Part shown: one piece after another, positions 1 to 64,000 of the stretch
How the letters are laid out: each line of letters starts with the position of its first letter
How positions within the stretch are numbered: position 1 is the stretch's first letter
Origin: Methanoculleus sp.
GTDB taxonomy: Archaea > Halobacteriota > Methanomicrobia > Methanomicrobiales > Methanoculleaceae
DNA: 64,000 nucleotides
Assembly (NCBI RefSeq): GCF_030019085.1
Contig: NZ_JASEFJ010000001.1
Span: 1-64,000 of the forward strand
Direction of reading: 5' to 3'
The notes under the pieces: model-generated
What the model was told of the DNA's origin: nothing
The model's input: only the letters and a program-made list of their open reading frames with translations
Databases searched by the model: none
Position numbers and translations under genes: made by a program

Positions 1-159
1 CCCCGGAATACGACACAACTGTGCTCAAATTGCGGGAGTATCGTGACGAAGGATCTCTTCGTGAGAGTTCACAATTGCCCCTACTGCGGGTTTGTTGCCG
101 ATCGAGATTACAATGCCGCAGTGAATATTCACTGCGTGGGGATGGAACAAGCCCTTTGA
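1..159 (+). CDS. tnpB: TnpB, IS200/IS605-type RNA-guided nuclease, C-terminal fragment (cut by window edge)
   Basis: Reading frame 1 is open from the first base to a TGA at 157-159 and gives the C-terminal end of a TnpB (OrfB) protein. It shows the zinc-ribbon pairs CSNCG and CPYCG and, just after them, DRDYNAAVNI, the conserved block that carries the last RuvC aspartate. TnpB is the transposon-encoded RNA-guided DNA nuclease ancestral to Cas12. The start lies outside the window, so whether the gene is intact cannot be judged. The element's right end follows directly (see 160-274). Confidence 0.85.
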   Translation, partial: PRNTTQLCSNCGSIVTKDLFVRVHNCPYCGFVADRDYNAAVNIHCVGMEQAL

Positions 160-274
160 GCCTGTGGAGACGATGCCTTCTACATCACATCTCTGTGATG
201 CAAGTGTTGTCCATGAAGCAGGAAGCCCCGCCCGAGAGGCGCGGGGTAGTTCACAACCACATAAAAACCTGCTT
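160..274 (+). ncRNA. Transposon right end with putative TnpB omega-RNA (reRNA) and adjoining guide
   Basis: Directly after the tnpB stop come a perfect 7-bp hairpin (CATCACA/TGTGATG, 183-200) and a GC-rich hairpin (CCCCGC 226-231 with GCGGGG 241-246), ending in GGGGTAGTTCAC at 243-254. This arrangement is typical of IS200/IS605 right ends and of the scaffold of TnpB omega-RNAs. By analogy with characterised systems the element ends near 254 and the bases just after it would act as guide. The exact boundary and expression are inferred. Confidence 0.6.
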
Positions 275-429
275 TACGGAGAAAAACCTTCAGACCGATC
301 CCTAACTTCAGGAAGGTCATTCGCTGGTTATTTTGACAGATGCCCCGCTAAACTTGCTCCTCTCCGGCCTGAAGACAGTTTTCGTTTTTCTCTGGCCTGG
401 AAAAGACCGTCAGTCAAAAATTGGATGGT

Positions 430-639
430 TCACTTCAGAGTTTCGGTAGCCATCCGGATATCGATCGCCTTGACAGTCTTCCTTCCTGCATGACCCGCCA
501 GTTTGATCGCCTCTTTTGCGATCCGCGCAGCGTAATCTTCCATCAGTCTTGCGAGTTCCTCACTGGCATCAGAACTCACCCGTTCCGCACCGGCTTTCTT
601 TATGAGCCTTCCAACAGGTGCAAGAGGTATTTCAGTCAT
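430..639 (-). CDS. Archaeal histone
   Basis: 69-residue single histone-fold protein, the usual length for archaeal histones. It begins [12 protein letters not shown] and contains the RVSSDA and KTVKAIDI segments of the family, with the lysine/arginine pattern used for DNA contact. Histone dimers wrap and compact chromosomal DNA. The frame is open 14 codons further upstream, but the ATG at 639 is preceded by GGGAGAG at a good distance and gives the canonical N-terminus. A TATA box lies about 90 bp upstream (725-738). Single gene, between the transposon end and an HTH-CBS regulator. Confidence 0.93.
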
Positions 640-724
640 CTTCTTTTCTCTCCCTTCTTTAGTAAGTTCTGGGGTGTGCACCCCTGTTCAGGAATCTCTT
701 AACAGAAAGACCATTGACAGCCGC

Positions 725-738
725 CTATAAATACTTGT
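725..738 (-). promoter_or_regulatory. TATA box for the histone gene
   Basis: Read on the minus strand the site is an AAGTATTTATAGG-type box A. Transcription would begin around 702, leaving a 5' UTR of roughly 60 nt that contains the GGGGTG/CACCCC inverted repeat at 671-684. Confidence 0.5.
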
Positions 739-782
739 CCCTCACTGGAGGGGCTGGTGCAGTTGCTTTCGCAAAATAGGGA

Positions 783-1664
783 TCAAAACGAGGGAAAGAC
801 GTTAATTAAGTCGCTTTGAGTAACGATCCCGATTGGTTTGCCGTCTTCGACCACAACCAGCCTCCCGATCTCCCGTTCCTTGAACCTACCCACGAGTTCA
901 TAGAGCCGGATTGATGGCGGCGCGATCACCACATCGGTTGTCATGACCTGGGCGATAGGGGCATCCAGCGTCGCTCCCGTGTCCAGTCCCCTGGCGATAT
1001 CGCTCAATGTTACAATGCCCGCAAGGTTTCCCGCTTCATCAAGTACAGGTGCACCATGGATGCGGTGTTTATTGAAGAGGTGAATAGCATCGCGGAAGGT
1101 TGCGGTGATCGGCAGAGTTTGAACCGGCGTGCTCATGTAATGTGATATTGGACGTTTAGGCAGGGATATCATCTCTGAGACGCTGATCAGGAGCGCCTCC
1201 TGGTTCTCGTCCATCCCGAATACTTCGCCCCTGACCAGGAGCTTATTCACCGGGGTCGGGCCTATAGTGACCATATCCCCCATCTTGAAGAGTCTCACGC
1301 TTCCGATTATCTTGACCACTGCCTGGCAGAGGTCGGGGTGGCAGAGGGTAGTGAACCCGAGTTCAGTGACGCGGACGCCCTTAACCTTCTCACCGTCGCG
1401 CACGATCGGTACCTCAAACTGGTGCTCGAGATCCCCCAGATTCAGTTCCGTATACGCTCTGGCGGTTGGACTGTAACCCCCTTTTGGCCCCGGCACCCCG
1501 TCGACCAGTCCGAGTGCCTTCAAAGCCTGCATCTGGTTGCGGACGGTGCCGGGATTACGCCTCAGTACCTCCGCGATCTCCTCACCTTTTATAGAGTGGG
1601 AAGACTGATGATAAAGGGTAATTAAGGTTATCAGAATGTCCTTCTGAATCGGGGAGAGCTCCAT
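783..1664 (-). CDS. Winged-helix/CBS-domain transcriptional regulator
   Basis: 293 residues. About residues 1-65 form a helix-turn-helix (GEEIAEVLRRNPGTVRNQM) and residues about 175-292 hold two CBS domains, each ending in a GIVT-SD motif. CBS pairs bind adenine nucleotides or S-adenosyl compounds, so this looks like a ligand-responsive DNA-binding protein of the archaeal HTH-CBS family. It is divergent from the Nog1-like GTPase with only about 50 bp between starts. Target genes are unknown. Confidence 0.8.
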   Translation of the reverse strand: MELSPIQKDILITLITLYHQSSHSIKGEEIAEVLRRNPGTVRNQMQALKALGLVDGVPGPKGGYSPTARAYTELNLGDLEHQFEVPIVRDGEKVKGVRVTELGFTTLCHPDLCQAVVKIIGSVRLFKMGDMVTIGPTPVNKLLVRGEVFGMDENQEALLISVSEMISLPKRPISHYMSTPVQTLPITATFRDAIHLFNKHRIHGAPVLDEAGNLAGIVTLSDIARGLDTGATLDAPIAQVMTTDVVIAPPSIRLYELVGRFKEREIGRLVVVEDGKPIGIVTQSDLINVFPSF

Positions 1665-1712
1665 AGTTATCAGTCATTATATGTTGTTTAAATACATTAG
1701 GGTGTGTGTAGC

Positions 1713-2693
1713 GTGGAATTTGAAACCATCCCGACCGTTCCGACGGCTGACGAAGTTCTCGACCGAAGTCTTCGGAGGGCGGCGGCCAGAAAGAAACTGA
1801 AGACCAACGTCGACACCGCAAACGAAGAGTTTGTGCGGGCGGTCGGGAGCGCCATACACGACAAATTAAAGAGCGTGGTCGGATCGTTCCCGAGTTTTGA
1901 ACGTCTCCCCCCCTTCTATCAGGAGATGGCCGATATTCTGGTCTCACTCGATCGGTTGAAACACTCGCTTGGTGCCGTAACGTGGGCGGCCGACCAGGTT
2001 CGGGCTATCAGCTCCGGCTACGCCCGGAGTATGCGAAAGTGCGATGACACCGATCAGAAACGCCGGCAGGCTGTTGCCCGCATGGCCTCGGTAGTTCACC
2101 AGGTTGGAGACGACCTCCTCTTCCTCAACGAGGCAAGGAACATCTTGCGTAAACTCCCACACGTGAACGAGGATGAGTTTACCGTGGTTGTGGCCGGATT
2201 CCCGAATGTGGGTAAATCTTCGTTTATAAGGCTGGTCTCGACGGCGGAACCGGAGATCGCCGCCTACCCCTTCACAACAAAAGGGATCATCGTTGGCCAT
2301 CGTGATATTGGAGGCCGCGAACGGGTTCAGTTCATCGATACACCCGGCGTCCTCGAACGCCCTGCAGAGGAGAGGAACCCTATCGAGCGGCAGGCGGTGA
2401 GTGCCATAATCAACACTGCCGACGCTGTCCTCTTCATACTTGACGCAAGTGAACACTGCGGCTACTCGCTCGAGGACCAGACCCTCCTCCTTGAGGAGGT
2501 GCGAAGGGCTGTCGATGTGCCTGTCGTGCCGGTCGTAAACAAGGCGGACATAAGGGGGATTGAGGGCTACCCGGTGATGTCCACCCTCACCGGAGAGGGG
2601 GTGAATGAGGTGCTCGATCTCGTGCTCGCACTCAGAACTAAAGCCAGCCAAACGAGCCTGCGAGGGTCGCTCCAATCAGAAACCCGGCAATAG
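1713..2693 (+). CDS. Nog1-family GTPase (ribosome-assembly type, archaeal)
   Basis: 326 residues. G1 is GFPNVGKSS (about residue 161), G3 is DTPG (about 209) and G4 is NKAD (about 276); the helical N-terminal 150 residues match the NOG1-type domain found before the G domain. Eukaryotic Nog1 acts in large-subunit assembly; the archaeal role is inferred. The frame also has a GTG at 1704, but GTG 1713 is preceded by AGGGTG at suitable spacing. TTTAAATA at 1687-1694 suggests a very short leader. The last 56 bp overlap the convergent presenilin-like gene. Confidence 0.85.
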   Translation: MEFETIPTVPTADEVLDRSLRRAAARKKLKTNVDTANEEFVRAVGSAIHDKLKSVVGSFPSFERLPPFYQEMADILVSLDRLKHSLGAVTWAADQVRAISSGYARSMRKCDDTDQKRRQAVARMASVVHQVGDDLLFLNEARNILRKLPHVNEDEFTVVVAGFPNVGKSSFIRLVSTAEPEIAAYPFTTKGIIVGHRDIGGRERVQFIDTPGVLERPAEERNPIERQAVSAIINTADAVLFILDASEHCGYSLEDQTLLLEEVRRAVDVPVVPVVNKADIRGIEGYPVMSTLTGEGVNEVLDLVLALRTKASQTSLRGSLQSETRQ

Positions 2694-3537
2694 CCCCGCC
2701 GTTTAAGGGTGGAAGGCCGGCCTGCGGGTTGCCCCGGTTAACAAAGTAGAGGAGTGCCGCGAGTCCGGCGAGCGATCCGATTATCGCTCCGAGCGTCGGT
2801 GCGGATAAGACCCAGAGTACCGGGCGCGCGTCGACGAAGACGTGTGAGGAGACTACAAGGATGGATGGCATGATGAGATCACCCATCCCCATGACGAACG
2901 CGCCGCGCTCCTTGCCGTCGGCGACCTGCAGCCCCTCTTTTCGGAAAGAGTAGTCCGTTCTCTTCGGCACCACGACCATGATAGGGGCTTTCGTCTCGAG
3001 GACGCCTTCTGCGAGTGTGATCATGTGTTTTGTCCGGTAGACCGAGATGGCATCGTATACCGCGAGCAGCACGAGCAGCACAATAACCGGCAGTATAGCC
3101 AGGGATATCCCGAAGATTGACGCGATTCCGGCTGAGATCAGCACCCCGAGTGTATCGATCACGTACCACTCAGGGTAGATATAGAGGAGCGCTGTAGCCG
3201 CTCCGGCACCGATTAGCGTCGCGACAACTGCCGCAGCGGTTGCCCCGAGGGTGAGTGTAAAGAGCGCTCCGAAGATGTACATAAACGTCATAAACAGGGC
3301 AAACCCGATGAAAGCAGCGATCACCCGCCGCCCGCCCAGGCGGATCAGGATAAGCAGGATTAGCGTGAATGCGAGCAGCAACCCGATAAAGATCAGCGGG
3401 TTTGCCACCGATTCCGGGTCTTCAAACGCCACAAGTCCCACCGCCTGCATGGGCATTACAAGGATGATAGCGATGATCTGGACAAAAAGGAGCATCAGGG
3501 GCATTCCAAGAAAGGGTAGCCAGTTGCGTATCTGCAT
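2638..3537 (-). CDS. Presenilin/signal-peptide-peptidase-like intramembrane aspartyl protease
   Basis: 299 residues and about nine hydrophobic segments. The two catalytic aspartates are visible in YD (residues 161-162) and GMGD (217-220), and the C-terminal PAL-type motif is LPPLN (about 275). D162/D220 is the numbering I recall for the presenilin homologue of Methanoculleus marisnigri JR1 whose structure was solved, and the surrounding sequence looks nearly the same. It would cleave membrane proteins within the bilayer; the natural substrate is unknown. ATG 3537 is chosen over GTG 3540 because GGAG lies 7 bp upstream. Confidence 0.93.
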   Translation of the reverse strand: MQIRNWLPFLGMPLMLLFVQIIAIILVMPMQAVGLVAFEDPESVANPLIFIGLLLAFTLILLILIRLGGRRVIAAFIGFALFMTFMYIFGALFTLTLGATAAAVVATLIGAGAATALLYIYPEWYVIDTLGVLISAGIASIFGISLAILPVIVLLVLLAVYDAISVYRTKHMITLAEGVLETKAPIMVVVPKRTDYSFRKEGLQVADGKERGAFVMGMGDLIMPSILVVSSHVFVDARPVLWVLSAPTLGAIIGSLAGLAALLYFVNRGNPQAGLPPLNGGAIAGFLIGATLAGSFGWL

Positions 3538-3594
3538 CACAAAACTCCATTCATTATAGGTAGATTAATTAATCCATCCCCATCACCATAAATC

Positions 3595-3909
3595 ATGGAG
3601 ATTCGCGAACTCATCGTCGATATCGTACTCACCCTGGTGATGGTGGTCTCCACCGTTGTTCTGGTGATGCGGTTCTGGCAGGACCTGGTCATAGCGGTTG
3701 CTGCGACGTTCATGATGCTCTCTCTGGGGGGGCTTCTCATCTCCCTTGGTCTCAAGATTGTGAACCTGGAGCAGAGCATCGTGCAGCGCGAGCGCACAAT
3801 GCGCGTGAATATGGAGGAACTTGGCAGGACTATGACTGCCAGATATGACAATACCATAAGCCACATCGAGGAGATCGTGAGCGACCTCTCCCGGCGGATG
3901 TACCGCTGA
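3595..3909 (+). CDS. Small membrane protein with C-terminal coiled coil
   Basis: 104 residues. Two hydrophobic segments (about 6-27 and 31-53) are followed by a charged helix of about 50 residues with heptad-like spacing. No family recognised. It lies between the presenilin-like protease (divergent, 57 bp away) and FEN-1. TTAATTAATC about 30 bp before the ATG may be its promoter. Function unknown; a membrane-anchored scaffold or partner protein is possible but not shown. Confidence 0.65.
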   Translation: MEIRELIVDIVLTLVMVVSTVVLVMRFWQDLVIAVAATFMMLSLGGLLISLGLKIVNLEQSIVQRERTMRVNMEELGRTMTARYDNTISHIEEIVSDLSRRMYR

Positions 3910-3957
3910 CCGGATCGCCACTTTAATGGCATCTCCCTCTCCCATGATCTGGTAAGT

Positions 3958-4959
3958 ATGGGCGTTGCTATCCGTGATATCCTGGTGGATTGTAAGGAAC
4001 CGGTCTCTTGGGACGACCTCTCCGGAATAGCTGCAGTGGATGCTCATAACGCGCTCTATCAGTTCCTCTCTATAATCCGCCAGCCTGATGGGACGCCTTT
4101 GATGAACGATAAAGGTCGGATCACGTCCCACCTCTCCGGGATCTTATTCAGATCAGCCAACTTCCTGGAGAAGGGCATCAGACCGGTCTTTGTCTTCGAC
4201 GGGACGCCGCCGGAGTTCAAACAGGAGACGATCAACGAACGGCGGAAGCATCGGGCGATGGCCGATGAAGCCTGGAAAGCGGCGCTCCAGGAGGGAGAAC
4301 TGGAGGAGGCATACCGTCAGGCAAGTGCCTCCGCCCGTATTGATACCCACATACTCGAGTCTTCCCGCGAACTACTCGGCCTGCTCGGCATCCCCTGGCT
4401 GGAGGCGCCAAGCGAGGGCGAGGCGCAGGCGGCCTACATGGTGCAGAAGGGGAGCGTCGCATACGTGGTATCCCAGGATTACGACTCGCTCCTCTTTGGC
4501 GCCCCGGTGCTGGTGCGTAACCTCACGGTCAGCGGCAGGCGGAAGGCAAGGGGGCGGACGATCACGGTTAACCCCGAGCGGATAATCCTCTCCTCCCTTC
4601 TCAACCACCTCGGTCTCACCAGGGAGCAACTTGTCGAGATCGGTATCCTGGCAGGAACAGACTTTAACCCGGGTATCCGGGGCATCGGTGCCAAAAAAGC
4701 CCTTAGAATCGTTCAGAAAGGCGAGTTCAAGTCTGTGATAGCCGAGAAGCAACCAGATTTTGACCCCACTCCAATCATGGACTTCTTCCTTAACCCGCCG
4801 GTCACAGACGACTACACCCTTGAGTGGAGGGCCCCTGATATCGAGGGCGTTGTTGAGATGCTCTGCGGTCTTTATGACTTCTCCGAGGAGAGGGTCCGAG
4901 GTGCGCTCGAAAGGTTCGCTGTTAAGACAACCCAGAAAACACTTGATTCGTGGTTTTAA
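3958..4959 (+). CDS. fen: Flap endonuclease 1 (FEN-1)
   Basis: 333 residues, the normal archaeal length. The N-terminal GVAIRDIL, the DAHNALYQF block with its metal-binding Asp, the [12 protein letters not shown] motif (internal XPG region, about 145-160) and [12 protein letters not shown] are all present. The C-terminus QKTLDSWF is a PIP box for PCNA binding. FEN-1 removes 5' flaps during Okazaki-fragment maturation and base-excision repair. Single gene; an ACTTTAATGG box about 35 bp upstream suggests a short leader. Confidence 0.96.
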
Positions 4960-5118
4960 CGCTTATGGGGGACGTTCTGCCCCACTCTCCGTCAGCCCAT
5001 CCGTCGACTGGTGATTCCCCTCGATACGATCCCCGGGTTGGGGAGCCTCTCAGCAAGTTCCCGGATGTGAACTACCCTGGAAATCTTATCTGCCACATTC
5101 TTCACAGACATCTGCGCG

Positions 5119-5523
5119 GTGTGTCTGGATGATGGCCGGGGTCTCACACCATTCAATCGTCCGGCCTTCATGCCCTTTCTGACCACCAGGACGTTTCCCG
5201 GGATAGGCTATCTGCAGGCCATAGTCCTCGAGGCTATCGGGACATTTCTTCTGATGCTTGTCATTATGGGTGCCGCCGTCGACGAACGGGCCACGCCTGG
5301 ATTTGCCGGTCTCACGGTGGGTCTCGCGGTTGCGGGCATAATCACGACGATCGGGAACCTTACGGGTGCGTCCTTAAACCCTGCCCGTACGTTCGGCCCG
5401 TACCTCGGGGGACTGGCTGCTCTGGGGAGAGAGCCTCGGGGTTTCCTCCCGATCTACATCATTGGGCTAATCGTGGGTGCGGTGATTGCGGCGCTACCAT
5501 ATGACTATCTAACAGTCGAGTGA
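5119..5523 (+). pseudogene. Aquaporin/MIP-family channel, truncated to the C-terminal half
   Basis: The frame encodes only the second half of a MIP channel: LQAIVLEAIGTFLLML starts the fourth membrane helix and GASLNPARTFGP is the second NPA motif. The first half with its own NPA motif is absent; 4960-5118 holds no recognisable coding sequence for it in any frame. The first 25 codons of the open frame do not resemble the family. A half channel cannot form a pore alone, so this is probably a remnant, although the remaining half has no stops or frameshifts. Confidence 0.72.
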
Positions 5524-5686
5524 GACAGACTCCAACCTCTCTTTTTCGAAGGAGATGGTTGCCCCAATCCAGCCTTCCGCTTACCCTATTACGAGATCGT
5601 TCACGGCAGGCCCCAAACACTCGATTGGCATAAATAGACACCCCTCCTAACAGCGTAGCATCAGGTCCTGGAGTCTCGTGATCTTT

Positions 5687-6391
5687 ATGGAAGTAAAAGA
5701 GATCCACCCGTTTGACCTGGAGCCAGCTCGTGCGATACAGATCCAGGAGACCCTCAGGGATCATCTGATCGTCTCAAGCGGCCAGGGAGAAGTCTCGCTC
5801 GTTGCCGGTGCTGACGTCTCATACGCAAAGGGCTCGGATGAAATCCACGCTGTTGTTGTCGTCCTCCGATGCCCGGACCTTGGCATCGTCGAGCGGGTCG
5901 CCGTGAGCGCCGTGGCATCGTTTCCTTACATCCCCGGTCTCCTGGCCTTCCGAGAGGGCCCGGCTCTGATCGAGGCGTTCAGACGGCTTCGTTCCGAGCC
6001 AGATGTTATCTTCTTTGACGGTCATGGGATCGCGCATCCCCGCGGCATCGGCATCGCAAGCCACATGGGGTTACTACTCGATCGCCCCTCGATAGGGGTG
6101 GCAAAGAGTCTGCTTGCAGGTTCTGCGGCTGAACCTGGAGTCGAGAGGGGTTCGATGACCCCAATACTCCGTGACGGTGAGACGATCGGGATGGCGGTGC
6201 GAACGAAAGATAGGACAAAACCGGTCTATGTATCGGTGGGTCATCGGATCTCGCTTGAAGCGGCGGTTGACCTGGTTCTCGCAACCGCCCGTGGTCACAG
6301 GCTTCCTGAACCGACCAGACAGGCCCATCTCCTCTCAAACGCTGTCCGGAAGGATTCGAGAGGAGCCACCCCCTCGCCATATGTGGGGTAG
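5687..6391 (+). CDS. nfi: Endonuclease V
   Basis: 234 residues from ATG 5687. GADVSY (first catalytic Asp), the PYIPGLLAFREGP block and FFDGHGIAHPRGIGIASH (second Asp and hinge) are diagnostic. The enzyme nicks DNA or RNA one base 3' of deaminated adenine (inosine). A GTG at 5678 in frame, closer to GGAG, is an alternative start adding three residues. Stand-alone gene in a region with other repair functions (FEN-1 upstream, Ogg at 47 kb). Confidence 0.95.
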   Translation: MEVKEIHPFDLEPARAIQIQETLRDHLIVSSGQGEVSLVAGADVSYAKGSDEIHAVVVVLRCPDLGIVERVAVSAVASFPYIPGLLAFREGPALIEAFRRLRSEPDVIFFDGHGIAHPRGIGIASHMGLLLDRPSIGVAKSLLAGSAAEPGVERGSMTPILRDGETIGMAVRTKDRTKPVYVSVGHRISLEAAVDLVLATARGHRLPEPTRQAHLLSNAVRKDSRGATPSPYVG

Positions 6392-6554
6392 AGCGAAACC
6401 GTTATCAGTGTTCGCGCCGGAGAAAGGTTTGCCGACCGGTGGGGCGCGACGTCTTGCCGGCCCGGTCAGTAACCTATGGAGTTGATAAAAGCATGTCGGA
6501 TAACCTGACACACCGTATACCTGATGGGTTAGAGGATACGGAGGTGATGTGGTA

Positions 6555-7745
6555 ATGGCCGCGCGTGAGATACTGCCGGACGTCTTTGCCGTAGGCGCCA
6601 TCGACTGGGACCGCCGACTCTTTGACGAACTGATCCCGCTCCCTGACGGCACCACCTACAACAGTTACCTGGTGCGGGGCAGAGAAAAGACGGCGCTGAT
6701 CGATACAGTCGACCCCACAAAGACCGACGACCTCATCACGAACCTGAAGAGTCTGGGGGTCGATAAGATCGATTACCTCATCGCCAGCCATGCCGAACAG
6801 GACCACTCGGGATCTATACCGGCAGTGCTTGAGAGGTTTGGCGACGCAAAGGTTGTGACAAACCAGAAGTGTCGCGACCTCCTGATAGCTCTTCTACATC
6901 TCCCGGAGGAGAGGTTCATCGTAATCGACGACGGCGACACCCTCGACCTGGGTGGTAAGACTCTGGAGTTCATCATCGCCCCCTGGGTCCACTGGCCGGA
7001 GACGATGCTGACATACCTCGCGGAGGATCGCATCCTCTTTCCCTGTGACCTCTTCGGTTCACACTACGCGACGAGTTCGCTATACGTCCCAGACGAGTTT
7101 GCGGTCTACGAGGCCGCAAAACGTTATTACGCAGAGATCATGATGCCGTTCCGCGCGAGCATCAGGGGACACCTTGAGAAAATTGCAACGCGCGAGATCG
7201 AGATCATAGCACCGAGCCACGGCCCGGTTCACAGGAGGCCGGCGTTCATAATCGACGCTTACCGTGACTGGACTGGCGATGCCGTGAAGAACATCGTGGT
7301 TCTCCCCTACGTCTCCATGCATGGGAGTACCCAGGCCATGGTCGACCATCTTGTCGACGCCCTGATAAACCGGGGTATCCCGGTTCAGCCGTTCAACCTC
7401 ACAAAGACCGATATAGGCGATCTCGCAAAAGCGCTTGTTGACGCCGCAACGGTCGTGATAGGGGCGCCAACGGTCATATTCGGCCCACACCCCCAGGTGG
7501 TCTATGCGACATACCTTGCAAACCTGCTCCGCCCGAAGACTCGCTACGCAACGGTGATCGGATCTTACGGTTGGGGTGGAAAGACGGTCGATACCATAAA
7601 AGGTATGCTTGACCGGCTCAAGGTCGAGATCCTGGATCCGGTCTATGTCAGGGGTTATCCAAATGAGAACGATTTTGCCGCGCTAGACCGACTCGCCGAT
7701 GAGATCGAGAGTAAACACAGGGAAGCGGGGATAATCTCCTCCTGA
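6555..7745 (+). CDS. fprA: Flavodiiron protein (F420H2 oxidase type), first paralogue
   Basis: 396 residues. The N-terminal metallo-beta-lactamase domain carries the di-iron ligands HAEQDH, a His in PWVHWPE, the Asp in PCDLFGS and the His in SHGPVH. The C-terminal third is a flavodoxin domain (SMHGSTQA binds FMN). Such methanogen proteins reduce O2 to water with F420H2. ATG 6555 is supported by a near-perfect GGAGGTGA at 6540-6547, which also rules out GTG 6549. A second paralogue lies at 41.7 kb next to msvR; this copy has no linked regulator. Confidence 0.92.
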   Translation: MAAREILPDVFAVGAIDWDRRLFDELIPLPDGTTYNSYLVRGREKTALIDTVDPTKTDDLITNLKSLGVDKIDYLIASHAEQDHSGSIPAVLERFGDAKVVTNQKCRDLLIALLHLPEERFIVIDDGDTLDLGGKTLEFIIAPWVHWPETMLTYLAEDRILFPCDLFGSHYATSSLYVPDEFAVYEAAKRYYAEIMMPFRASIRGHLEKIATREIEIIAPSHGPVHRRPAFIIDAYRDWTGDAVKNIVVLPYVSMHGSTQAMVDHLVDALINRGIPVQPFNLTKTDIGDLAKALVDAATVVIGAPTVIFGPHPQVVYATYLANLLRPKTRYATVIGSYGWGGKTVDTIKGMLDRLKVEILDPVYVRGYPNENDFAALDRLADEIESKHREAGIISS

Positions 7746-7827
7746 ACCACACCCTTTTTGTGCTGGATGATCCTCGCATCGAAATATTAACAGTCCAGTA
7801 TACCGATCAATCTCTTTGAGTTGTGTT

Positions 7828-8853
7828 ATGCCCCCATCAGATTTCAAGAGAGTCATCGCAGAGTCTCCATACGTCTTCATCATCGGTGTTGCTGGGGACA
7901 GTGGAAGCGGGAAGACGACGTTCACGCAGGCCATCCGGGAGATCTTTGGTGAAGATCTGGTTTCCACAATCACCACCGATGATTACCACAAATATGACCG
8001 TCAGCAGCGTAGGGAACTCGGGATCACGCCGCTTGCGCCGGAGGCGAACCGGCTTGACCTGCTGGAGGAGCACCTTGCCGAATTGAAGGCGGGGAGTACG
8101 ATCCTGAAACCGGTATACAACCACAACACCGGCAAGTTCGATTCACCCGTGCCTTTCAGCCCGACAAAGATCCTGATAGTGGAGGGGCTGCACCCCTTCT
8201 TCACTCCGCGACTCCGGGCGCTTATCGATTTCAAACTCTATGTCGACCCTGACCCTGCTGTCAAGCGCGCCTGGAAGATCAAGCGCGACGTGGAGCGGCG
8301 AGGTTATTCCGTCGAAGAGGTCGAGAGAGAGATGGAGGAGCGTAAACCGGACTTTGAGCGCTACGTTGCGCCCCAGTGCCAGTATGCGGACGCGGTTATA
8401 AGGATCGCCTTCTCGAAGTACGGCCGTGAAGCAAGCGAGAAGCATAACATCTACTGTGTCACCATCACTCAGAGCAAGTTAGAGAGAAGCATCGGGGACG
8501 TTGACCTTTCCATAGATCTCTTCCCCCTTCTCTCCCTCTCGGAACGGAACTTCATGGTCGAGTTTACGCTCGAGGAGATTGGGGGGAGAATGATGGGAGC
8601 ACTAACGTTCGACGGAGAGTTAAACGACGCTGTGGTGCGGAAACTGGAGAGGAATATCGAGATCCAGACACAGGTGGAGCCAATCGACCTGGTCGAGGCC
8701 GGCGGTTACCTGACGGCCGGGGAGGTGGCCCAGCTCATCCTTGCCTGGCGGATCATCAACCGGCGCATCTTCATCGAAAGTGGTCTTAAAGCGGTAGAAA
8801 CTGAGGATGAGGCCGCAAGCGGGAACGGTGCCTGCAGGCCTGCCCGGGACTGA
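7828..8853 (+). CDS. prk: Archaeal phosphoribulokinase
   Basis: 341 residues from ATG 7828. Walker A is GDSGSGKTTF (about residues 21-30); DDYHKYDR and the EGLHPFF segment are typical of phosphoribulokinase rather than uridine kinase. In Methanospirillum and related Methanomicrobiales this enzyme makes RuBP for type III RuBisCO in the reductive hexulose-phosphate pathway. A TTG at 7816 is an in-frame alternative start. No RuBisCO gene is linked here. Confidence 0.88.
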   Translation: MPPSDFKRVIAESPYVFIIGVAGDSGSGKTTFTQAIREIFGEDLVSTITTDDYHKYDRQQRRELGITPLAPEANRLDLLEEHLAELKAGSTILKPVYNHNTGKFDSPVPFSPTKILIVEGLHPFFTPRLRALIDFKLYVDPDPAVKRAWKIKRDVERRGYSVEEVEREMEERKPDFERYVAPQCQYADAVIRIAFSKYGREASEKHNIYCVTITQSKLERSIGDVDLSIDLFPLLSLSERNFMVEFTLEEIGGRMMGALTFDGELNDAVVRKLERNIEIQTQVEPIDLVEAGGYLTAGEVAQLILAWRIINRRIFIESGLKAVETEDEAASGNGACRPARD

Positions 8854-8934
8854 ATTTGAAAATTTTTCTCCGTCAAGATGACAAAACTGTCGTCCTGGAG
8901 AAAGTAGATATGAACGCCCGGAGAATCTGTATCG

Positions 8935-10392
8935 ATGGACAGGATCGAGTGGTTCTCGATCATAGCGTGGGACATCGGCAACATCTTCAGGTTCGTGAGC
9001 GTTGCGACAGCGGCGCCGCTTATTGTGGCAGTGATCTATCGGGAGTGGGATATGATCCTGCCCATGGCCACCGTGCCGGTAGTCCTCTTTCTCCTGGGTA
9101 CACTTCTGGTCAGGGTCCCCCGCGCGGATCGGGAAGCGCCACTCTCTGCCGCTCTGATGGCGGTCGCCCTGATATGGCTCATCATGGCGATGGTGAGCGG
9201 CCTTCCATTTTACCTCGGGATCGGTGTCCCCTACCTCGACGGCGTCTTTGAGGCTATGTCCGGATGGACGGACACAGGCCTGACGGTGATGCGGTCGATC
9301 GATGAGATGCCCCGAACGCTCCTTTTCTGGCGCTCGTTGATGCAGTGGCTCGGTGGACTCGGAATTGTTGCGTTCACAGTTGCTATGGCCTCAAGAAGCG
9401 GGATGACCCAGTTCCGCCTCTACCGCTCTGAAGGACGTTCGGAGGCACTGATGCCAAGCGTTGTCGCGACAGGGATGGAGATGTGGAAGATATACCTGGT
9501 CCTGACCGCCGCATCGGTCGGGCTCATCCTTATCTCCGGGGTATCCGTCTGGGACGCCGTTAACATAGCCCTTGTTGCGATCGCCACAGGCGGGTTCTCC
9601 GTCCATGCAGAGGGTATCCCGTTCTATAACAACCAGTTGCTTGAGCTCCTTCTCGTCCCGGTGATGATCGCCGGTGCACTCCCTTTCAAGATATACTACC
9701 TCCTCTACCGGAGGAGGGGTGCACGGTTCATCGATGACCAGCAGGCGCGCCTTCTTTTCGTCTTAATCGCCGCCGGAATAGTTGTAATCACCTGGGATCT
9801 TGTCACCCTCAGTGCACTCGATCTCCCCACAGCAATACATCAGGCGCTCTTCATGACCACCGCAGCAGCAACCAGTACCGGGTTTCAGATAGTCTCCCCG
9901 AACGAGTGGGCAAGCGTGACGGTCCTTTTCCTGACGATGCTGGTGGCGATCGGCGGGTCGTCGGGGAGCACCGCCGGAGGTATCAAACTCTCCAGGGTGG
10001 TTCTGGGGTTCCAGAGCCTGGTCTGGTGGTTCCGGCGGATGTTCGTTTCGGGGAAGGTGCTTGTACCGTTCAAGTACGAGGGGCGGGTGATCCCGAAGAA
10101 CGTCGCGGATCTGGAGATCTCAAGGAATATGCTGATCATCATGCTCTATTTCCTGCTCATCTTTGTATCAACCATACTCGTGATGCACCTCCAGCCAACG
10201 CTGTTTGACTCCAGCAACGTGATCTTCGATGTTACCTCTGCGATCTGCAACAACGGTATCTCTACCGGTTTTGTCTCGCCGGATATGGACCCTGCGGCAA
10301 AGATCCTCTTCATCTTCGTCATGTGGATCGGACGCCTGGAAGTTATACCGGTGATTATGCTCTTTATGGGTCTCTTCAAGCGGTTCGATTGA
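8935..10392 (+). CDS. trkH: TrkH/KtrB-type potassium uptake membrane subunit
   Basis: 485 residues, about ten hydrophobic segments. Selectivity-filter-like loops are visible as SGWTDTGLT, ATGGFSVH, AATSTGFQ and NNGISTGF, one per M1-P-M2 repeat, and GGSSGSTAGGIK is a TrkH hallmark. The protein forms the K+ pore and normally needs a cytosolic TrkA (RCK domain) subunit, which is not encoded nearby. The start has only a weak GGAG 12 bp away. Confidence 0.92.
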   Translation: MDRIEWFSIIAWDIGNIFRFVSVATAAPLIVAVIYREWDMILPMATVPVVLFLLGTLLVRVPRADREAPLSAALMAVALIWLIMAMVSGLPFYLGIGVPYLDGVFEAMSGWTDTGLTVMRSIDEMPRTLLFWRSLMQWLGGLGIVAFTVAMASRSGMTQFRLYRSEGRSEALMPSVVATGMEMWKIYLVLTAASVGLILISGVSVWDAVNIALVAIATGGFSVHAEGIPFYNNQLLELLLVPVMIAGALPFKIYYLLYRRRGARFIDDQQARLLFVLIAAGIVVITWDLVTLSALDLPTAIHQALFMTTAAATSTGFQIVSPNEWASVTVLFLTMLVAIGGSSGSTAGGIKLSRVVLGFQSLVWWFRRMFVSGKVLVPFKYEGRVIPKNVADLEISRNMLIIMLYFLLIFVSTILVMHLQPTLFDSSNVIFDVTSAICNNGISTGFVSPDMDPAAKILFIFVMWIGRLEVIPVIMLFMGLFKRFD

Positions 10393-11014
10393 GCGGTCTG
10401 GGTATCCCCATCTCCTTACTCCGGATGCCGTCAGGACTGGCATAATGGCCGGGATTTCGTTCAGTTTTGGTCAGGATAGATCTCTCAGAGGCCGTTAGAC
10501 CAGCCCGCTCAGATTGTGTTCAGGTTTGATGAACCCTGCCAGGAACGGAGCCGCCGGGGGATTCTGTATCGCCGCCGACCGCCTCAAACACCATCCGGAT
10601 CTCGCGGTGACCGGTGTTTCTTCTGAGGCGCTATTCCGGGGAGAGGCTAAATCGTTCTTCGTCGGCTCCATGGCAGTGGAAGCACAGAGATCAGATCTGC
10701 ACCTTGGAAACGGTTCTCCCTGGCAATCATCACGCAATGCCCACTCTCATGGGCAGGGGGGGTTGGTCGAGGAGAGACGTTCAACGCGAATAACTCGATT
10801 GCATCGTAGAACCGGTTTGATCGTCCATCTGGATACCGCCTGGAAAAGGTGGAAAGTTTATAGCCCAGATCGTGGATTTGATGGTTTCCCTCTCTGGGGC
10901 GGTTAGAGATCTGGATATCATCGTGGCTCAGATATCCACGGAGCACTTTTCAGGCGGGAATGAGGAAAACGGTCAATACCTTCCTGACGATTGGCCGATG
11001 CCAGAACCGATCAT
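10393..11014. other. Gene-free stretch between trkH and mtd
   Basis: About 620 bp. Frames on both strands are open for up to 130 codons, but none shows a recognisable protein, good start context or codon pattern like the neighbours. It may be decayed sequence. Its last bases merge into the T-run of the mtd terminator. Confidence 0.5.
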
Positions 11015-11021
11015 AAAAAAA
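11015..11021 (-). terminator. T-rich terminator of mtd
   Basis: Seven consecutive T on the minus strand about 16 bp after the mtd stop codon; archaeal RNA polymerase ends transcription at such U-tracts without needing a strong hairpin. Confidence 0.45.
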
Positions 11022-11036
11022 TGAGTGGTGTCAGGA

Positions 11037-11879
11037 TTACTCGGGCTTGCTGATGAGAGCGGTCTTTGAGACGATCTCGCCGGTCTTCTTGTGCGGTTTG
11101 CGGATGACGCCGTCCACAGCCTTCTCCAGGTTGCGCGCCTCCTCGCAGAGGATCATGGCCTGGCGCATCATCTCGTGGGCGCTTGCGACGATCGGGACGT
11201 ACTTCTCCCACTCCTTGGTCATGAAGCAGCCCTTGACGTTTACGCCCGCAACCTGCTGGGCGATCTCGTAGGCGGCACGCGCCTTCGCTAGCGCGTAGGG
11301 GTTGGAGAACTCGCCCTCGACCGCCTTGTCGGAGGTCATGATAACCTTTGGTAGCACCAGGTCTGCGCCCTTCTTGCCAGCCTTCACCTGGTCTATGACC
11401 TTATCAAGCTCCATCTGCATCTTGCGGAACGCACCGGTGATGGCGAGCACCTTGACCAGGTTTCCGTTGTAGTCCGCCATCTCGATCGGGTCCAGGAACT
11501 CACGACGGGCGCCGATCATGGCATCGGCCTTCATGATGATGTAGCCGAAGTTGCTTGCCTTGAGTTCTTCGAACTGCTCCTTCTTGGTGGTGACATCGTC
11601 GGTGATGACGACACAGGGGATTCCGGCGGCGGCCAGATCCTGACGAGCCTTGGTGGGTCCCGGCAGTACACCGTTTGGTGATACAACAATACAGAAGTCG
11701 GGGCCCCATGCCTTCATATTGGTGACTACACGGTCGATATCCTCAGGCTGCAGTTTTGTACCGGAGGTTGCCATGAAGGTAATGATGTCCTCACGGTCGG
11801 CACGCTCATCGAGCAGAAGTTCAGCCATCACACCACTGGCGATATTTCCCAGTTTTGCAATTCCAACTTTTACAACCAT
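11037..11879 (-). CDS. mtd: F420-dependent methylenetetrahydromethanopterin dehydrogenase
   Basis: 280 residues, the family length. It begins [18 protein letters not shown] and contains the [15 protein letters not shown] and GPTKAR blocks typical of Mtd. The enzyme oxidises or reduces methylene-H4MPT with coenzyme F420 in the cytoplasm, a central step of CO2-reducing methanogenesis. A strong TATA box (11928-11935) gives a leader of about 25 nt, with GAGAGG before the ATG. Divergent from a Tfx-type regulator, which raises the question of a regulatory link. Confidence 0.97.
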
Positions 11880-11927
11880 TTTAACGCCTCTCTATATTTG
11901 TGAACACGATAATATTGCCAAGTTCTC

Positions 11928-11935
11928 ATATAAAC
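11928..11935 (-). promoter_or_regulatory. TATA box for mtd
   Basis: GTTTATAT on the minus strand, about 50 bp before the mtd ATG; start of transcription expected near 11905. Confidence 0.55.
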
Positions 11936-11988
11936 GTTTTGAAATGCGCTGTTCACCGGAGTGTGGGGGTGGTGTGTTAAGGAAAAGT

Positions 11989-11996
11989 GTTTAAAT
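11989..11996 (+). promoter_or_regulatory. TATA box for the Tfx-like gene; leaderless transcript likely
   Basis: TTTAAATT is centred about 26 bp before the ATG at 12019, so transcription should start at or within a base or two of the start codon. No Shine-Dalgarno precedes the gene. Confidence 0.5.
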
Positions 11997-12018
11997 TGTG
12001 ATCCCCTATATTTATTTG

Positions 12019-12423
12019 ATGAAGCAAGGGCTGCTCACCGATCGTCAGAAAGAAGTGCTGCGTTACCGTAAGCAGGGGCTGACGCAGCAGCAGATAGCCG
12101 AGATCATCCATACCTCCAAGGCAAACGTTTGTACTATCGAGAAGGCCGCTCTCGAGAACATTGCACGTGCACGTGAGACGCTTGAGTTCCTCTACACTCT
12201 TGATGCCAGACATCTCTGTACCCTCAAGAAAGGACTTGATCTGCTCAAAGCGCCTGAGATCATCTATGCCGAGGCCGAGAAGCAGGGTGTGAAGGTTAAA
12301 TATGATACGATCACGCTCATAAACAAACTAAGGGATGCAAACCCTGAGCGGTTCAAGGCACGGCAGGTCAGGGAGGACGTTGAGGTATATATCAATCAGG
12401 ACGGCGATCTTTACTTCGGTTGA
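12019..12423 (+). CDS. tfx: Tfx-family DNA-binding protein
   Basis: 134 residues. The N-terminal helix-turn-helix (LTDRQKEVLRYRKQGLTQQQIAEI) and the C-terminal domain match Tfx, first described in Methanothermobacter as a protein binding near the molybdenum formylmethanofuran dehydrogenase promoter. The frame is open to a GTG at 11998, but ATG 12019 fits the promoter geometry and the family start. Regulation of the adjacent, divergent mtd is plausible but only inferred from position. Confidence 0.88.
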   Translation: MKQGLLTDRQKEVLRYRKQGLTQQQIAEIIHTSKANVCTIEKAALENIARARETLEFLYTLDARHLCTLKKGLDLLKAPEIIYAEAEKQGVKVKYDTITLINKLRDANPERFKARQVREDVEVYINQDGDLYFG

Positions 12424-13226
12424 TGTGGATTTTCATCGGAGTTGCGGAGAAGGGTGGTGTCCTGCCCTGAGCGAGAGCATTGTATGGCACCTGCAGGTCT
12501 GATCAAACGCGCTGGCTCACGGTAAGGTTGTTTCCCCCTCAAAACGATCACAATCTGACGATCAGGTGCAGATCCTGCGGAAAAGCAGTCATCCAGAAGG
12601 GGTTGCAATATACCCCATAACAAGATTTATATCTAATTTTAAAGAAAGATTAAGAAACCGCTCTGCACAACACCACATAGATCCGGGCGCAGCAGGTGAA
12701 GTATCTGTCTCCGATTCCCGGAACGCCTCAAAACATTGTATTGTACATGTTCTGGGCGCGCGGTGTGGTGCGGGAGGTATCAGGCACAGTGAATGGTTGA
12801 ACCCTCCTCACGGAGGGCCGGTGTCGATATGGAGTTGTGCTTTGCACAACGGGATGACAGGAGCTGGATCTGATCGAGACGCTGGGCCAACGCCAGTGCA
12901 GCGCGCCCGGTTTCCGGGAGGACTTTCCCGGGAGCGTCAGAGAGTCAGGATCTATTAGCGACGACTGGAATGGACCCGGTGCACACCGGGACTATAACAG
13001 GGAGCGGTGGGATATTCAGAGGTCGATCTCATTGGATTCCTCATGCTCCGTTACCTTCCGTCAACTGTTTCCCTTCCACCCCGCAGTTTCTGCGGGGTTT
13101 TCGGCCCTGTCCGGGTTCGCCGGAAGGGTTGCCGTGCCGGCAATGTCTGGCAGGGAAGCCCGGCGCAGGCATCACTCTGCAACAGAGTGGTGCATCACGC
13201 TATAACCACGAAGGGTTGATTGAAAC
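12424..13226 (+). other. Long hairpin-rich gene-free stretch before the ribosomal operon; possible structured RNA
   Basis: No protein gene is supported. A TATA-like TTTATATC lies at 12626-12633, predicting a transcript from about 12655. Downstream are perfect or near-perfect stem-loops: 12802-12817 (6 bp), 12834-12850 (7 bp, TTT loop), 12906-12918 (5 bp), 12975-12990 (6-7 bp), 13079-13097 (8 bp, TTT loop, then TTTT), 13111-13123 (4 bp) and 13170-13192 (10 bp with one G-U). It may be a ribosomal-operon leader, a separate small RNA or both. The conserved cores of SRP RNA and RNase P RNA were not found. Confidence 0.45.
13079..13101 (+). terminator. Hairpin plus T-run resembling an intrinsic terminator
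   Basis: CCCCGCAG and CTGCGGGG pair perfectly around a TTT loop and are followed by TTTT. It sits 125 bp upstream of the uL3 start, so it could end an upstream RNA or act as an attenuator. Confidence 0.45.
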
Positions 13227-14240
13227 ATGCCCAAGATTAACAGACCACGCAGAGGATCCCTCGCGTATAGCCCGAGAAAGCGGGCAAAAAGTCCGGTTCC
13301 CCGATACGGTTCATGGCCCGATTACACGGGAACCCCGGCCGTGCAGGGATTTGCAGGTTACAAAGTGGGAATGACCCATCTCATCATGGTCGATGACCAC
13401 AAGAGCAGCCCCACCGAAGGCAAGGATGTGATGGTGCCGGTTACCGTGGTTGAGGTCCCGCCCATGCGGGTGGCAGGCGTGCGCGCATACACCGAGGATT
13501 CCTATGGTAAGCGTGCGCTGACCGAGGCGTGGGCGACAGACCTCGATGAGAACCTCTCCCGCAGGATCAATGTCCCGAAGAACCACGATACCGCTGCCGC
13601 ACTTGACGCCATCAAAACCGCTATCAGCGAAGGCAGGGTTGTTGAGCTCTACGCTCTGACCTACACCCGGCCAGCGGAGATCACAGGCGTTCCAAAGAAA
13701 GTCCCGGATATTATGGAGATGCGTATCGCCGGCGGGAGTCTTGAAGATCAGATCGCCTATGCAGCTGATATCCTTGGTGGTGAGATCGCGATCTCTGACC
13801 ATTTCGAGGCCGGTGAGTATGTCGATGTCACTGCCGTCACCACCGGCAAGGGTACGGAAGGCCCCGTCCGACGCTGGGGTGTTCAGGTCAGGAAGCGGAA
13901 ACACTCTCGCGGTGGCAAGAAGCGTCACATCGGTAACCTTGGCCCATGGAATCCGCATCACGTCAGGTGGCAGGTGCCCCAGATGGGTCAGATGGGCTAC
14001 CAGCAGCGTACCGAGTTTAACAAGCGGATCTTGAAGATCGGTACAGACAGTAACGAGATCACACCAGCAGGCGGGTTCCTGCAGTATGGTGTCGTGCGCG
14101 GCCCATATGTTCTGATCAAGGGATCGGTTCCGGGACCGAGCAAGCGACTCGTCAGGATACGCTCCGCGATACGACAGGGTGAACACGTCGTTCGCACGCC
14201 GACGATCGGTCACATCAGCGTGCAGAGCCAGCAGGGGTGA
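13227..14240 (+). CDS. rpl3: Ribosomal protein uL3
   Basis: 337 residues, archaeal/eukaryal-type L3. [23 protein letters not shown] and [15 protein letters not shown] (the loop reaching the peptidyl-transferase centre) are clear. First gene of the long ribosomal operon. TATAACC at 13201-13207 lies only about 23 bp before the ATG, so a leaderless promoter is possible in addition to any transcript from upstream. Confidence 0.97.
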
Positions 14241-14246
14241 TCAGCG

Positions 14247-15002
14247 ATGAAAGCACAGGTTCGAACATTGACAGGTGAGATCGCCCATGAGATGGATCTC
14301 CCGGAGGTATTCGGCGAAGAATACAGGCCAGACCTGATAAAGCGGGCGGTTATTGCACTCCAGAGCACCAGGTACCAGCCGCACGGGACGGATCCATACG
14401 CCGGTATACGCACATCCGCAGAGTCCTGGGGGAGCGGCCGTGGTGTTGCTCAGATCCCGCGCATAAAGAATGGTAGCAGGGCCGCCAGGGTTCCGCAGGC
14501 GACCGGTGGTCGCGAGGCGCACCCGCCGAAGGTCGAGAAGGTTCTTGTCAGGCAGATCAACCGGAAAGAGAAGCGCAAGGCTCTCAGGTCCGCCATCGCC
14601 GCCAGTACCAGCCCTGATCTTGTCCGGGCGCGCGGGCACATCTTTGAGGGCGACCTTCCGCTGGTTCTGGAAGACCGGTTTGAGGAGATCACCCGGACCA
14701 GTGATGTCATCAGCGCGCTCTCGGCGATTGGTGTCTACGCCGACGTTGAGAGGGCGAAGGGCAGCCGGAAGGTCCGTGCTGGCCGGGGGACGATGCGTGG
14801 CCGTCGCTACAAGCAGCGCAAGAGCATTCTCATCGTCACCGGTACTGAACCTCTCCGTGCGGCCAGGAACCTTGCGGGTGTCGACGCCGTGGCCGTAAAC
14901 CAGCTCAACACCGAGTTGCTGGCGCCGGGCACGCAGGCCGGACGTCTGACGGTCTGGACAGAATCTGCGATCAGGAGACTGGAGGAGTTCCCATGGTATT
15001 GA
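14247..15002 (+). CDS. rpl4: Ribosomal protein uL4
   Basis: 251 residues, archaeal L4 (L1e/L4e). The SWGSGRGVAQIPR segment belongs to the long loop that lines the peptide exit tunnel. Starts 6 bp after uL3 and overlaps the uL23 start by 10 bp, indicating translational coupling. Confidence 0.97.
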   Translation: MKAQVRTLTGEIAHEMDLPEVFGEEYRPDLIKRAVIALQSTRYQPHGTDPYAGIRTSAESWGSGRGVAQIPRIKNGSRAARVPQATGGREAHPPKVEKVLVRQINRKEKRKALRSAIAASTSPDLVRARGHIFEGDLPLVLEDRFEEITRTSDVISALSAIGVYADVERAKGSRKVRAGRGTMRGRRYKQRKSILIVTGTEPLRAARNLAGVDAVAVNQLNTELLAPGTQAGRLTVWTESAIRRLEEFPWY

Positions 15003-15241
15003 AACGCCCGTTTGTCACAGAAAAAGCGATGCTGATGGTCGAAGGTGGGAAAGAGCTTCAGTTTATCGTGGAGAGGGGTGCCAGCAAGCAGGAGATCAGA
15101 CGCGCGCTGGAGTCAGCCTTTGGACAGGATGTGAGCAGTGTCCGCACAATGATGACCACAAAAGGCCAGAAGAAGGCCATTGTATCGTTTGCAGACGCGA
15201 AAGCGGCTGAAGAGATCCTCAGCCGGCTCGGAATCATTTAA
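14993..15241 (+). CDS. rpl23: Ribosomal protein uL23
   Basis: 82 residues, short archaeal L23. RPFVTEKAM and ANKVEV-type C-terminal strand region are recognisable. It sits at the tunnel exit, the docking site for SRP and SecY. It begins inside the end of uL4. Confidence 0.95.
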   Translation: MVLKRPFVTEKAMLMVEGGKELQFIVERGASKQEIRRALESAFGQDVSSVRTMMTTKGQKKAIVSFADAKAAEEILSRLGII

Positions 15242-15252
15242 GTTGGTGGACG

Positions 15253-15972
15253 ATGGCACACAGGATTATAACGCAGAACCGTGGAAGAGGCGGTCCAACA
15301 TATCGTGCACCCTCGCACCGGTATAAGGCGCCTCTGCGACACGCAGGAAAGAATGATTCCTTCATCACGGGACATATCGTCGATATAGAACACGATCCCG
15401 CCCGTCACGCCCCGATTGCACTTGCACGGCTCGAGGACGGCGAGAAGATCTACATGCTCGCTACAGAAGGACTGGGCGTGGGGGATACCGTCTCCTGGGG
15501 CAGCGGGGGCGCTGTGAAGAACGGTAACACCCTCCCGCTTCGGGAGATTCCGGTCGGCGCATACGTCTGTAACATCGAGGCCCGCCCAAACGACGGGGGC
15601 AAGTTTGTCCGCTCAAGTGGCGTTCAGGCGCTTATCATCGGCAAGGCCGATGACGGTAGAGTCGGTGTTCGGATGCCTAGTGGCAAGAACAAGTGGTTTA
15701 ACGGTGGCTGTATGGCAACCGTCGGTATCGTTGCTGGTGGCGGACGGGGTGAAAAGCCGTTTGTCAAGGCAGGAAAAAAGTACTTCCACGTCAGGTCATC
15801 CGCCGAGAGGTGGCCCCGTGTCAAGGGTGTCTGCATGAACGTTATCGACCACCCATTCGGTGGTGGTGGGCACCAGCACTGCGGGCGGCCAAAGACCGTC
15901 TCCCGTGGCACACCCCCGGGCAGGAAGGTCGGGCATATTGCCGCCCGTAGAACCGGTAAGTGGAAGAAGTGA
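15253..15972 (+). CDS. rpl2: Ribosomal protein uL2
   Basis: 239 residues. The C-terminal NVIDHPFGGGGHQHCG carries the conserved histidine loop near the peptidyl-transferase centre. GCMATVGIVAGG and the PSG turn further confirm L2. It follows uL23 by 11 bp. Confidence 0.97.
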   Translation: MAHRIITQNRGRGGPTYRAPSHRYKAPLRHAGKNDSFITGHIVDIEHDPARHAPIALARLEDGEKIYMLATEGLGVGDTVSWGSGGAVKNGNTLPLREIPVGAYVCNIEARPNDGGKFVRSSGVQALIIGKADDGRVGVRMPSGKNKWFNGGCMATVGIVAGGGRGEKPFVKAGKKYFHVRSSAERWPRVKGVCMNVIDHPFGGGGHQHCGRPKTVSRGTPPGRKVGHIAARRTGKWKK

Positions 15973-15982
15973 GGAGTGAAGC

Positions 15983-16396
15983 ATGGCAAAGAAGACACAG
16001 AAGCGGATGCCGCGGCGGCGGGAGGAGTTCACCTATCGCGGCCACACCATTGCGGATCTGCAGCAGATGGCTCTCTCCGAGTTGCTGCCGCTCATGCCGG
16101 CCAGGGCACGCCGGAAGTTTAACAGGGGTCTCTCCAGGGAGCAGGAGAAGCTCCTTACCGATATTCGGTCAGGGGAAGCACCTCTCCGCACTCACCTGCG
16201 TGACATGGTCATCATGCCTGAGATGGTCGGGAAGACCATCGAGATCCACAACGGGAAAGAGTTTCAGAAGGTTGAGATCCAGCCAGAGGCGGTCTTCCAC
16301 TATCTTGGGGAGTTTGCATTGACCCGTAAGAAGGTCTCCCATGGCAGCGCCGGTATCGGTGCAACCCGCTCGAGCAAGTACGTCCCGTTGAAGTGA
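15983..16396 (+). CDS. rps19: Ribosomal protein uS19
   Basis: 137 residues, the archaeal long form. [19 protein letters not shown] and the IEIHNGKEF stretch match S19, a small-subunit head protein. GAGTGAAGC precedes the ATG; the end overlaps the upstream part of the uL22 frame. Confidence 0.96.
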
Positions 16397-16401
16397 TGGA
16401 A

Positions 16402-16863
16402 ATGGCAAGAACAGGTTATTCGACAGAGATTGAGGGCGAGAACGTTGCTAGAGCAAAGGCGAACGAAGTTCCTGTCTCTCCAAAGCACTCGATTGAGATT
16501 GCCAGGTTCATCCGGAACATGACAACCTCTGAGGCAAAGGCCTACCTAGCAGACGTTGTGGCGCTGAAGAAGCCCATCCCATTCAAGCGATTCAAGAGGA
16601 ACGTCGCTCACAAGCGGGGTCTTTCAAAATGGCCTGCCGGTCGGTATCCGGTTAAGGCCGCCGAGGCTTACATCCGGCTGATTGAGTCCGTCGAGAAGAA
16701 TGCTGAGTATATCGGTCTGGATCCCACAAGTCTCCGGATCGAGCACGTAGCGGCCAACCGGGGCCGCGGTTTCAGGGCCTTCTTCCCGCGTGCGATGGGC
16801 CGTGCCACCCCGAAGCGCCGTGAGACTGTGAACATCGAGATCGTTGTGACTGAGGTGGCGTAA
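16402..16863 (+). CDS. rpl22: Ribosomal protein uL22
   Basis: 153 residues from ATG 16402 (MARTGYS). [13 protein letters not shown] and [14 protein letters not shown] are typical of archaeal L22, whose hairpin loop lines the exit tunnel. Upstream in-frame GTG 16393 and ATG 16396 are possible starts but overlap the uS19 stop. The stop TAA shares its last base with the uS3 ATG. Confidence 0.95.
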
Positions 16864-17555
16864 TGGCAATCGAGAAGAGATTTATCGCGGATGGCGTGCG
16901 CAATGTTCGGGTTGAGAAGTTTCTCATGAAGGAACTCAAGCGTGCCGGATACGGTGGCATGGATATAACCCGGACACCGCTTGGCACCCAGGTGACCATC
17001 TTTGCGGAGAAGCCCGGTATTGTGATCGGGAAGGGCGGCAAACAGGTACGCCAGCTCACTCAGGACCTGGCAGGCGTCTATGGAATAGAGTCGCCACAGG
17101 TTGAGGTCCAACAGGTTCAGAATCCCACCTTTAATGCTCAGATCATGGCGGAAAGGCTGGCAAACGCTCTTGAGCGCGGATGGTACTTCAGGAAGGCCGG
17201 GCAGAGCACAATCCGGCGTGTTATGGATTCCGGTGCACTCGGTTGTGAGGTTGTAATCGCCGGGAAACTGACCGGCGCTCGCTCAAGAACCCAGAAGTTC
17301 ATTGAGGGCTACGTCAAGCACTGCGGTGAACCCAGTGAGACGATCGTCGAGAAGGGCTACGCACTCGCCATAAAGAAACTTGGCGTAATCGGTGTTCAGG
17401 TAAAAATTGTCCCGCCGGGTGCAAAACTCCCCGACACTTTCGAGATTATCGAGCCCGAGTCCAAGGAAACTCCGGTGCAGCCCCCTGTAGTTGAGGATGC
17501 TGATGAAGATGAGTTCGAGGAGATACCTGAGGACGATTACGAGGAGGAGATATAA
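16863..17555 (+). CDS. rps3: Ribosomal protein uS3
   Basis: 230 residues with the KH domain (PGIVIGKGGKQVRQL, about residues 50-66). The C-terminal 30 residues are strongly acidic and glutamate-rich, a variable tail seen in some methanogen S3 proteins. Starts one base into the uL22 stop and ends directly against uL29. Confidence 0.96.
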   Translation: MAIEKRFIADGVRNVRVEKFLMKELKRAGYGGMDITRTPLGTQVTIFAEKPGIVIGKGGKQVRQLTQDLAGVYGIESPQVEVQQVQNPTFNAQIMAERLANALERGWYFRKAGQSTIRRVMDSGALGCEVVIAGKLTGARSRTQKFIEGYVKHCGEPSETIVEKGYALAIKKLGVIGVQVKIVPPGAKLPDTFEIIEPESKETPVQPPVVEDADEDEFEEIPEDDYEEEI

Positions 17556-17762
17556 ATGGCAATCTTTCGTGCGCAAGAAGTGAGGCAGCTCTCCGATATC
17601 GAACTCCTCGAACAGGAGCAGAAACTCTCCCTGGAACTGATCCAGGAGCGGGGCAAGGTCGGTGCAGGCGGAGCCACCGAGGATCCCGGGAGGATCCGTG
17701 AGATCAGGAGGACGATTGCACGGATCAAGACCGAGCAGAACGCAAGACGGAGGAGTGCATGA
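17556..17762 (+). CDS. rpl29: Ribosomal protein uL29
   Basis: 68 residues forming two helices, with the typical C-terminal IRRTIARIKTEQN. It sits at the tunnel exit beside uL23. It abuts uS3 with no gap and overlaps the next gene by 4 bp (ATGA). Confidence 0.95.
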   Translation: MAIFRAQEVRQLSDIELLEQEQKLSLELIQERGKVGAGGATEDPGRIREIRRTIARIKTEQNARRRSA

Positions 17763-18031
17763 TCTCTCCCCGGAACGTCCTGCGGCATGAGTTGATCGGC
17801 CTGGATGTTCTGGTGGCTCGTGCGAGCAACCCGGCTCATGTGGGGCTGTCCGGTCGCATCGTTGGTGAGACCAGGAACACCCTGCTTATCCAGACCGGGC
17901 GAGGGGAAAAACGTATACCTAAGCGGTTCAGCGTCTTCCGCCTGCGGCTTCCCGATGGCACGACAGTTGATATTGATGGGTCGAGTATTGAGATGCAGCC
18001 TGAACGGCGGATCAGCACGCGCATTAAATAA
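17759..18031 (+). CDS. rnp1: Ribonuclease P protein component 1 (Rpp29/Pop4)
   Basis: 90 residues; the Sm-like barrel of archaeal Rpp29 is visible as GLSGRIVGETRNTLLI and KRIPKRFSVFRL. It is a protein subunit of RNase P, which trims the 5' ends of tRNAs. Its place between uL29 and uS17 is the usual archaeal one. Confidence 0.95.
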   Translation: MISPRNVLRHELIGLDVLVARASNPAHVGLSGRIVGETRNTLLIQTGRGEKRIPKRFSVFRLRLPDGTTVDIDGSSIEMQPERRISTRIK

Positions 18032-18044
18032 TCGAGGATGAATA

Positions 18045-18371
18045 ATGGCACGAAACATTGGGTTGGGCGTCCCCACTCCGGAAAAGGAGTGTGAGGACGC
18101 AAATTGTCCGTTTCACGGCACTTTGCCGGTACGCGGCCAGGTGATTACCGGCAAAGTCGTGAGCGATCGTATGAACGCTACAGTTGTTGTGGAGCGTGAG
18201 TATCTCCACTACGTCAAGAAGTACAATCGCTACGAAAAACGCAGGTCGAGGTACCACGCTCACAACACGCCCTGTCTCAACGCCAGGATTGGCGATGTGG
18301 TCAGGATCGCGGAATGCCGTCCACTATCAAAGACCAAGAGCTTTGTTGTGGTTGAGGTGATGAAAGAATGA
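18045..18371 (+). CDS. rps17: Ribosomal protein uS17
   Basis: 108 residues, archaeal S17 with N-terminal extension ([24 protein letters not shown]). The OB-fold core has [17 protein letters not shown]. It overlaps uL14 by 4 bp. Confidence 0.96.
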
Positions 18372-18766
18372 AGGCGATGCAGGCGAAGATCCCGCGTGCC
18401 CTTGCCACGGGCTCCAGGATGGTCTGCTCCGATAACACCGGTGCGCGGGTTGTGGAGGTTATCTCTGTCGACGGCTACCACGGTGTTCGGCGGCGGCAGC
18501 CCTGCCTGGGTATTGGCGATATAGCGACCGTGAGTGTTAAGAAAGGCACTCCCGATATGCGGCGCAAACTCGAGAAGGCGGTGGTCATCAGGCAGAAGAA
18601 GGAGATCCGTCGTCCAAACGGTATTCGGCTCTCGTTCGAGGACAACGCCATGGTGCTCATCAACGAGCGTGGAGAACCGAAGGGTACCGAGATCAAGGGC
18701 CCGGTTCCACGCGAGATCGCGGAGCGTTTCCCCAAGATCGCCTCCATGGCAACGATGATAGTGTAA
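18368..18766 (+). CDS. rpl14: Ribosomal protein uL14
   Basis: 132 residues. [17 protein letters not shown] and [16 protein letters not shown] are the family signature. It is a subunit-interface protein. The ATG lies inside the uS17 stop region (AATGA), so initiation is probably coupled. Confidence 0.97.
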
Positions 18767-18778
18767 GGTGTGGTAAGG

Positions 18779-19144
18779 ATGGTACGTATAAAAAGCAAAC
18801 AGCCAAGGAAACAGCGCAAGGCGCGTTACAACGCGCCAAACCACACCAGGGGCAGGTTCCTCAACGCATCTCTCTCTCCTGAACTCCGGGAGAAGTACAA
18901 CACCCGTCGGGTTCGCGTGGTCACCGGAGACACTGTGAAGGTTTTCCGGGGGGACTTCGCTGGCGATGAGGGTATCGTCGATGCGGTGGATATGAAGGCG
19001 TGTCGGCTGGTAGTGCACGGCGTGATGGTGACGAAAGCCGATGGGACCGAGGTTCCAAGACCGATCGATCCCTCAAACGTGCAGATCACGAAGCTCAACC
19101 TGAAAGACAGATTGCGTGAAGAGAGACTCGGAGGCCGAGCATAA
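18779..19144 (+). CDS. rpl24: Ribosomal protein uL24
   Basis: 121 residues, archaeal L24 (L26e-type). The KOW motif GDTVKVFRGDFAGDEG is clear. ATG 18779 has GGTG eight bases upstream; the in-frame GTG 18770 overlaps that site and is less likely. The stop overlaps the eS4 start by one base. Confidence 0.95.
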   Translation: MVRIKSKQPRKQRKARYNAPNHTRGRFLNASLSPELREKYNTRRVRVVTGDTVKVFRGDFAGDEGIVDAVDMKACRLVVHGVMVTKADGTEVPRPIDPSNVQITKLNLKDRLREERLGGRA

Positions 19145-19875
19145 TGTCCAGACATCTCAAGCGGTTGGTGGCGCCTGTTTCATGGCGTGTTCCGGCTAAA
19201 ACGAAAAAATTTGTCATGAAGACTGCTCCAGGCCCCCACAGCGCCGATGCCCTTCCGGTCGGTGTCTGGCTCCGTGAGCACCTTGGTATCGCCCGGAATG
19301 CTAGCGAGGTACGGAAGATCCTGCATCAGCGGGATGTCATCGTCAACGGTCGGGCCTGCAAGGATCCACAGATGGGTCTTGGTGTCTTTGACATAGTCTC
19401 GATCCCGAAGATCGGCAAGCATTATCGTATCCAGCTGGACAAGCGGGGCAACTACACCGCTGTTGAGATCTCTGCGGAGTCCGCAAAGACCCGTCTCTGC
19501 AGGATCCGGGGTAAGACGACCCTCACTGGAGGGAGGGTGCAGTTGAACCTTGGCTTTGGCGCAAACATTCTGGCCGACGCCACTTACAGGACAACAGACT
19601 CCATTGTGGTAACACTCGGAACAGATGGCGAGGAGCGTTTCCGGATCGTCGATCATTTCCCATTTGCAGAAGGGAACGTGGCAATGATCATAGGCGGGAA
19701 ACACTCTGGCAAGGTGGGCCGGATCGTCGAGATAATTAAAACTGCAAGTTCTGTTCCCAATCGTGTCATCCTGGTAGACGATTCAACCGATGAACGTTTC
19801 GAGACGATCGAGGACTACATCTTTATGGTTGGCCGCTCTGCGATTGCGCCTGAACTGGAGGTGGCCTCAGCATGA
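19144..19875 (+). CDS. rps4e: Ribosomal protein eS4
   Basis: 243 residues. SRHLKRLVAPVSW opens the protein; an S4-type RNA-binding domain (LHQRDVIVNGR) and a C-terminal KOW segment (GGKHSGKVGRI) follow. eS4 is specific to archaea and eukaryotes. It overlaps uL5 by 4 bp. Confidence 0.96.
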   Translation: MSRHLKRLVAPVSWRVPAKTKKFVMKTAPGPHSADALPVGVWLREHLGIARNASEVRKILHQRDVIVNGRACKDPQMGLGVFDIVSIPKIGKHYRIQLDKRGNYTAVEISAESAKTRLCRIRGKTTLTGGRVQLNLGFGANILADATYRTTDSIVVTLGTDGEERFRIVDHFPFAEGNVAMIIGGKHSGKVGRIVEIIKTASSVPNRVILVDDSTDERFETIEDYIFMVGRSAIAPELEVASA

Positions 19876-20378
19876 GTAATCCTATGCAGGATATCTACAT
19901 CGATAAGGTCGTTGTTCACATGGGTGTTGGCGAGAGCGGAGAGAGGCTGGTCAAGGCAGAGAAGATCATGCAGCAGATCACCGGCCAGAAACCTGTCCGC
20001 ACCATAGCGAAGCGGACTCAACCGGCGTTTGGTATCCGTAAAGGTGCACCCATAGGTTGCAAAGTTACACTACGCCGGGAGAACGCCGAGAAGTTCATCA
20101 CGACCGCCCTTGAGATAATCGACCGGCGACTGTCACCCACCCAGTTCGACCGGACCGGGAATGTCTCATTCGGGATAGAGGAGCATACCGATTTTCCTGG
20201 CATGTCCTACGATCCGATGGTCGGCATCTATGGGATGGACATAAACGTGGTGCTCGAACACAAGGGTGTGCGGGTTGCACGCAGGCGGGTCGAGCGAAGG
20301 AAGTTGTCAGAGACGCAGAAAGTGAGCAGAGATGAAGCAATCGCGTTCATGCGTGAGCGCTACCTGGTGGAGGTTTAA
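19872..20378 (+). CDS. rpl5: Ribosomal protein uL5
   Basis: 168 residues. DKVVVHMGVGESGERL and the RKGAPIGCKVTLR block mark archaeal L5, which binds 5S rRNA in the central protuberance. Starts within the eS4 stop (ATGA). Confidence 0.96.
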   Translation: MSNPMQDIYIDKVVVHMGVGESGERLVKAEKIMQQITGQKPVRTIAKRTQPAFGIRKGAPIGCKVTLRRENAEKFITTALEIIDRRLSPTQFDRTGNVSFGIEEHTDFPGMSYDPMVGIYGMDINVVLEHKGVRVARRRVERRKLSETQKVSRDEAIAFMRERYLVEV

Positions 20379-20381
20379 AGT

Positions 20382-20561
20382 ATGGCTGAAGGGTCAGGAG
20401 CGCCTGCATCAGGCAAGGGCGTTAAGAAATTCGGTCGTGGAGCGAACGAGTGCCGCATCTGTGGCCGCAAGCAAGGGCTTGTACGCAAGTATGGCATCTA
20501 CTTCTGCCGTCAGTGCTTCCGTGAGAATGCAAGGAAGATGGGTTTTAAGAAGCTGAACTAG
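20382..20561 (+). CDS. rps14: Ribosomal protein uS14 (zinc-binding)
   Basis: Short frame of 59 residues beginning [13 protein letters not shown]. The four zinc ligands are in CRICGRK and CRQC, and the protein ends RKMGFKKLN, both typical of uS14. It fills the gap between uL5 and uS8 exactly, with GGAGG just upstream inside the uL5 end. Confidence 0.96.
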
Positions 20562-20572
20562 AGGTGGAGAAT

Positions 20573-20965
20573 ATGGCACGACTGAATCCAATCGCCGACG
20601 CGATGTGTGCGATTAAAAATGCCAGTGACGCTGGAAAGAGCGAGGTCATTGTTGAGCCCGCCAGCAAGTTACTAGGTGCTATGCTCCGCGTCATGCAGGA
20701 AAACGGCTTTATCGACGGCTTTGAGTTTATCGATGATGGCCGTGGCGGCCAGTTCCGGGTCCAGATCTCCGGGACGATCAATAAATGTGGTGCGATCACC
20801 CCCAGGTTTCCGGTGGCGATGGCCGAGATGGAATACTGGGAGTCGCAGTATCTTCCGGCGAAGAACTTTGGTATCCTGATCATCTCGACCTCAAAAGGTG
20901 TAATTTCCCACACGCAGGCGCGGAATGAGGGTATCGGCGGAGAACTGCTTGGATACGTCTACTAA
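20573..20965 (+). CDS. rps8: Ribosomal protein uS8
   Basis: 130 residues; DAMCAIKNA near the N-terminus and the C-terminal [13 protein letters not shown] motif are characteristic. ATG 20573 is preceded by GAGGTGGAG at proper spacing, so the in-frame GTG at 20564 is part of the ribosome-binding site rather than the start. Confidence 0.96.
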
Positions 20966-20979
20966 CGGAGGGCGAGAGT

Positions 20980-21504
20980 ATGGGAATAACACGAAAGGTC
21001 AGGATCCCTTCTGGCGTAAACGTCACGCTCGAAGGCGGTTTGCTCACTGTCTCCGGGCCAAAGGGCAGACTGATCCGCGATATACGCTTCCCGCAGATTG
21101 ACCTCGGCATCGAGGATGGCTGTATTGTCATCTCGACTGCGTCTGACAAGAAGCGGTTCCTTGCCATGAGCGGCACGCTTGAAGCTCACGCAAAGAACAT
21201 GATCCGGGGTGTTGTTGAGGGTTACGAGTACCGGATGAAAGTGGTCTACAGTCACTTTCCAATACAGCTCAAGTTACAGGGCGACCGTCTTGAGATCAAC
21301 AACTTCCTGGGTGAGAAACAACCAAGGGTTGCAAAGATCCTGGAAGGCGTCACAGTCAGGCTCGGGAACGATGAAGTGATCATCTCGGGTATTGACAAGG
21401 AGAAGGTTGGCAACACAGCCGCAAACATCGAGCATGCGACCAAGATCACGAAGCGTGATCCGAGGGTGTTCCAGGATGGTATATACATCACCGAGAGGGC
21501 GTGA
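20980..21504 (+). CDS. rpl6: Ribosomal protein uL6
   Basis: 174 residues, archaeal L6/L9e. It starts with an IPSGVNVTLEGG repeat strand and contains VSGPKGRL. GGAGGGCGAG precedes the ATG. The last codon overlaps an in-frame GTG of the next gene. Confidence 0.96.
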   Translation: MGITRKVRIPSGVNVTLEGGLLTVSGPKGRLIRDIRFPQIDLGIEDGCIVISTASDKKRFLAMSGTLEAHAKNMIRGVVEGYEYRMKVVYSHFPIQLKLQGDRLEINNFLGEKQPRVAKILEGVTVRLGNDEVIISGIDKEKVGNTAANIEHATKITKRDPRVFQDGIYITERA

Positions 21505-21509
21505 GAATC

Positions 21510-21941
21510 ATGGATGAGAGGAGAAGATTGATCCGCGTCCGCACCAGCCATAATAAGCCAGCCTTCAAGAGGCGTGGCCTTCATCGTAAGGTGAGACTTG
21601 CGGATGTCTGGAGGCGCCCACGTGGTCTGCACAACAAACAGAGACGACAGTTCTGGGCAAAAGGTGCTCTTCCAGGGCCGGGATATGGGAGTCCGACTGC
21701 GGTCCGTGGGATGCATCCGAGTGGTTATGAGGAGGTTCGTGTATTTTCACCTGCAGATCTTGAGGGATTGAACCCCATGACCCAGGCTGTCAGGATCGCG
21801 GCTTCTGTGGGTAACAGAAAGCGTGGTGTGATCCAGGATATGGCCATGGAGATGGGGTTAAAGGTGCTGAACGCAAAGGATCTCACCCCTCAGGTCGGGG
21901 AAGCCGTCGCAGCCGAAGAAGAGGTGAGCGAAGATGAGTGA
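21510..21941 (+). CDS. rpl32e: Ribosomal protein eL32
   Basis: 143 residues from ATG 21510. FKRRGLHRKVRLADVWRRPRG and the HPSGYEEVRV block identify eL32. GTG 21501, overlapping the uL6 stop, is an alternative start. The C-terminus is acidic. The end overlaps eL19 by 8 bp. Confidence 0.94.
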   Translation: MDERRRLIRVRTSHNKPAFKRRGLHRKVRLADVWRRPRGLHNKQRRQFWAKGALPGPGYGSPTAVRGMHPSGYEEVRVFSPADLEGLNPMTQAVRIAASVGNRKRGVIQDMAMEMGLKVLNAKDLTPQVGEAVAAEEEVSEDE

Positions 21942-22386
21942 TCTTGGTAACCAGAGACGAATGGCGGCCGCCATTCTCAAGTGCGGGGTCAACCGTGTCT
22001 GGTTCGATCCCGAACGACAGGCCGATATTGAGGCGGCGATATCCAGGAAGGATCTGCGGGAGCTCATTGGCGAAGGTGCGATCAGGGCAAACCCGGTGAA
22101 GGGGAACAGCCGTGGCAGGACAAGAGCCCGTATGGCGAAGCGTTCCTACGGTCATCGGAAAGGGCCAGGCCGACGGAAAGGTGCAGCCGGAGCACGGAAT
22201 CCCGGTAAACGTGCATGGATTCGAAGGATCCGGGCGCAACGCCGGATTTTGCGTGAGATGCGCGACGAAGGCCGGATCGACCGTAGTGTCTACCGCCTGA
22301 TGTACCGGCGTGCCTCTGGAGGACAGTTCCGGAGTGTAGCGCACCTGAAATCCCACGTTGATATCACGGCAGGAGGGATGGAATAA
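21934..22386 (+). CDS. rpl19e: Ribosomal protein eL19
   Basis: 150 residues, highly basic. NQRRMAAAILKCGVNRVWFDP and GHRKGPGRRKGA are typical. Begins within the eL32 end and shares its last base with the uL18 ATG. Confidence 0.96.
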   Translation: MSDLGNQRRMAAAILKCGVNRVWFDPERQADIEAAISRKDLRELIGEGAIRANPVKGNSRGRTRARMAKRSYGHRKGPGRRKGAAGARNPGKRAWIRRIRAQRRILREMRDEGRIDRSVYRLMYRRASGGQFRSVAHLKSHVDITAGGME

Positions 22387-22913
22387 TGGCAAGCGGTCCA
22401 CGTTACTTTGTGCCTTTCCGCAGAAGGCACGAGGGAAAGACCGATTACTACAAGCGGATGGCGCTTCTCTCATCCGGGCTGCCCAGGATGGTCGTTCGGA
22501 AGACAAACCGGCAGATCATCGTGCAGCTGGTCATCCCCGGGGTTGAGGGTGACCGCACCCTTGTGGCTGCCTACTCTACAGAACTTGCCGGCTACGGTTA
22601 TGAGGGATATGGAGCGAACACACCAGCAGCCTACCTTACAGGGATGTTGTTTGGGGTCAGGGCGCTGAACGCCGGCTATGACGAGGCGATCCTGGATATC
22701 GGGCTTGCCCGGGCGAAGCCAGGCGCGCGCGTCTTTGCCGCTCTCAAGGGGGCAGTTGATGTGGGTCTTAACGTTCCCTACGGGGAATCTATCCTCCCCT
22801 CCGACGAACGACTCAGGGGTGCTCACATTGCTGAGCATGATCCCGGCCGGGCCGGTAACCTGGTGGAGAACGTAGAGGCTGTGGCTCTGGCCATCAAGAA
22901 GGAGCTGGTGTGA
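22386..22913 (+). CDS. rpl18: Ribosomal protein uL18
   Basis: 175 residues. [18 protein letters not shown] and the C-terminal [18 protein letters not shown] match archaeal L18 (L5e), a 5S rRNA-binding protein. One-base overlap with eL19. Confidence 0.96.
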
Positions 22914-22915
22914 AA

Positions 22916-23533
22916 ATGGCATACGTAGAGGAAGAATGGATTCCGCTCACCGGCCTCGGGCGCAGGGTCGCCGCTGGCGAGATCACCAGTATCGATGAGG
23001 TGCTCGCAAGTGGCAGGCCGATCAAGGAGCCCCAGATTGTCGATATCCTCCTACCCGATCTTGAGGACGAGGTGCTGGACATTAACATGGTCCAGCGTAT
23101 GACGGACTCGGGTCGCCGCGTGAAGTTCCGTACCATCGTGGTGGTCGGCAACCGGAACGGTTACGTGGGTTTTGGCCAGGGTAAGGATGTCCAGGTTGGT
23201 AACGCGATCCAGAAGGCAATTGTTGACGCAAAACTGAATCTCATAAAAGTCTCCCGTGGCTGCGGGAGCTGGGAGTGCGGTTGTGAGACTGCCCACTCGA
23301 TCCCCTTCGAGGTTACCGGGAAGGCGGGCAGCGTCCGTGTTACGTTGAAGCCTGCCCCGCAGGGTATCGGGCTGGTTACGGGGGACATCCCGAAGAAAGT
23401 GCTGGCGCTTGCCGGGATCAAGGATGTCTGGGCGTTTAATCGCGGACAGACCAGAACGACCATCAACTATGCGAAGGCAACGTTTGATGCGCTCCGGAAA
23501 ACGAACATGGTCAGGATTGGGGGTGCGGAGTGA
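22916..23533 (+). CDS. rps5: Ribosomal protein uS5
   Basis: 205 residues. [18 protein letters not shown] is the S5 double-stranded RNA-binding signature. ATG 22916 is preferred to GTG 22910, which overlaps the uL18 stop. uS5 helps form the mRNA entry channel. Confidence 0.96.
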
Positions 23534-23994
23534 TGTACGCGGTAGTACAGGTGCGCGGTGTGGTCAAGACCAACCGCGAGATCAGGGATACCCTGAAGAT
23601 GCTCCGCCTCCATCACGTCAACCACTGTGTTCTCGTGCCTGAAACGCCTGCGTATCAGGGCATGATCCGTAAGGTGAAGGATTTTGTGGCCTACGGTGAG
23701 GTGGATGAGGGGACCCTTGCCACGCTGCTGCGCACCCGTGGCAGGCTGACCGGCAACGAGAGGCTGACGGACGACTACATCCGTGAGCACACGCCCTATG
23801 CCGATATCGACGAGTTCGCGGCAGCTTTATGCAACGGCGAGACGAGTTTTGGTGATCTGGTGGAGATCAAGCCGGTTTTGCGGTTGCATCCACCTCGAAA
23901 GGGCTTTAAAACCGTCAAGCGAACCTTTCAGGAGGGTGGGGCTCTTGGTTACTACGGCCCCAGGATCAACGATCTCCTCTACAGGATGAGGTGA
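23533..23994 (+). CDS. rpl30: Ribosomal protein uL30
   Basis: 153 residues, the long archaeal L30 (L7e-type). VVQVRGVVKTNREIRDTL and HHVNHCVLVPETP are the key blocks. The ATG shares one base with the uS5 stop. Confidence 0.95.
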   Translation: MYAVVQVRGVVKTNREIRDTLKMLRLHHVNHCVLVPETPAYQGMIRKVKDFVAYGEVDEGTLATLLRTRGRLTGNERLTDDYIREHTPYADIDEFAAALCNGETSFGDLVEIKPVLRLHPPRKGFKTVKRTFQEGGALGYYGPRINDLLYRMR

Positions 23995-23999
23995 ATCTG

Positions 24000-24425
24000 A
24001 TGCCCGTAAACAAGAGATCTAAATACAGGGGTTCACGGACATGTGGCGGCGGTACGCACAAAAATCGGCGTGGCGCCGGTAACAGGGGTGGGCGCGGCAG
24101 AGCCGGGCAGCGTGATCATCGCTTCTCTCATTTCTACCTGAGGGGGGAGATATCCAACGGCAAGCATGGTTTTGTAAACAAGACATCCGTGCATGTATCC
24201 GCCATTGACGTTGGTGATATCGACCAGATGGCTGAGGCACTGGTTTGTGAAGGGCTTGCCACCCGGGAGGGTGATCTTATCACCATCGATGCCACCAAGA
24301 TCGGCATCGAGAAGGTTCTTGGCGGGGGACAGGTGACCCACAGGATGAGCATCTCCGCAAGGGCGTTCTCGGAACGGGCCAGGGCAAAGATCGAGGAGAT
24401 GGGCGGTCAGGCAACGACCGTCTGA
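24000..24425 (+). CDS. rpl15: Ribosomal protein uL15
   Basis: 141 residues; KYRGSRTCGGGTHKNRRGAG and the glycine/arginine-rich N-terminal arm are typical. ATG 24000 gives the normal MPVNKRSK start; GTG 23991 overlaps the uL30 stop. Confidence 0.95.
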   Translation: MPVNKRSKYRGSRTCGGGTHKNRRGAGNRGGRGRAGQRDHRFSHFYLRGEISNGKHGFVNKTSVHVSAIDVGDIDQMAEALVCEGLATREGDLITIDATKIGIEKVLGGGQVTHRMSISARAFSERARAKIEEMGGQATTV

Positions 24426-24445
24426 TCCTCATTTAAGGTGAAACC

Positions 24446-25879
24446 ATGGGAGATCTGCTGGACCGATTTGAACCCATCCTTGCAGCGATGCCTGCAGTCC
24501 GTAACCCGGAGGGGCATGTCCACTTTAAGAACAAACTTATGTGGACGGTTGCAATTCTGCTCCTCTACTTCGCGCTGACGAACATTGATATCTTTGGGCT
24601 CTCGCCGCAGTCACAGGATCTGTTCGGAATGTACCGTGCCCTGCTTGCCGGTGCGAGCGGTTCGCTTCTGCATCTTGGTATAGGGCCGATCGTCACTGCG
24701 TCGATCGTGCTGCAGCTGCTCAAGGGTGCCAATATCCTGCAGATCGATACCAGTGAAGCCCGCGGGCAGGTCATGTACATGGGCCTGCAGAAGATGCTCA
24801 TCTTCGTGATGATCGTGATCGAGGCACTCCCCATGATTGTAAGCGGGATGATGCTGCCCGACCCAACGGTGGCTGCGGAGTTCTTTGGCGGGAACACGTT
24901 CATGGTCTCGGTCCTGATCTTTCTCCAGATCTGCCTTGGGGGATTGCTGGTGGTCTTCATGGACGAGGTCGTCACCAAGTGGGGGATCGGTTCGGGTGTG
25001 GGGCTCTTCATCGTTGCAGGAGTCTCGCAGGGTCTCGTGAACGGGTTCCTTAACTGGCAGACGGGAACCGATCCCTTCCCGATAGGGTTCTTCCCGCGTC
25101 TGTTTGCGGTGGCGACGTCCGGGGTGAACTTCCTTGAGTATTTCGGGACGGATCTACTTGCCCTCATCACTACGATCGCCATCTTCATGATCATCGTGTA
25201 TGTTGAGTCGACCCGTATCGAGATCCCGCTCGCGCACACCGCTGTCCGGGGCGCCCGTGCGCGTTTCCCTGTGAAGCTCATTTACGCGAGCGTTCTCCCC
25301 ATGATCCTTGTCCGGGTGCTGCAGGCGAACATCCAGATGATCGGAATGTTCCTTTCTAACGCTGGGATCACGATACTTGGTGAGTTCCAGGGACAGGTGC
25401 CGGTGAACGGTCTGATGTGGTACATCGCTCCAATAAACCAGCCCCAGGACTGGATGTGGTGGATCTCTGACCTGGGTCACGCTCCCTGGGAGATCCTGCT
25501 TCGGATGGGAATAGATGTCGGTGTGATGGTCATCGGTGGCGCGATATTCGCGCTCTTCTGGGTCAAGACTGCAGGTCTCGACTCAAAGGCTGTGGCCCGG
25601 CAGATCCAGATGAGCGGGATGCAGATCCCGGGTTACCGGAGGAACGTCCAGGTGCTGGAGAAGTACCTGGACCGCTATATTCCCCGGATCACCATTATAG
25701 GTGGTGTCTTTATAGGCCTCCTCTCGGTCCTTGCAAACCTCCTGGGTGTGATCGGGGCGGTCGGCGGAACGGGATTGCTGCTTGCGGTGAGTATAACCTA
25801 CCGTCTGTACGAGGAGATTGCAAGCCAGCAGATCATGGAGATGTATCCGTTCATGCGCGGGTTCTTCGGGAAGGAGTAG
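24446..25879 (+). CDS. secY: Protein translocase subunit SecY
   Basis: 477 residues with ten hydrophobic helices. The GIGPIVTASIVLQLL plug/helix-2 region, the KWGIGSGVGLFI stretch of helix 4 and the RIEIPLAHTAVRG loop (ribosome contact) are all present. It forms the membrane channel for Sec export. AAGGTGA precedes the ATG. Last gene of the ribosomal block proper; adkA follows 226 bp later. Confidence 0.97.
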   Translation: MGDLLDRFEPILAAMPAVRNPEGHVHFKNKLMWTVAILLLYFALTNIDIFGLSPQSQDLFGMYRALLAGASGSLLHLGIGPIVTASIVLQLLKGANILQIDTSEARGQVMYMGLQKMLIFVMIVIEALPMIVSGMMLPDPTVAAEFFGGNTFMVSVLIFLQICLGGLLVVFMDEVVTKWGIGSGVGLFIVAGVSQGLVNGFLNWQTGTDPFPIGFFPRLFAVATSGVNFLEYFGTDLLALITTIAIFMIIVYVESTRIEIPLAHTAVRGARARFPVKLIYASVLPMILVRVLQANIQMIGMFLSNAGITILGEFQGQVPVNGLMWYIAPINQPQDWMWWISDLGHAPWEILLRMGIDVGVMVIGGAIFALFWVKTAGLDSKAVARQIQMSGMQIPGYRRNVQVLEKYLDRYIPRITIIGGVFIGLLSVLANLLGVIGAVGGTGLLLAVSITYRLYEEIASQQIMEMYPFMRGFFGKE

Positions 25880-26105
25880 TTTTGATGACCCTGTCCAGGG
25901 GAGGGGGCGGGGTCGGAAAACTCTCTCCTCCGGAGAGATCCTGAGTGAGTCTCACCCGAACCTGTTCCAACCACCTCTTCAAAACCGTGTAACGACATTT
26001 TTTCAGGTAGGCGGTGTGCTGGGGCGGGGGGTGTTCCGAAAGGCATTACTCTTCCGCGCACGGATTTATCTTGAAGCGAATGATACCCGGATGGGAGTGA
26101 TAACG

Positions 26106-26681
26106 TTGGGAAAGAAAGTTGTTGTAACCGGCGTCCCCGGTGTCGGGAAGACCACCGTCATCAACGGGGCGATGGAGAGGCTGGCGGCCGAGGGCATCGT
26201 GTATGAGGCCGTTAACTTCGGCACGTTCATGTTTGAGGTGGCCAGGAGGGAGAATCTGGTCACGGATCGCGATGAGATGCGAAAACTTGGTAAGGACGTC
26301 CAGAAACGCCTGCAGAAAGAGGCTGCCGCCGGTATTGCCGCCATGAGTGGAGATGCAAATATCATCATCGATACCCATAGCAGCGTCAAGACACCGACGG
26401 GGTTTCTTGCCGGACTGCCCGAATGGGTTCTCCGCGAACTGATGCCCGATATCGTTGTTCTGGTGGAGACCGATCCTGACCAGATTCTGATGCGTCGTCT
26501 GGGCGATCCTTCAAGAACCCGTGACATGGAGGGTTCACGCGCGATTGCTGAACACCAGGAATTTAACCGTTCTGTTGCCGCGGCATACGCGATGTACACC
26601 GGTTGTACCATTAAAATTGTCAGGAACGAGGATTTCCTGCTTGAGAAAGGCATCGACGACCTGGTGAGCGTTTTGAGGTAA
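26106..26681 (+). CDS. adkA: Archaeal adenylate kinase (AdkA), TTG start
   Basis: 191 residues from TTG 26106 (GKKVVVTGVPGVGKTT). Walker A is GVPGVGKTT and the DTHSSVKTP block matches the trimeric archaeal adenylate kinase family, which has about 192 residues. GGGAGTGATA (26093-26102) pairs well with the 16S 3' end and sits properly only for the TTG, so ATG 26091 and the much longer open frame starting at 25818 are rejected. It converts AMP plus ATP to 2 ADP. TTTATC near 26065 may be a private promoter. Confidence 0.92.
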   Translation: MGKKVVVTGVPGVGKTTVINGAMERLAAEGIVYEAVNFGTFMFEVARRENLVTDRDEMRKLGKDVQKRLQKEAAAGIAAMSGDANIIIDTHSSVKTPTGFLAGLPEWVLRELMPDIVVLVETDPDQILMRRLGDPSRTRDMEGSRAIAEHQEFNRSVAAAYAMYTGCTIKIVRNEDFLLEKGIDDLVSVLR

Positions 26682-26687
26682 CTCGAT

Positions 26688-27314
26688 ATGGTTGACCTGA
26701 AGAAGCATGCCCCCACGATCGCACTTCTCTTCACTCTGCTGGTCTTCCTCTCCTACAGTGTCAGCGCGGTACGTCTAACGATCGGTACAGCGATGGACGT
26801 GGTGCTTGGCCCCCTAATCGACCCTGAAGGGTTTGCGGTACCGTTTTTTGTCATGATTATCATCCTGTCGTGCCTGACCGGTCTGTATTCGTCGCTCGTC
26901 CAGAAGTACACCATCGATTATGAGAGGATGCAGGAGACGCAGGCGAAGGTGCGCGTCTTCCAGAAGGAGTTCCGGGAGGCGCAGTTATCCGGTGACGAGA
27001 AACGGATCAAGAAACTTCAGAAGAAACAGGAGCAGATGATGCAGGATCAACTCGAGGTCTCAAGGCAGCAGTTCGTCCCGATGGCGATCATCCTTCTGCT
27101 GACGGTGCCGATCTTCTTCTGGATCCTCCTGCGGCTACCGGTGGTTGGGGCAACGGCCGATATTGCAAGCGGGATCGTGATGCCGTTTGTGGGAGCGGTC
27201 AGCCTATCGGCCACTGTTCTCTGGTTTATACCTGCCTGGATCATCTGGTATATGCTATGTTCGCTTGCGATGAGCCAGGTGATCCGCAAGTCCCTTAACA
27301 TCGGGGGGATCTGA
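26688..27314 (+). CDS. DUF106 membrane protein, archaeal YidC/EMC3-like insertase
   Basis: 208 residues: an N-terminal hydrophobic segment, a second near 50-65, a charged coiled coil (about 78-125, with KKLQKKQEQMMQDQ) and two or three C-terminal membrane helices. This layout and the position after secY-adkA match DUF106, the archaeal member of the Oxa1/YidC/EMC3/TMCO1 superfamily that inserts membrane proteins. Starts 6 bp after adkA and shares one base with cmk. Confidence 0.9.
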   Translation: MVDLKKHAPTIALLFTLLVFLSYSVSAVRLTIGTAMDVVLGPLIDPEGFAVPFFVMIIILSCLTGLYSSLVQKYTIDYERMQETQAKVRVFQKEFREAQLSGDEKRIKKLQKKQEQMMQDQLEVSRQQFVPMAIILLLTVPIFFWILLRLPVVGATADIASGIVMPFVGAVSLSATVLWFIPAWIIWYMLCSLAMSQVIRKSLNIGGI

Positions 27315-27862
27315 TGCGTGTCACCATCAGCGGCCCGCCGGGGAGCGGGACAACGTCGCTTGCACGTTACCTTGCCGGAAAACATGGCTTCGCCCTTATA
27401 TCTGCCGGGGAGGTGTTCCGGCAACTTGCGCGGGAGCATGGTATGGATCTCGCGGCGTTTGGAAAGTACGCAGAGAGTGATCCTGCCGTCGATCGCATGA
27501 TCGATGCCCGACAGAAGGAGATCGGCGAGGCTGCCGATGATATCATCATCGAGGGTAGACTCTCGGGCTGGATGATAGAGAACGCTGTTCTCCGGATCTG
27601 GCTCACGGCGTCGCCTGAATGCCGGGCAAGGCGGATCGCAGAACGTGACGGGATGGATGAAGAGGCGGCCAGGGTCTATACCGAGAACAGGCAACGTTCG
27701 GAGGCGACACGCTACAGGAACTACTACAATATAGATATCGATGACCTCTCACCATATGATATCGTTCTATCGTCGGAGACTTTCGGCGTTGAGGCTCTCG
27801 GGGCCATTGTGGATACCGCGATCGAGTGTCTTCGGCGGCAAAGAGGCAACGTCGCGGTCTGA
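27314..27862 (+). CDS. cmk: Cytidylate kinase (archaeal)
   Basis: 182 residues. ISGPPGSGTTSLARYLA is the archaeal CMP-kinase P-loop (note Thr-Thr after Gly in place of Lys-Thr), and EGRLSGWM and RNYYNIDIDDLSPYD are family motifs. It phosphorylates CMP/dCMP. Last gene of the block; a CCCCAC/GTGGGG hairpin follows at 27925-27939. The usual archaeal followers (eL34, eL14, truB) are not present here. Confidence 0.93.
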   Translation: MRVTISGPPGSGTTSLARYLAGKHGFALISAGEVFRQLAREHGMDLAAFGKYAESDPAVDRMIDARQKEIGEAADDIIIEGRLSGWMIENAVLRIWLTASPECRARRIAERDGMDEEAARVYTENRQRSEATRYRNYYNIDIDDLSPYDIVLSSETFGVEALGAIVDTAIECLRRQRGNVAV

Positions 27863-27948
27863 GATCTCCTCAGAACCACTTTGCCCGGGAAACTCCTCTA
27901 TTCGTCTATCTCAGTAACCTTTTTCCCCACAGTGTGGGGCGTGCCTGT

Positions 27949-28491
27949 TCAATGGGAGTGGTCGCCGCCCCCGGTCGTTCCATGCCCTCCGCCGCTCTTC
28001 ACGTACTGGTATAAGTGGTGGGAGTAGACTACAAAATCGATAAACGCCTGCACATACGCACGACCCGCGGCGACGTCGTCGGGGTCGTAGTTCTTCTTCT
28101 CTATGAGGTGCTGGAAGCGATGCTGGAGGTCGTCTCTCACAGTATCGACGATAAAGTCTATGGCCTCCGTTGCGTCTCCGGTCTCTATGGCCCTCTCGGC
28201 ACGGGGAACCACAGGTCCTTCGTCGAGGCCTGCAGGTTTCATCCCGGTGTAAGGCGCTCCTTCACCCGCCCGGTGAAGCCTGATTGCGGTCTCGAAGAAC
28301 CAGTCGTCGGCGAGGTCTTTTGCAGCCCCGCCGCGTTGCCGGACCTTCATCGTCCGCTCGAAGGCAGCGATCAGTTCATCCTAAGACTCTTTCGGCACCC
28401 AGATGAGGACGTAGTTCACGTTTCCTTTCCGGAGAGCCTCTTCTGCAGCCCTGACCACAGGGCCGTCCCGTGTATCACAGTGTGGTGGCAT
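27949..28491 (-). pseudogene. DUF6448-family protein interrupted by an in-frame TAG
   Basis: The minus-strand frame from ATG 28491 reads MPPHCDTRDGPVVRAAEEAL and on to VNYVLIWVPKES, meets TAG at 28381-28383, and continues in the same frame as DELIAAFERTMKVRQRGG to the normal end (HHLYQYVKSGG). Apart from the one amber codon, the protein looks complete and matches what I recall of DUF6448 proteins (function unknown, about 180 residues, His-rich C-terminus). Internal initiation at 28350 would give only 133 residues. Likely a recent nonsense mutation; recoding cannot be excluded. Confidence 0.75.
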
Positions 28492-29134
28492 CCTTCTACT
28501 TTCCTGTAGTTCTCACTTGCCTGCCGTGTGGTAATAATGATTTCTCAGATCGCCGCGAAGGGTTGCCCATAGAGTCATCAGATCCGTTGTCCTGACGGAA
28601 AACTGTTTTTTTGGGAGGATTTCACCAAGGTGCTTAGATTAACTCACCGATACTGTGATTGAGGGGGAACCGCCTTCTATGGTGGTGGACGGAAAGGCCG
28701 TCCCCTGCTGATCTTCTCTCCGGCTTTCTGAACAGTGTTTTTCTCGTATCATCGCTCACCTCGCCCCTCCTGCCAGTGTGATGGGGGGGGGTGAGTGTGC
28801 GTGGCGAATTGTGGTTGGAAGCCGTGTTCAGGGCCTGAAAGCGGACTTTTTACGGATCAGATCTGGAACCTGCAAATGCTCATAGTGGTGTCAGGATGGG
28901 AAGGTGCGGTCTGCGGCGATAGAGATACCCGGTTGATATCCGTCGTCATTGAAAAGGATCATCAGAGCGGGCAAAGGGCCACATACTGTGGGAACCGGTT
29001 GATGCCCTCCACCATCATGATCTCCGGCAGACTCCTTCAGGTCTGGCGTTCGCCCCTTAGCCGGCCCCCTGGAAATGATGTTTTTTTGTTTGCTGCCAGG
29101 AAGGGGACCACCAGGGGTATGGCGCTTGAAGCGT
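28492..29134. other. Gene-free stretch within a decayed region
   Basis: About 640 bp with no convincing gene on either strand. It contains a GGACGG/CCGTCC hairpin (28690-28706) and T-runs at 28605-28611 and around 29081. Given the damaged genes on both sides this looks like eroded sequence. Confidence 0.45.
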
Positions 29135-29547
29135 CTACAGCCCTGGTTCTCCAGGCACCCAGCGTTCTTCGCCGTTTTGGCCGATCTCCTTCTTCCAGAT
29201 CGGAACGGTCTGCTTGATCCGGTCGATGATATACCCACAGGTGTCAAATGCCTCTTTTCTGTGTCCGGCACCGACGATTATGAGGATGATGGTCTCGCCG
29301 ACCTGCAGGGTTCCGACGCGGTGGAGGATATCCACCGGCTCAATCGCGTAATCCCGCATCGCCTTATCGCAGATGGTCTCCAGTTCGCGGACAGCGACGT
29401 CTTCGTAGACCTCCAGTTCTATCCTCTCTACCCCGCCGTCATCCCGGACGACGCCGCAGATAGTGACCAGAGCGCCCATGCCCGATCTCTTTGCTGCTTC
29501 GATCGTTGTACCGGCATCGATGAGATATCTCTGGTAATGCAGATCAT
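29135..29547 (-). pseudogene. moaE: MoaE, molybdopterin synthase catalytic subunit, N-terminal frameshift
   Basis: From residue MGALVTICGVVRDD (29479) to the end the frame gives 114 residues of MoaE, including the active-site HRKEAF and IKQTVPIWKK motifs. The missing N-terminus is encoded just upstream but in two frames: MICITRDIS from ATG 29547, then IDAGTTIEAAKRSG in the frame of the main body, with the shift near 29515-29530. Restoring one frame would give the usual start and length of about 138 residues. The ATG at 29547 has GGAGTG upstream and overlaps the stop of a 32-codon frame (ATGA). If translation starts at 29479 a shortened protein could be made. Confidence 0.72.
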
Positions 29548-29642
29548 GTTTCCATACACTCCAGTTTACTCGCGACCACCGGGGAGGTGGTGGCCCACCT
29601 CACGCTTGCAGGGGCAAACATCGTTATAGCGCTATTCTTCAT
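29544..29642 (-). pseudogene. 32-codon frame coupled to moaE; possible moaD remnant
   Basis: ATG 29642 follows GAGGGAGA, a good ribosome-binding site, and the frame ends in TGA overlapping the moaE ATG. The peptide begins MKNSAITMFAPASVR, which resembles the first strand and helix of MoaD (I-T-x-F-A-x-A-R), but stops after 32 residues and lacks the C-terminal Gly-Gly. A MoaD with a large internal deletion is one explanation. Weak similarity only. Confidence 0.35.
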
Positions 29643-29732
29643 GTGTCTCCCTCTTCCTATCTGTATAGTGATACCGTCCCGATCAACCGCTTTCACCCAG
29701 GCCCTTGCTGGACCTGGCGACCATTCTGGGCC

Positions 29733-29870
29733 CTATCCGTGGTAACTCCTCTTTCCACACGCGTGGCAGTCCGGCCGACGTTCGATGGCGTACGTCTCAA
29801 ACGTGGTTGCCATACCATCCCAGATGAGAAGCCGGTTTGACAGAAGGTCGCCTCTGCCGAGGAGATTCTT
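29733..29870 (-). pseudogene. MoeB/HesA/ThiF-type E1-like adenylyltransferase, 3' remnant
   Basis: The minus frame encodes about 45 residues: KNLLGRGDLLSNRLLIWDGM, then TTFETYAIERRPDCHACG, then a stop. This is the C-terminal end of the MoeB/ThiF family, including the last zinc-binding CxxC pair. Everything upstream (nucleotide-binding domain and first CxxC) is missing because the tRNA-Cys gene lies there. Together with moaE it points to a former moeB-moaD-moaE cluster that has collapsed. Confidence 0.65.
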
Positions 29871-29933
29871 CCAGGGTGAATGGTGCCTCAAAAATCTTCT
29901 GGATCTGTTCTTTCATGGTTGGTCATCCTGATA

Positions 29934-30005
29934 AGCCGGGGCCCGGAGTTGAACCGGGATAGAGTTGATCTGCAGTCAACCGCGTAGCCGTTCCGCCACA
30001 CCCGC
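29934..30005 (-). tRNA. tRNA-Cys (GCA), with two acceptor-stem mismatches
   Basis: On the minus strand the D arm, a perfect 5-bp anticodon stem with loop CTGCAGA (anticodon GCA), a 5-nt variable loop and a perfect T arm (CCCGG TTCAACT CCGGG) are present. The acceptor strands are GCGGGTG and CCCCGGC; positions 3-70 (G-G) and 6-67 (U-C) do not pair, where GCCGGGG would pair fully. No CCA is encoded; the discriminator is U. It may be a decayed copy, or contain sequence errors. Confidence 0.75.
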
Positions 30006-30012
30006 AGGAGTG

Positions 30013-30055
30013 GTTAACAATTGTTAAGTTACCTGAGATAGTTAACAATTGTGAA
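30013..30055. repeat. Two copies of a GTTAACAATTGT palindromic motif upstream of tRNA-Cys
   Basis: TTAACAATTGTTAA at 30014-30027 is a perfect 14-bp palindrome; GTTAACAATTGTGAA at 30041-30055 is a close copy, 28 bp further. Both lie immediately upstream of the minus-strand tRNA-Cys. They look like binding sites for a dimeric DNA-binding protein; no candidate binder is known. Confidence 0.5.
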
Positions 30056-30121
30056 TATTTAGATCTTTCTTCTGCCAGATTGCCGGGAGGTATGCTACAC
30101 CCGGAGAACGTCCTTGAGGGT

Positions 30122-30691
30122 TCAGAATACCAGGTTGATAAGCCCCATCGTCGCCGCCATGACCACAACGGTTGCGATCATCCATCCGACAAGCATACAG
30201 AGGAGTGATATGACACGAGGGTAATGGAAGACCCAGGCTACGACTGGAGTCCCGTAGAGCGCGATGCCCGGTATCCATATGACCGGGAGAAGCATCAGGG
30301 CACCGTAATGCCGGAGTGCATCGATCTCACGCATTTTGCCGTCGATCTTCTGGAGGATAGACTGGACAAACCGGGAACGTTCGGCGAAGAGGTCGCAGAC
30401 CTCAAGGATCCCGAGCAGGATGGCGGCCGCCACGGATGTCAGGAACGCAAGGACAATTAGCGGGTGCAGCCCCAGCGAGAGGCCCACGACGGCCGCGGCC
30501 GCCTGGAAGAGCAGGGTTGATCCGATGAGGGCGAGGACGGTTGCCGGCGGGACACCAGATACCGAACCAAGGAGGAGCGGGACCACAAGGAGGAAAAAGA
30601 TGACGAACGCGGCGGTTCGCAGAACCCTGAAACGACAGGTGCCCGGTGAGATGGCCCGCGCGCATGCGTCGAGAACTTCAACCCATTTCAT
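30122..30691 (-). CDS. Multi-pass membrane protein, possibly small multidrug export (COG2426)-like
   Basis: 189 residues with four to five hydrophobic segments and a charged stretch (SILQKIDGKMREIDALRHYGAL, about 110-132) followed by PVIWIPGIALYGTPVVAW. The pattern of a short charged linker, a P-x-P/G-rich helix and a final paired helix recalls the Sm_multidrug_ex family of methanogens, but I am not certain of the assignment. Single gene, divergent from the small protein at 30.8 kb. Confidence 0.6.
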   Translation of the reverse strand: MKWVEVLDACARAISPGTCRFRVLRTAAFVIFFLLVVPLLLGSVSGVPPATVLALIGSTLLFQAAAAVVGLSLGLHPLIVLAFLTSVAAAILLGILEVCDLFAERSRFVQSILQKIDGKMREIDALRHYGALMLLPVIWIPGIALYGTPVVAWVFHYPRVISLLCMLVGWMIATVVVMAATMGLINLVF

Positions 30692-30798
30692 CTCTATCTC
30701 TGGTAGTCCTCCGGGTAGATGAAACTGTGCACCATCGTCGGTCTAGAAGGAGATTCAAAAAGCCAGGTTTTTATCCCGGCAGGCCTACACCCTCGCAT

Positions 30799-31095
30799 AT
30801 GAGCGAGAGCAAAGGTCGCTTTGTAAAGGGGCGCTGGGTTACTGACCCGGCCCCTGTAACTGAATCGGCCCCTGAATCGGCATCGGTTGCCCCTACAGTC
30901 GAGGAGCATCTGCATGAGGCATCTCAGTCGGTCAGAAAGGCAGTCAACGATGTGGTAAGCGCAGGCCAGCACCTGCTCGGGACGCCGGAAGGTCACGAAC
31001 ATATCCAGCAGGCGGCAAAGAAAGCCGGGGAGGATCTAGAGCGGGCGATTAACTCCTGGGCGGAGTCCGCACGCCAGGCGCTGCAGAGGCGGTGA
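30799..31095 (+). CDS. Small soluble helical protein, unknown function
   Basis: 98 residues beginning MSESKGRFVKGRWVTDPAP, then a Pro/Ser/Ala-rich linker and a C-terminal amphipathic helical half (about 40-98) rich in Ala, Glu and Arg, somewhat like phasin- or LEA-type helices. The frame is open upstream to 30646, but TTTTTATCC near 30768 lies about 28 bp before ATG 30799 and suggests a leaderless mRNA starting there. The 3' end overlaps the convergent hydrolase by 47 bp. Confidence 0.65.
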   Translation: MSESKGRFVKGRWVTDPAPVTESAPESASVAPTVEEHLHEASQSVRKAVNDVVSAGQHLLGTPEGHEHIQQAAKKAGEDLERAINSWAESARQALQRR

Positions 31096-31882
31096 GGCAG
31101 TCCCTGACGCGGGCGACGACCTCGGGGTTTCGTGGTAGCATGATGTGGCAATAGCGCTCAGGGTGCCGGGCCAGGTTGCCAGAGTCTGCCGGGAGGATAT
31201 CCACATCTGCGCCCGGAAGGTACGAGTCTGAGTGAGGGACGATGCCGTCGCCGGCATATGTCGTCCTCCAACCGCCACCCGGGGCGAACTCCAGGGTCAT
31301 GCCGCCGAAAGCCGGAAAGAACGTCGGTGTCCGGGTCAGGTTTGCGCCGAGGATGAACCTGTAGACAATGTCGTCGCGTGTGCCTGCCCGGGAGAGCGCC
31401 GAGGTGACCCTGCTTCCGGGGCGGAACTCCTGAACGATCAGGTCTTCACCGGGGTCATAGCCGTGCGGCACGAAGATTCCGGCAAGCCGCCGGATCACCT
31501 CCGGCCCCAGTTTGGGGTCGTTGAAAGCCTCGGCCATCGCCGAACCTCTGTTCGGAGGCCCGATCCCCACAAGAAACCGGATCTCCTCCTCGCGGTCGCT
31601 GCCGTCGATGACCTCGAGGAGGTAGCGTGCGATGCAGGTTCCCATCGAGTGGCAGACGATATCGACGGGGCCGCTGTAGCTGGTCTCCTTCCTGCGCTTA
31701 TGGATGAACTCCTGCAGCGCCAGAGCTATCGCCTCCGTTCCACTCTCATGGATTGCGGTATGGTCAAACTTCCAGCAGTGAAGTCCGGCATCCTGGAGTG
31801 CGGGGGCGAGGTGGTTCCAGATTCCGGGATGGCTTCGCCAACCGTGGACGAGGACAACCGGCCGCCGCTCATCCGTCAACAT
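31049..31882 (-). CDS. Alpha/beta-hydrolase, lipase-like
   Basis: 277 residues from ATG 31882 (MLTDERRPVVLVHGW). The oxyanion HGW, the nucleophile elbow CHSMG (about residue 98), an Asp in AGDGIVPHSD and a late His in RHPERYCH form a plausible catalytic triad of the triacylglycerol-lipase/PGAP1-like group. No signal peptide, so it should be cytoplasmic. GGAAGG precedes ATG 31882; the frame stays open to 32056 but the extra 58 residues do not look family-like. Substrate unknown. Confidence 0.8.
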   Translation of the reverse strand: MLTDERRPVVLVHGWRSHPGIWNHLAPALQDAGLHCWKFDHTAIHESGTEAIALALQEFIHKRRKETSYSGPVDIVCHSMGTCIARYLLEVIDGSDREEEIRFLVGIGPPNRGSAMAEAFNDPKLGPEVIRRLAGIFVPHGYDPGEDLIVQEFRPGSRVTSALSRAGTRDDIVYRFILGANLTRTPTFFPAFGGMTLEFAPGGGWRTTYAGDGIVPHSDSYLPGADVDILPADSGNLARHPERYCHIMLPRNPEVVARVRDCLTASAAPGVRTPPRS

Positions 31883-32217
31883 AACCTTCCATCCCCTTTC
31901 TGCTTGCGACGGTCCACTATTAATTGGTTTGACAGCCTGGCACGATGTAGGTTTCGGCAGGGTTGTTGGCCGACAAAAGGCTGGTTTGAGCGGATCTTCA
32001 GGAAGGATCCTGAAAAAAACACCTTTATCTGGTGGCCGGACACCAAAAGACGTCACAATAGTCAGAATTTCGATTGACTTTCGTGGCTGTGGGGGGCGGG
32101 TTTGGCAGGGGTATAAGATTCAGGCCCTCAACCACAGGTAAGACCTACTGCTCCTGGTGTTACCGGGGTGAAATCCTGCCAGAGGGGGAGAAGCCCCTCC
32201 GGTCAGGTAACCATCTA
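31883..32217. other. Gene-free stretch between hydrolase and lipoprotein genes
   Basis: About 335 bp. It should contain the promoter of the minus-strand hydrolase, but no clear box A could be fixed. No coding potential with family resemblance was seen on either strand. Confidence 0.4.
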
Positions 32218-32559
32218 TCAACTCACTTCGATGCTGTGCTGGTACTCCCGACCGGGCTCTCCATCAAGCGTCAGGCTGACCTCTCTCGTCTCCCCGGCGG
32301 GGATGAAGATCGTTGTCGAGACCTCGTCCCGGACAAAACCCTTCTCTTTGTCGATCAGTTTTGCTGTCACAGTGACGTTACCGTCAGCCCCATCGTTCTG
32401 GATTACCGCTTTCACGGTGTAGACAAGTCCTCTGGCAAGACTTATGTCCAGGGTAGCGGAGTCCTCCACGACCCTGGGTTCTGGGCCGCCGAGCCCGGTG
32501 CAACCTGCTGCCAAGACAAGGATGGCAGTCAGGCCCAGCAGAAGGATCTTCCTGCTCAT
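32218..32559 (-). CDS. Small secreted lipoprotein
   Basis: 113 residues. A signal peptide (MSRKILLLGLTAILVL) ends in a lipobox LAAGC with the lipidated Cys near residue 19. The mature part is one beta-rich domain with VYTVKAVIQNDGADGNV and a final VSLTLDGEP, resembling small FxLYD/CARDB-type immunoglobulin-like domains of archaeal surface proteins. Attached to the outer face of the cell membrane; function unknown. Confidence 0.8.
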   Translation of the reverse strand: MSRKILLLGLTAILVLAAGCTGLGGPEPRVVEDSATLDISLARGLVYTVKAVIQNDGADGNVTVTAKLIDKEKGFVRDEVSTTIFIPAGETREVSLTLDGEPGREYQHSIEVS

Positions 32560-33017
32560 AGTTCCATGATCAGGCGCCGGAGTATTTATAATTGTAGGAA
32601 CCTGTGGGTTAGATCCATGGGGGCCATCAACTCAACGATCCGGGCTATAATCCCTCCACTTATTTTGGCAGCATGACCGGCGACCCCCCACGGGCCGGCG
32701 GGGCAGACGGGGAAGGTATGGATTGCCGGTGGAAAGCTATGTCCCGGGATACAGAAAGGAACTCTGTTGGTCTAACCGGGAACCAACGCAGAAAACGCTC
32801 TAACCCCCTCTCTGGAATTATTACTTTCCCCTCTTGCAAGGACCCCGCCCTCCCCAGATCCAGATGACGGGATGTTCTGCGGCGAGGTGTATCCCCTCCG
32901 GGAAATCAGTCCAGCGGAGTTTCATCAGGTTACGGCACAAACTGTCTGGACAGGTTTGATAGCCCCGCAACCCTCCTAGGGTCAGCGGTCAGATATTCTC
33001 GTTACCCCGGGTTTTTC
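32560..33017. other. Gene-free stretch before the HD-domain gene
   Basis: About 460 bp between the lipoprotein start and the HD phosphohydrolase stop. TATTTATAATTG at 32582-32593 is probably the lipoprotein promoter read on the minus strand. Otherwise nothing recognised. Confidence 0.4.
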
Positions 33018-34223
33018 TTACCAACCCCGGTACCTCGATCTGACCCGCTCCGGGAGGATGTAGTCTCGGAAGACCCACTCAAAGTAGCGGTCTGTCATCC
33101 CTGCAATGAAATCACGTGCAACCTCTGCTGACCCTGCAGTGGCGGTGTAGGTGCTGGATACCCACGGCGCGTCGATAAAATCCCTGTAAACCGGTGAGTC
33201 CTTCCGCTCATCATTTAGATCCTTATCCACGCGCTCAAAGAGGTAACGGAACATGAACCGGATCTTCTCCCGGTTTCTGACAAGTCTCTCGTTCTTGTAG
33301 ATTTTATGCCTGTTGAACTCCTTGAAGGCCTTAACAGACTCTGATGCCTCATCCGAGAATGCGATGATGTCTGTATCATAGCTGTTTGCGATGATGTCCT
33401 TTATGAGAACGTCAAGCACTTTCCGGTTTATCTCAGAGAACTCCTCCCTCCCCGCTCTTTCTATCCCGAAAAGTGCCATGCAGTTCTCCGGGAATACGGC
33501 GAGATCGCTTTCATCTATCACCTCAACCTCCAGGGCATCCGCAAGATCGCGGCCTAGGTATGAGATGCTATCGGCGCAGCGGACGACGCACCCCTCGGCG
33601 GTAAGAGGGAGTGCGTCGCCTCCGGCCTCGATTCGGTGGAGTTTCTCCTCAAACGAGTCCCAGGTGGCTTCGCCCTCGGGCGCCAGGCACCGGTCGTGGG
33701 TCTCCCCATTGTGGCAGAGGATCCCGTCCAGCACCTGCAGCGTGAGGTCGCATTCCTCGATGTTGTCCAGGAACCGGACGCTCTGAACGTTGTGGTGGAA
33801 CCCCCCGACGCCGTATTCCCGGCAGATCTCGTTGAGGTACTCCTCTCCCTGGTGGCCGTATGGGGTGTGACCGATGTCATGACCTAGCGCGGTCGCCTCG
33901 ATCAGGTCCTCGTTCAGACCGAGAGCCCTGCCGATCGTCCGCCCGATCTTTGATACGAGCTGGACGTGGAGGACCCGGTGGGTAATATGGTCGTTCTCGA
34001 TCAGGTAGAATACCTGGGTCTTGTCTATGTAGCGGGCGTAGGCCTTTGAGTGAACGATCCGGTCGGCGTCCCTGGAGAAAGGGGGCCTGATGACAGGTTC
34101 TTCAGGCTTGCGGCCAGAGCGTCTGGTGTAATCGGCGTTCCGGGTTGCCCTGGACGAGAGGAGCAACTCACGGTCGTCCATGCTCCTGGCCATTCTCTCA
34201 TGAATCTGCGGCGGGATCTCCAT
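33018..34223 (-). CDS. dGTPase-like HD-domain phosphohydrolase
   Basis: 401 residues. The HD superfamily metal ligands are visible as His in HRVLHVQL, the HD in ALGHDIGHTPYGH and later Asp residues, and the order matches deoxyguanosine triphosphate triphosphohydrolase-type enzymes (dGTP to deoxyguanosine plus triphosphate). In archaea the exact nucleotide specificity is unknown. A second Met at residue 11 is an alternative start. Single gene, divergent from the radical SAM gene by about 300 bp. Confidence 0.85.
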   Translation of the reverse strand: MEIPPQIHERMARSMDDRELLLSSRATRNADYTRRSGRKPEEPVIRPPFSRDADRIVHSKAYARYIDKTQVFYLIENDHITHRVLHVQLVSKIGRTIGRALGLNEDLIEATALGHDIGHTPYGHQGEEYLNEICREYGVGGFHHNVQSVRFLDNIEECDLTLQVLDGILCHNGETHDRCLAPEGEATWDSFEEKLHRIEAGGDALPLTAEGCVVRCADSISYLGRDLADALEVEVIDESDLAVFPENCMALFGIERAGREEFSEINRKVLDVLIKDIIANSYDTDIIAFSDEASESVKAFKEFNRHKIYKNERLVRNREKIRFMFRYLFERVDKDLNDERKDSPVYRDFIDAPWVSSTYTATAGSAEVARDFIAGMTDRYFEWVFRDYILPERVRSRYRGW

Positions 34224-34520
34224 CGGCCATCCATCCGGTGCGGTCTCTTATCTGATAGAGAGTTCTCGGCCTGGAGAAGGGATATTTCTTTCTCTATCGG
34301 GGGCGATGCCATTCATCGCTGCTGGATCCGGGAGGGGGATATCTTCTGGAAGCATACGGCCGGGCCATCGTGCGGAGAGGCGTCGTTTCCAGGCCATGAT
34401 GTATGTGAGGCATTTTGAGGACTCTTTAGAAGGGGTGCCTGTGGTCTCTGGCCATCGCAACCCCAGGACCTTCCCGGGTGTCAGTCAGTTCTATAATGGA
34501 AGATACACCATGTAAGAACA

Positions 34521-35888
34521 ATGACCGCGGATGTACTCCTGATCAACCCGCCGGACACGAAGTCCAAATACAAAAAGTACTTCAATATCAGGATACCGCC
34601 ACTTGGTATCCTCTACATCGCTGCAGTGCTCGAAGAGAACGGGGTGGACGTCGAGGTGATCGACTGCGCCGCAGGAGATATTGATTATTCCGGGATCGAG
34701 AAACGTGTGGAAGAGACCGAACCGTTCCTTGTTGGCATCACCTCCACCACACCCCTTATCCTCGAGGCGCTGCGTTCGGCCGAAGCGGTCAGACGGGTGT
34801 CAGATGCATACATCGTGCTGGGCGGCCCGCACGCCACCTTCATGCACGACGAGATCCTGCGGGAGAACACTTCCATCGATATAATCGTGAAAGGTGAGGG
34901 GGAATACACCGTTCTGGACATCTACCGAACCCTCAGGATTGGTGGCGACCTTGCAGCGGTGGATGGCATAGTCTACCGTCGGGGTGAGAGGATCGTAGAG
35001 AACCCGGACAGACCGCCGGTGGAGGATCTGGACGCGTTGCCATACCCGGCCAGGCACCTTGTCCCCCCAGATAACTACCGGGTCTTTGATGACAACCTCG
35101 CGGTCGCAACCATGATCTGCAGCAGGGGCTGTCCGATGCAGTGCTCGTTCTGCGCATCATCCGCCCTCCACGGGAAACGTGTTCGCAGGCGCTCTACTGG
35201 AGACGTGGTGGAGGAGATCAGGCAGATCCAGGACAATCTCGGGATCTCGGCTATTGGGTTCATGGACGACACCTTCACGTTATACCCCCGCTGGGTTGAA
35301 GAGTTCTGCAGAGAGGTCATAAAACAGGATCTTGGTATCGAGTGGGGCTGTACCGCCAGAGTTGACAGGATCAATAGAAGCCTTATGGATCTTATGAAAA
35401 AAGCAGGATGCCACACACTCTTTTTTGGTGTGGAATCTGGAGACCAGGGTATACTCGATAGGGTCAAGAAGGGTACGCATATCGATCAGATCAAACATGT
35501 GTTTGCTACTGCACACGATCTCGGCATGAGGACGATAGCCTCGGCGGCGATCGGGCTTCCTGGAGAGACCCGGGAGACGGCAAATAAGACCATAAAGTTT
35601 GTAAAAAGTCTGAAGCCGAGTTTTGCCCTCTTCTCGGTTGCAACACCATACCCTGGCACGGATTTTTTCAGCAAGGTTCGTGAAGACGGCAGTCTGCAGA
35701 TGGATTGGTCGCAGTATGACCTGCTCTCGTCGGTCGTCGAGACCTCGTCCCTCACCAGGGAGGAGATCAAGAAACTCCAGAGGAAGGCGTTCCGGGACTT
35801 CTACCTGAGACCGTCATACCTTATCCAGGGTCTGAGGAGGGAGGGGTTTTACTTCTTAAAGATTGTAAAATCGGCTCTCTCCGCCTGA
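34521..35888 (+). CDS. B12-binding-domain radical SAM protein
   Basis: 455 residues. Residues 1-140 form a B12-binding Rossmann domain (LLINPP, GGPHATF). The [4Fe-4S] cysteines are C204, C208 and C211 in CPMQCSFC, and a GVESGDQGIL segment follows in the radical SAM barrel. This is the BchE/methyltransferase/cyclase-type class B family; the substrate cannot be told from sequence. TTCTATAATGG (34490-34500) is about 26 bp before the ATG, so the mRNA is probably leaderless. A GGATAG/CTATCC hairpin follows at 35904-35921. Confidence 0.88.
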   Translation: MTADVLLINPPDTKSKYKKYFNIRIPPLGILYIAAVLEENGVDVEVIDCAAGDIDYSGIEKRVEETEPFLVGITSTTPLILEALRSAEAVRRVSDAYIVLGGPHATFMHDEILRENTSIDIIVKGEGEYTVLDIYRTLRIGGDLAAVDGIVYRRGERIVENPDRPPVEDLDALPYPARHLVPPDNYRVFDDNLAVATMICSRGCPMQCSFCASSALHGKRVRRRSTGDVVEEIRQIQDNLGISAIGFMDDTFTLYPRWVEEFCREVIKQDLGIEWGCTARVDRINRSLMDLMKKAGCHTLFFGVESGDQGILDRVKKGTHIDQIKHVFATAHDLGMRTIASAAIGLPGETRETANKTIKFVKSLKPSFALFSVATPYPGTDFFSKVREDGSLQMDWSQYDLLSSVVETSSLTREEIKKLQRKAFRDFYLRPSYLIQGLRREGFYFLKIVKSALSA

Positions 35889-35903
35889 GGAGGTTTTTGT
35901 CGG

Positions 35904-35921
35904 GGATAGTTTCATCTATCC
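35904..35921 (+). terminator. Hairpin after the radical SAM gene
   Basis: GGATAG and CTATCC pair around TTTCAT, followed by TTTCCC, 16 bp after the stop codon. Confidence 0.35.
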
Positions 35922-35975
35922 TTTCCCTGGCGGCAGGACAAATTCACGTGATTATAGAAATCTAATCGATAAAAA

Positions 35976-36047
35976 AGCCGCTGGAGGGATTTGAACCCCC
36001 GACCTGCTGATTACGAATCAGCCGCTATACCACTAAGCCACAGCGGC
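35976..36047 (-). tRNA. tRNA-Thr (CGT)
   Basis: Complete cloverleaf on the minus strand: acceptor GCCGCTG/CAGCGGC, anticodon stem GCTGA/TCAGC with loop TTCGTAA (anticodon CGT), T arm GGGGG TTCAAAT CCCTC. The discriminator is U and no CCA is encoded. Six T follow on the minus strand as a terminator, and TTTTTAATTTTAG about 30 bp upstream fits a promoter. Confidence 0.96.
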
Positions 36048-36121
36048 AACTGCCCTAAAACATTCCACCTCTAAAATTAAAAAGGTATCACCTCTTGGTA
36101 ACCAAACCGCCCCGGCCACCC

Positions 36122-36424
36122 TCAGGAATAGCCACGGATGGTGACGTTGCCATCCTGCTGCTGGGCGGACGATGGCGCGGAGATCTTGCCAAACTTCTGC
36201 TCGTAGTCGGCAATACTCTTTGAAAGCACCTCGACGAGATTTTTCGCGTGGCGGGGACTGATCGAGACGATTGCCTTCGCCCGTGCCTGGTTCGCGCCCG
36301 GGATCTCGTGCAGGAAGAGGAAGGTGAACTCATCCTCTTTGTAGGCGATCTGAATCCGGTTCGAGTAGACCGGATCGAGGTTTGAGGGGATGCTGACCGA
36401 TATCTCGTGGTTGGCCATACTCAT
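36122..36424 (-). CDS. DUF3467 protein
   Basis: 100 residues. The ISVSIPSNLDPVYSNRIQIAYKEDEFTFLF segment and the later SPRHAKNLVEVLSKSI belong to DUF3467, a small conserved family in methanogens and bacteria of unknown function. The ATG two codons further in (36418) is an alternative start. Single gene next to tRNA-Thr. Confidence 0.85.
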   Translation of the reverse strand: MSMANHEISVSIPSNLDPVYSNRIQIAYKEDEFTFLFLHEIPGANQARAKAIVSISPRHAKNLVEVLSKSIADYEQKFGKISAPSSAQQQDGNVTIRGYS

Positions 36425-37167
36425 CTTCTATGACCCCCATCGGCATAAGGTTTGGTCTCTACATGGTGGAAAGAGCGGTGCCTGTTTGATCGATGGCCAT
36501 GTGGTCCTCCCGCGATATTTCGGACACAGGTAACCGCGCCCGTTGAGAGGCCATCAGTTCAACGATTCTGATTTACAAACCCGCCACCGTTTTCCGGCAG
36601 CATTCGCGGGACACATCAAATCGCCCTGGGTGAAGATCTTTCGCCGACCCCCCTTCCCCGGGGGCGGACAGTGCTGGGCGATGTTCTCACGGAAACTGTG
36701 TCCGGGGCAGAAACGGGATTTCAATGAGTGTTCGATGAGACCGCGAATAGGATGGTTTCCTCCGTTGCAGTGTATCGCGGGGGTATCGCCAGTCGGGAAG
36801 AGGGAGAGAGGGAGGGGACGGGACGTTCCCTCCCTCTCTCCCTCTCGCGTGGCCACCGAGCAGTCTCTTTACTGGATGATAAGCCCCCCGTCATCCGGTG
36901 GCCACCCGGCGCTTTCAGCGCCTCTTCCCGCCCCCCTCAAAGGGCTGCAGCGTGTGGTGATTGGTGGTGGGGAGTCAAAGTTCGGAAGAGGGACTGACGG
37001 GTGGGAGGTCTTTGGCGAGGCGTGCCCCCTCAAAATCCATGGGGGGGGAAGGGTTATCAAACCAGGGGGCATCGGATTGATGGCCTCAGTTGAGAGCGAG
37101 GGGAACAAAGCCCCGTGTTTTATAGCATTGCCTTGCGTAACCTTTTCCTAACGGTGTTGCTGAGAGA
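36425..37167. other. Gene-free stretch with a large perfect hairpin
   Basis: About 740 bp. It contains an 18-bp perfect purine/pyrimidine hairpin (36799-36845), a GGCGC/GCGCC hairpin near 36909-36923 and several G- or C-runs. Near the end TTTTATAGC (about 37117) is the likely promoter of the Cas4-like gene. The open frames here show no recognisable protein. Confidence 0.5.
36799..36845. repeat. Perfect 18-bp inverted repeat, purine-rich arm
   Basis: Arms 36799-36816 (AGAGGGAGAGAGGGAGGG) and 36828-36845 are exact complements, with an 11-nt loop. One arm is all purine, so besides a cruciform or RNA hairpin the tract could form a triplex. Not followed by a T-run. Confidence 0.65.
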
Positions 37168-37830
37168 ATGAACGAGTATATCCCAATATCCGGCGTCATC
37201 GCCTGCCACATCTGCCCCCGGCGCTACTACTTTGAGCGCTCGGATGAACACCATGAGTCACCCGCTTACACCGTCTGCAAACAGGTCTCCATGCACCTCT
37301 GGGAACTCCTGGATCCGGAGGAGATCTGGAGCGAGGTTCTCTGCGTCCTCCCGGATGCCCCCGATGACGCCAGAGAACTCTTCGACGGTTGCATCGCCGC
37401 CTGTAGCGAGACCTCCTGGCAGCGTCCTGTCCAGACCGATCTCGGGGTTGAGTCCGACCTGCTCGGCATCCGCGGCAGGGTCGACAAGGTTTTTGAGGAC
37501 GGAACGTTTGCTATAGTCCGTTCGAGCACCGCCCCTAAAGCCGGCGTCTATGCGACTGACAGGATCCGGATCGCCTGTTACACCGCCTGTCTCCGTGAGA
37601 CGCTCGCCCGTCCCGTAGCCGGGGGATACGTCGAGTATGTCGCCAGCGGTCTCTCTCGCTACGTCGAGCCCCAACCCAGGGATCGGCGGGCAATGCTCAG
37701 AGCGATCCTGGCGGCAAAACGGGTTGTCGCGGGCGAGATCCCGCCCCGCCCAATCCGGGCGCCATGCGAGGGCTGTCCCCACTTTGAACGCTGCACTGCA
37801 GGACCAAGACGGCTCTCGGACCTATTCTGA
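37168..37830 (+). CDS. Solo Cas4-like PD-(D/E)XK-family protein with altered active site
   Basis: 220 residues. C13/C16 near the N-terminus (CHICPRRYYF) and C200, C203, C209 at the C-terminus (CEGCPHFERC) match the [4Fe-4S] cluster ligands of Cas4. GIRGRVDKVF supplies the metal-binding Asp (D106), but the following E-x-K is replaced by V-R-S (117-119), so nuclease activity is doubtful. No CRISPR array or other cas gene is seen. It may belong to a methanogen family of stand-alone Cas4-like proteins with another role. Confidence 0.75.
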   Translation: MNEYIPISGVIACHICPRRYYFERSDEHHESPAYTVCKQVSMHLWELLDPEEIWSEVLCVLPDAPDDARELFDGCIAACSETSWQRPVQTDLGVESDLLGIRGRVDKVFEDGTFAIVRSSTAPKAGVYATDRIRIACYTACLRETLARPVAGGYVEYVASGLSRYVEPQPRDRRAMLRAILAAKRVVAGEIPPRPIRAPCEGCPHFERCTAGPRRLSDLF

Positions 37831-37906
37831 GAGATGGTGCTGCAGCGAAAAAGTGGATCATTCGAGTAGGACGGCAGGCAGGAGTGGGGGGTGCTTCCGG
37901 TATTCT

Positions 37907-38839
37907 TCAGTATCCGGCGTTCTCGAGCAGGGTCTTCGAGATGATATACTCGCCCCTCGCCTCCCGGGTCGTGCCGACAATCAGCCACCGCTCATCGCCG
38001 TGCTCTTCAACGACACCCCTGGCCTCGATGACTTCTCCCGCCAGCGCCTGCCCGGAGTAGGTGTGGGTGAAGGAGAGCACCCGGCTGATCTCGTCGTGGT
38101 CCACCGAGTAGACAGCCGGGCTGTCAAAGGAGAGGGAGGCGTCGGTGACCGTCGCCTCGATCGTCGCCCGGTCAATCACCCTCCCTGCGCCGGTCGGGAG
38201 AGCGTCCAGGTTCGCGTAAGAGCGGGTGTAGAGGAGATCGAAGTATGTCCCCTCGAACTCGCCCCGGTTCCACTTCCGCCGCTCGTGCAGGACGAAGGTG
38301 TCGAACGATATCTCCGGCATCCTCTTCTCGTAGACTTTCCGCCACATCCCGGTGCTCATAGGCGGGATCAATCCGGTCTCCACCAGATGAGAGAGCTGGC
38401 GCTGCGCGGTGAACCAGGCATCGCCGTAGACCACAAGATCTATGTCTGATGAAGCGTTCTCGAGACCACAGAGGAGTGACCCAGTGCAGCCAAACGACCC
38501 GGCTGGCAGGTCGAAGTAGGAGAGGAGTCGTGTCACACGAAGGTCACGGGCGACCACGTTCCCGATCTCCTCTTCCGGTTTGTAGACCCTGACCACGTCC
38601 TTGCGAGGCACCCGGTGGACGGTGTCCAGGTATTCCGGTTTGTGTTCTCGGATCCAGGCAAACGCCTCGGAAAAATCGTATTTGCGGTAGCGTCGCCCTC
38701 TCGGGTCTCTTCGCTCTCCCTCCGGGTCAGGAACGTAGCGGAGTATGCACCCGACCCGCTCGCTGTTGTCGTAGGTCGAGACCGCGTAGAGACAGCCATC
38801 GCGATCCTCGATAAAGTCACGGAGTCGTATCGGTCGCAT
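37907..38839 (-). CDS. Predicted nucleotidyltransferase (COG2413-like)
   Basis: 310 residues. GSLLCGLENASSDIDLVVYGD (about 115-136) is the nucleotidyltransferase motif GSx...DxD of the DNA polymerase beta superfamily. The N- and C-terminal parts are archaeal-specific and of unknown role; the C-terminal 60 residues may bind nucleic acid. Third gene of a minus-strand operon after the ACT-domain and Sua5 genes, starting 3 bp after Sua5. The target of nucleotide transfer is unknown. Confidence 0.78.
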   Translation of the reverse strand: MRPIRLRDFIEDRDGCLYAVSTYDNSERVGCILRYVPDPEGERRDPRGRRYRKYDFSEAFAWIREHKPEYLDTVHRVPRKDVVRVYKPEEEIGNVVARDLRVTRLLSYFDLPAGSFGCTGSLLCGLENASSDIDLVVYGDAWFTAQRQLSHLVETGLIPPMSTGMWRKVYEKRMPEISFDTFVLHERRKWNRGEFEGTYFDLLYTRSYANLDALPTGAGRVIDRATIEATVTDASLSFDSPAVYSVDHDEISRVLSFTHTYSGQALAGEVIEARGVVEEHGDERWLIVGTTREARGEYIISKTLLENAGY

Positions 38840-38842
38840 GGA

Positions 38843-39418
38843 TCACCGTATTCTCCCCAGGAACTCTTCCACCGCTTCCCACTCCGCTCCCCGTCTCAGG
38901 ATTCGTCTGGCAGAGAGGTCGACCACGGTGCTTGGCGTTCCTGGAAGTTTCCCCCCATCGATCAGATAGTCGTGGGGGACGGAGACCTCATCGGGTCGGG
39001 TCGGCGCGACGTCGTCCGAGATATTCGCGCTGGTTGACGTGATCGGGGCATCGAGTCGGGCTATGATCTCTATGGCGATCTCGTTGTCGGGCCACCTGAT
39101 CCCGATAAGACCTGTCCCTCCTGTGAGGATCCGGGGCAGACACGATCTCGCCGGGAGGATCACCGTCACGGGGCCTGGCAGGAACCGCTCGATAAACTCC
39201 CTTGCAAGATCATCCACCTCCGCGATGGTTTCGAGCATCTCCATATCCGAGACCGCGACCGAGATCGGTTTGCCGACCGGCCTGTTCTTGGCCTCGTACA
39301 CCCTCATCACCGCATCCTCCGAGAGCGCATCCGCCCCCAGGCCATAGACAGTCTCGGTTGGGTAGACTACGAGACCGTCACGCCGCAGCACCTGGACAGC
39401 CCTGTCTATCTGGTCCAT
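38843..39418 (-). CDS. sua5: Threonylcarbamoyl-AMP synthase, Sua5/YrdC family
   Basis: 191 residues, YrdC domain only. YPTETVYGLGADA, KNRPVGKPISV and STSANIS are diagnostic. It makes threonylcarbamoyl-AMP for the t6A37 modification of ANN-decoding tRNAs. Its start overlaps the stop of the upstream ACT-domain gene by one base, so the two are cotranslated. Confidence 0.93.
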   Translation of the reverse strand: MDQIDRAVQVLRRDGLVVYPTETVYGLGADALSEDAVMRVYEAKNRPVGKPISVAVSDMEMLETIAEVDDLAREFIERFLPGPVTVILPARSCLPRILTGGTGLIGIRWPDNEIAIEIIARLDAPITSTSANISDDVAPTRPDEVSVPHDYLIDGGKLPGTPSTVVDLSARRILRRGAEWEAVEEFLGRIR

Positions 39419-40098
39419 CAGAACTCACGCCCCCGCACGCGGTTGATATCAAAGACCGCTGTTTTGCTGATGTGCATCACGGCAAAAACCCCTGCCTGAA
39501 TGGGGTCGGTCACGACCAGGTCGGCGTGCTGCGGGACACTCCCGGCCATCTTGAGGGCGATCACCGGAATGCCTGCCGCCCGGACTCTGTCCACAGCGCG
39601 CGAGACCTCGCCGCCCATCAGCGACCCGGCGAGCACAAGGATCGACGCCCTGGGGAGTCTCGCTACAGCGTCAACGGCGAGCGCCAGGTTCTGTTCGCCG
39701 ACGAGGGGAATCGTGTCCACCGATATCCTTTCGCCGCGGATGTTGTGCCGATCCGCCTCGTTCACCGCGCCCATCGCCACCTGTGCCACCTGCGCCCCGC
39801 CGCCTATGATGATCACCCTTGACCCGAATATCCGGGAGAACGGTGGGTAGGTGGTGACCTCGATGACAGAGGGCACACGCGCGAGGTCGGCGACCATGTC
39901 GCCGTGATTCTTGCATTCGTTGAACTCAAGGTAAATGGAAGCCCTCCCGGTGTTTGGGCCGGAGGCTATGATCGACTGCTGGATCATCTGGATGTTGGCC
40001 ATATAATCCGCCATAACGGTGGCCACGTCGCGCATCACGCCTGCCCTGTTCTCTGTAATGATGCTCAGGGCATACATGTTGTTGGTATCGCCGCTCAT
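39418..40098 (-). CDS. ACT-domain protein (DUF5612-like)
   Basis: 226 residues. An N-terminal ACT domain (YALSIITENRAGVMRDVATVMADY) is followed by a Rossmann-like part (RVIIIGGGAQVAQVAMG) and a C-terminal segment ending in VMHISKTAVFDINRVRGREF. ACT domains bind amino acids, so a regulatory role is likely; the family is common in methanogens but uncharacterised. First gene of the operon with Sua5 and the nucleotidyltransferase. Confidence 0.78.
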   Translation of the reverse strand: MSGDTNNMYALSIITENRAGVMRDVATVMADYMANIQMIQQSIIASGPNTGRASIYLEFNECKNHGDMVADLARVPSVIEVTTYPPFSRIFGSRVIIIGGGAQVAQVAMGAVNEADRHNIRGERISVDTIPLVGEQNLALAVDAVARLPRASILVLAGSLMGGEVSRAVDRVRAAGIPVIALKMAGSVPQHADLVVTDPIQAGVFAVMHISKTAVFDINRVRGREF

Positions 40099-40280
40099 GA
40101 CCCTCCCCCGCAGGAGTTTGAAACCCCCTCCAATCTCTCCACGAACAGGGAATTTTTCGTCATATTCGCGCTGGTGGATCTAATTGACCCTCATGAGGGT
40201 TATAGGTTTTCGGTGGAGGAGCGTCCTGGAAAAGATGCTCTGGACGGGCCCCTCGTGGGAGGTACCCATCAATAAGTCTT

Positions 40281-41486
40281 ATGGCCTATGAACAAAAGAT
40301 CCACCTTCTCGTGGACGGCAAACACCGCGCAGCATATACAGTAATACTCCTATTTGGTGTTGTCAGCCTCTTTGGCGATATAATCTATGAAGGGGCGCGG
40401 AGCGTTGCCGGGCCATACCTCTATCTTCTTGGTGCCGGTGCCCTTGCCGTCGGGGTTGTCTCCGGACTTGGTGAGTTCCTCGGCTATGCCCTCCGTCTGG
40501 CCTCGGGTTACCTCGCCGATGCCACCAGGCATTACTGGGCGATCACCTTTATAGGCTACGGGATGCTCGTCGCCGTCCCCCTCCTCGCGCTTGCCGGGTC
40601 CTGGGAGATCGCTGGCCTCCTCCTCATCCTTGAGCGGGTTGGGAAAGGTATCCGGGTGCCTGCACGCGATGCCATCCTCTCAAACGCCACCGCAACAGTC
40701 GGCAGGGGATGGGGATTTGCCGTGCATGAGGCTCTCGACCAGGTCGGGGCGATCATCGGGCCGCTCCTGTTCGCCGCAATCTTTCTTATGGAGGGGGAAT
40801 ACCAGGGCGGGTTTGCCCTTCTTACAGTCCCGTTTGTGCTGATGATTCTTGCGCTCCTCTTTGCAAGGCGCAGCGTGCCGGAGCCAGCGTCGCTTGAGGA
40901 GAGCGCCCCTATCCTTGGTGAAGCGGCATCACTTCCTCGCACCCTGTTACCCTATGGGGTCTTCACCGCGCTCACGATGGCCGGCTTTGCGACGTTCCCG
41001 GTCATCGCCTACCACTTCGCTGTCACCGGCACGGTTGCGGAGGCTGAGATCCCGCTCTTCTACGCCGTTGCCATGGGCGTAGATGCCGTTGCGGCGCTTG
41101 CTATAGGGCGGGCGTATGATCGGTTCGGGCTTGCTACCCTCCTCTCGGTGCCTCTCCTTGGAATCTGTATCCCGTTCCTGGCCTTCGGGACTGACCACGC
41201 TCTTGCCTTTGCCGCAGTGGTGCTCTGGGGTGCGGCGATGGGCGTACAGGAGACGATCCTACGTGCAGCTCTTGCGGACTACACCCACGTCAGCAAGCGC
41301 GGGACGGCCTACGGGATATTCAATACGGTCTACGGGGCTGCCTGGTTTGCCGGGAGCGCTGTCATCGGCTGGACCTACACCTTTTCTGTCCCGTACGTCA
41401 TCGGGTTCCTTGTGTTTATGCAGGTCGGGGCGCTTGGGGCTTTTGTCTGGATGAGGCGTGGGCTTAGCGCCGGGGCAGGGGTATAA
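40281..41486 (+). CDS. Major facilitator superfamily transporter
   Basis: 401 residues with twelve hydrophobic segments. GDIIYEGARSVAGPYL after helix 1 and the loop 4-5 segment ERVGKGIRVPARDAILS match the MFS subgroup often found in methanogens and Gram-positive bacteria. Substrate unknown. Single gene, divergent from the ACT-Sua5 operon. Confidence 0.88.
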   Translation: MAYEQKIHLLVDGKHRAAYTVILLFGVVSLFGDIIYEGARSVAGPYLYLLGAGALAVGVVSGLGEFLGYALRLASGYLADATRHYWAITFIGYGMLVAVPLLALAGSWEIAGLLLILERVGKGIRVPARDAILSNATATVGRGWGFAVHEALDQVGAIIGPLLFAAIFLMEGEYQGGFALLTVPFVLMILALLFARRSVPEPASLEESAPILGEAASLPRTLLPYGVFTALTMAGFATFPVIAYHFAVTGTVAEAEIPLFYAVAMGVDAVAALAIGRAYDRFGLATLLSVPLLGICIPFLAFGTDHALAFAAVVLWGAAMGVQETILRAALADYTHVSKRGTAYGIFNTVYGAAWFAGSAVIGWTYTFSVPYVIGFLVFMQVGALGAFVWMRRGLSAGAGV

Positions 41487-41698
41487 AAGAAAAGTTATTT
41501 TTCCCCGGAACCTCTATCCGGGGATATCGGGACGAGATCTGTCTGGCTAATTACCATGGCCCGACTGCTGGTGTTGCAAAGCGCCGGCCTGTTTTTTCTG
41601 CATAATCAGTATTCATGCTCTGTATTGGAGTTTCTGGCTCATGGTGCGCGCTTTTATAATAGTGGTACAAATTTTTGGGAGAGCGATCCGGGGTGGTA

Positions 41699-42922
41699 TC
41701 ACCGCGCCCGGATCTCCCGCGCCACCCTGCGCCCAAGTTCGTATGCCCTGGTGAGTTCGTCCTCGTCGGGACGGTAGTTTACCTGGAACCCGCCTTCGAT
41801 CACCTCGATCCCGGCCTCTTTCAGCGCCTCCTCAATCTGGGCGACCGCGCCGCCCATGCCGCCATGCGATCCGAAGCCGCAACCTATCTTCTTCGCCGTC
41901 AGGCGACCGGGCTGGAGACCGCGGAGGTAACTCAGGAACCCGGCAACCGTTGGGAGAACCTCGTCCTGGAGCGTCGGTGACCCCACAAGGACAGCCTTTG
42001 AGTCGAGGATCTCCGTGACGATATCGCTCCGGTGCGTCCCCTCGTAGCGGCCGTCGCGCAGGAGACATAGCCGGAGGTCAACGCCCTCGGACATCACGCC
42101 CTCGGCGATCGCCTTTGCCAGCATGGTGGTCGAACCGTGCATGGTGTCGTAGACGATCGTAACCTTATCCTTTGAGACGCCATGACTCCAGTCGGTGTAG
42201 GCTTTGAGGATCTCCCCTGCGTGCCACCGCCAGATGATGCCATGGCTTGGCGCGATCATCCGGATATCGATCCCGAGCTTTCCAACCTCATCAAGTTTCT
42301 TCAGGACCTTTGGTGCAAGCGGGATGATCAGGTTTGCGAAGAACTTCTTCGCATGGGCCATTGCCGCATCGATCCCAAGTTCATCGTCGAACCGCGCAGC
42401 ACTCGCGACGTGTTGCCCGAAGGCGTCGTTCGGGAAGAGGATTGCGTCCTCGCCAAGGTAGGTGAACATCGAGTCAGGCCAGTGGAGCATCGGCGCCTCC
42501 AGGAACGTCAGCGTCTTCCCGCCGAGGTCGAGCGTGTCACCGCTCCTGACAACATGGATCTTCCAGCCTGTCGTGTCATAGTGTCGGGCAAGACCTGCCT
42601 TTGCTCTCGCCGTACAGTATATCGGCGTGTCGGGCATCCGGCGCATGAACTCAGGGAGGGTACCCGAGTGGTCCATCTCGATGTGGTTTACGACGATACA
42701 GTCTATCTCTGAAGGGTCGCAGACCGACCTGATGCGCGCGATCACCTCCTTCTCAAACCCGTGGTATGCTCCGTCGATTAGTGCTGTCTTCTCACTACCC
42801 CGGACGAGGTAGGCGTTGTAGGTCGTTCCCGGCAGGGTGTAGCCGTGGTACTCCCTGAGATTCCAGTCGATTGCTCCAACCCAGTGTACACCGGGTGCAA
42901 GCTTTACAGCCTTCATATCCAT
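41699..42922 (-). CDS. fprA: Flavodiiron protein FprA (F420H2 oxidase), MsvR-linked paralogue
   Basis: About 407 residues. Di-iron ligands are in HIEMDH, MLHWPD, PNDAFG and SHGIIW; the flavodoxin domain carries YDTMHGST. Characterised methanogen homologues reduce O2 with F420H2 and protect against oxygen. Several Met codons cluster at the start; ATG 42922 has GAGGTGAT at proper distance, while ATG 42928 and GTG 42931 overlap that site. Divergent from msvR with an inverted-repeat operator over its promoter (42937-42956). Confidence 0.93.
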   Translation of the reverse strand: MDMKAVKLAPGVHWVGAIDWNLREYHGYTLPGTTYNAYLVRGSEKTALIDGAYHGFEKEVIARIRSVCDPSEIDCIVVNHIEMDHSGTLPEFMRRMPDTPIYCTARAKAGLARHYDTTGWKIHVVRSGDTLDLGGKTLTFLEAPMLHWPDSMFTYLGEDAILFPNDAFGQHVASAARFDDELGIDAAMAHAKKFFANLIIPLAPKVLKKLDEVGKLGIDIRMIAPSHGIIWRWHAGEILKAYTDWSHGVSKDKVTIVYDTMHGSTTMLAKAIAEGVMSEGVDLRLCLLRDGRYEGTHRSDIVTEILDSKAVLVGSPTLQDEVLPTVAGFLSYLRGLQPGRLTAKKIGCGFGSHGGMGGAVAQIEEALKEAGIEVIEGGFQVNYRPDEDELTRAYELGRRVAREIRAR

Positions 42923-42936
42923 ATTCATCACCTCTT

Positions 42937-42977
42937 TGTTCGGTATAATGCGAACATTCTATTATATCCGAACAATT
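42937..42977. promoter_or_regulatory. MsvR-type operator and divergent promoters fprA/msvR
   Basis: TGTTCG (42937-42942) and CGAACA (42951-42956) form a perfect inverted repeat with an 8-bp spacer; a further CGAACA half-site is at 42969-42974. This fits the TTCG-N-CGAA box described for MsvR in Methanothermobacter. A minus-strand TATA (GATATAATAG, about 42960-42969) places the fprA start of transcription at the repeat, and GATATATC at 42978-42985 serves msvR. Confidence 0.7.
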
Positions 42978-43004
42978 GATATATCTTCGTTTCGATCTTA
43001 CTCT

Positions 43005-43796
43005 ATGGAGCAGGGTATGGACGTCGGTGGGAAAACTGGCCGACATAAGCCCGGGCAGGAGATAGACCTCTACTCGACCCCTGATGGGGCGCAGGCGGTC
43101 GAGAACCCTGTGCGGCGCGCGATCTTGGCAGCCCTCCATGAGCGGGAGCGGACGTTCGAGGAGATCGTTGCGCTTGTGGGCCGGGCAAAGTCCACGGTCT
43201 CGGTGCACCTCCAGGAGATGGCTGCTGCCGGTATGGTTGGATCCCGCGCCGACCCTGAGGACTCGAGGCGGAAGGTCTTCTACCTCACCGGGGACCTGGT
43301 CGCGAGCCTTTCGCCGGAGGGGCGGGTGACCGGCGACCTCGCCGCCTACGCGGGGGCATACCGGAGGGGTATGGCCGATCCATTCGAGTTCTACCGTCTG
43401 GCGTTCCGGACGATCCGGGTCGCGCTAATGCAGGAAGGGATCCTGCTTGACCCTCTTCTGACACGGGCGGGGAGGTGCGTGGGTGAGGTACTCTACCCCA
43501 CGCTTGCCGAACCGGATACTGAACAGTTCTGCACAAATATTGCCCGGTTCTGGGAGGTGCACCATCTCGGACGGGTCGAGATCGAAAGACTGGATCCCCT
43601 CACCCTCCTTGTCTATGACTGTTTCGAGTGCGCCGATCTCCCTGTGACCGGTCGGCCCGCGTGCGCATTTGACTCGGGTATCCTGAGTGCTCTCTTCTCC
43701 CGCCACTACGCCCGATCTGCAGTGGCGATCGAGACCGGGTGCTATTCAATGGGATTTGATCACTGCAGGTTTGAGATAACTTGGGATGGCTCATGA
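43005..43796 (+). CDS. msvR: MsvR-type redox regulator (ArsR-like HTH plus V4R domain)
   Basis: 263 residues from ATG 43005. An ArsR-type winged helix (about 30-110; NPVRRAILAALHERERTFEEI) is followed by a V4R domain (about 130-260) with several Cys (CFECADLP, AC, GC, C). This is the domain order of MsvR, the methanogen-specific redox-sensing repressor known to control itself and a flavodiiron protein gene in Methanothermobacter; here it also sits divergent to fprA. ATG 43017 with GGAG six bases upstream is an alternative start. Confidence 0.88.
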   Translation: MEQGMDVGGKTGRHKPGQEIDLYSTPDGAQAVENPVRRAILAALHERERTFEEIVALVGRAKSTVSVHLQEMAAAGMVGSRADPEDSRRKVFYLTGDLVASLSPEGRVTGDLAAYAGAYRRGMADPFEFYRLAFRTIRVALMQEGILLDPLLTRAGRCVGEVLYPTLAEPDTEQFCTNIARFWEVHHLGRVEIERLDPLTLLVYDCFECADLPVTGRPACAFDSGILSALFSRHYARSAVAIETGCYSMGFDHCRFEITWDGS

Positions 43797-44619
43797 TCTG
43801 TGGCCAGGCCCAGGACCTATCTCTCCTTAAAGGTCTTTGAATAAAGTTCTGAATGCTCCTGTCTCAGAAGAGTGACTGGAGGGGGACGATCCTGAATCGT
43901 TGACCCCTTCGTTCTTGCCTCGTACGACGTCCATGTTACAAGCGCCCCTCTCTCCTCCGGCGATTCGCCCCATCAGATTGCCCGAAAGATCGCGAGAGAT
44001 GAATCTCCGTTTTTCCATCTTTTAGGTAGGGTGCAGGTGGTAAAGGCGGTCTTCAGAGAGGGGCATACCTTGAGTCATTGAACTGTTCCATCACCATGGC
44101 ACAGTATTTCATGATGAATCTCCCCCTCCCCCTGTCTCTCCAGGCAGGGAGTCTACCGTCTCCTCACTTTTTGTCGAGACGATCTCTACCTGCAAATCTT
44201 GCAAATCCCGGATGAGTGGGGGCGGTTTTGTGTCGATGCAGACCCCATCCGGAATATGTTCCTGGATGATGCTTATTAAACCGGGGCATCGCCTGAAGAA
44301 ACTGGTTTGAAAGCCTCTCTTTAGATCCACTGCGGTCTCTACCTCCTGAATCCCTGCCAGTATAACTGGCCTCGCCGCCTGGCCTGTTCTCTCGCTCCCC
44401 TTATTCCGTGCTTTTCCGGGGTTTCGTGGCGCGTCGGTCAGGATAAGGTGTAACCACCATTCCCGGTATGATGGTGGTTATGACCCTGCCCTCCGGCCCT
44501 GGTCGAGGCACACATTTTTATACCAAACCGGGTAGTAAATCAAATCTCTTTGATATGGTCATAAAATCAGCTAAATTAAATAGAATGGGCCGCAATTCCA
44601 TATGAACAAGGTGACAGAA
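43797..44619. other. Long gene-free stretch between msvR and modA
   Basis: About 820 bp. The last 170 bp carry the mod regulatory elements listed separately. In the rest two minus-strand frames (44109-44330, 73 codons, and 43827-44018, 63 codons) look faintly protein-like but match nothing I know and lack good ribosome-binding sites. Possibly remnants. Confidence 0.45.
44451..44554 (+). promoter_or_regulatory. modABC promoter region with two perfect inverted repeats
   Basis: TAACCACCAT (44451-44460) and ATGGTGGTTA (44471-44480) are perfect 10-bp arms with a 10-nt spacer. TTTTTATACC (44515-44524) is the likely TATA box, with transcription from about 44545. ATCAAA/TTTGAT (44539-44554, 4-nt spacer) lies over that start. 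One or both repeats may be operators responding to molybdate. Confidence 0.5.
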
Positions 44620-45447
44620 ATGAAACAATCAAAAACGGCAATCCTTGCCGTCCTGAGTCTCGTGGTCATAGCGAGCCTGATGGTTGCGGGATGCACGAAC
44701 ACCGGGGAGACCCCTGGAGAGACAACATTGACGGTCTTTACGGCCGCATCGCTTACCGGAGCCTTCACTGACATCGCCAGAGCCTACGAAGCGGAGAACC
44801 CGGGAATCAAAGTCGACCTGGTCTTCGACGGTTCACAGACGCTCCGCACCCAGATCGAGCAGGGAGCAAACGCCGATATCTTCGTATCCGCAAGTACGAA
44901 GCACATGCAGGCCCTTCAGGCCGCCGGGTTCATGGATAATGATACCGTCGTGAACTTCGTCGGGAACAGCATGGCCCTGATAGTCCCGATCGATAACCCG
45001 GCGAAGATCACCGGACTTGCAGACCTGGCAAAACCCGGCGTGAAGATCGTCATCGGTACAAAAGATGTTCCCTTTGGTGACTACACCCGTCAGGTGCTCG
45101 ATAAACTGGCCGCCGACCCTGCCTACGGCGAGGCTTACCGGGAGGCCGTTATGAACAACGTCATCTCCGAGGAGACAGCTGTGAGCAACGTTGTGCCCAA
45201 ACTGGCGCTTGGCGAGGCAGACGCGGCGTTCGTCTATAAGTCCGATGTCTCGAAGGAGGACCTGACCAAAGTGACACGTATCGATATCCCGGAGGAGTAT
45301 AACGTGATGGCCACATACCCGCTTGGCATCCTGGCAGACTCGGCGCACAAGGCTGAAGCGAAGTCGTTCGTGGAATTCATCCGCGGCCCGGTCGGCAGTT
45401 CCATCCTGCAAGACTATGGATTCGACCCCCTCCCGGCAGGGTCGTGA
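44620..45447 (+). CDS. modA: Molybdate/tungstate ABC transporter, substrate-binding lipoprotein
   Basis: 275 residues from ATG 44620. Signal peptide with lipobox MVAGC (Cys about 25), then LTVFTAASLTGAFTDIA, the ModA signature with the Ser/Ala loop that binds the oxyanion, and DIFVSASTKHM. It captures MoO4 or WO4 outside the membrane. AAGGTGA at 44608-44614 fits this start better than ATG 44602. First gene of modABC. Confidence 0.93.
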   Translation: MKQSKTAILAVLSLVVIASLMVAGCTNTGETPGETTLTVFTAASLTGAFTDIARAYEAENPGIKVDLVFDGSQTLRTQIEQGANADIFVSASTKHMQALQAAGFMDNDTVVNFVGNSMALIVPIDNPAKITGLADLAKPGVKIVIGTKDVPFGDYTRQVLDKLAADPAYGEAYREAVMNNVISEETAVSNVVPKLALGEADAAFVYKSDVSKEDLTKVTRIDIPEEYNVMATYPLGILADSAHKAEAKSFVEFIRGPVGSSILQDYGFDPLPAGS

Positions 45448-45448
45448 G

Positions 45449-46258
45449 GTGTTTCGGCACGCGGGGCGTGTGCGGTTTTCAAGAGGGGTTCTAACCCTCT
45501 TCGTCGCCGCCTTTCTTGTGCTATTCACCCTCTTTGTCACCCTGCCGGTCGTATCACTCTTCCTGCGGATATCGCCGGAAGCCTTCTTCCGTTCTCTCGC
45601 CGAACCGGTGGTGATCGACGCTCTCTCCCTCTCCCTCACCACCGCTACGGCAAGCACGGCGATCGTCGTCTTATTCGGGACGCCGCTTGCCCTGGTGAAC
45701 GCCCGACACGAATACCCCGGGAGGGCACTTGTCGATACCCTTACCGATCTCCCTATCGTCCTGCCGCCTGCAGTGGCGGGCATCGCGCTCCTGATGGCGT
45801 TTGGACGCCGGGGCGTGGTCGGGCAGTATCTCAATGAGTTTGGTATATCCATTGCCTTCACCACGGTTGCGGTTATCCTGGCACAGGTATTTGTCGCATC
45901 GCCGTTCTACATCAGGCAGGCGCGGGCGAGTTTCGAGGCGGTCGACCGCATATATGAGGATGCAGCACGGACGCTTGGCGCCTCCCCGCCTACCGTCGCC
46001 ATCAGGGTCACCATCCCGCTTGCGTGGGGTGGCCTCGTCTCCGGTGCGATACTCTCGTTTGCCCGTGCACTCGGGGAGTTCGGCGCTACGATCATGTTTG
46101 CCGGGAACTTCCAGGGTCGGACGCGGACGATGCCGCTTGCCATCTACACAACGATGCAGGGTGACCTGGATGCGGCAATCAGTCTTGCGATCATCCTGGT
46201 CATGATATCGTTCGTGGTTATCGCTGCGGTGAAGGTCATCACCCGGAGGAAGTTCTGA
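45449..46258 (+). CDS. modB: Molybdate/tungstate ABC transporter, permease
   Basis: 269 residues from GTG 45449, right after the modA stop. About six membrane helices and the EAA loop EDAARTLGASPPTVAIRVTIPLAWGG (about residues 170-195) that docks the ATPase. A later GTG (45470) is possible. The modB stop overlaps the modC ATG (TGATG). Confidence 0.92.
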   Translation: MFRHAGRVRFSRGVLTLFVAAFLVLFTLFVTLPVVSLFLRISPEAFFRSLAEPVVIDALSLSLTTATASTAIVVLFGTPLALVNARHEYPGRALVDTLTDLPIVLPPAVAGIALLMAFGRRGVVGQYLNEFGISIAFTTVAVILAQVFVASPFYIRQARASFEAVDRIYEDAARTLGASPPTVAIRVTIPLAWGGLVSGAILSFARALGEFGATIMFAGNFQGRTRTMPLAIYTTMQGDLDAAISLAIILVMISFVVIAAVKVITRRKF

Positions 46259-46968
46259 TGCTCGCATTTCGTGCAGTCCGACAACTCCGCGATTTCGTCC
46301 TTGATCTCGCGCTATCAGTCAGGCCCGGGGAGACCCTTGTCCTGATCGGGGAGAACGGCGCGGGCAAGTCGACGGTGCTGAACCTGATCTCCGGCATCCT
46401 CACACCCGATGAGGGGGAGATCACGCTCGGTGATAAAATACTCTTCTCGAGCGAAGAGCGGATCAACGTACCGCCCGAGAGCCGGAACATCGGCCACCTC
46501 TTCCAGTCCTACGCCCTCTTCCCGCACATGACCGTTGCTGAGAACGTAGCGTTCGGTCTCCGGTGCAGAAGGCTACCAGAACCGGAGATCAAGCGCGCGG
46601 TTGCGGAGCAACTTGCGGTGATGAAGATCTCAGAACTCGCGGATATCAACGTAGGCCGACTCTCCGGTGGACAGCGACAGCGTGTAGCCCTCGCCAGGGC
46701 ACTGGTGCTCGAACCGGACCTCCTCCTGCTCGACGAACCTCTCGCCGCGGTAGACATGCGTGCCCAGAGTGCAATGCGCCGTGAACTCCGCGAGAGGATC
46801 CGGGAGACCGGTATCCCGTGCATCATCGTCACCCACAACCTGCGTGACGCCGTGGAACTCGGTGACCGTCTCTGCCTCATCGAGGATGGAAGGCTGTTTG
46901 CTGATGGCAGACCGGAAGAGGTGCTCGGAATGCGGGAAAACGGGTTTATCGCGAGTTTTGTCGGGTAG
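46258..46968 (+). CDS. modC: Molybdate/tungstate ABC transporter, ATPase
   Basis: 236 residues. Walker A GENGAGKST, signature LSGGQRQRVALARAL, Walker B LLLLDEP. It ends right after the nucleotide-binding domain, without the C-terminal MOP domains that in longer ModC proteins bind oxyanion and inhibit transport. Its 3' end overlaps the convergent ogg gene by 23 bp. Confidence 0.93.
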   Translation: MLAFRAVRQLRDFVLDLALSVRPGETLVLIGENGAGKSTVLNLISGILTPDEGEITLGDKILFSSEERINVPPESRNIGHLFQSYALFPHMTVAENVAFGLRCRRLPEPEIKRAVAEQLAVMKISELADINVGRLSGGQRQRVALARALVLEPDLLLLDEPLAAVDMRAQSAMRRELRERIRETGIPCIIVTHNLRDAVELGDRLCLIEDGRLFADGRPEEVLGMRENGFIASFVG

Positions 46969-47848
46969 CAGGGTTCAAGGCGGTGAAACCGTTTCTTGCC
47001 GGCAGCCCACTCCGCCGGACGCAGTAGAGATACTCCTGTGCATACCCGGCGTAATCCCCGAAGTATTCCCGTGCAAATTTTCGGATCCGCTCATAGACCG
47101 TAGGGGTGCATTCCCTCCCCTCAAGTTCCGGGAGGTACGCCTCTGTCATGATCCGGTGGATCCAGACATCGACCGGAAACGCCTCGAAGAAGCCGAACGC
47201 AAAGAGCAGCACGCAGTCAGCCGCCTTCGGGCCGACCCCTCGAAACCGCATCAGCGCTTCTCGGGCCTCCTCGAAAGGGAGGGCGGCGATCCGCTCCGCC
47301 CAGTCCTGGTTCTCCGCCACATACAGAGCGGCCTCCCTGACCGCGTCCGCCCGGTAACCGACCTTGCACTCCCGCAGGTCTGTGCAGGAGAGCGTTGCAA
47401 GTGCCTCAGGTTCCGGGAACGCATAAGCCCTGCCGGCAGGTCCTTCTATCGGTTTTCCGTAACGCTCTGCCATGAGGGCGATCCGTCGCTTCACCGCCGG
47501 GATGTTTGTGTTTGTGGCGCAGATGTAGGAGACCAGGCACTCCCAATGGGGTTGCCTGACCAGCCTGAGACCCATGCACTCCCTGATGGCAGCGCCGATC
47601 ACGGGATCGCGATCGATCGAGGCGAGGATGGACTGGATGTCCTGATCGAGCCTGAAGTAGTCGCTGATGAACCGCGCATCCGCTCCGGTAAAGATAAGAA
47701 GGTCACCCTCCTGCCGTATCCGGATCGCCCTCCCGGCCACGACACCATACCACCAGCCGTCCACCTCCTCCCAGCGGAACGCCTGCCCGCAGGATAGCGT
47801 CCGGTCGAGGTCAAACGGTTGGTCAGGCCGGAGCACCATCGTTCTCAT
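46946..47848 (-). CDS. ogg: 8-oxoguanine DNA glycosylase/AP lyase (Ogg1 type)
   Basis: 300 residues: N-terminal OGG_N domain (LSCGQAFRWEEVDGWW) and an HhH-GPD domain with RGVGPKAADCVLLF (catalytic Lys) and FPVDVWIHR (catalytic Asp). It removes 8-oxoguanine and nicks the abasic site. ATG 47839 (three codons in) is an alternative start. Only 24 bp downstream of nifB, so probably cotranscribed with it. Confidence 0.93.
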   Translation of the reverse strand: MRTMVLRPDQPFDLDRTLSCGQAFRWEEVDGWWYGVVAGRAIRIRQEGDLLIFTGADARFISDYFRLDQDIQSILASIDRDPVIGAAIRECMGLRLVRQPHWECLVSYICATNTNIPAVKRRIALMAERYGKPIEGPAGRAYAFPEPEALATLSCTDLRECKVGYRADAVREAALYVAENQDWAERIAALPFEEAREALMRFRGVGPKAADCVLLFAFGFFEAFPVDVWIHRIMTEAYLPELEGRECTPTVYERIRKFAREYFGDYAGYAQEYLYCVRRSGLPARNGFTALNPATRQNSR

Positions 47849-47871
47849 AGCCGGCTGGGAAAAAGAGTCGG

Positions 47872-48783
47872 TTATTCGCTCTTCTCATCCTTCGTCTGCT
47901 GGTAGACACAGGACTGGACGTCCTGGCCGAGTTTCCCGATCGCGTCCGCCCTGCAGCGGGCACAGTGGCGCATCTGTTTGATGTAGGGAGCACACCGGTC
48001 CTGCATCTCTCGTTTCTCTGTCGGTGTTGGAGGATTGATATTGGCGAACTTATACTGCGGGATGAGCGGTATGACGTTGAAGGTGAACGCTCCCATCTCC
48101 CCGACCTTCTTTGCTATCTCCGGGATATGCTCGTCATTAATCCCCGGGATGTAGACGGTGTTGATCTTTACAAACATCTTCCTTGCAACAGCCATCTCGA
48201 TTCCGCGGAGTTGCCGGGAAAGCAGGAGTTCAGCCGCCTCGCGGCCGTGATACCTCTTACCCTCATACTCTACCCAGGAGTAGATCTTCTCCCCGATCTC
48301 CGGATCGACGGCGTTGAGCGTCACCGTAACGTTCCCGACATCGTATCTCTCCAGGTCATCGATCGAGTCGGGGAGCAGGAGCCCGTTCGTGCTGATGCAC
48401 ATGATCAGGTGTGGGAACTCCTCGTGGACAAGCCGCAACGTCTCAAAAGTCTCGGGGTTTGCCAGCGGTTCGCCGGGTCCCGCGATGCCGATCACCTTGA
48501 CATAGGGGTAGTCTCTGATGACTTTTCTGACCAGGTCAAGCCCCTCCTGTGGGCTGAGGACTCTGCTCGTCACCCCCGGCCGGCTCTCGTTAACGCAATC
48601 GTAGTTCCGCACGCAGTAGTTACACTGGATGTTGCATCTCGGAGCGACGGGGAGGTGACACCGCCCGAAGGCGTGGCATGCTTTATCGGAATAACAGGGA
48701 TGTTCGCTGATCTTTCGCAGTTGCTCCGGATCGTAAGGAACTTCCCTGCCCTCAACCGTCGCGGTCCGGTATTCGTCGGCCAT
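47872..48783 (-). CDS. nifB: NifB-type radical SAM protein (FeMo-cofactor core synthesis)
   Basis: 303 residues, the short methanogen form without a NifX domain. HLPVAPRCNIQCNYC gives the radical SAM cysteines C50, C54 and C57; EHPCYSDKACH (C30, C36, H37) and the C-terminal RHCARCRADAIG supply ligands of the accessory clusters. NifB builds the carbide-containing [8Fe-9S-C] precursor. No nifHDK genes are in the window; the molybdate transporter is 0.9 kb away. A TATA box (GTATATAACC) lies about 25-35 bp before the ATG. Confidence 0.9.
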   Translation of the reverse strand: MADEYRTATVEGREVPYDPEQLRKISEHPCYSDKACHAFGRCHLPVAPRCNIQCNYCVRNYDCVNESRPGVTSRVLSPQEGLDLVRKVIRDYPYVKVIGIAGPGEPLANPETFETLRLVHEEFPHLIMCISTNGLLLPDSIDDLERYDVGNVTVTLNAVDPEIGEKIYSWVEYEGKRYHGREAAELLLSRQLRGIEMAVARKMFVKINTVYIPGINDEHIPEIAKKVGEMGAFTFNVIPLIPQYKFANINPPTPTEKREMQDRCAPYIKQMRHCARCRADAIGKLGQDVQSCVYQQTKDEKSE

Positions 48784-48806
48784 ATGATATGATCTCTGTG
48801 GCCGTG

Positions 48807-48816
48807 GGTTATATAC
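48807..48816 (-). promoter_or_regulatory. TATA box for nifB
   Basis: GTATATAACC on the minus strand predicts transcription from about 48786-48788, giving an almost leaderless nifB (then ogg) mRNA. Confidence 0.5.
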
Positions 48817-48844
48817 TGATGGTTGCTGTCACTCTGGACCCGGG

Positions 48845-50857
48845 TCAGGCCGCCTCCCCGGCATCAAGTGGCAACCGTTCTGCACCATCTCCCCGTGTTC
48901 TGTTTTCCATCTCCATCCCAAACCGCTCCTCTGCGGTTTTGAGGATCCGACCGAGCATCGCGGTGTATGAGAGGCCCGCATACTTTGCCATCTTTGCAAG
49001 ATGACCATCCCAGCACCACCCCGGGTTCGGGTTGACCTCCAGGAGTTTCGGGTTGCCCTGAGCATCGAGACGCCAGTCGAACCGGCAGTAGTCGCGGCAC
49101 TCAAGACGCTCGAAGAGTGCGATGCAACACCTCACGATCAGTTTCTCGGTGTCCTCCGGTAGATCCGCGGGTTTCGATGTGATCTTCCAGTAAGGTGAGT
49201 CCGGTAGCCATTTTGCCTCGTAGCCGCATATTCGTGGAAGTTCGGGTGGCAGCGCGGAGTAGTCCTCTTCGATGATGGGAAGCACCGTGCATGGTCCTGG
49301 CGGGTTCCCGATGATCCCGACGCTTATATCCTTACCGGTGAGGAACTCCTCGAGAAGGAGCGAGCGGTCGTAGCCGAGCGTTGCTCGCATGGAGTTAATG
49401 ATATTGGAGATCTCTTCGATGGTGTGGGCGATACTCTTTGCGGTAATGCCGTATGAGGAGTCACCCGTGTTCGGTTTGACGATCACCGGGAAATTCACCC
49501 CAACCTCGTAGGTGCGGTCACCCGGTGCGATAAAACAGGCCTCCGGCACCGGTATTCCCATCTCCTTTGCGATCCCGCGGACGAGCGATTTATCGTAGCA
49601 GAAGGCGAGCGACTGCGGCCCTGCTCCCGTATAGGGGAGGTCCAGCATCTCAAGAAGCGCCGGCACGTGGAGTTCCCGGCGAGGGTCGTTGTTGAAACCC
49701 TCGTCGCAGAGGTTGAGGACATAGTCCACCCGTCCTTTCAGCCTCAGGAGATCACGGATAAGCGTATCGTGCTTGCATAGGTAGGTGAACCGGTACCCGG
49801 GCAGTTCGCGGAGGGCCGCCTTCATGCGTTCGATGGTGTAGATGTCATCGTCGTCAAAGACGCAGGCAGGTTTCAGCGGATCGGGTTTGTCCGGGTCGCC
49901 GAGTAGCACCGCTATGTGTTTTGTCCTTCCCTGCCCTCTCCCCCTCGTCGTCGACCTAGTCGTCGACCATTCTTTCCTGATCTGAGCGGTGACGATGTAT
50001 CGGCGCTCCATCATGCCGAGATCCTGGTTGCGCTCTGACTCGGTGGCGATCTCGTGGAAGGCGATCTCGGAGAAACCTGCCCGTTCCAGGAGTCTCTGGA
50101 GTGCATCCGGGGTGTAGAGACGTTCAGCGTAAAACTGGTCGGCCACAACGCCCTTCTCGACATCGGTGATAACCTCGCGGGATATCAGGCGCTGTTCATC
50201 CAGCGAGAGCGACCGTTCGCGGCAGACAAACATCCCCGTGTCGATCCACTCCCACGACCTTGGTTGAAAGTGCGCTTTGAGATACCCGCCGTCGGCAATA
50301 TCCAGCAGTAGCCGTCCCCAGGGCTTCAGAACGCGCCGGAGCTCGTTGAGGATCTGCATATCCTCATCAACGGAATCGAAGTAGCCGAAGCTGTTCCCGA
50401 GGACGAGGGCCACGTCGTAGGTGTCGTTGCGGTATGGGAGCCTCCTTGCATCCCCCTCCCGGAACCTGACCGCAAGTCCTTCCTTCTTTGCGGTCGAGCG
50501 CGCGCGCTGGATCAGGTAATGCGACCGATCAAGCCCCTCGACGTTATATCCCCTGCGCGCAAGTTCCAGGGTATGTCTGCCCTGGCCGCAGCAGAGATCA
50601 AGGATCTTATCATCGGGTTGGAGGTGCAGGATCCGGATGATCCGGTCGATCTCATTCCTGGTGATCCGGGGATCTTCGACAACGTCGCCATCGGTCTTGA
50701 GATAGAGGTTGTTGAAGATACCTCTCCACCAGTCAGGCTTTACGTAATTCTCCAGATTTGGGACAGGGCCTAGTGACCTCCTCTCCTGGTGTTTGCCCCG
50801 GCGCCTGCTATCTGGGGGTTCATCAGTGTTTGCTTCGCCGTTCATGCCGGTCAGCAT
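48845..50857 (-). CDS. Fusion of SAM-dependent methyltransferase and ATP-grasp ligase
   Basis: 670 residues. Residues about 40-290 are a class I methyltransferase (motif I LDLCCGQGRHTLEL near 87-100, DVALVLGNSFGYFDS). After a Thr/Arg/Gly-rich linker (about 295-312) comes a D-Ala-D-Ala ligase-like ATP-grasp domain (about 315-640) with FPVIVKPNTGDSSYGI, LLLEEFLTGKDISVGI and the metal-binding LLEVNPNPGWCWDG. The frame is unbroken. It suggests methylation and ATP-dependent ligation of one product, identity unknown. ATG 50845 is an alternative start. Confidence 0.85.
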   Translation of the reverse strand: MLTGMNGEANTDEPPDSRRRGKHQERRSLGPVPNLENYVKPDWWRGIFNNLYLKTDGDVVEDPRITRNEIDRIIRILHLQPDDKILDLCCGQGRHTLELARRGYNVEGLDRSHYLIQRARSTAKKEGLAVRFREGDARRLPYRNDTYDVALVLGNSFGYFDSVDEDMQILNELRRVLKPWGRLLLDIADGGYLKAHFQPRSWEWIDTGMFVCRERSLSLDEQRLISREVITDVEKGVVADQFYAERLYTPDALQRLLERAGFSEIAFHEIATESERNQDLGMMERRYIVTAQIRKEWSTTRSTTRGRGQGRTKHIAVLLGDPDKPDPLKPACVFDDDDIYTIERMKAALRELPGYRFTYLCKHDTLIRDLLRLKGRVDYVLNLCDEGFNNDPRRELHVPALLEMLDLPYTGAGPQSLAFCYDKSLVRGIAKEMGIPVPEACFIAPGDRTYEVGVNFPVIVKPNTGDSSYGITAKSIAHTIEEISNIINSMRATLGYDRSLLLEEFLTGKDISVGIIGNPPGPCTVLPIIEEDYSALPPELPRICGYEAKWLPDSPYWKITSKPADLPEDTEKLIVRCCIALFERLECRDYCRFDWRLDAQGNPKLLEVNPNPGWCWDGHLAKMAKYAGLSYTAMLGRILKTAEERFGMEMENRTRGDGAERLPLDAGEAA

Positions 50858-51149
50858 CCCCTGGTTTCTTTTCCGGAATCGGACATGTATCCTCCCGGTT
50901 TACAAAATAGAACGGTTGTAGTCTGCATACCTGGATGATCATTCGATAGGATGGTATCGATAAAAGTGTTGTGTCATGACTCCCCCTCTCCATGGAAAGA
51001 ACCCCGTAAGTGCGAGATCTCCCGCATTGTATACCCGTCAGATGCCGGGCGGCGCAGGATGGATGCGATGCCATGAATTGCCCGGGTCACATCTATATAT
51101 GCAGGCGGGTCATCAGGGTATGTGCAGATTGTCTGCATGGTTGAAGTAT

Positions 51150-51326
51150 ATGAATGAGAGATACCCCCGCAGGGGCCCAAGTTCGTTCCAGGACCGCCCT
51201 CGCGAGTTCCATAAAGCGGTCTGTTCCGACTGCGGCAAAGAGTGTGAAGTTCCTTTCAAGCCCACGGAAGGTAGGCCGGTCTACTGTCGCGACTGCCTTC
51301 CCAGGCACAGAAAACCCAGATTTTAA
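51150..51326 (+). CDS. Small CxxC zinc-ribbon protein
   Basis: 58 residues: basic N-terminus, then CSDCGKECEVPFKPTEGRPVYCRDC and a basic RHRKPRF tail. The two CxxC pairs form a zinc ribbon of a small archaeal/bacterial family; nucleic-acid binding is likely but unproven. The frame is open upstream, but ATG 51150 is the first good start after the TATA box CTATATATG (about 51092-51100). Confidence 0.75.
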   Translation: MNERYPRRGPSSFQDRPREFHKAVCSDCGKECEVPFKPTEGRPVYCRDCLPRHRKPRF

Positions 51327-51346
51327 CTTTTTTTGACCTGACCCCC

Positions 51347-52126
51347 TTAGACTACAAGTCGCCTCTTCATAAGCCTGATGGCCAGGCTGCAGAAGACCGC
51401 CGTGGCCACTGCTATCCAGGCGAGGTTAAGCAGGTTTGCCGCTGAAACCGCCTCGAGCGTGATCGCCCGGTTTATCTCGACAACATGAGTGAGCGGGAGG
51501 ACAGCCAGGGCAAAGTAGCGGACGACCTCCGGGAGGAGGTCGAGCGGGAAGAACGTCCCGGAGAAGAGGAACATAGGCGTGATGAAGAGGAATGAGGGGT
51601 AGTTCAGCGTCTCTATGCTCGGTGTGATCGCTGTGAAACACATCGCTATACCCGCAAAGAGGAGTCCTGCAAGGAACGCAAATGGGATCAGAAGCAGGGA
51701 AGAGGGCATGGTGGCAACGCCGAAGAGTATGAGCACCGGGAGCATCAGCCCGGCGTAGATCACTCCTCTCGTGGCGCCCCAGATCATCTCCCCGGCGATC
51801 ACCTCACCTATGCTGACCGGAGTTGCGATGATGGCGTCAAACGTCTTCTGGTAGTACATACGGACAAACGAGGAGTACGTGCACTCGTAGAAGGCTGAGT
51901 TCATCACCGATATCGAGACCAGGGCCGGTGCGATGAATACGGGGTAGGGAACACCGTCGACCGCCTCTATGTATGTCCCGAGCCCGAACCCCAGTGCCAG
52001 GAGGTAGAGGAGCGGTTCGATGAATGGGGGAATGAAGTTTACACGGTATGTCCTGAGGAAGGCCTCCAGGTCCCTCTGCCAGACACTTCCCACCCTCCGA
52101 ATACGCTCAAGCATATCGCCCCTCAC
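51347..52126 (-). CDS. ABC-2 type transporter permease
   Basis: 259 residues with six hydrophobic segments; matches the NodJ/DrrB ABC-2 group (YPSFLFITPMFLFSGTFFPLDLLP near the C-terminal third is typical). Overlaps the upstream ATPase gene by 4 bp (ATGA), so the two form an exporter operon. Substrate unknown; a lipid, polysaccharide or drug is usual for the family. Confidence 0.88.
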   Translation of the reverse strand: MRGDMLERIRRVGSVWQRDLEAFLRTYRVNFIPPFIEPLLYLLALGFGLGTYIEAVDGVPYPVFIAPALVSISVMNSAFYECTYSSFVRMYYQKTFDAIIATPVSIGEVIAGEMIWGATRGVIYAGLMLPVLILFGVATMPSSLLLIPFAFLAGLLFAGIAMCFTAITPSIETLNYPSFLFITPMFLFSGTFFPLDLLPEVVRYFALAVLPLTHVVEINRAITLEAVSAANLLNLAWIAVATAVFCSLAIRLMKRRLVV

Positions 52127-53037
52127 TCCCGCAGACTCCTACCCGTGAGACGCAGGAAGACGTCCTCCAGGGTTGCCGGACGGACAGTAACCGCCGCCTC
52201 GTGCCGGCAGAGATCGAGCAACTCGCCTACCAGGTCGTCGGCGCGATGATCGGTGAAGACCTGGAGCATATCGCCGGCAAGGTCATATGCCACACCGAGT
52301 TCGTCAAGGCAGGCCACTGTATTCTCTGTCCGCTCGACCTCTATGACCTCGTTTCCAGCATAATCGCGGACGATATCCGCCGGAGTGCCCTCGACCAGGA
52401 TCCTGCCATGATCCATGATCACCAGGCGGTCGCAGAGACGTTCAGCCTCGTCCAGGTAGTGGGTGGTGAGCACAAGGGTGTTCCCTTCGGCACGGAGACC
52501 CCGGAGGGTCTCCCAGATCAGGTGCCTTGCCTGCGGGTCAAGCCCGATAGTCGGTTCGTCGAGGATGAGCAGTTCAGGCTCGTTTACGAGCGCCCGGGCG
52601 ATGATCAGACGGCGTTTCATCCCGCCTGAGAGTTTCTCGATCAGGATATCCCGCTTCTCCTCAAGGCGCATGAACCTGAGGAGCCTATCCGCCCTCTCTT
52701 CTGCTAACCGCCCCGTTATGCCGAAGTAACGCGAGTAGATCAGCAGGTTCCGGTATGCCGTAAAATCCGGGTCGAGATTGTTCTCCTGTGGCACCACACC
52801 GATGCGTTTCTTGATCTCGCGCGGGTGGGTATCTACATCCATGCCAAAGACCTCCAGACTGCCGCCGCTCTTTGGGGAGATGCACTGGATCATCTTCATG
52901 GTCGTCGTCTTCCCTGCACCGTTCGGTCCGAGGAATCCGAAGACCTCCCCTTCCCTGACCCGGAACGAGACACGGTCAACCGCGACCAGGTCGCCAAACA
53001 GTTTCTCCAGGTCTTGCGCTGCGATGATCTCCTCTAT
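52123..53037 (-). CDS. ABC-2 transporter ATPase, apparent ATA start codon
   Basis: 304 residues if read from ATA 53037 (x-EEIIAAQDLEKLFG). Walker A GPNGAGKTTT, signature LSGGMKRRL, Walker B LLILDEP, and a DrrA-type C-terminal domain. The first ATG in frame (52899) lies after Walker A and would give a dead protein. No ATG, GTG or TTG occurs between Walker A and an in-frame TAG at 53041-53043. GGAGG sits 8 bases before the ATA, where ATG would be expected. Either a rare AUA start or a start-codon mutation. Confidence 0.75.
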   Translation of the reverse strand: MEEIIAAQDLEKLFGDLVAVDRVSFRVREGEVFGFLGPNGAGKTTTMKMIQCISPKSGGSLEVFGMDVDTHPREIKKRIGVVPQENNLDPDFTAYRNLLIYSRYFGITGRLAEERADRLLRFMRLEEKRDILIEKLSGGMKRRLIIARALVNEPELLILDEPTIGLDPQARHLIWETLRGLRAEGNTLVLTTHYLDEAERLCDRLVIMDHGRILVEGTPADIVRDYAGNEVIEVERTENTVACLDELGVAYDLAGDMLQVFTDHRADDLVGELLDLCRHEAAVTVRPATLEDVFLRLTGRSLRE

Positions 53038-53240
53038 CCTCTATTCCTCCATTAAGAGGTGGGGTTTTGTGGATACAACATCCTTTCGCTCTCCAACCCC
53101 GCTGGCAATGAGGGGTGCGCGGGGCCACACCCCCTCTTACTGCCGGTTGGTAGAGTAGCCTGTCGGCATCGTGATCCGCCATGGCAGGGATGCATATCCC
53201 TTTTACCGGAGAGATCGCACCACTACGCTGCAGCGATACC

Positions 53241-53660
53241 ATGAGAGATAGTGCTGTTGAGAGGGGGAGCATAATCTATCCTCCAGACACGGTGTACGTC
53301 GCTACATCGAAATGCCACGGGCGGGGAGTCTTCGCCCGCAGGGATCTCCTGGCCGGAGAGTTGATCGAGGTCTGCCCGGTGATCGTGCTCGGCGGAGCAG
53401 ATGAGCAGGAACTCCTGGATAAGACGCACCTCTTTGATTACTACTTTGAGTGGGGAGAGTTTGCTGCCGTGGCGCTTGGCTACGGTTCGTTATACAACCA
53501 CTCAACTCACGCGAACGCGAGACATGTCTGCGACGTTTATCGAGGTGAGATCCGTATATACGCTCACCGTTCCATCCGGCAGGGCGAGGAGATCACGATC
53601 AACTACGGTGGTCGGCCAGACTGCTCCGACCCGGTCTGGTTCGATGCGGTGGAGGAGTGA
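53241..53660 (+). CDS. SET-domain protein (putative protein lysine methyltransferase)
   Basis: 139 residues from ATG 53241. SKCHGRGVFARRDLLAGELIE opens the SET fold; GSLYNHSTHANARH is the NHS-type SAM-binding motif and GEEITINYGG the closing EE-x-x-x-x-Y motif. No pre/post-SET domains. It is a minimal SET protein like those with archaeal histone- or chromatin-protein methylating activity; the substrate here is unknown. Start uncertain (ATG 53181 is upstream in frame). Confidence 0.82.
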   Translation: MRDSAVERGSIIYPPDTVYVATSKCHGRGVFARRDLLAGELIEVCPVIVLGGADEQELLDKTHLFDYYFEWGEFAAVALGYGSLYNHSTHANARHVCDVYRGEIRIYAHRSIRQGEEITINYGGRPDCSDPVWFDAVEE

Positions 53661-53810
53661 GTCCGTGCGGCACAGCGCCCGGGCGATGCCGGTCTAATTG
53701 CTGGCTGTTCTGTTCTCTTGCGGAAGAACCTCAATTCTGAGGCAAAAATGGCCCCTTACGCGCGCACACGCGGTGTTACCGGGTAAAACCACTCAAAACG
53801 GTGGGAGGGA

Positions 53811-54149
53811 TCAGGATTCGGGCGGATCCTCCTCGTCTGTTCGTACCCTGCAGATCCGCTCAATCGGCAGGACAAAGATCCTGCCATCGCCCGGCCGACC
53901 GGTCCTGGCGTGTGCCCGGACGATCCTGATGATCCGCTCAACATCGGCATCCTTTACGACCATCTCGATCTTTAACTTCGGGATCAGGTCGACCGGCACT
54001 GCCTTTCCCCTGAACTGGAGGGCGATACCCTTCTGCGCCCCCCGACCCATAACCTCGCTCACGGTCATTCCGTAGATGCCTTCGCCTTCAAGCGCTGTTC
54101 TAACAGCGTTAAACATCTCGGGTCTGATGATTGCAGTGACCATCTTCAT
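53811..54149 (-). CDS. glnK: Nitrogen regulatory PII protein (GlnK)
   Basis: 112 residues. MKMVTAIIRPEMFNAVRTAL, the T-loop start RGAQKGIALQFRG and GRIFVLPIERICRVRT near the C-terminus are PII signatures. Tyr51, the uridylylation site of enteric PII, is not present in the T-loop (FRGKAVPVD). It binds ATP/ADP and 2-oxoglutarate and blocks the Amt channel. Directly downstream of amt (13-bp gap), in one transcript. Confidence 0.93.
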   Translation of the reverse strand: MKMVTAIIRPEMFNAVRTALEGEGIYGMTVSEVMGRGAQKGIALQFRGKAVPVDLIPKLKIEMVVKDADVERIIRIVRAHARTGRPGDGRIFVLPIERICRVRTDEEDPPES

Positions 54150-54162
54150 CTATGTCGTCCTC

Positions 54163-55356
54163 CTATACCCTCGCAGACTCGCCATGCTGGGCGATGTCCA
54201 GTCCGACATACTCTTCCTCCTCGGTGACGCGAAGCCCCATCACCGCGTCGATAACCTTTGCGATAAGACAGGTCATGCCAAACGAATAACCCACGGCTAT
54301 GGTCACATCCACGGCCTGGATGAGTAAAAGCCCCGGATTTCCGTACAAAAGCCCGTTCACGCCACCGATTGCTGCAACCGCAAAAATGCCGGTGGCGAGA
54401 GCGCCAAATATGCCACCCATACCGTGGATCGCCCAGGCATCGAGACTCTCATCCAGACCTCTCCGGATGCGGAAGACAAGGGCAGCGTAGCAGACGATAC
54501 CGGCGCATGCACCTATCGGGATGGCAGCAATGGGCGCGACAAAACCGGCCGCCGGCGTGATAGCGACCAGACCCGCGATGGCTCCGCTGATTATCCCGAC
54601 TGAACCGGGTCGGCCGCGAACCCAGGCGAGAGCGAACCAGGCAAGAGCCCCTGTCGCAGCTGCGATGTTTGTTGCAACGAAAGCGTTCACCGCAAGTCCG
54701 TCCGCTGCGAGGGCACTCCCGGCGTTGAACCCGAACCATCCAAACCAGAGGAGCGCCCCGCCCAGGAGAACCATCGGGATGTTGTTGGGTTCCATGCCGT
54801 GACCGCCGAACCCGAGACGTCTCCCGATGATCAGGGCAAGCGCCAGTGCAGAGAACCCCGAGGAGATATGGACGACCGTGCCTCCGGCAAAGTCGATAGC
54901 ACCGAGTTGTGTCGCCCATCCACCGCCCCAGGCCCAGTGAGCGAGCGGGTCGTAGACCAGCGTCGTCCAGAGCAGGCCGAATACTATGAAAGAACTGATC
55001 TTTATCCGCTCTGCAACCCCTGAGGTCACGATTGCAAGCGCCAGGCCCGCGAAGACCATCTGGAAGACCATGAATAGGAGGTCGGGTATACCGTCACCCT
55101 CCATCCCTACACCCTGCAGGAAGATATGATCCAGTCCCCCGATCAATCCGCAGATATCGGTGCCAAAAGCGAGGCTGTAGCCGCAGACGACCCACTGGAT
55201 GCTGACCAGGGCAAACGCAATGAATGCGAGGGCTATCATCGAGATGAAGTTCTTCCTTCTGACAAGTCCGCCGTAGAAGAGTCCCACTGCGGGTGTCATC
55301 AGCATGACCATTGCCGTGCATATGAGGACAAAGGCCGTGGCGCCGGAGTCGATCAT
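54163..55356 (-). CDS. amt: Ammonium transporter Amt
   Basis: 397 residues from ATG 55356 with eleven hydrophobic helices. The twin pore histidines are in [11 protein letters not shown] and AIHGMGG. GGAGGT six bases before ATG 55356 fixes the start; the frame stays open 13 codons further. It carries ammonium in; GlnK, encoded next, gates it. Confidence 0.95.
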
Positions 55357-55506
55357 CCGGCTACCTCCAGAACCAGAACGGTTACTCTTTCGCAATACAC
55401 GGAAAGAAGTTTCCTTCTTATGGTAATAAATATTACTATGCGGTGTGTTGTGGTGTCGGGAGGAAGGACTGATACGCTTCGACGATCAAAGTGTATTTGT
55501 GGCGCA

Positions 55507-56064
55507 ATGAGCGTGGAGAGGGGAAAAGAGAACGTACGCCGGGTCTGCGCCCATCTGAGGTCGGCAAAGACCCGCGCGGAACTTGCAGAGATCCTGTATC
55601 TGGAGGTATCTCGCTACTCGCTCTCCGACCTGCAGGCGGTGCGGGGGAGGGTTGAGCGTGACCTCAGGTTCGTCCCACGTGCCTACCGGCAGCGTCTGTA
55701 TCCAAGGCTCGTGGAACAGATCTTTGATACCCACCATGCCCTCATCTCCACCATACGTCAGGGGAGGCTTCAGGTCAGTGGAGAACCGCTTCCCCCGGAA
55801 TACGAGGTGTTCTGCGATATGGTCGAGAGGACATGTCTTGCTGGAGAAGAGGATGAACAGCACCTCGAACTCCTCTACTTCCTCCTTGCCGCCTTTAACC
55901 TCTTCGCCCTCGATCTCCCTGCTCACCCTGTAGGGACGCCGTTTCCCGGCGGGCTCAAGGTCGAGGTAAGGAACGGAGAGTACCTCTGCCCCGTCAGGGA
56001 GAAGGCCAACGATGTCGAGAACGCCCTCTGCCCCTACTGCCCGGCAAAACAGAGCGAGATCTGA
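55507..56064 (+). CDS. DUF2115 (UPF0305) protein
   Basis: 185 residues from ATG 55507. A helical body and the C-terminal CPYCPAKQ motif with an upstream CPVREK match DUF2115, a methanogen family of unknown function. The frame runs back to 55126 inside the divergent amt gene, but that extension is a shadow. Single gene. Confidence 0.75.
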   Translation: MSVERGKENVRRVCAHLRSAKTRAELAEILYLEVSRYSLSDLQAVRGRVERDLRFVPRAYRQRLYPRLVEQIFDTHHALISTIRQGRLQVSGEPLPPEYEVFCDMVERTCLAGEEDEQHLELLYFLLAAFNLFALDLPAHPVGTPFPGGLKVEVRNGEYLCPVREKANDVENALCPYCPAKQSEI

Positions 56065-56255
56065 GTTTTGCATCGCCGGGGTCTATCCACCCCTCCTTCG
56101 CAAAATCGGTTTTGTATGAAAAATTCCGGCCACTCCGATAGAGGGATGGAGGGCGGGGTGGTCCAGTCGAGATGCACATCCTGTCGGAATCCGGCCGGAG
56201 AGAGGTTCATCAAATCAGGACAGAGCCTGAAGGTACTGGTTTAACACCCCCCGAC

Positions 56256-56783
56256 TTACTCCTCCTCGTAGCGATCGAAGAACGTAACCTCGTCGAGGGG
56301 TTTCTTCTTTGCGATCGATATCTCCTCCGGGTATCCCGCTGGCACCAGTGAGACGAGGGTATACTCTTCCGGAACGTTCAGGAGTTTCCGGACTTCCTCG
56401 GCGTAGTCTTTCTTTGCCCCCGCGACCCAGCATGACCCGACCCCCCAACCCTGGAGCGCCAGGATGAGCTGCATCGTTGCTGCGCAGCAGTCCTCAAGGT
56501 AGTACTTAGCGTCCTTCTTCCCGAAGACCGCAAAACAGATGGGAGCATTAGCGATGAACCGGCCGTTATCTGACAGGTCTGCGATTGCTTTCAGCGTGTC
56601 ACGGTCGCGGATCGCCCCGAACAGCCAGGGTTGCTCGTTCCTCGCGGTTGGGGCAAGATGCGCGCAGTCAAGGGCGTCTTTCACGATCTTATCGTCTATG
56701 GGCGTGTCTTTGTACTTCCGCACGCTGTGCCTGCTCCGGATCACCGTGACGGCAAGGTTAACCGATCCACCAATCGAGCTCAT
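56256..56783 (-). CDS. Nitroreductase-family protein
   Basis: 175 residues. IRSRHSVRKYKDTPIDD (FMN-phosphate contact) and APTARNEQPW, plus GWGVGSCWVAG and VPAGYP, are typical of the NADH-dependent flavin nitroreductase superfamily. Physiological substrate unknown. Single gene. Confidence 0.9.
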   Translation of the reverse strand: MSSIGGSVNLAVTVIRSRHSVRKYKDTPIDDKIVKDALDCAHLAPTARNEQPWLFGAIRDRDTLKAIADLSDNGRFIANAPICFAVFGKKDAKYYLEDCCAATMQLILALQGWGVGSCWVAGAKKDYAEEVRKLLNVPEEYTLVSLVPAGYPEEISIAKKKPLDEVTFFDRYEEE

Positions 56784-56859
56784 GTAACGATTGTGGGCAT
56801 TCCAGGCCTAAATACCTTGGGGAACGGGAGTCGATGCCGCTCTCCAGAAAGAGCGGGGA

Positions 56860-58059
56860 TTAAAAGAGACCTGCTATTGCCTGCATCATGTTCGAGAATC
56901 CCTCTCCGATGACCACTGCGGGATCGACCCCAAGGACAGGGAATATGAAGAGGAAGTAGGCAATCGTCCCGATCGTGCTTCCAACGTTCGCGAGAGCCGC
57001 GACAAGCACGACCCGGAATAGCGGTATCCGTCGCATCTCGGAGAAGGTCTCGGCCTCCATGATCTGCCTGACCTCTCCAGTGGCAGGTTTCCTGATCTTT
57101 GCCTCAACGATGGCCGCAAACCATCCCGCCGCAAGAAGCGGGTTGAGCGAGGTCATCCAGGAGACGGCAAACGCCGTGACGGCCGAGAGTGGGTGCCCCC
57201 CGGCGAGAACTGTGAATGCGGCGCTCAGGAGACCGTTGATCAGGAACCAGTAGACGACAGCAGTCAGCAGGATGTCCAGTCCCAGACCGGAGAAGGCTAT
57301 CGCGGCGATAAGGAGAGCGAAGAGGATGGTGACCACTGCTCCAAAGATCTTTGCCCACGGCAGCCCTTTTTTCACCGCCGCGGTCAGGTCAGAAAGTGGC
57401 GGCAGGGTCTCCCGGGCGTCAAGGTAGCGCTGCACCCCCCTGATGTGTCCGGCACCGATGACCGCCAGCACACGATCGTAGCGCTCGGCAAGCATCAGGA
57501 TCTGGTGGGCGAGGTAGGCGTCCCGCTCGTCGATCAGCGCCTGAGCGCCCCGCGGCGAGAACTTCCTGAACTCCTCCATTGCGACACTCACAACATCCTG
57601 ATCCGTGAGTTCGTCGATCTCAAGTTCTTGTTTATCGACGCTCACAAGCGAGTAGAGGAGCGCCCATATGAGCCTGACCCTCTCCCTGATCCCCATCAGA
57701 CCCCAGAACCGGGAGAGCGTGATCCGGATATCGCGGTCGATGAATGCCACAGGTTTCTGGTGGGCGCGTGCCTCCTCGATAGCTGCGAGCATCTCGGCAC
57801 CGGGTTTCACACCGGTCTCAGCGCCGATCCGTTGCTGGATGTATGTGAGTATCCACTGGATCAGGATCTGGCCGAAGTTCCCGGCCTTCAGGATCTCCGT
57901 CACCGAGGGTTCAGCCGTCTCCTCGGTGAGTGAGATGAACCTGCCCCGGTCAAGTTCGACACCCACGATATCGGGCTGGAACTCCTCGATGGTCGACCTG
58001 ACCTCCTCGACACTCTTCTGTGAGACGTGCGCCGTCCCGACGAGACGGATCTCAGCCAT
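56860..58059 (-). CDS. TraB/PrgY-family membrane protein
   Basis: 399 residues. The N-terminal TraB domain has LVGTAHVSQKSVEEV and GVELDRGR, and ends with VLAVIGAGHIRGV; the C-terminal half holds four or five membrane helices. Relatives include enterococcal pheromone-shutdown proteins and possible metalloproteases (tiki/TraB clan). Last gene of a minus-strand run; overlaps the YkgJ gene by 8 bp. Confidence 0.88.
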   Translation of the reverse strand: MAEIRLVGTAHVSQKSVEEVRSTIEEFQPDIVGVELDRGRFISLTEETAEPSVTEILKAGNFGQILIQWILTYIQQRIGAETGVKPGAEMLAAIEEARAHQKPVAFIDRDIRITLSRFWGLMGIRERVRLIWALLYSLVSVDKQELEIDELTDQDVVSVAMEEFRKFSPRGAQALIDERDAYLAHQILMLAERYDRVLAVIGAGHIRGVQRYLDARETLPPLSDLTAAVKKGLPWAKIFGAVVTILFALLIAAIAFSGLGLDILLTAVVYWFLINGLLSAAFTVLAGGHPLSAVTAFAVSWMTSLNPLLAAGWFAAIVEAKIRKPATGEVRQIMEAETFSEMRRIPLFRVVLVAALANVGSTIGTIAYFLFIFPVLGVDPAVVIGEGFSNMMQAIAGLF

Positions 58060-58591
58060 CGAGCACCTTCATGCCCTCACTATCGATCACGACCCTTTTC
58101 CCCGGTGGAATCTTCGTTTCCTGAAAGATTGAGCGGATCTCTGCCTCCTCTTCGGCCTCGGCGGCCTGACGCCTGTGGAGATCGGCCGCAGCATCGCGTA
58201 CAGCGCAAGATATGGGGGCGCCGAGACCCGGACATTCCGAGACCATCAGTTCGTCGTCGAGCAGCATGAAAGGGTAGGTGCGGCAGATCCAGGGCCGGTG
58301 CTCATAGATGGAGCACCGGCCATCCTTGAGGAAGATACACGCATCGGCCGTTCGCCGGAGGCACCAGGCGAGGGTGTACTCACCGCCGTTTCCCCCACTG
58401 ATGAACTCGGGGTAGGGCTCAACAACCTCTTCCCTGCTCATCCCGGTAGCAGTCATGATCTCACGGAGTTCAGCGGCACCCACCAGCACAAGGTTTGAGT
58501 CTTCCCCGACCCTCCGGCAACAGTTGCCGCACTCTCTGCAGCAGAAGCCTATCGACCTGAGTTGTTCTGCGATCTCATCTATTCCAAGCAT
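58052..58591 (-). CDS. YkgJ-family Fe-S/zinc cysteine-cluster protein
   Basis: 179 residues. CCRECGNCCRR and CIFLKDGRCSIYEHRPWICRTYPF carry the conserved Cys cluster of the YkgJ (UPF0153) family, presumed metal-binding. Function unknown. It overlaps both neighbours (guaA subunit by 13 bp, TraB by 8 bp). Confidence 0.88.
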   Translation of the reverse strand: MLGIDEIAEQLRSIGFCCRECGNCCRRVGEDSNLVLVGAAELREIMTATGMSREEVVEPYPEFISGGNGGEYTLAWCLRRTADACIFLKDGRCSIYEHRPWICRTYPFMLLDDELMVSECPGLGAPISCAVRDAAADLHRRQAAEAEEEAEIRSIFQETKIPPGKRVVIDSEGMKVLDG

Positions 58592-59133
58592 ATCCTGTCA
58601 AAATTCTCAAACAGAAGTCGGCCGTTAAAGGTATGGCTGACTTCCGGGTGCCACTGGACCCCGTATAGGCGTTCTTCTGTGGAGACCATGGCCTCCACAT
58701 CGCAGATGGCCGATCTTGCAAGCCGGACAAAACCCTTCGGCACCACCGAGACCTCGTCTGCGTGCGATGCCCATACCTGCATCCTCTCCGGGTAGCCCTG
58801 CAAGAGGGGATCCTGCTCCAGGATCTCCACCTCGACCGCACCAAAACCCCCGCTTGCACCCCGGCGGATCGCGCCTCCACGGGCTGTTGCGATGATGTGC
58901 AGACCGAGGCAGATCCCGAGGACCGGGAGATCGAGGTCGAGGTAGTCACCGGCGAGACCGGCGCGTTCCAGGGTGGGTCCCCCGCCAAGGATGATGCCAC
59001 GGCAACCGCTGGCGACCTCGTCGGGCGGCGTCATGTTCGAGATCATCCTGGCCTCTATATCCATATCACGGAGTGTCCGGTGGATCAGGTGGTTAAACTG
59101 TCCATGGTTGTTGACCACATAGAGTGGAAGCAT
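58579..59133 (-). CDS. guaAA: GMP synthase glutamine-amidotransferase subunit A
   Basis: 184 residues, amidotransferase domain only, as usual in archaea where GMP synthase is split. The nucleophile is in GICLGLH and the catalytic His-x-Glu in QWHPEVSHT. It supplies ammonia to the ATP-pyrophosphatase subunit (not in this window) that converts XMP to GMP. Confidence 0.93.
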   Translation of the reverse strand: MLPLYVVNNHGQFNHLIHRTLRDMDIEARMISNMTPPDEVASGCRGIILGGGPTLERAGLAGDYLDLDLPVLGICLGLHIIATARGGAIRRGASGGFGAVEVEILEQDPLLQGYPERMQVWASHADEVSVVPKGFVRLARSAICDVEAMVSTEERLYGVQWHPEVSHTFNGRLLFENFDRICLE

Positions 59134-59171
59134 TGCTTAATTACTGGACGTAAAAGGGTAATAGTCCTTCC

Positions 59172-60188
59172 TCAGGCATACTCCCGGACGAAATCGAATA
59201 CTTTTCGGGAGATCTCCTCCGGGCTGTGACCCATGAGGTATGCGAGCATCAGGGCTCCGCCGGCACCCGTCCCTTCCTTCACCTCGCCGATACAGTATCT
59301 GGCGAGTCCTGGATGGCCGATCTTATCGAAGTTCGGGTCGACGTAGTAGGCGGTGGTGCCGACCTCTGCAACGGAACGACCGAACCCTGCAGAGGGGTCA
59401 TCCCTTACATAGACCGTTGTCGCAAGGGGCGGCACCCTTATCCCGAGGGCTTTCATGATGGCCGCAACGGCCAGCATCTGGGTTCCGCCGGCAAATATTA
59501 TCTCACCGGAGTATGTGCTCGCGATCCCCGCAGCGACGGGCATCATGGGGTCGCCAGCGGTGCGGAGGATATCCATGGGCTCCTCCGCCCCTGTCTCTTG
59601 AATCCTGGCGAGAACCTCACGACAGACGGCCTCTTTCAGGTCAATAGGGTTTTTTGGAAAGGCGCTGCTGACCGATGCGTCGTATCCGAGCGCCCGCAGG
59701 ACGCATAGGGCGGTGGTCGTCCCGCCGGGGACGCATTCGCCGAGCATCAGGAGGTCGCTGTAGTGCGAGAGAAGCCGGCCGATCCTCTCTCCCCGCTCAA
59801 AGAGTAGCGCTGCATCCGGCACCGCATCTTCACGGCGGGGATCGCCACCTGGTCTCCCGTAGACGTCCAGACAAGGGACTGTGGGTGTGTGCACAAGCCC
59901 GGCGTTGATGAAGATGGGGGAAAGCCCGGTCAGCTCCATCATCGACCTGGTTATGGAGGCTGGTGTCGGGCACCCGGTTGGGGTGTTAGGTCTGGCCGGC
60001 ATGCTTGTGATCGCGCCGTTCGTAATGAGTTCTGCATCCAGGATCGGCGTTAACAGCGTCTTCTCCGGTGTTGGCCCTGCACCAGAGATACCGGGAACGG
60101 TTGATAGAACAGTATTCCCAAGTACCACCGCCATCATTGGGTGGCGAGGCCGGATCCCGGGGTCTTCGGAGAGGAAGTAATGAGACAT
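59172..60188 (-). CDS. cobT: Archaeal CobT-like nicotinate-nucleotide:base phosphoribosyltransferase
   Basis: 338 residues from ATG 60188 (MSHYFLSEDPG). VPGISGAGPTPEKTLLTPILDAE and GECVPGGTTTALCVL match the archaeal UPF0284/TIGR00303 branch of the CobT family, which activates the lower-ligand base of cobamides. The frame is open to 60242. Divergent from cobZ-cobS, the other lower-ligand genes. Natural base unknown. Confidence 0.85.
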   Translation of the reverse strand: MSHYFLSEDPGIRPRHPMMAVVLGNTVLSTVPGISGAGPTPEKTLLTPILDAELITNGAITSMPARPNTPTGCPTPASITRSMMELTGLSPIFINAGLVHTPTVPCLDVYGRPGGDPRREDAVPDAALLFERGERIGRLLSHYSDLLMLGECVPGGTTTALCVLRALGYDASVSSAFPKNPIDLKEAVCREVLARIQETGAEEPMDILRTAGDPMMPVAAGIASTYSGEIIFAGGTQMLAVAAIMKALGIRVPPLATTVYVRDDPSAGFGRSVAEVGTTAYYVDPNFDKIGHPGLARYCIGEVKEGTGAGGALMLAYLMGHSPEEISRKVFDFVREYA

Positions 60189-60329
60189 TGTGTAGAGAAT
60201 ATGTGCTGCTGGATAGAAGAGGTTGCTGTCGCTCTCGACCATCTGGAGAAGGCTGAAAGGCTGGTAGCCTCAAGGATATGCCGGTTTGATACCAACTGAC
60301 AAATACTTTCCAGCCCCAATACCTCAACA

Positions 60330-60773
60330 ATGTTTGAGATAGAGCAGAGACTGGAAGGGAAGGGTATCCTGCGCGGGGATATCGTCGCTGCGGCGATGGA
60401 ACTCTATATTCCCCACGGCATAGATAAGGATGAAGCCACACGCAGGCTTGATGCGAAGATCGGGCAGGCTTTCGATGACCCAAACGTATCCTCACTCCTC
60501 CTCGGCGCCCTCCTGCTCGAGGACGAACTTTATACCCGGCGGGAGAACTCGGAGATCGCTGACGACCCCGTCTTTTTGCTCTCGGACGAAATAATCGGGA
60601 TGGCCATCGCCGAGGTGATTGGAGGAACTTACGCGCGGTTTGAGTTCACACGCTACGACCAGAAGAAACCGGGGATCTTACGTGAACTTGGGCCGTTCCT
60701 CGACGACGCCGTCGCAGGACTGATCGCGGGTTGCACATCGCGCCTCTACAGCGAGTCGATGGGATCGGTGTGA
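60330..60773 (+). CDS. cobZ: Alpha-ribazole phosphatase, archaeal CobZ
   Basis: 147 residues, unrelated to bacterial CobC. LEGKGILRGDIVAAAMELY and LSDEIIGMAIAEVIGGTYARFEF fit CobZ, the archaeal enzyme described in Methanosarcina that replaces CobC. The stop overlaps the cobS GTG start (GTGA). Confidence 0.92.
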   Translation: MFEIEQRLEGKGILRGDIVAAAMELYIPHGIDKDEATRRLDAKIGQAFDDPNVSSLLLGALLLEDELYTRRENSEIADDPVFLLSDEIIGMAIAEVIGGTYARFEFTRYDQKKPGILRELGPFLDDAVAGLIAGCTSRLYSESMGSV

Positions 60774-61480
60774 GATCGGTTCTTGCCCTGCTGCAGTTCT
60801 GTACCTCCCTCCCTCTCGGGAGACCGGTCGAGTTCGAGCACTTCGCTCGCCGCTCATACCTCTACCCCCTTGCCGGTTATCTCATCGGTGGGATAGCGGC
60901 CATTGTCACGTGCTGGATAACTTCGCCCACTGTGGGAGCGGCCGTCGCCATTGCCGCGGTGCTCCTCCTCTCCGGTTGCAACCACTTCGACGGACTGCTC
61001 GATCTCGGGGACGGGCTTATGGCTCACGGCGGGCGGGAGAAGAGGATCGCAGCCATGACCGATCGGACGACCGGGACGGGCGCCGTTGCTGCAGGGATTA
61101 TGGTCACCCTCCTTGCATTTTCCGGACTCCAGGTCGTTGCGAACATTCCTCTAACCATACTTGCCGCCGAGGTCTGTGCAAAGACCGCGATGTCCTGGCT
61201 CACCACTCTCGGTGCACCCTTCCGGGAGGGCATCCATTCTTATCTTCACGGGTTTGCAAAACCCTGGTTTCTGGTTCCGGCATTCCTGCTCACCTTGCCC
61301 CTCTTCCTGATGCCGTTGCCACGTGCGGCTCTTGTGCTTGCCCTTGCATCAACCGCCATAATCACTGCACTTATGCTTCTGCTCTCACGGCGGGTCTTTG
61401 GCGGGGTAAATGGAGATGTCGTCGGGGCATCAAACGAGATAGTCCGGGCTGTTGTTATACTCCTCATTGCTCTCGCGTGA
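60770..61480 (+). CDS. cobS: Cobalamin synthase (adenosylcobinamide-GDP ribazoletransferase)
   Basis: 236 residues from GTG 60770, coupled to cobZ. CNHFDGLLDLGDGLMAHGGREKR and MTDRTTGTGAVAAG are the CobS hallmarks; about six membrane helices. It joins alpha-ribazole(-P) to AdoCbi-GDP at the membrane. The open frame is listed to 60731, but those 13 extra codons lie inside cobZ. Confidence 0.93.
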   Translation: MRSVLALLQFCTSLPLGRPVEFEHFARRSYLYPLAGYLIGGIAAIVTCWITSPTVGAAVAIAAVLLLSGCNHFDGLLDLGDGLMAHGGREKRIAAMTDRTTGTGAVAAGIMVTLLAFSGLQVVANIPLTILAAEVCAKTAMSWLTTLGAPFREGIHSYLHGFAKPWFLVPAFLLTLPLFLMPLPRAALVLALASTAIITALMLLLSRRVFGGVNGDVVGASNEIVRAVVILLIALA

Positions 61481-61518
61481 CCATCTTTTTTTATCCTGGC
61501 GTCATCTACTACTTTAGA

Positions 61519-62400
61519 ATGATGCAGGAACAGACCCTATACTCCCGGGGAGGGATCATCACCGAACGGGATGCAGACTATGCAACGGTGCGGGTTCGGA
61601 TTCCGGCAGGTGTTCTCTCCGCGGCGCAGGTCAGGCAACTAGGAAAGATCAGTGAGAAGTATGGCGATGGCACGCTCCACCTCACCATGCGCCAGACGTT
61701 GGAGATCCCGCACGTAAAACCCGAGAATTTTGAAAAGATTGCAAAAGCCCTTGAGAAGAACGGGACACCGCTCGGTGCGGAGCAGAACGAGGTTGTCAAC
61801 ATCATGGCCTGCCCTGGTACGGAACGATGTAAGTATGCTAACTGCGAGACTATCGACCTTGCCCGAAAGATCGACGAGCGGGTCTTTGGGAAGGTGCTCG
61901 CGATCAGGCTTCGTATTGCCATATCCGGTTGTCCCTACATGTGCAACAGCCCACTGTTAAATGACATCGGAGTTATCGGCAGGATCCGGCCTCTGCGAAT
62001 TCCCGGTCTCTGCACTGGCTGCGGTACCTGTGTGGAGTACTGCAAACAGCACGCCATCGCTCTTAAAAACGGTGTCTCGGTTCTTGATGAGAGCAAATGT
62101 GTCCAGTGTGGCGTTTGTATCCATTCCTGCCCGTACCAACTCCTGAAATCAGAGTATGATCATTACCAGATCACGGTCGGCGGTCGACGCGGGGCCTCTC
62201 CAGCTGTTGGGCGGGAACTGGTTACAGTCGAGACCGCTGAGGAGGTGGTCGAGGTGGTCGAGCGGATCGTTTACTGGGTCTATCGGAGTGCCTGGAGTGG
62301 CAGGCCGCTGGCCGATCAGATGGACGAGATCGGCTACGATGCGTTTGCAGAGGGGATCCGAAAAGAGTTCGGGCCGAAACCCGCAGAAGAGAAGCAGTAA
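61519..62400 (+). CDS. Siroheme sulfite/nitrite reductase-like protein with ferredoxin domain
   Basis: 293 residues. An N-terminal ferredoxin-like half domain precedes LTMRQTLEIPHV; CPGTERC...C and SGCPYMC (C-x5-C and C-x3-C) bind siroheme-[4Fe-4S]; CTGCGTCVEYC and CVQCGVCIHSC bind two further [4Fe-4S] clusters. This is the small Dsr-like/Fsr-C-type protein of methanogens, active on sulfite, nitrite or another anion. TTTTTTTATCC about 30 bp before the ATG implies a leaderless mRNA. A longer in-frame upstream reading (from 60910) is a cobS shadow. Confidence 0.88.
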   Translation: MMQEQTLYSRGGIITERDADYATVRVRIPAGVLSAAQVRQLGKISEKYGDGTLHLTMRQTLEIPHVKPENFEKIAKALEKNGTPLGAEQNEVVNIMACPGTERCKYANCETIDLARKIDERVFGKVLAIRLRIAISGCPYMCNSPLLNDIGVIGRIRPLRIPGLCTGCGTCVEYCKQHAIALKNGVSVLDESKCVQCGVCIHSCPYQLLKSEYDHYQITVGGRRGASPAVGRELVTVETAEEVVEVVERIVYWVYRSAWSGRPLADQMDEIGYDAFAEGIRKEFGPKPAEEKQ

Positions 62401-62459
62401 CAGCAGAAACCGATAGATGTACCGATATGGAAAGGAGCGGCCGTGGGCGCTAACTCCTC

Positions 62460-62762
62460 CTATCGGTAATACATCGAGGCGAATCCCTCTCCAGCGTCGT
62501 CCTCACATTCGATCTCGGTGCCGTCCCGAACGAGGGAGTTAAACATCATGGCCGCGTTTAATAGGTTTTCGTCCGGGTTTGAGCCATGTCGGACACCACT
62601 CAGCGCCTGACGCTGCGGTGTCGGGATCGTCCGTTTACCCACCCGGACACCGGCACAGTAGCGACAGTAAGCACAGTGCGAGTAGACCGAGACCTCTCGC
62701 CCCGCGCAGGTTACCGTCACCCTGTCCTTTGCCTCATCACGATGAAACTCAAGTAACTTCAT
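62460..62762 (-). CDS. Small cysteine-containing protein, unknown function
   Basis: 100 residues. A central CAGREVSVYSHCAYCRYCAGVRVG segment has four closely spaced Cys and a His, suggesting a metal site. No family recognised. Convergent with the sulfite-reductase-like gene (59 bp between stops). Confidence 0.6.
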   Translation of the reverse strand: MKLLEFHRDEAKDRVTVTCAGREVSVYSHCAYCRYCAGVRVGKRTIPTPQRQALSGVRHGSNPDENLLNAAMMFNSLVRDGTEIECEDDAGEGFASMYYR

Positions 62763-62852
62763 GGTATGAGAAACATGGACTCTCCAGAAATAAGATTCTG
62801 TCGACTGTCATGGTTTTTGAAGGATGGGCGCTACTGGCGCGCATAGAAATGC

Positions 62853-62860
62853 TTTATATG
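62853..62860 (+). promoter_or_regulatory. TATA box for tuf
   Basis: TTTATATG predicts transcription from about 62883 and a leader of about 57 nt ending in GGAGG (62926-62930). Confidence 0.55.
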
Positions 62861-62939
62861 GTATACGTCACACGTATAGGTTACTCGCATAAGCAGGCTG
62901 TTTGAGCTGACAGGCCTATATGAGTGGAGGATATAATCT

Positions 62940-64000
62940 ATGGCAGTTGAAAAGCCCCACATAAACTTAGCAGTTATTGGACACATCGACCACGGAAAGT
63001 CTACCACCGTAGGTCGGTTGCTCTTTGAGACCGGAACCGTACCGCCCCACATCATTGAGACCTACAGGAAAGAGGCCGAGGCCAAAGGCAAGGGCTCGTT
63101 TGAGTTTGCCTGGGTTATGGACAGCCTCAAGGAAGAGCGTGAGCGTGGCATCACCATCGATATCGCTCACAGGCGGTTCGACACAGACAAGTACTACTTT
63201 ACTGTCGTGGACTGTCCGGGTCACCGTGACTTCGTCAAGAACATGATCACGGGCGCATCTCAGGCGGACGCCGCCCTTCTGGTAGTCGCCGCACCAGACG
63301 GTGTGATGGAACAGACCAAAGAGCACGTCTTCCTGGCCCGTACACTCGGGATCAACCAGTTAATCGTTGGTATCAACAAGATGGATGCCGTCAATTACGA
63401 CGAGAAGCGTTTCAACGAGGTCAAAGCGGAGCTCTCCCAGCTGCTCAAGATCGTTGGCTACAAACCCGACAATGTCATCTTCATCCCGATGAGCGCGTTC
63501 AAGGGCGACAACATCTCAAAACCCAGCCCGAACACTCCCTGGTATAAGGGCCCGACGCTTCTTGATGCGCTTAACATGCTCAGCGAACCCGAGAAGCCCA
63601 CAAACCTTCCTCTGCGCCTTCCCATCCAGGATGTCTACTCCATCTCCGGTATCGGGACCGTGCCCGTCGGCCGTGTCGAGACCGGTGTCATGAAGAAAGG
63701 CATGAAGGTCAGTTTCATGCCTGCTAACAAAGAGGGAGAGGTAAAGTCGATCGAGATGCACCACGAGGAGATCCCCGAGGCGCTTCCAGGTGACAACGTA
63801 GGGTTCAACGTCCGCGGTATCGGCAAGGGTGATATCCGCCGTGGTGATGTCTGTGGCCCTGCTGACGCACCGCCGACCGTTGCAGAGGAGTTTGTCGCAC
63901 AGGTTGTTGTGCTTCACCACCCCAGTGCTCTGACCGTCGGTTATACGCCGGTCTTCCACTGTCACACCGCCCAGATCGCATGTACATTTGTCGAGCTCCA
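62940..64000 (+). CDS. tuf: Translation elongation factor 1-alpha (EF-1A), cut by window end
   Basis: 353 codons to the window edge; the gene continues. Begins [22 protein letters not shown] (P-loop) with DCPGHRDF (G3) and NKMD (G4), then domain 2 ([19 protein letters not shown]). It brings aminoacyl-tRNA to the ribosome. GGAGG lies 9 bases before the ATG at 62940. Confidence 0.97.

Follow-up and report, generated by a model that had tools for sequence, protein, structure and literature searches.

N-acetylglutaminylglutamine synthetase joins an amine-capping GNAT domain to an ATP-grasp ligase, and the pathways to N-acetylglutaminylglutamine amide and N-acetyl-beta-lysine combine an enzyme that caps an amine with a ligase or an aminomutase. 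For the D-Ala-D-Ala ligases (Ddl) we take as established the sequence of E. coli DdlB and the roles of its residues in binding ATP/Mg2+ and the substrate, the latter being E15, H63, Y216 and S281. The methyltransferase NmbA N-methylates the cysteine of bacillithiol (PMC12719100). The SET protein Go1-SET of the archaeon M. mazei has been shown to methylate MC1-alpha, a chromosomal protein, in vitro (PMC3980110).

The window, a stretch of 64,000 nucleotides from Methanoculleus sp., encodes a fusion of a methyltransferase to an ATP-grasp enzyme (Table 1). This is a genuine enzyme family that combines two domain types already known and is undescribed as far as the searched literature shows, in which no account of such a methyltransferase–ATP-grasp fusion was found. 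The minus-strand frame is uninterrupted over 670 codons. Its translation probably starts at the second Met, because L031, the nearest relative, does not have the first ATG in frame. Pfam matches to Methyltransf_25 (aa 85-181, 7.7e-21) and Dala_Dala_lig_C (aa 434-639, 4e-24) are both far over cut-off and, together with the open frame, bear out the initial annotation, which had read here one frame joining a SAM methyltransferase to an ATP-grasp ligase. The "low-complexity linker" described there does correspond to a joining stretch (about aa 298-314), which is actually short and variable: its sequence drifts at a near-constant distance between the domains, the spacing from GMMxxR to GD[PH] being 36-39 residues in all measured fusion sequences but one. 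The structure model (pTM 0.55) gives modest confidence for the orientation of the domains.

Table 1. Features of the fusion locus, with positions in the window
Feature	Position	Strand	Remarks
Whole fusion gene	48845..50857	(-)	670 aa as listed; likely real start 50845, 666 aa
Class I SAM methyltransferase domain, aa 34-300	49958..50758	(-)	Pfam; nearest solved structure NmbA 9ri2
SAM-binding motif I ILDLCCGQGRH, aa 85-95	50573..50605	(-)	(Nearly) invariant in 33 diverse members
Variable linker, aa 301-314	49916..49957	(-)	Length near-fixed across the family; low model confidence
D-Ala-D-Ala-ligase-like ATP-grasp domain, aa 315-648	48914..49915	(-)	Pfam; profile and fold matches Ddl/VanA
Invariant NPNPGWCWDGH loop, aa 609-619	49001..49033	(-)	Sits at the second D-Ala site of Ddl
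SET-domain protein gene, 159 aa	53181..53660	(+)	Pfam SET 2.3e-16; co-occurrence; possible accessory
nifB	47872..48783	(-)	Downstream of the fusion gene
ogg	46946..47848	(-)	Downstream of the fusion gene
Short ORF	50976..51326	(+)	Divergent from the fusion gene

The same single-frame domain order is found in 56 of the 232 genomes of the window's class, not counting six additional matches that are single-domain paralogues, and a search of genome contigs located relatives on 494 candidate stretches from archaea and many bacterial phyla. These numbers rule out an assembly error or a chance fusion; the initial annotation had named uniqueness to this assembly as the finding that would undo its reading. 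The best 80 of the 494 stretches encode full-length or almost full-length proteins and include Planctomycetota, Deltaproteobacteria, Aminicenantes, Atribacteria, Chloroflexota, ANME-1, Jordarchaeia and Altiarchaeota, with the proviso that some carrier contigs may be misbinned. L071, a contig with the title Candidatus Nitrosotalea, has a fusion gene almost identical to the ANME-1 type along with a shared neighbour and is probably such a case. The median pairwise identity of members outside Methanoculleus is 67%, a value biased upwards because these members come from the best 80 of the 494; the family extends down to about 50% identity in the phylum of G237. Its distribution is patchy, with the fusion present in 8 of 294 sampled genomes of that phylum and hits in 10 of 297 from the G267 phylum, two of the ten being the methyltransferase alone. 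Carriers include methanogens and many uncultured bacteria, the latter mostly of anaerobic habitats. The gene tree, whose backbone is weak, intermixes Bacteria and Archaea with at least 8 domain changes by parsimony, which suggests transfer between the domains of life. The search for phage or plasmid copies of the fusion returned only distant single-domain relatives. Separate neighbouring genes for the two halves, which the initial annotation had envisaged elsewhere, were not found, only the methyltransferase being seen alone. Two Desulfobacterota genomes encode such a stand-alone protein (45-51% identity) without a matching ATP-grasp, indicating that the two activities are separable.

The second half of the structure model matches Ddl structures with a TM-score of about 0.8, normalised to the targets. 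The ATP/Mg2+ residues of Ddl that were compared are all retained: K97, K144, E180 and K215 correspond to K423, K461, E503 and K549 of the fusion, and R255, D257, E270 and N272 to R592, D594, E607 and N609. The substrate residues E15, H63, Y216 and S281 of DdlB are replaced by P325, E386, W550 and G618, the first and last being less certain assignments in gapped columns, and where Ddl has its second-substrate loop the fusion has the invariant NPNPGWCWDGH loop. Scores fall below the cut-offs of PRK01372 (119.6 bits versus 243) and TIGR01205 (111.9 versus 245.65). The domain thus has the fold and ATP/Mg2+ residues of the Ddl/VanA family (PF07478) but differs from it in the residues that bind both D-Ala, in having an invariant GWCWDGH loop and in its attachment to a methyltransferase. 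To judge from its sequence, keeping the ATP/Mg residues while changing the substrate residues is what a working ligase acting on other substrates would show. The replaced residues and low scores also agree with the earlier view that the enzyme is not a peptidoglycan D-Ala ligase in this archaeon.

The closest ATP-grasp relatives outside the fusion family form a Ddl-like, non-Ddl clade devoid of methyltransferase. In other Halobacteriota these sister proteins adjoin lysine-2,3-aminomutase-like (KamA-like) and GNAT proteins, some domains being fused; in Thioflavicoccus they adjoin diaminopropionate/diaminobutyrate genes and KamA, and in rhizobia MFS transporters. The Halobacteriota loci L163 (4884-8558), L164 (6059-9730) and L165 (5318-8989) each combine KamA-like, one or two Ddl-like ATP-grasp and GNAT components, variously fused, and look like a beta-amino-acid dipeptide pathway. 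These clusters share with the fusion the Ddl-like, non-Ddl clade with its NLAEG and EAKW motifs and the presence of a second amine-modifying domain or gene; they differ in having an acetyltransferase and an aminomutase, no methyltransferase and no GWCWDGH loop. A further 716-aa frame in L124 (694-2844) combines a Ddl-like ATP-grasp with what appears by eye to be an M20-type peptidase-like domain.

The methyltransferase half has a mean column identity of 77% in an alignment of 33 diverse members, which conserve SAM motif I and the SFGYF region. Motif I and a match to a Methyltransf Pfam profile place it among class I SAM methyltransferases. NmbA (PDB 9RI2) is by far its best match of solved structure (2e-26 versus 1e-15 for the next), and their alignment, made at the sequence level, spans almost the entire domain, cap region and SFGYF motif included. 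The similarity is nevertheless distant, most fusion carriers lack a bacillithiol pathway, and the fusion has an added ligase. Unfused methyltransferases of a Methanomicrobiales genome, a Sinorhizobium plasmid and a Desulfobacterota genome likewise match NmbA best, one of them more strongly, so that the likeness is a trait of the whole methyltransferase group. Being distant and common to unfused relatives, it does not secure N-methylation over O- or C-methylation.

Downstream of the fusion gene lie nifB and ogg on the same strand, and a TATATAA-like box stands about 30 nt ahead of nifB, both as first annotated. nifB follows the fusion in close relatives only, and a functional link of nifB or ogg to the fusion was discarded, such synteny carrying no functional information. 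No conserved operon partner recurs across lineages among the clustered and scanned neighbours of about 62 loci outside Methanoculleus. The neighbour families are scattered (MFS, MgtE, MarC, tRNA m1G methyltransferase), and an AstE/AspA-like deacylase adjoins the fusion in L078 and, by clustering, in L094, which are two phyla and too few. This absence of a recurring partner favours a self-sufficient, single-protein pathway. The short ORF divergent from the fusion ends in a CxxC zinc-ribbon-like stretch; in six Methanoculleus loci a 116-aa cluster is again found close to the fusion.

We favour the hypothesis, giving it an even chance of being right, that the fusion is a bifunctional enzyme making an N-methylated dipeptide-like small metabolite. 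Its ATP-grasp half would turn a carboxylate, most likely of an amino acid, into an acyl phosphate and couple this to an amine in the style of D-Ala-D-Ala ligase with different substrates, while the methyltransferase half would move one or more methyls from SAM onto a nitrogen of the substrate or product. A single protein could in this manner make the product out of common metabolites. We infer ATP-dependent amide formation by analogy with the ATP-grasp superfamily, N-methylation by analogy with NmbA, and small-molecule substrates and self-sufficiency from the absence of a conserved partner gene. The kept ATP/Mg2+ residues of Ddl, SAM motif I and NmbA as nearest solved relative argue for this hypothesis, as do a domain order and linker length fixed over many phyla and the amino-acid modifying enzymes adjoining the sister ATP-grasps. 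Against it stand the remoteness of the NmbA likeness and the stand-alone methyltransferases of Desulfobacterota, in which the two activities are parted. A small product both methylated and ligated, as the initial annotation had proposed, would best fit the fusion, whose two domains are conserved and carry cofactor-binding motifs; the specifically archaeal or wall-related role considered alongside finds no support, because bacteria of many phyla encode this protein too. That methanogens and these bacteria keep about two-thirds identity, with two apparently intact active sites, would point to a metabolite missed by surveys. As the fusion stands alone in most genomes, a single purified protein and a single knockout could be enough to identify its product. 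Cultured Methanoculleus has the gene and so, judging from placement only, does Methanosarcina, where genetics are routine.

A special case of the N-methylated dipeptide is a compatible solute, the methylated counterpart of N-acetylglutaminylglutamine amide or N-acetyl-beta-lysine. The partly fused KamA-like, ATP-grasp and GNAT components of the sister clusters are consistent with it, and N-acetylglutaminylglutamine synthetase offers a parallel in architecture by uniting an amine-capping domain with an ATP-grasp ligase, although it transfers acetyl and not methyl. However, record titles assign many carriers to freshwater sediment, groundwater and digesters, and we know of no such N-methylated solute from methanogen surveys, which makes a solute unlikely.

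A macromolecular target would be compatible, too, with identity close to 67% across domains of life. The fusion could then modify a protein or RNA, its ATP-grasp adding an amino acid that the methyltransferase caps, and a SET protein, of protein-lysine methyltransferase type, could act on the same target. The SET gene of the window is homologous to the two SET genes of the Desulfobacterota locus L176, directly behind which lies a stand-alone methyltransferase 51% identical to that of the fusion. SET genes of this family occur almost only alongside the fusion: within the class it is present in 37 of the 39 genomes that have them (19 genomes have the fusion alone), and in the phylum sample in 15 of 17, with 6 of 7 outside the class. 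Two of these 17 genomes, G053 and G470, hold SET fragments only, G053 being also without the fusion. The two genes often stand at unlinked places, and their wide separation in f4 and f8 means that linkage cannot account for the association in these. SET is rare in Desulfobacterota (4 of 297 genomes), and two of these four carry the fusion or the methyltransferase half of it (p about 0.006). The Fisher values for the co-occurrence as a whole, uncorrected for kinship, overstate the association. Conservation, this co-occurrence and the in vitro activity of the archaeal SET protein on MC1-alpha speak for a protein or RNA target. Against it, only 8 of the 75 tested genomes with the fusion or its methyltransferase outside the window's class have this SET family, those ATP-grasp relatives whose function is known ligate amino acids, and no conserved target gene lies close by; we consider such a target quite improbable. 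The activity of Go1-SET on MC1-alpha means that the job of the SET protein may be unrelated to the fusion, to which its gene is possibly an accessory and not a part. More speculatively, and on balance doubtfully, an undescribed small-molecule pathway widespread among anaerobic archaea and bacteria could have the fusion at its core, with SET acting in some carriers on the product or target of the fusion, which would give prokaryotic SET proteins a metabolic or tagging role.

The match to NmbA and the apparently mostly anaerobic carriers could alternatively point to an N-methylated low-molecular-weight thiol, the ATP-grasp adding cysteine to a partner. This reading is weak, since the NmbA likeness extends to the whole methyltransferase group and BshA is over cut-off in only 9 of 48 carriers; we regard it as very improbable. 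Six of these nine also have a BshC match, so the fusion is no stand-in for BshC, and a bacillithiol enzyme or BshC replacement was rejected for most carriers. BshC was not found in the window's genome. A cell-wall D-Ala-D-Ala ligase or close derivative, with which Pfam and fold group the domain, is scarcely credible in an archaeal host and was rejected on the four replaced substrate residues and on scores far under every Ddl cut-off.

The gene is dispensable, as it is broken in G118 and G056, the latter also with an in-frame stop, and was not seen in the 99% complete genome G053. The broken copy with a central deletion in L127 (5491-6573) is a sign of gene decay.
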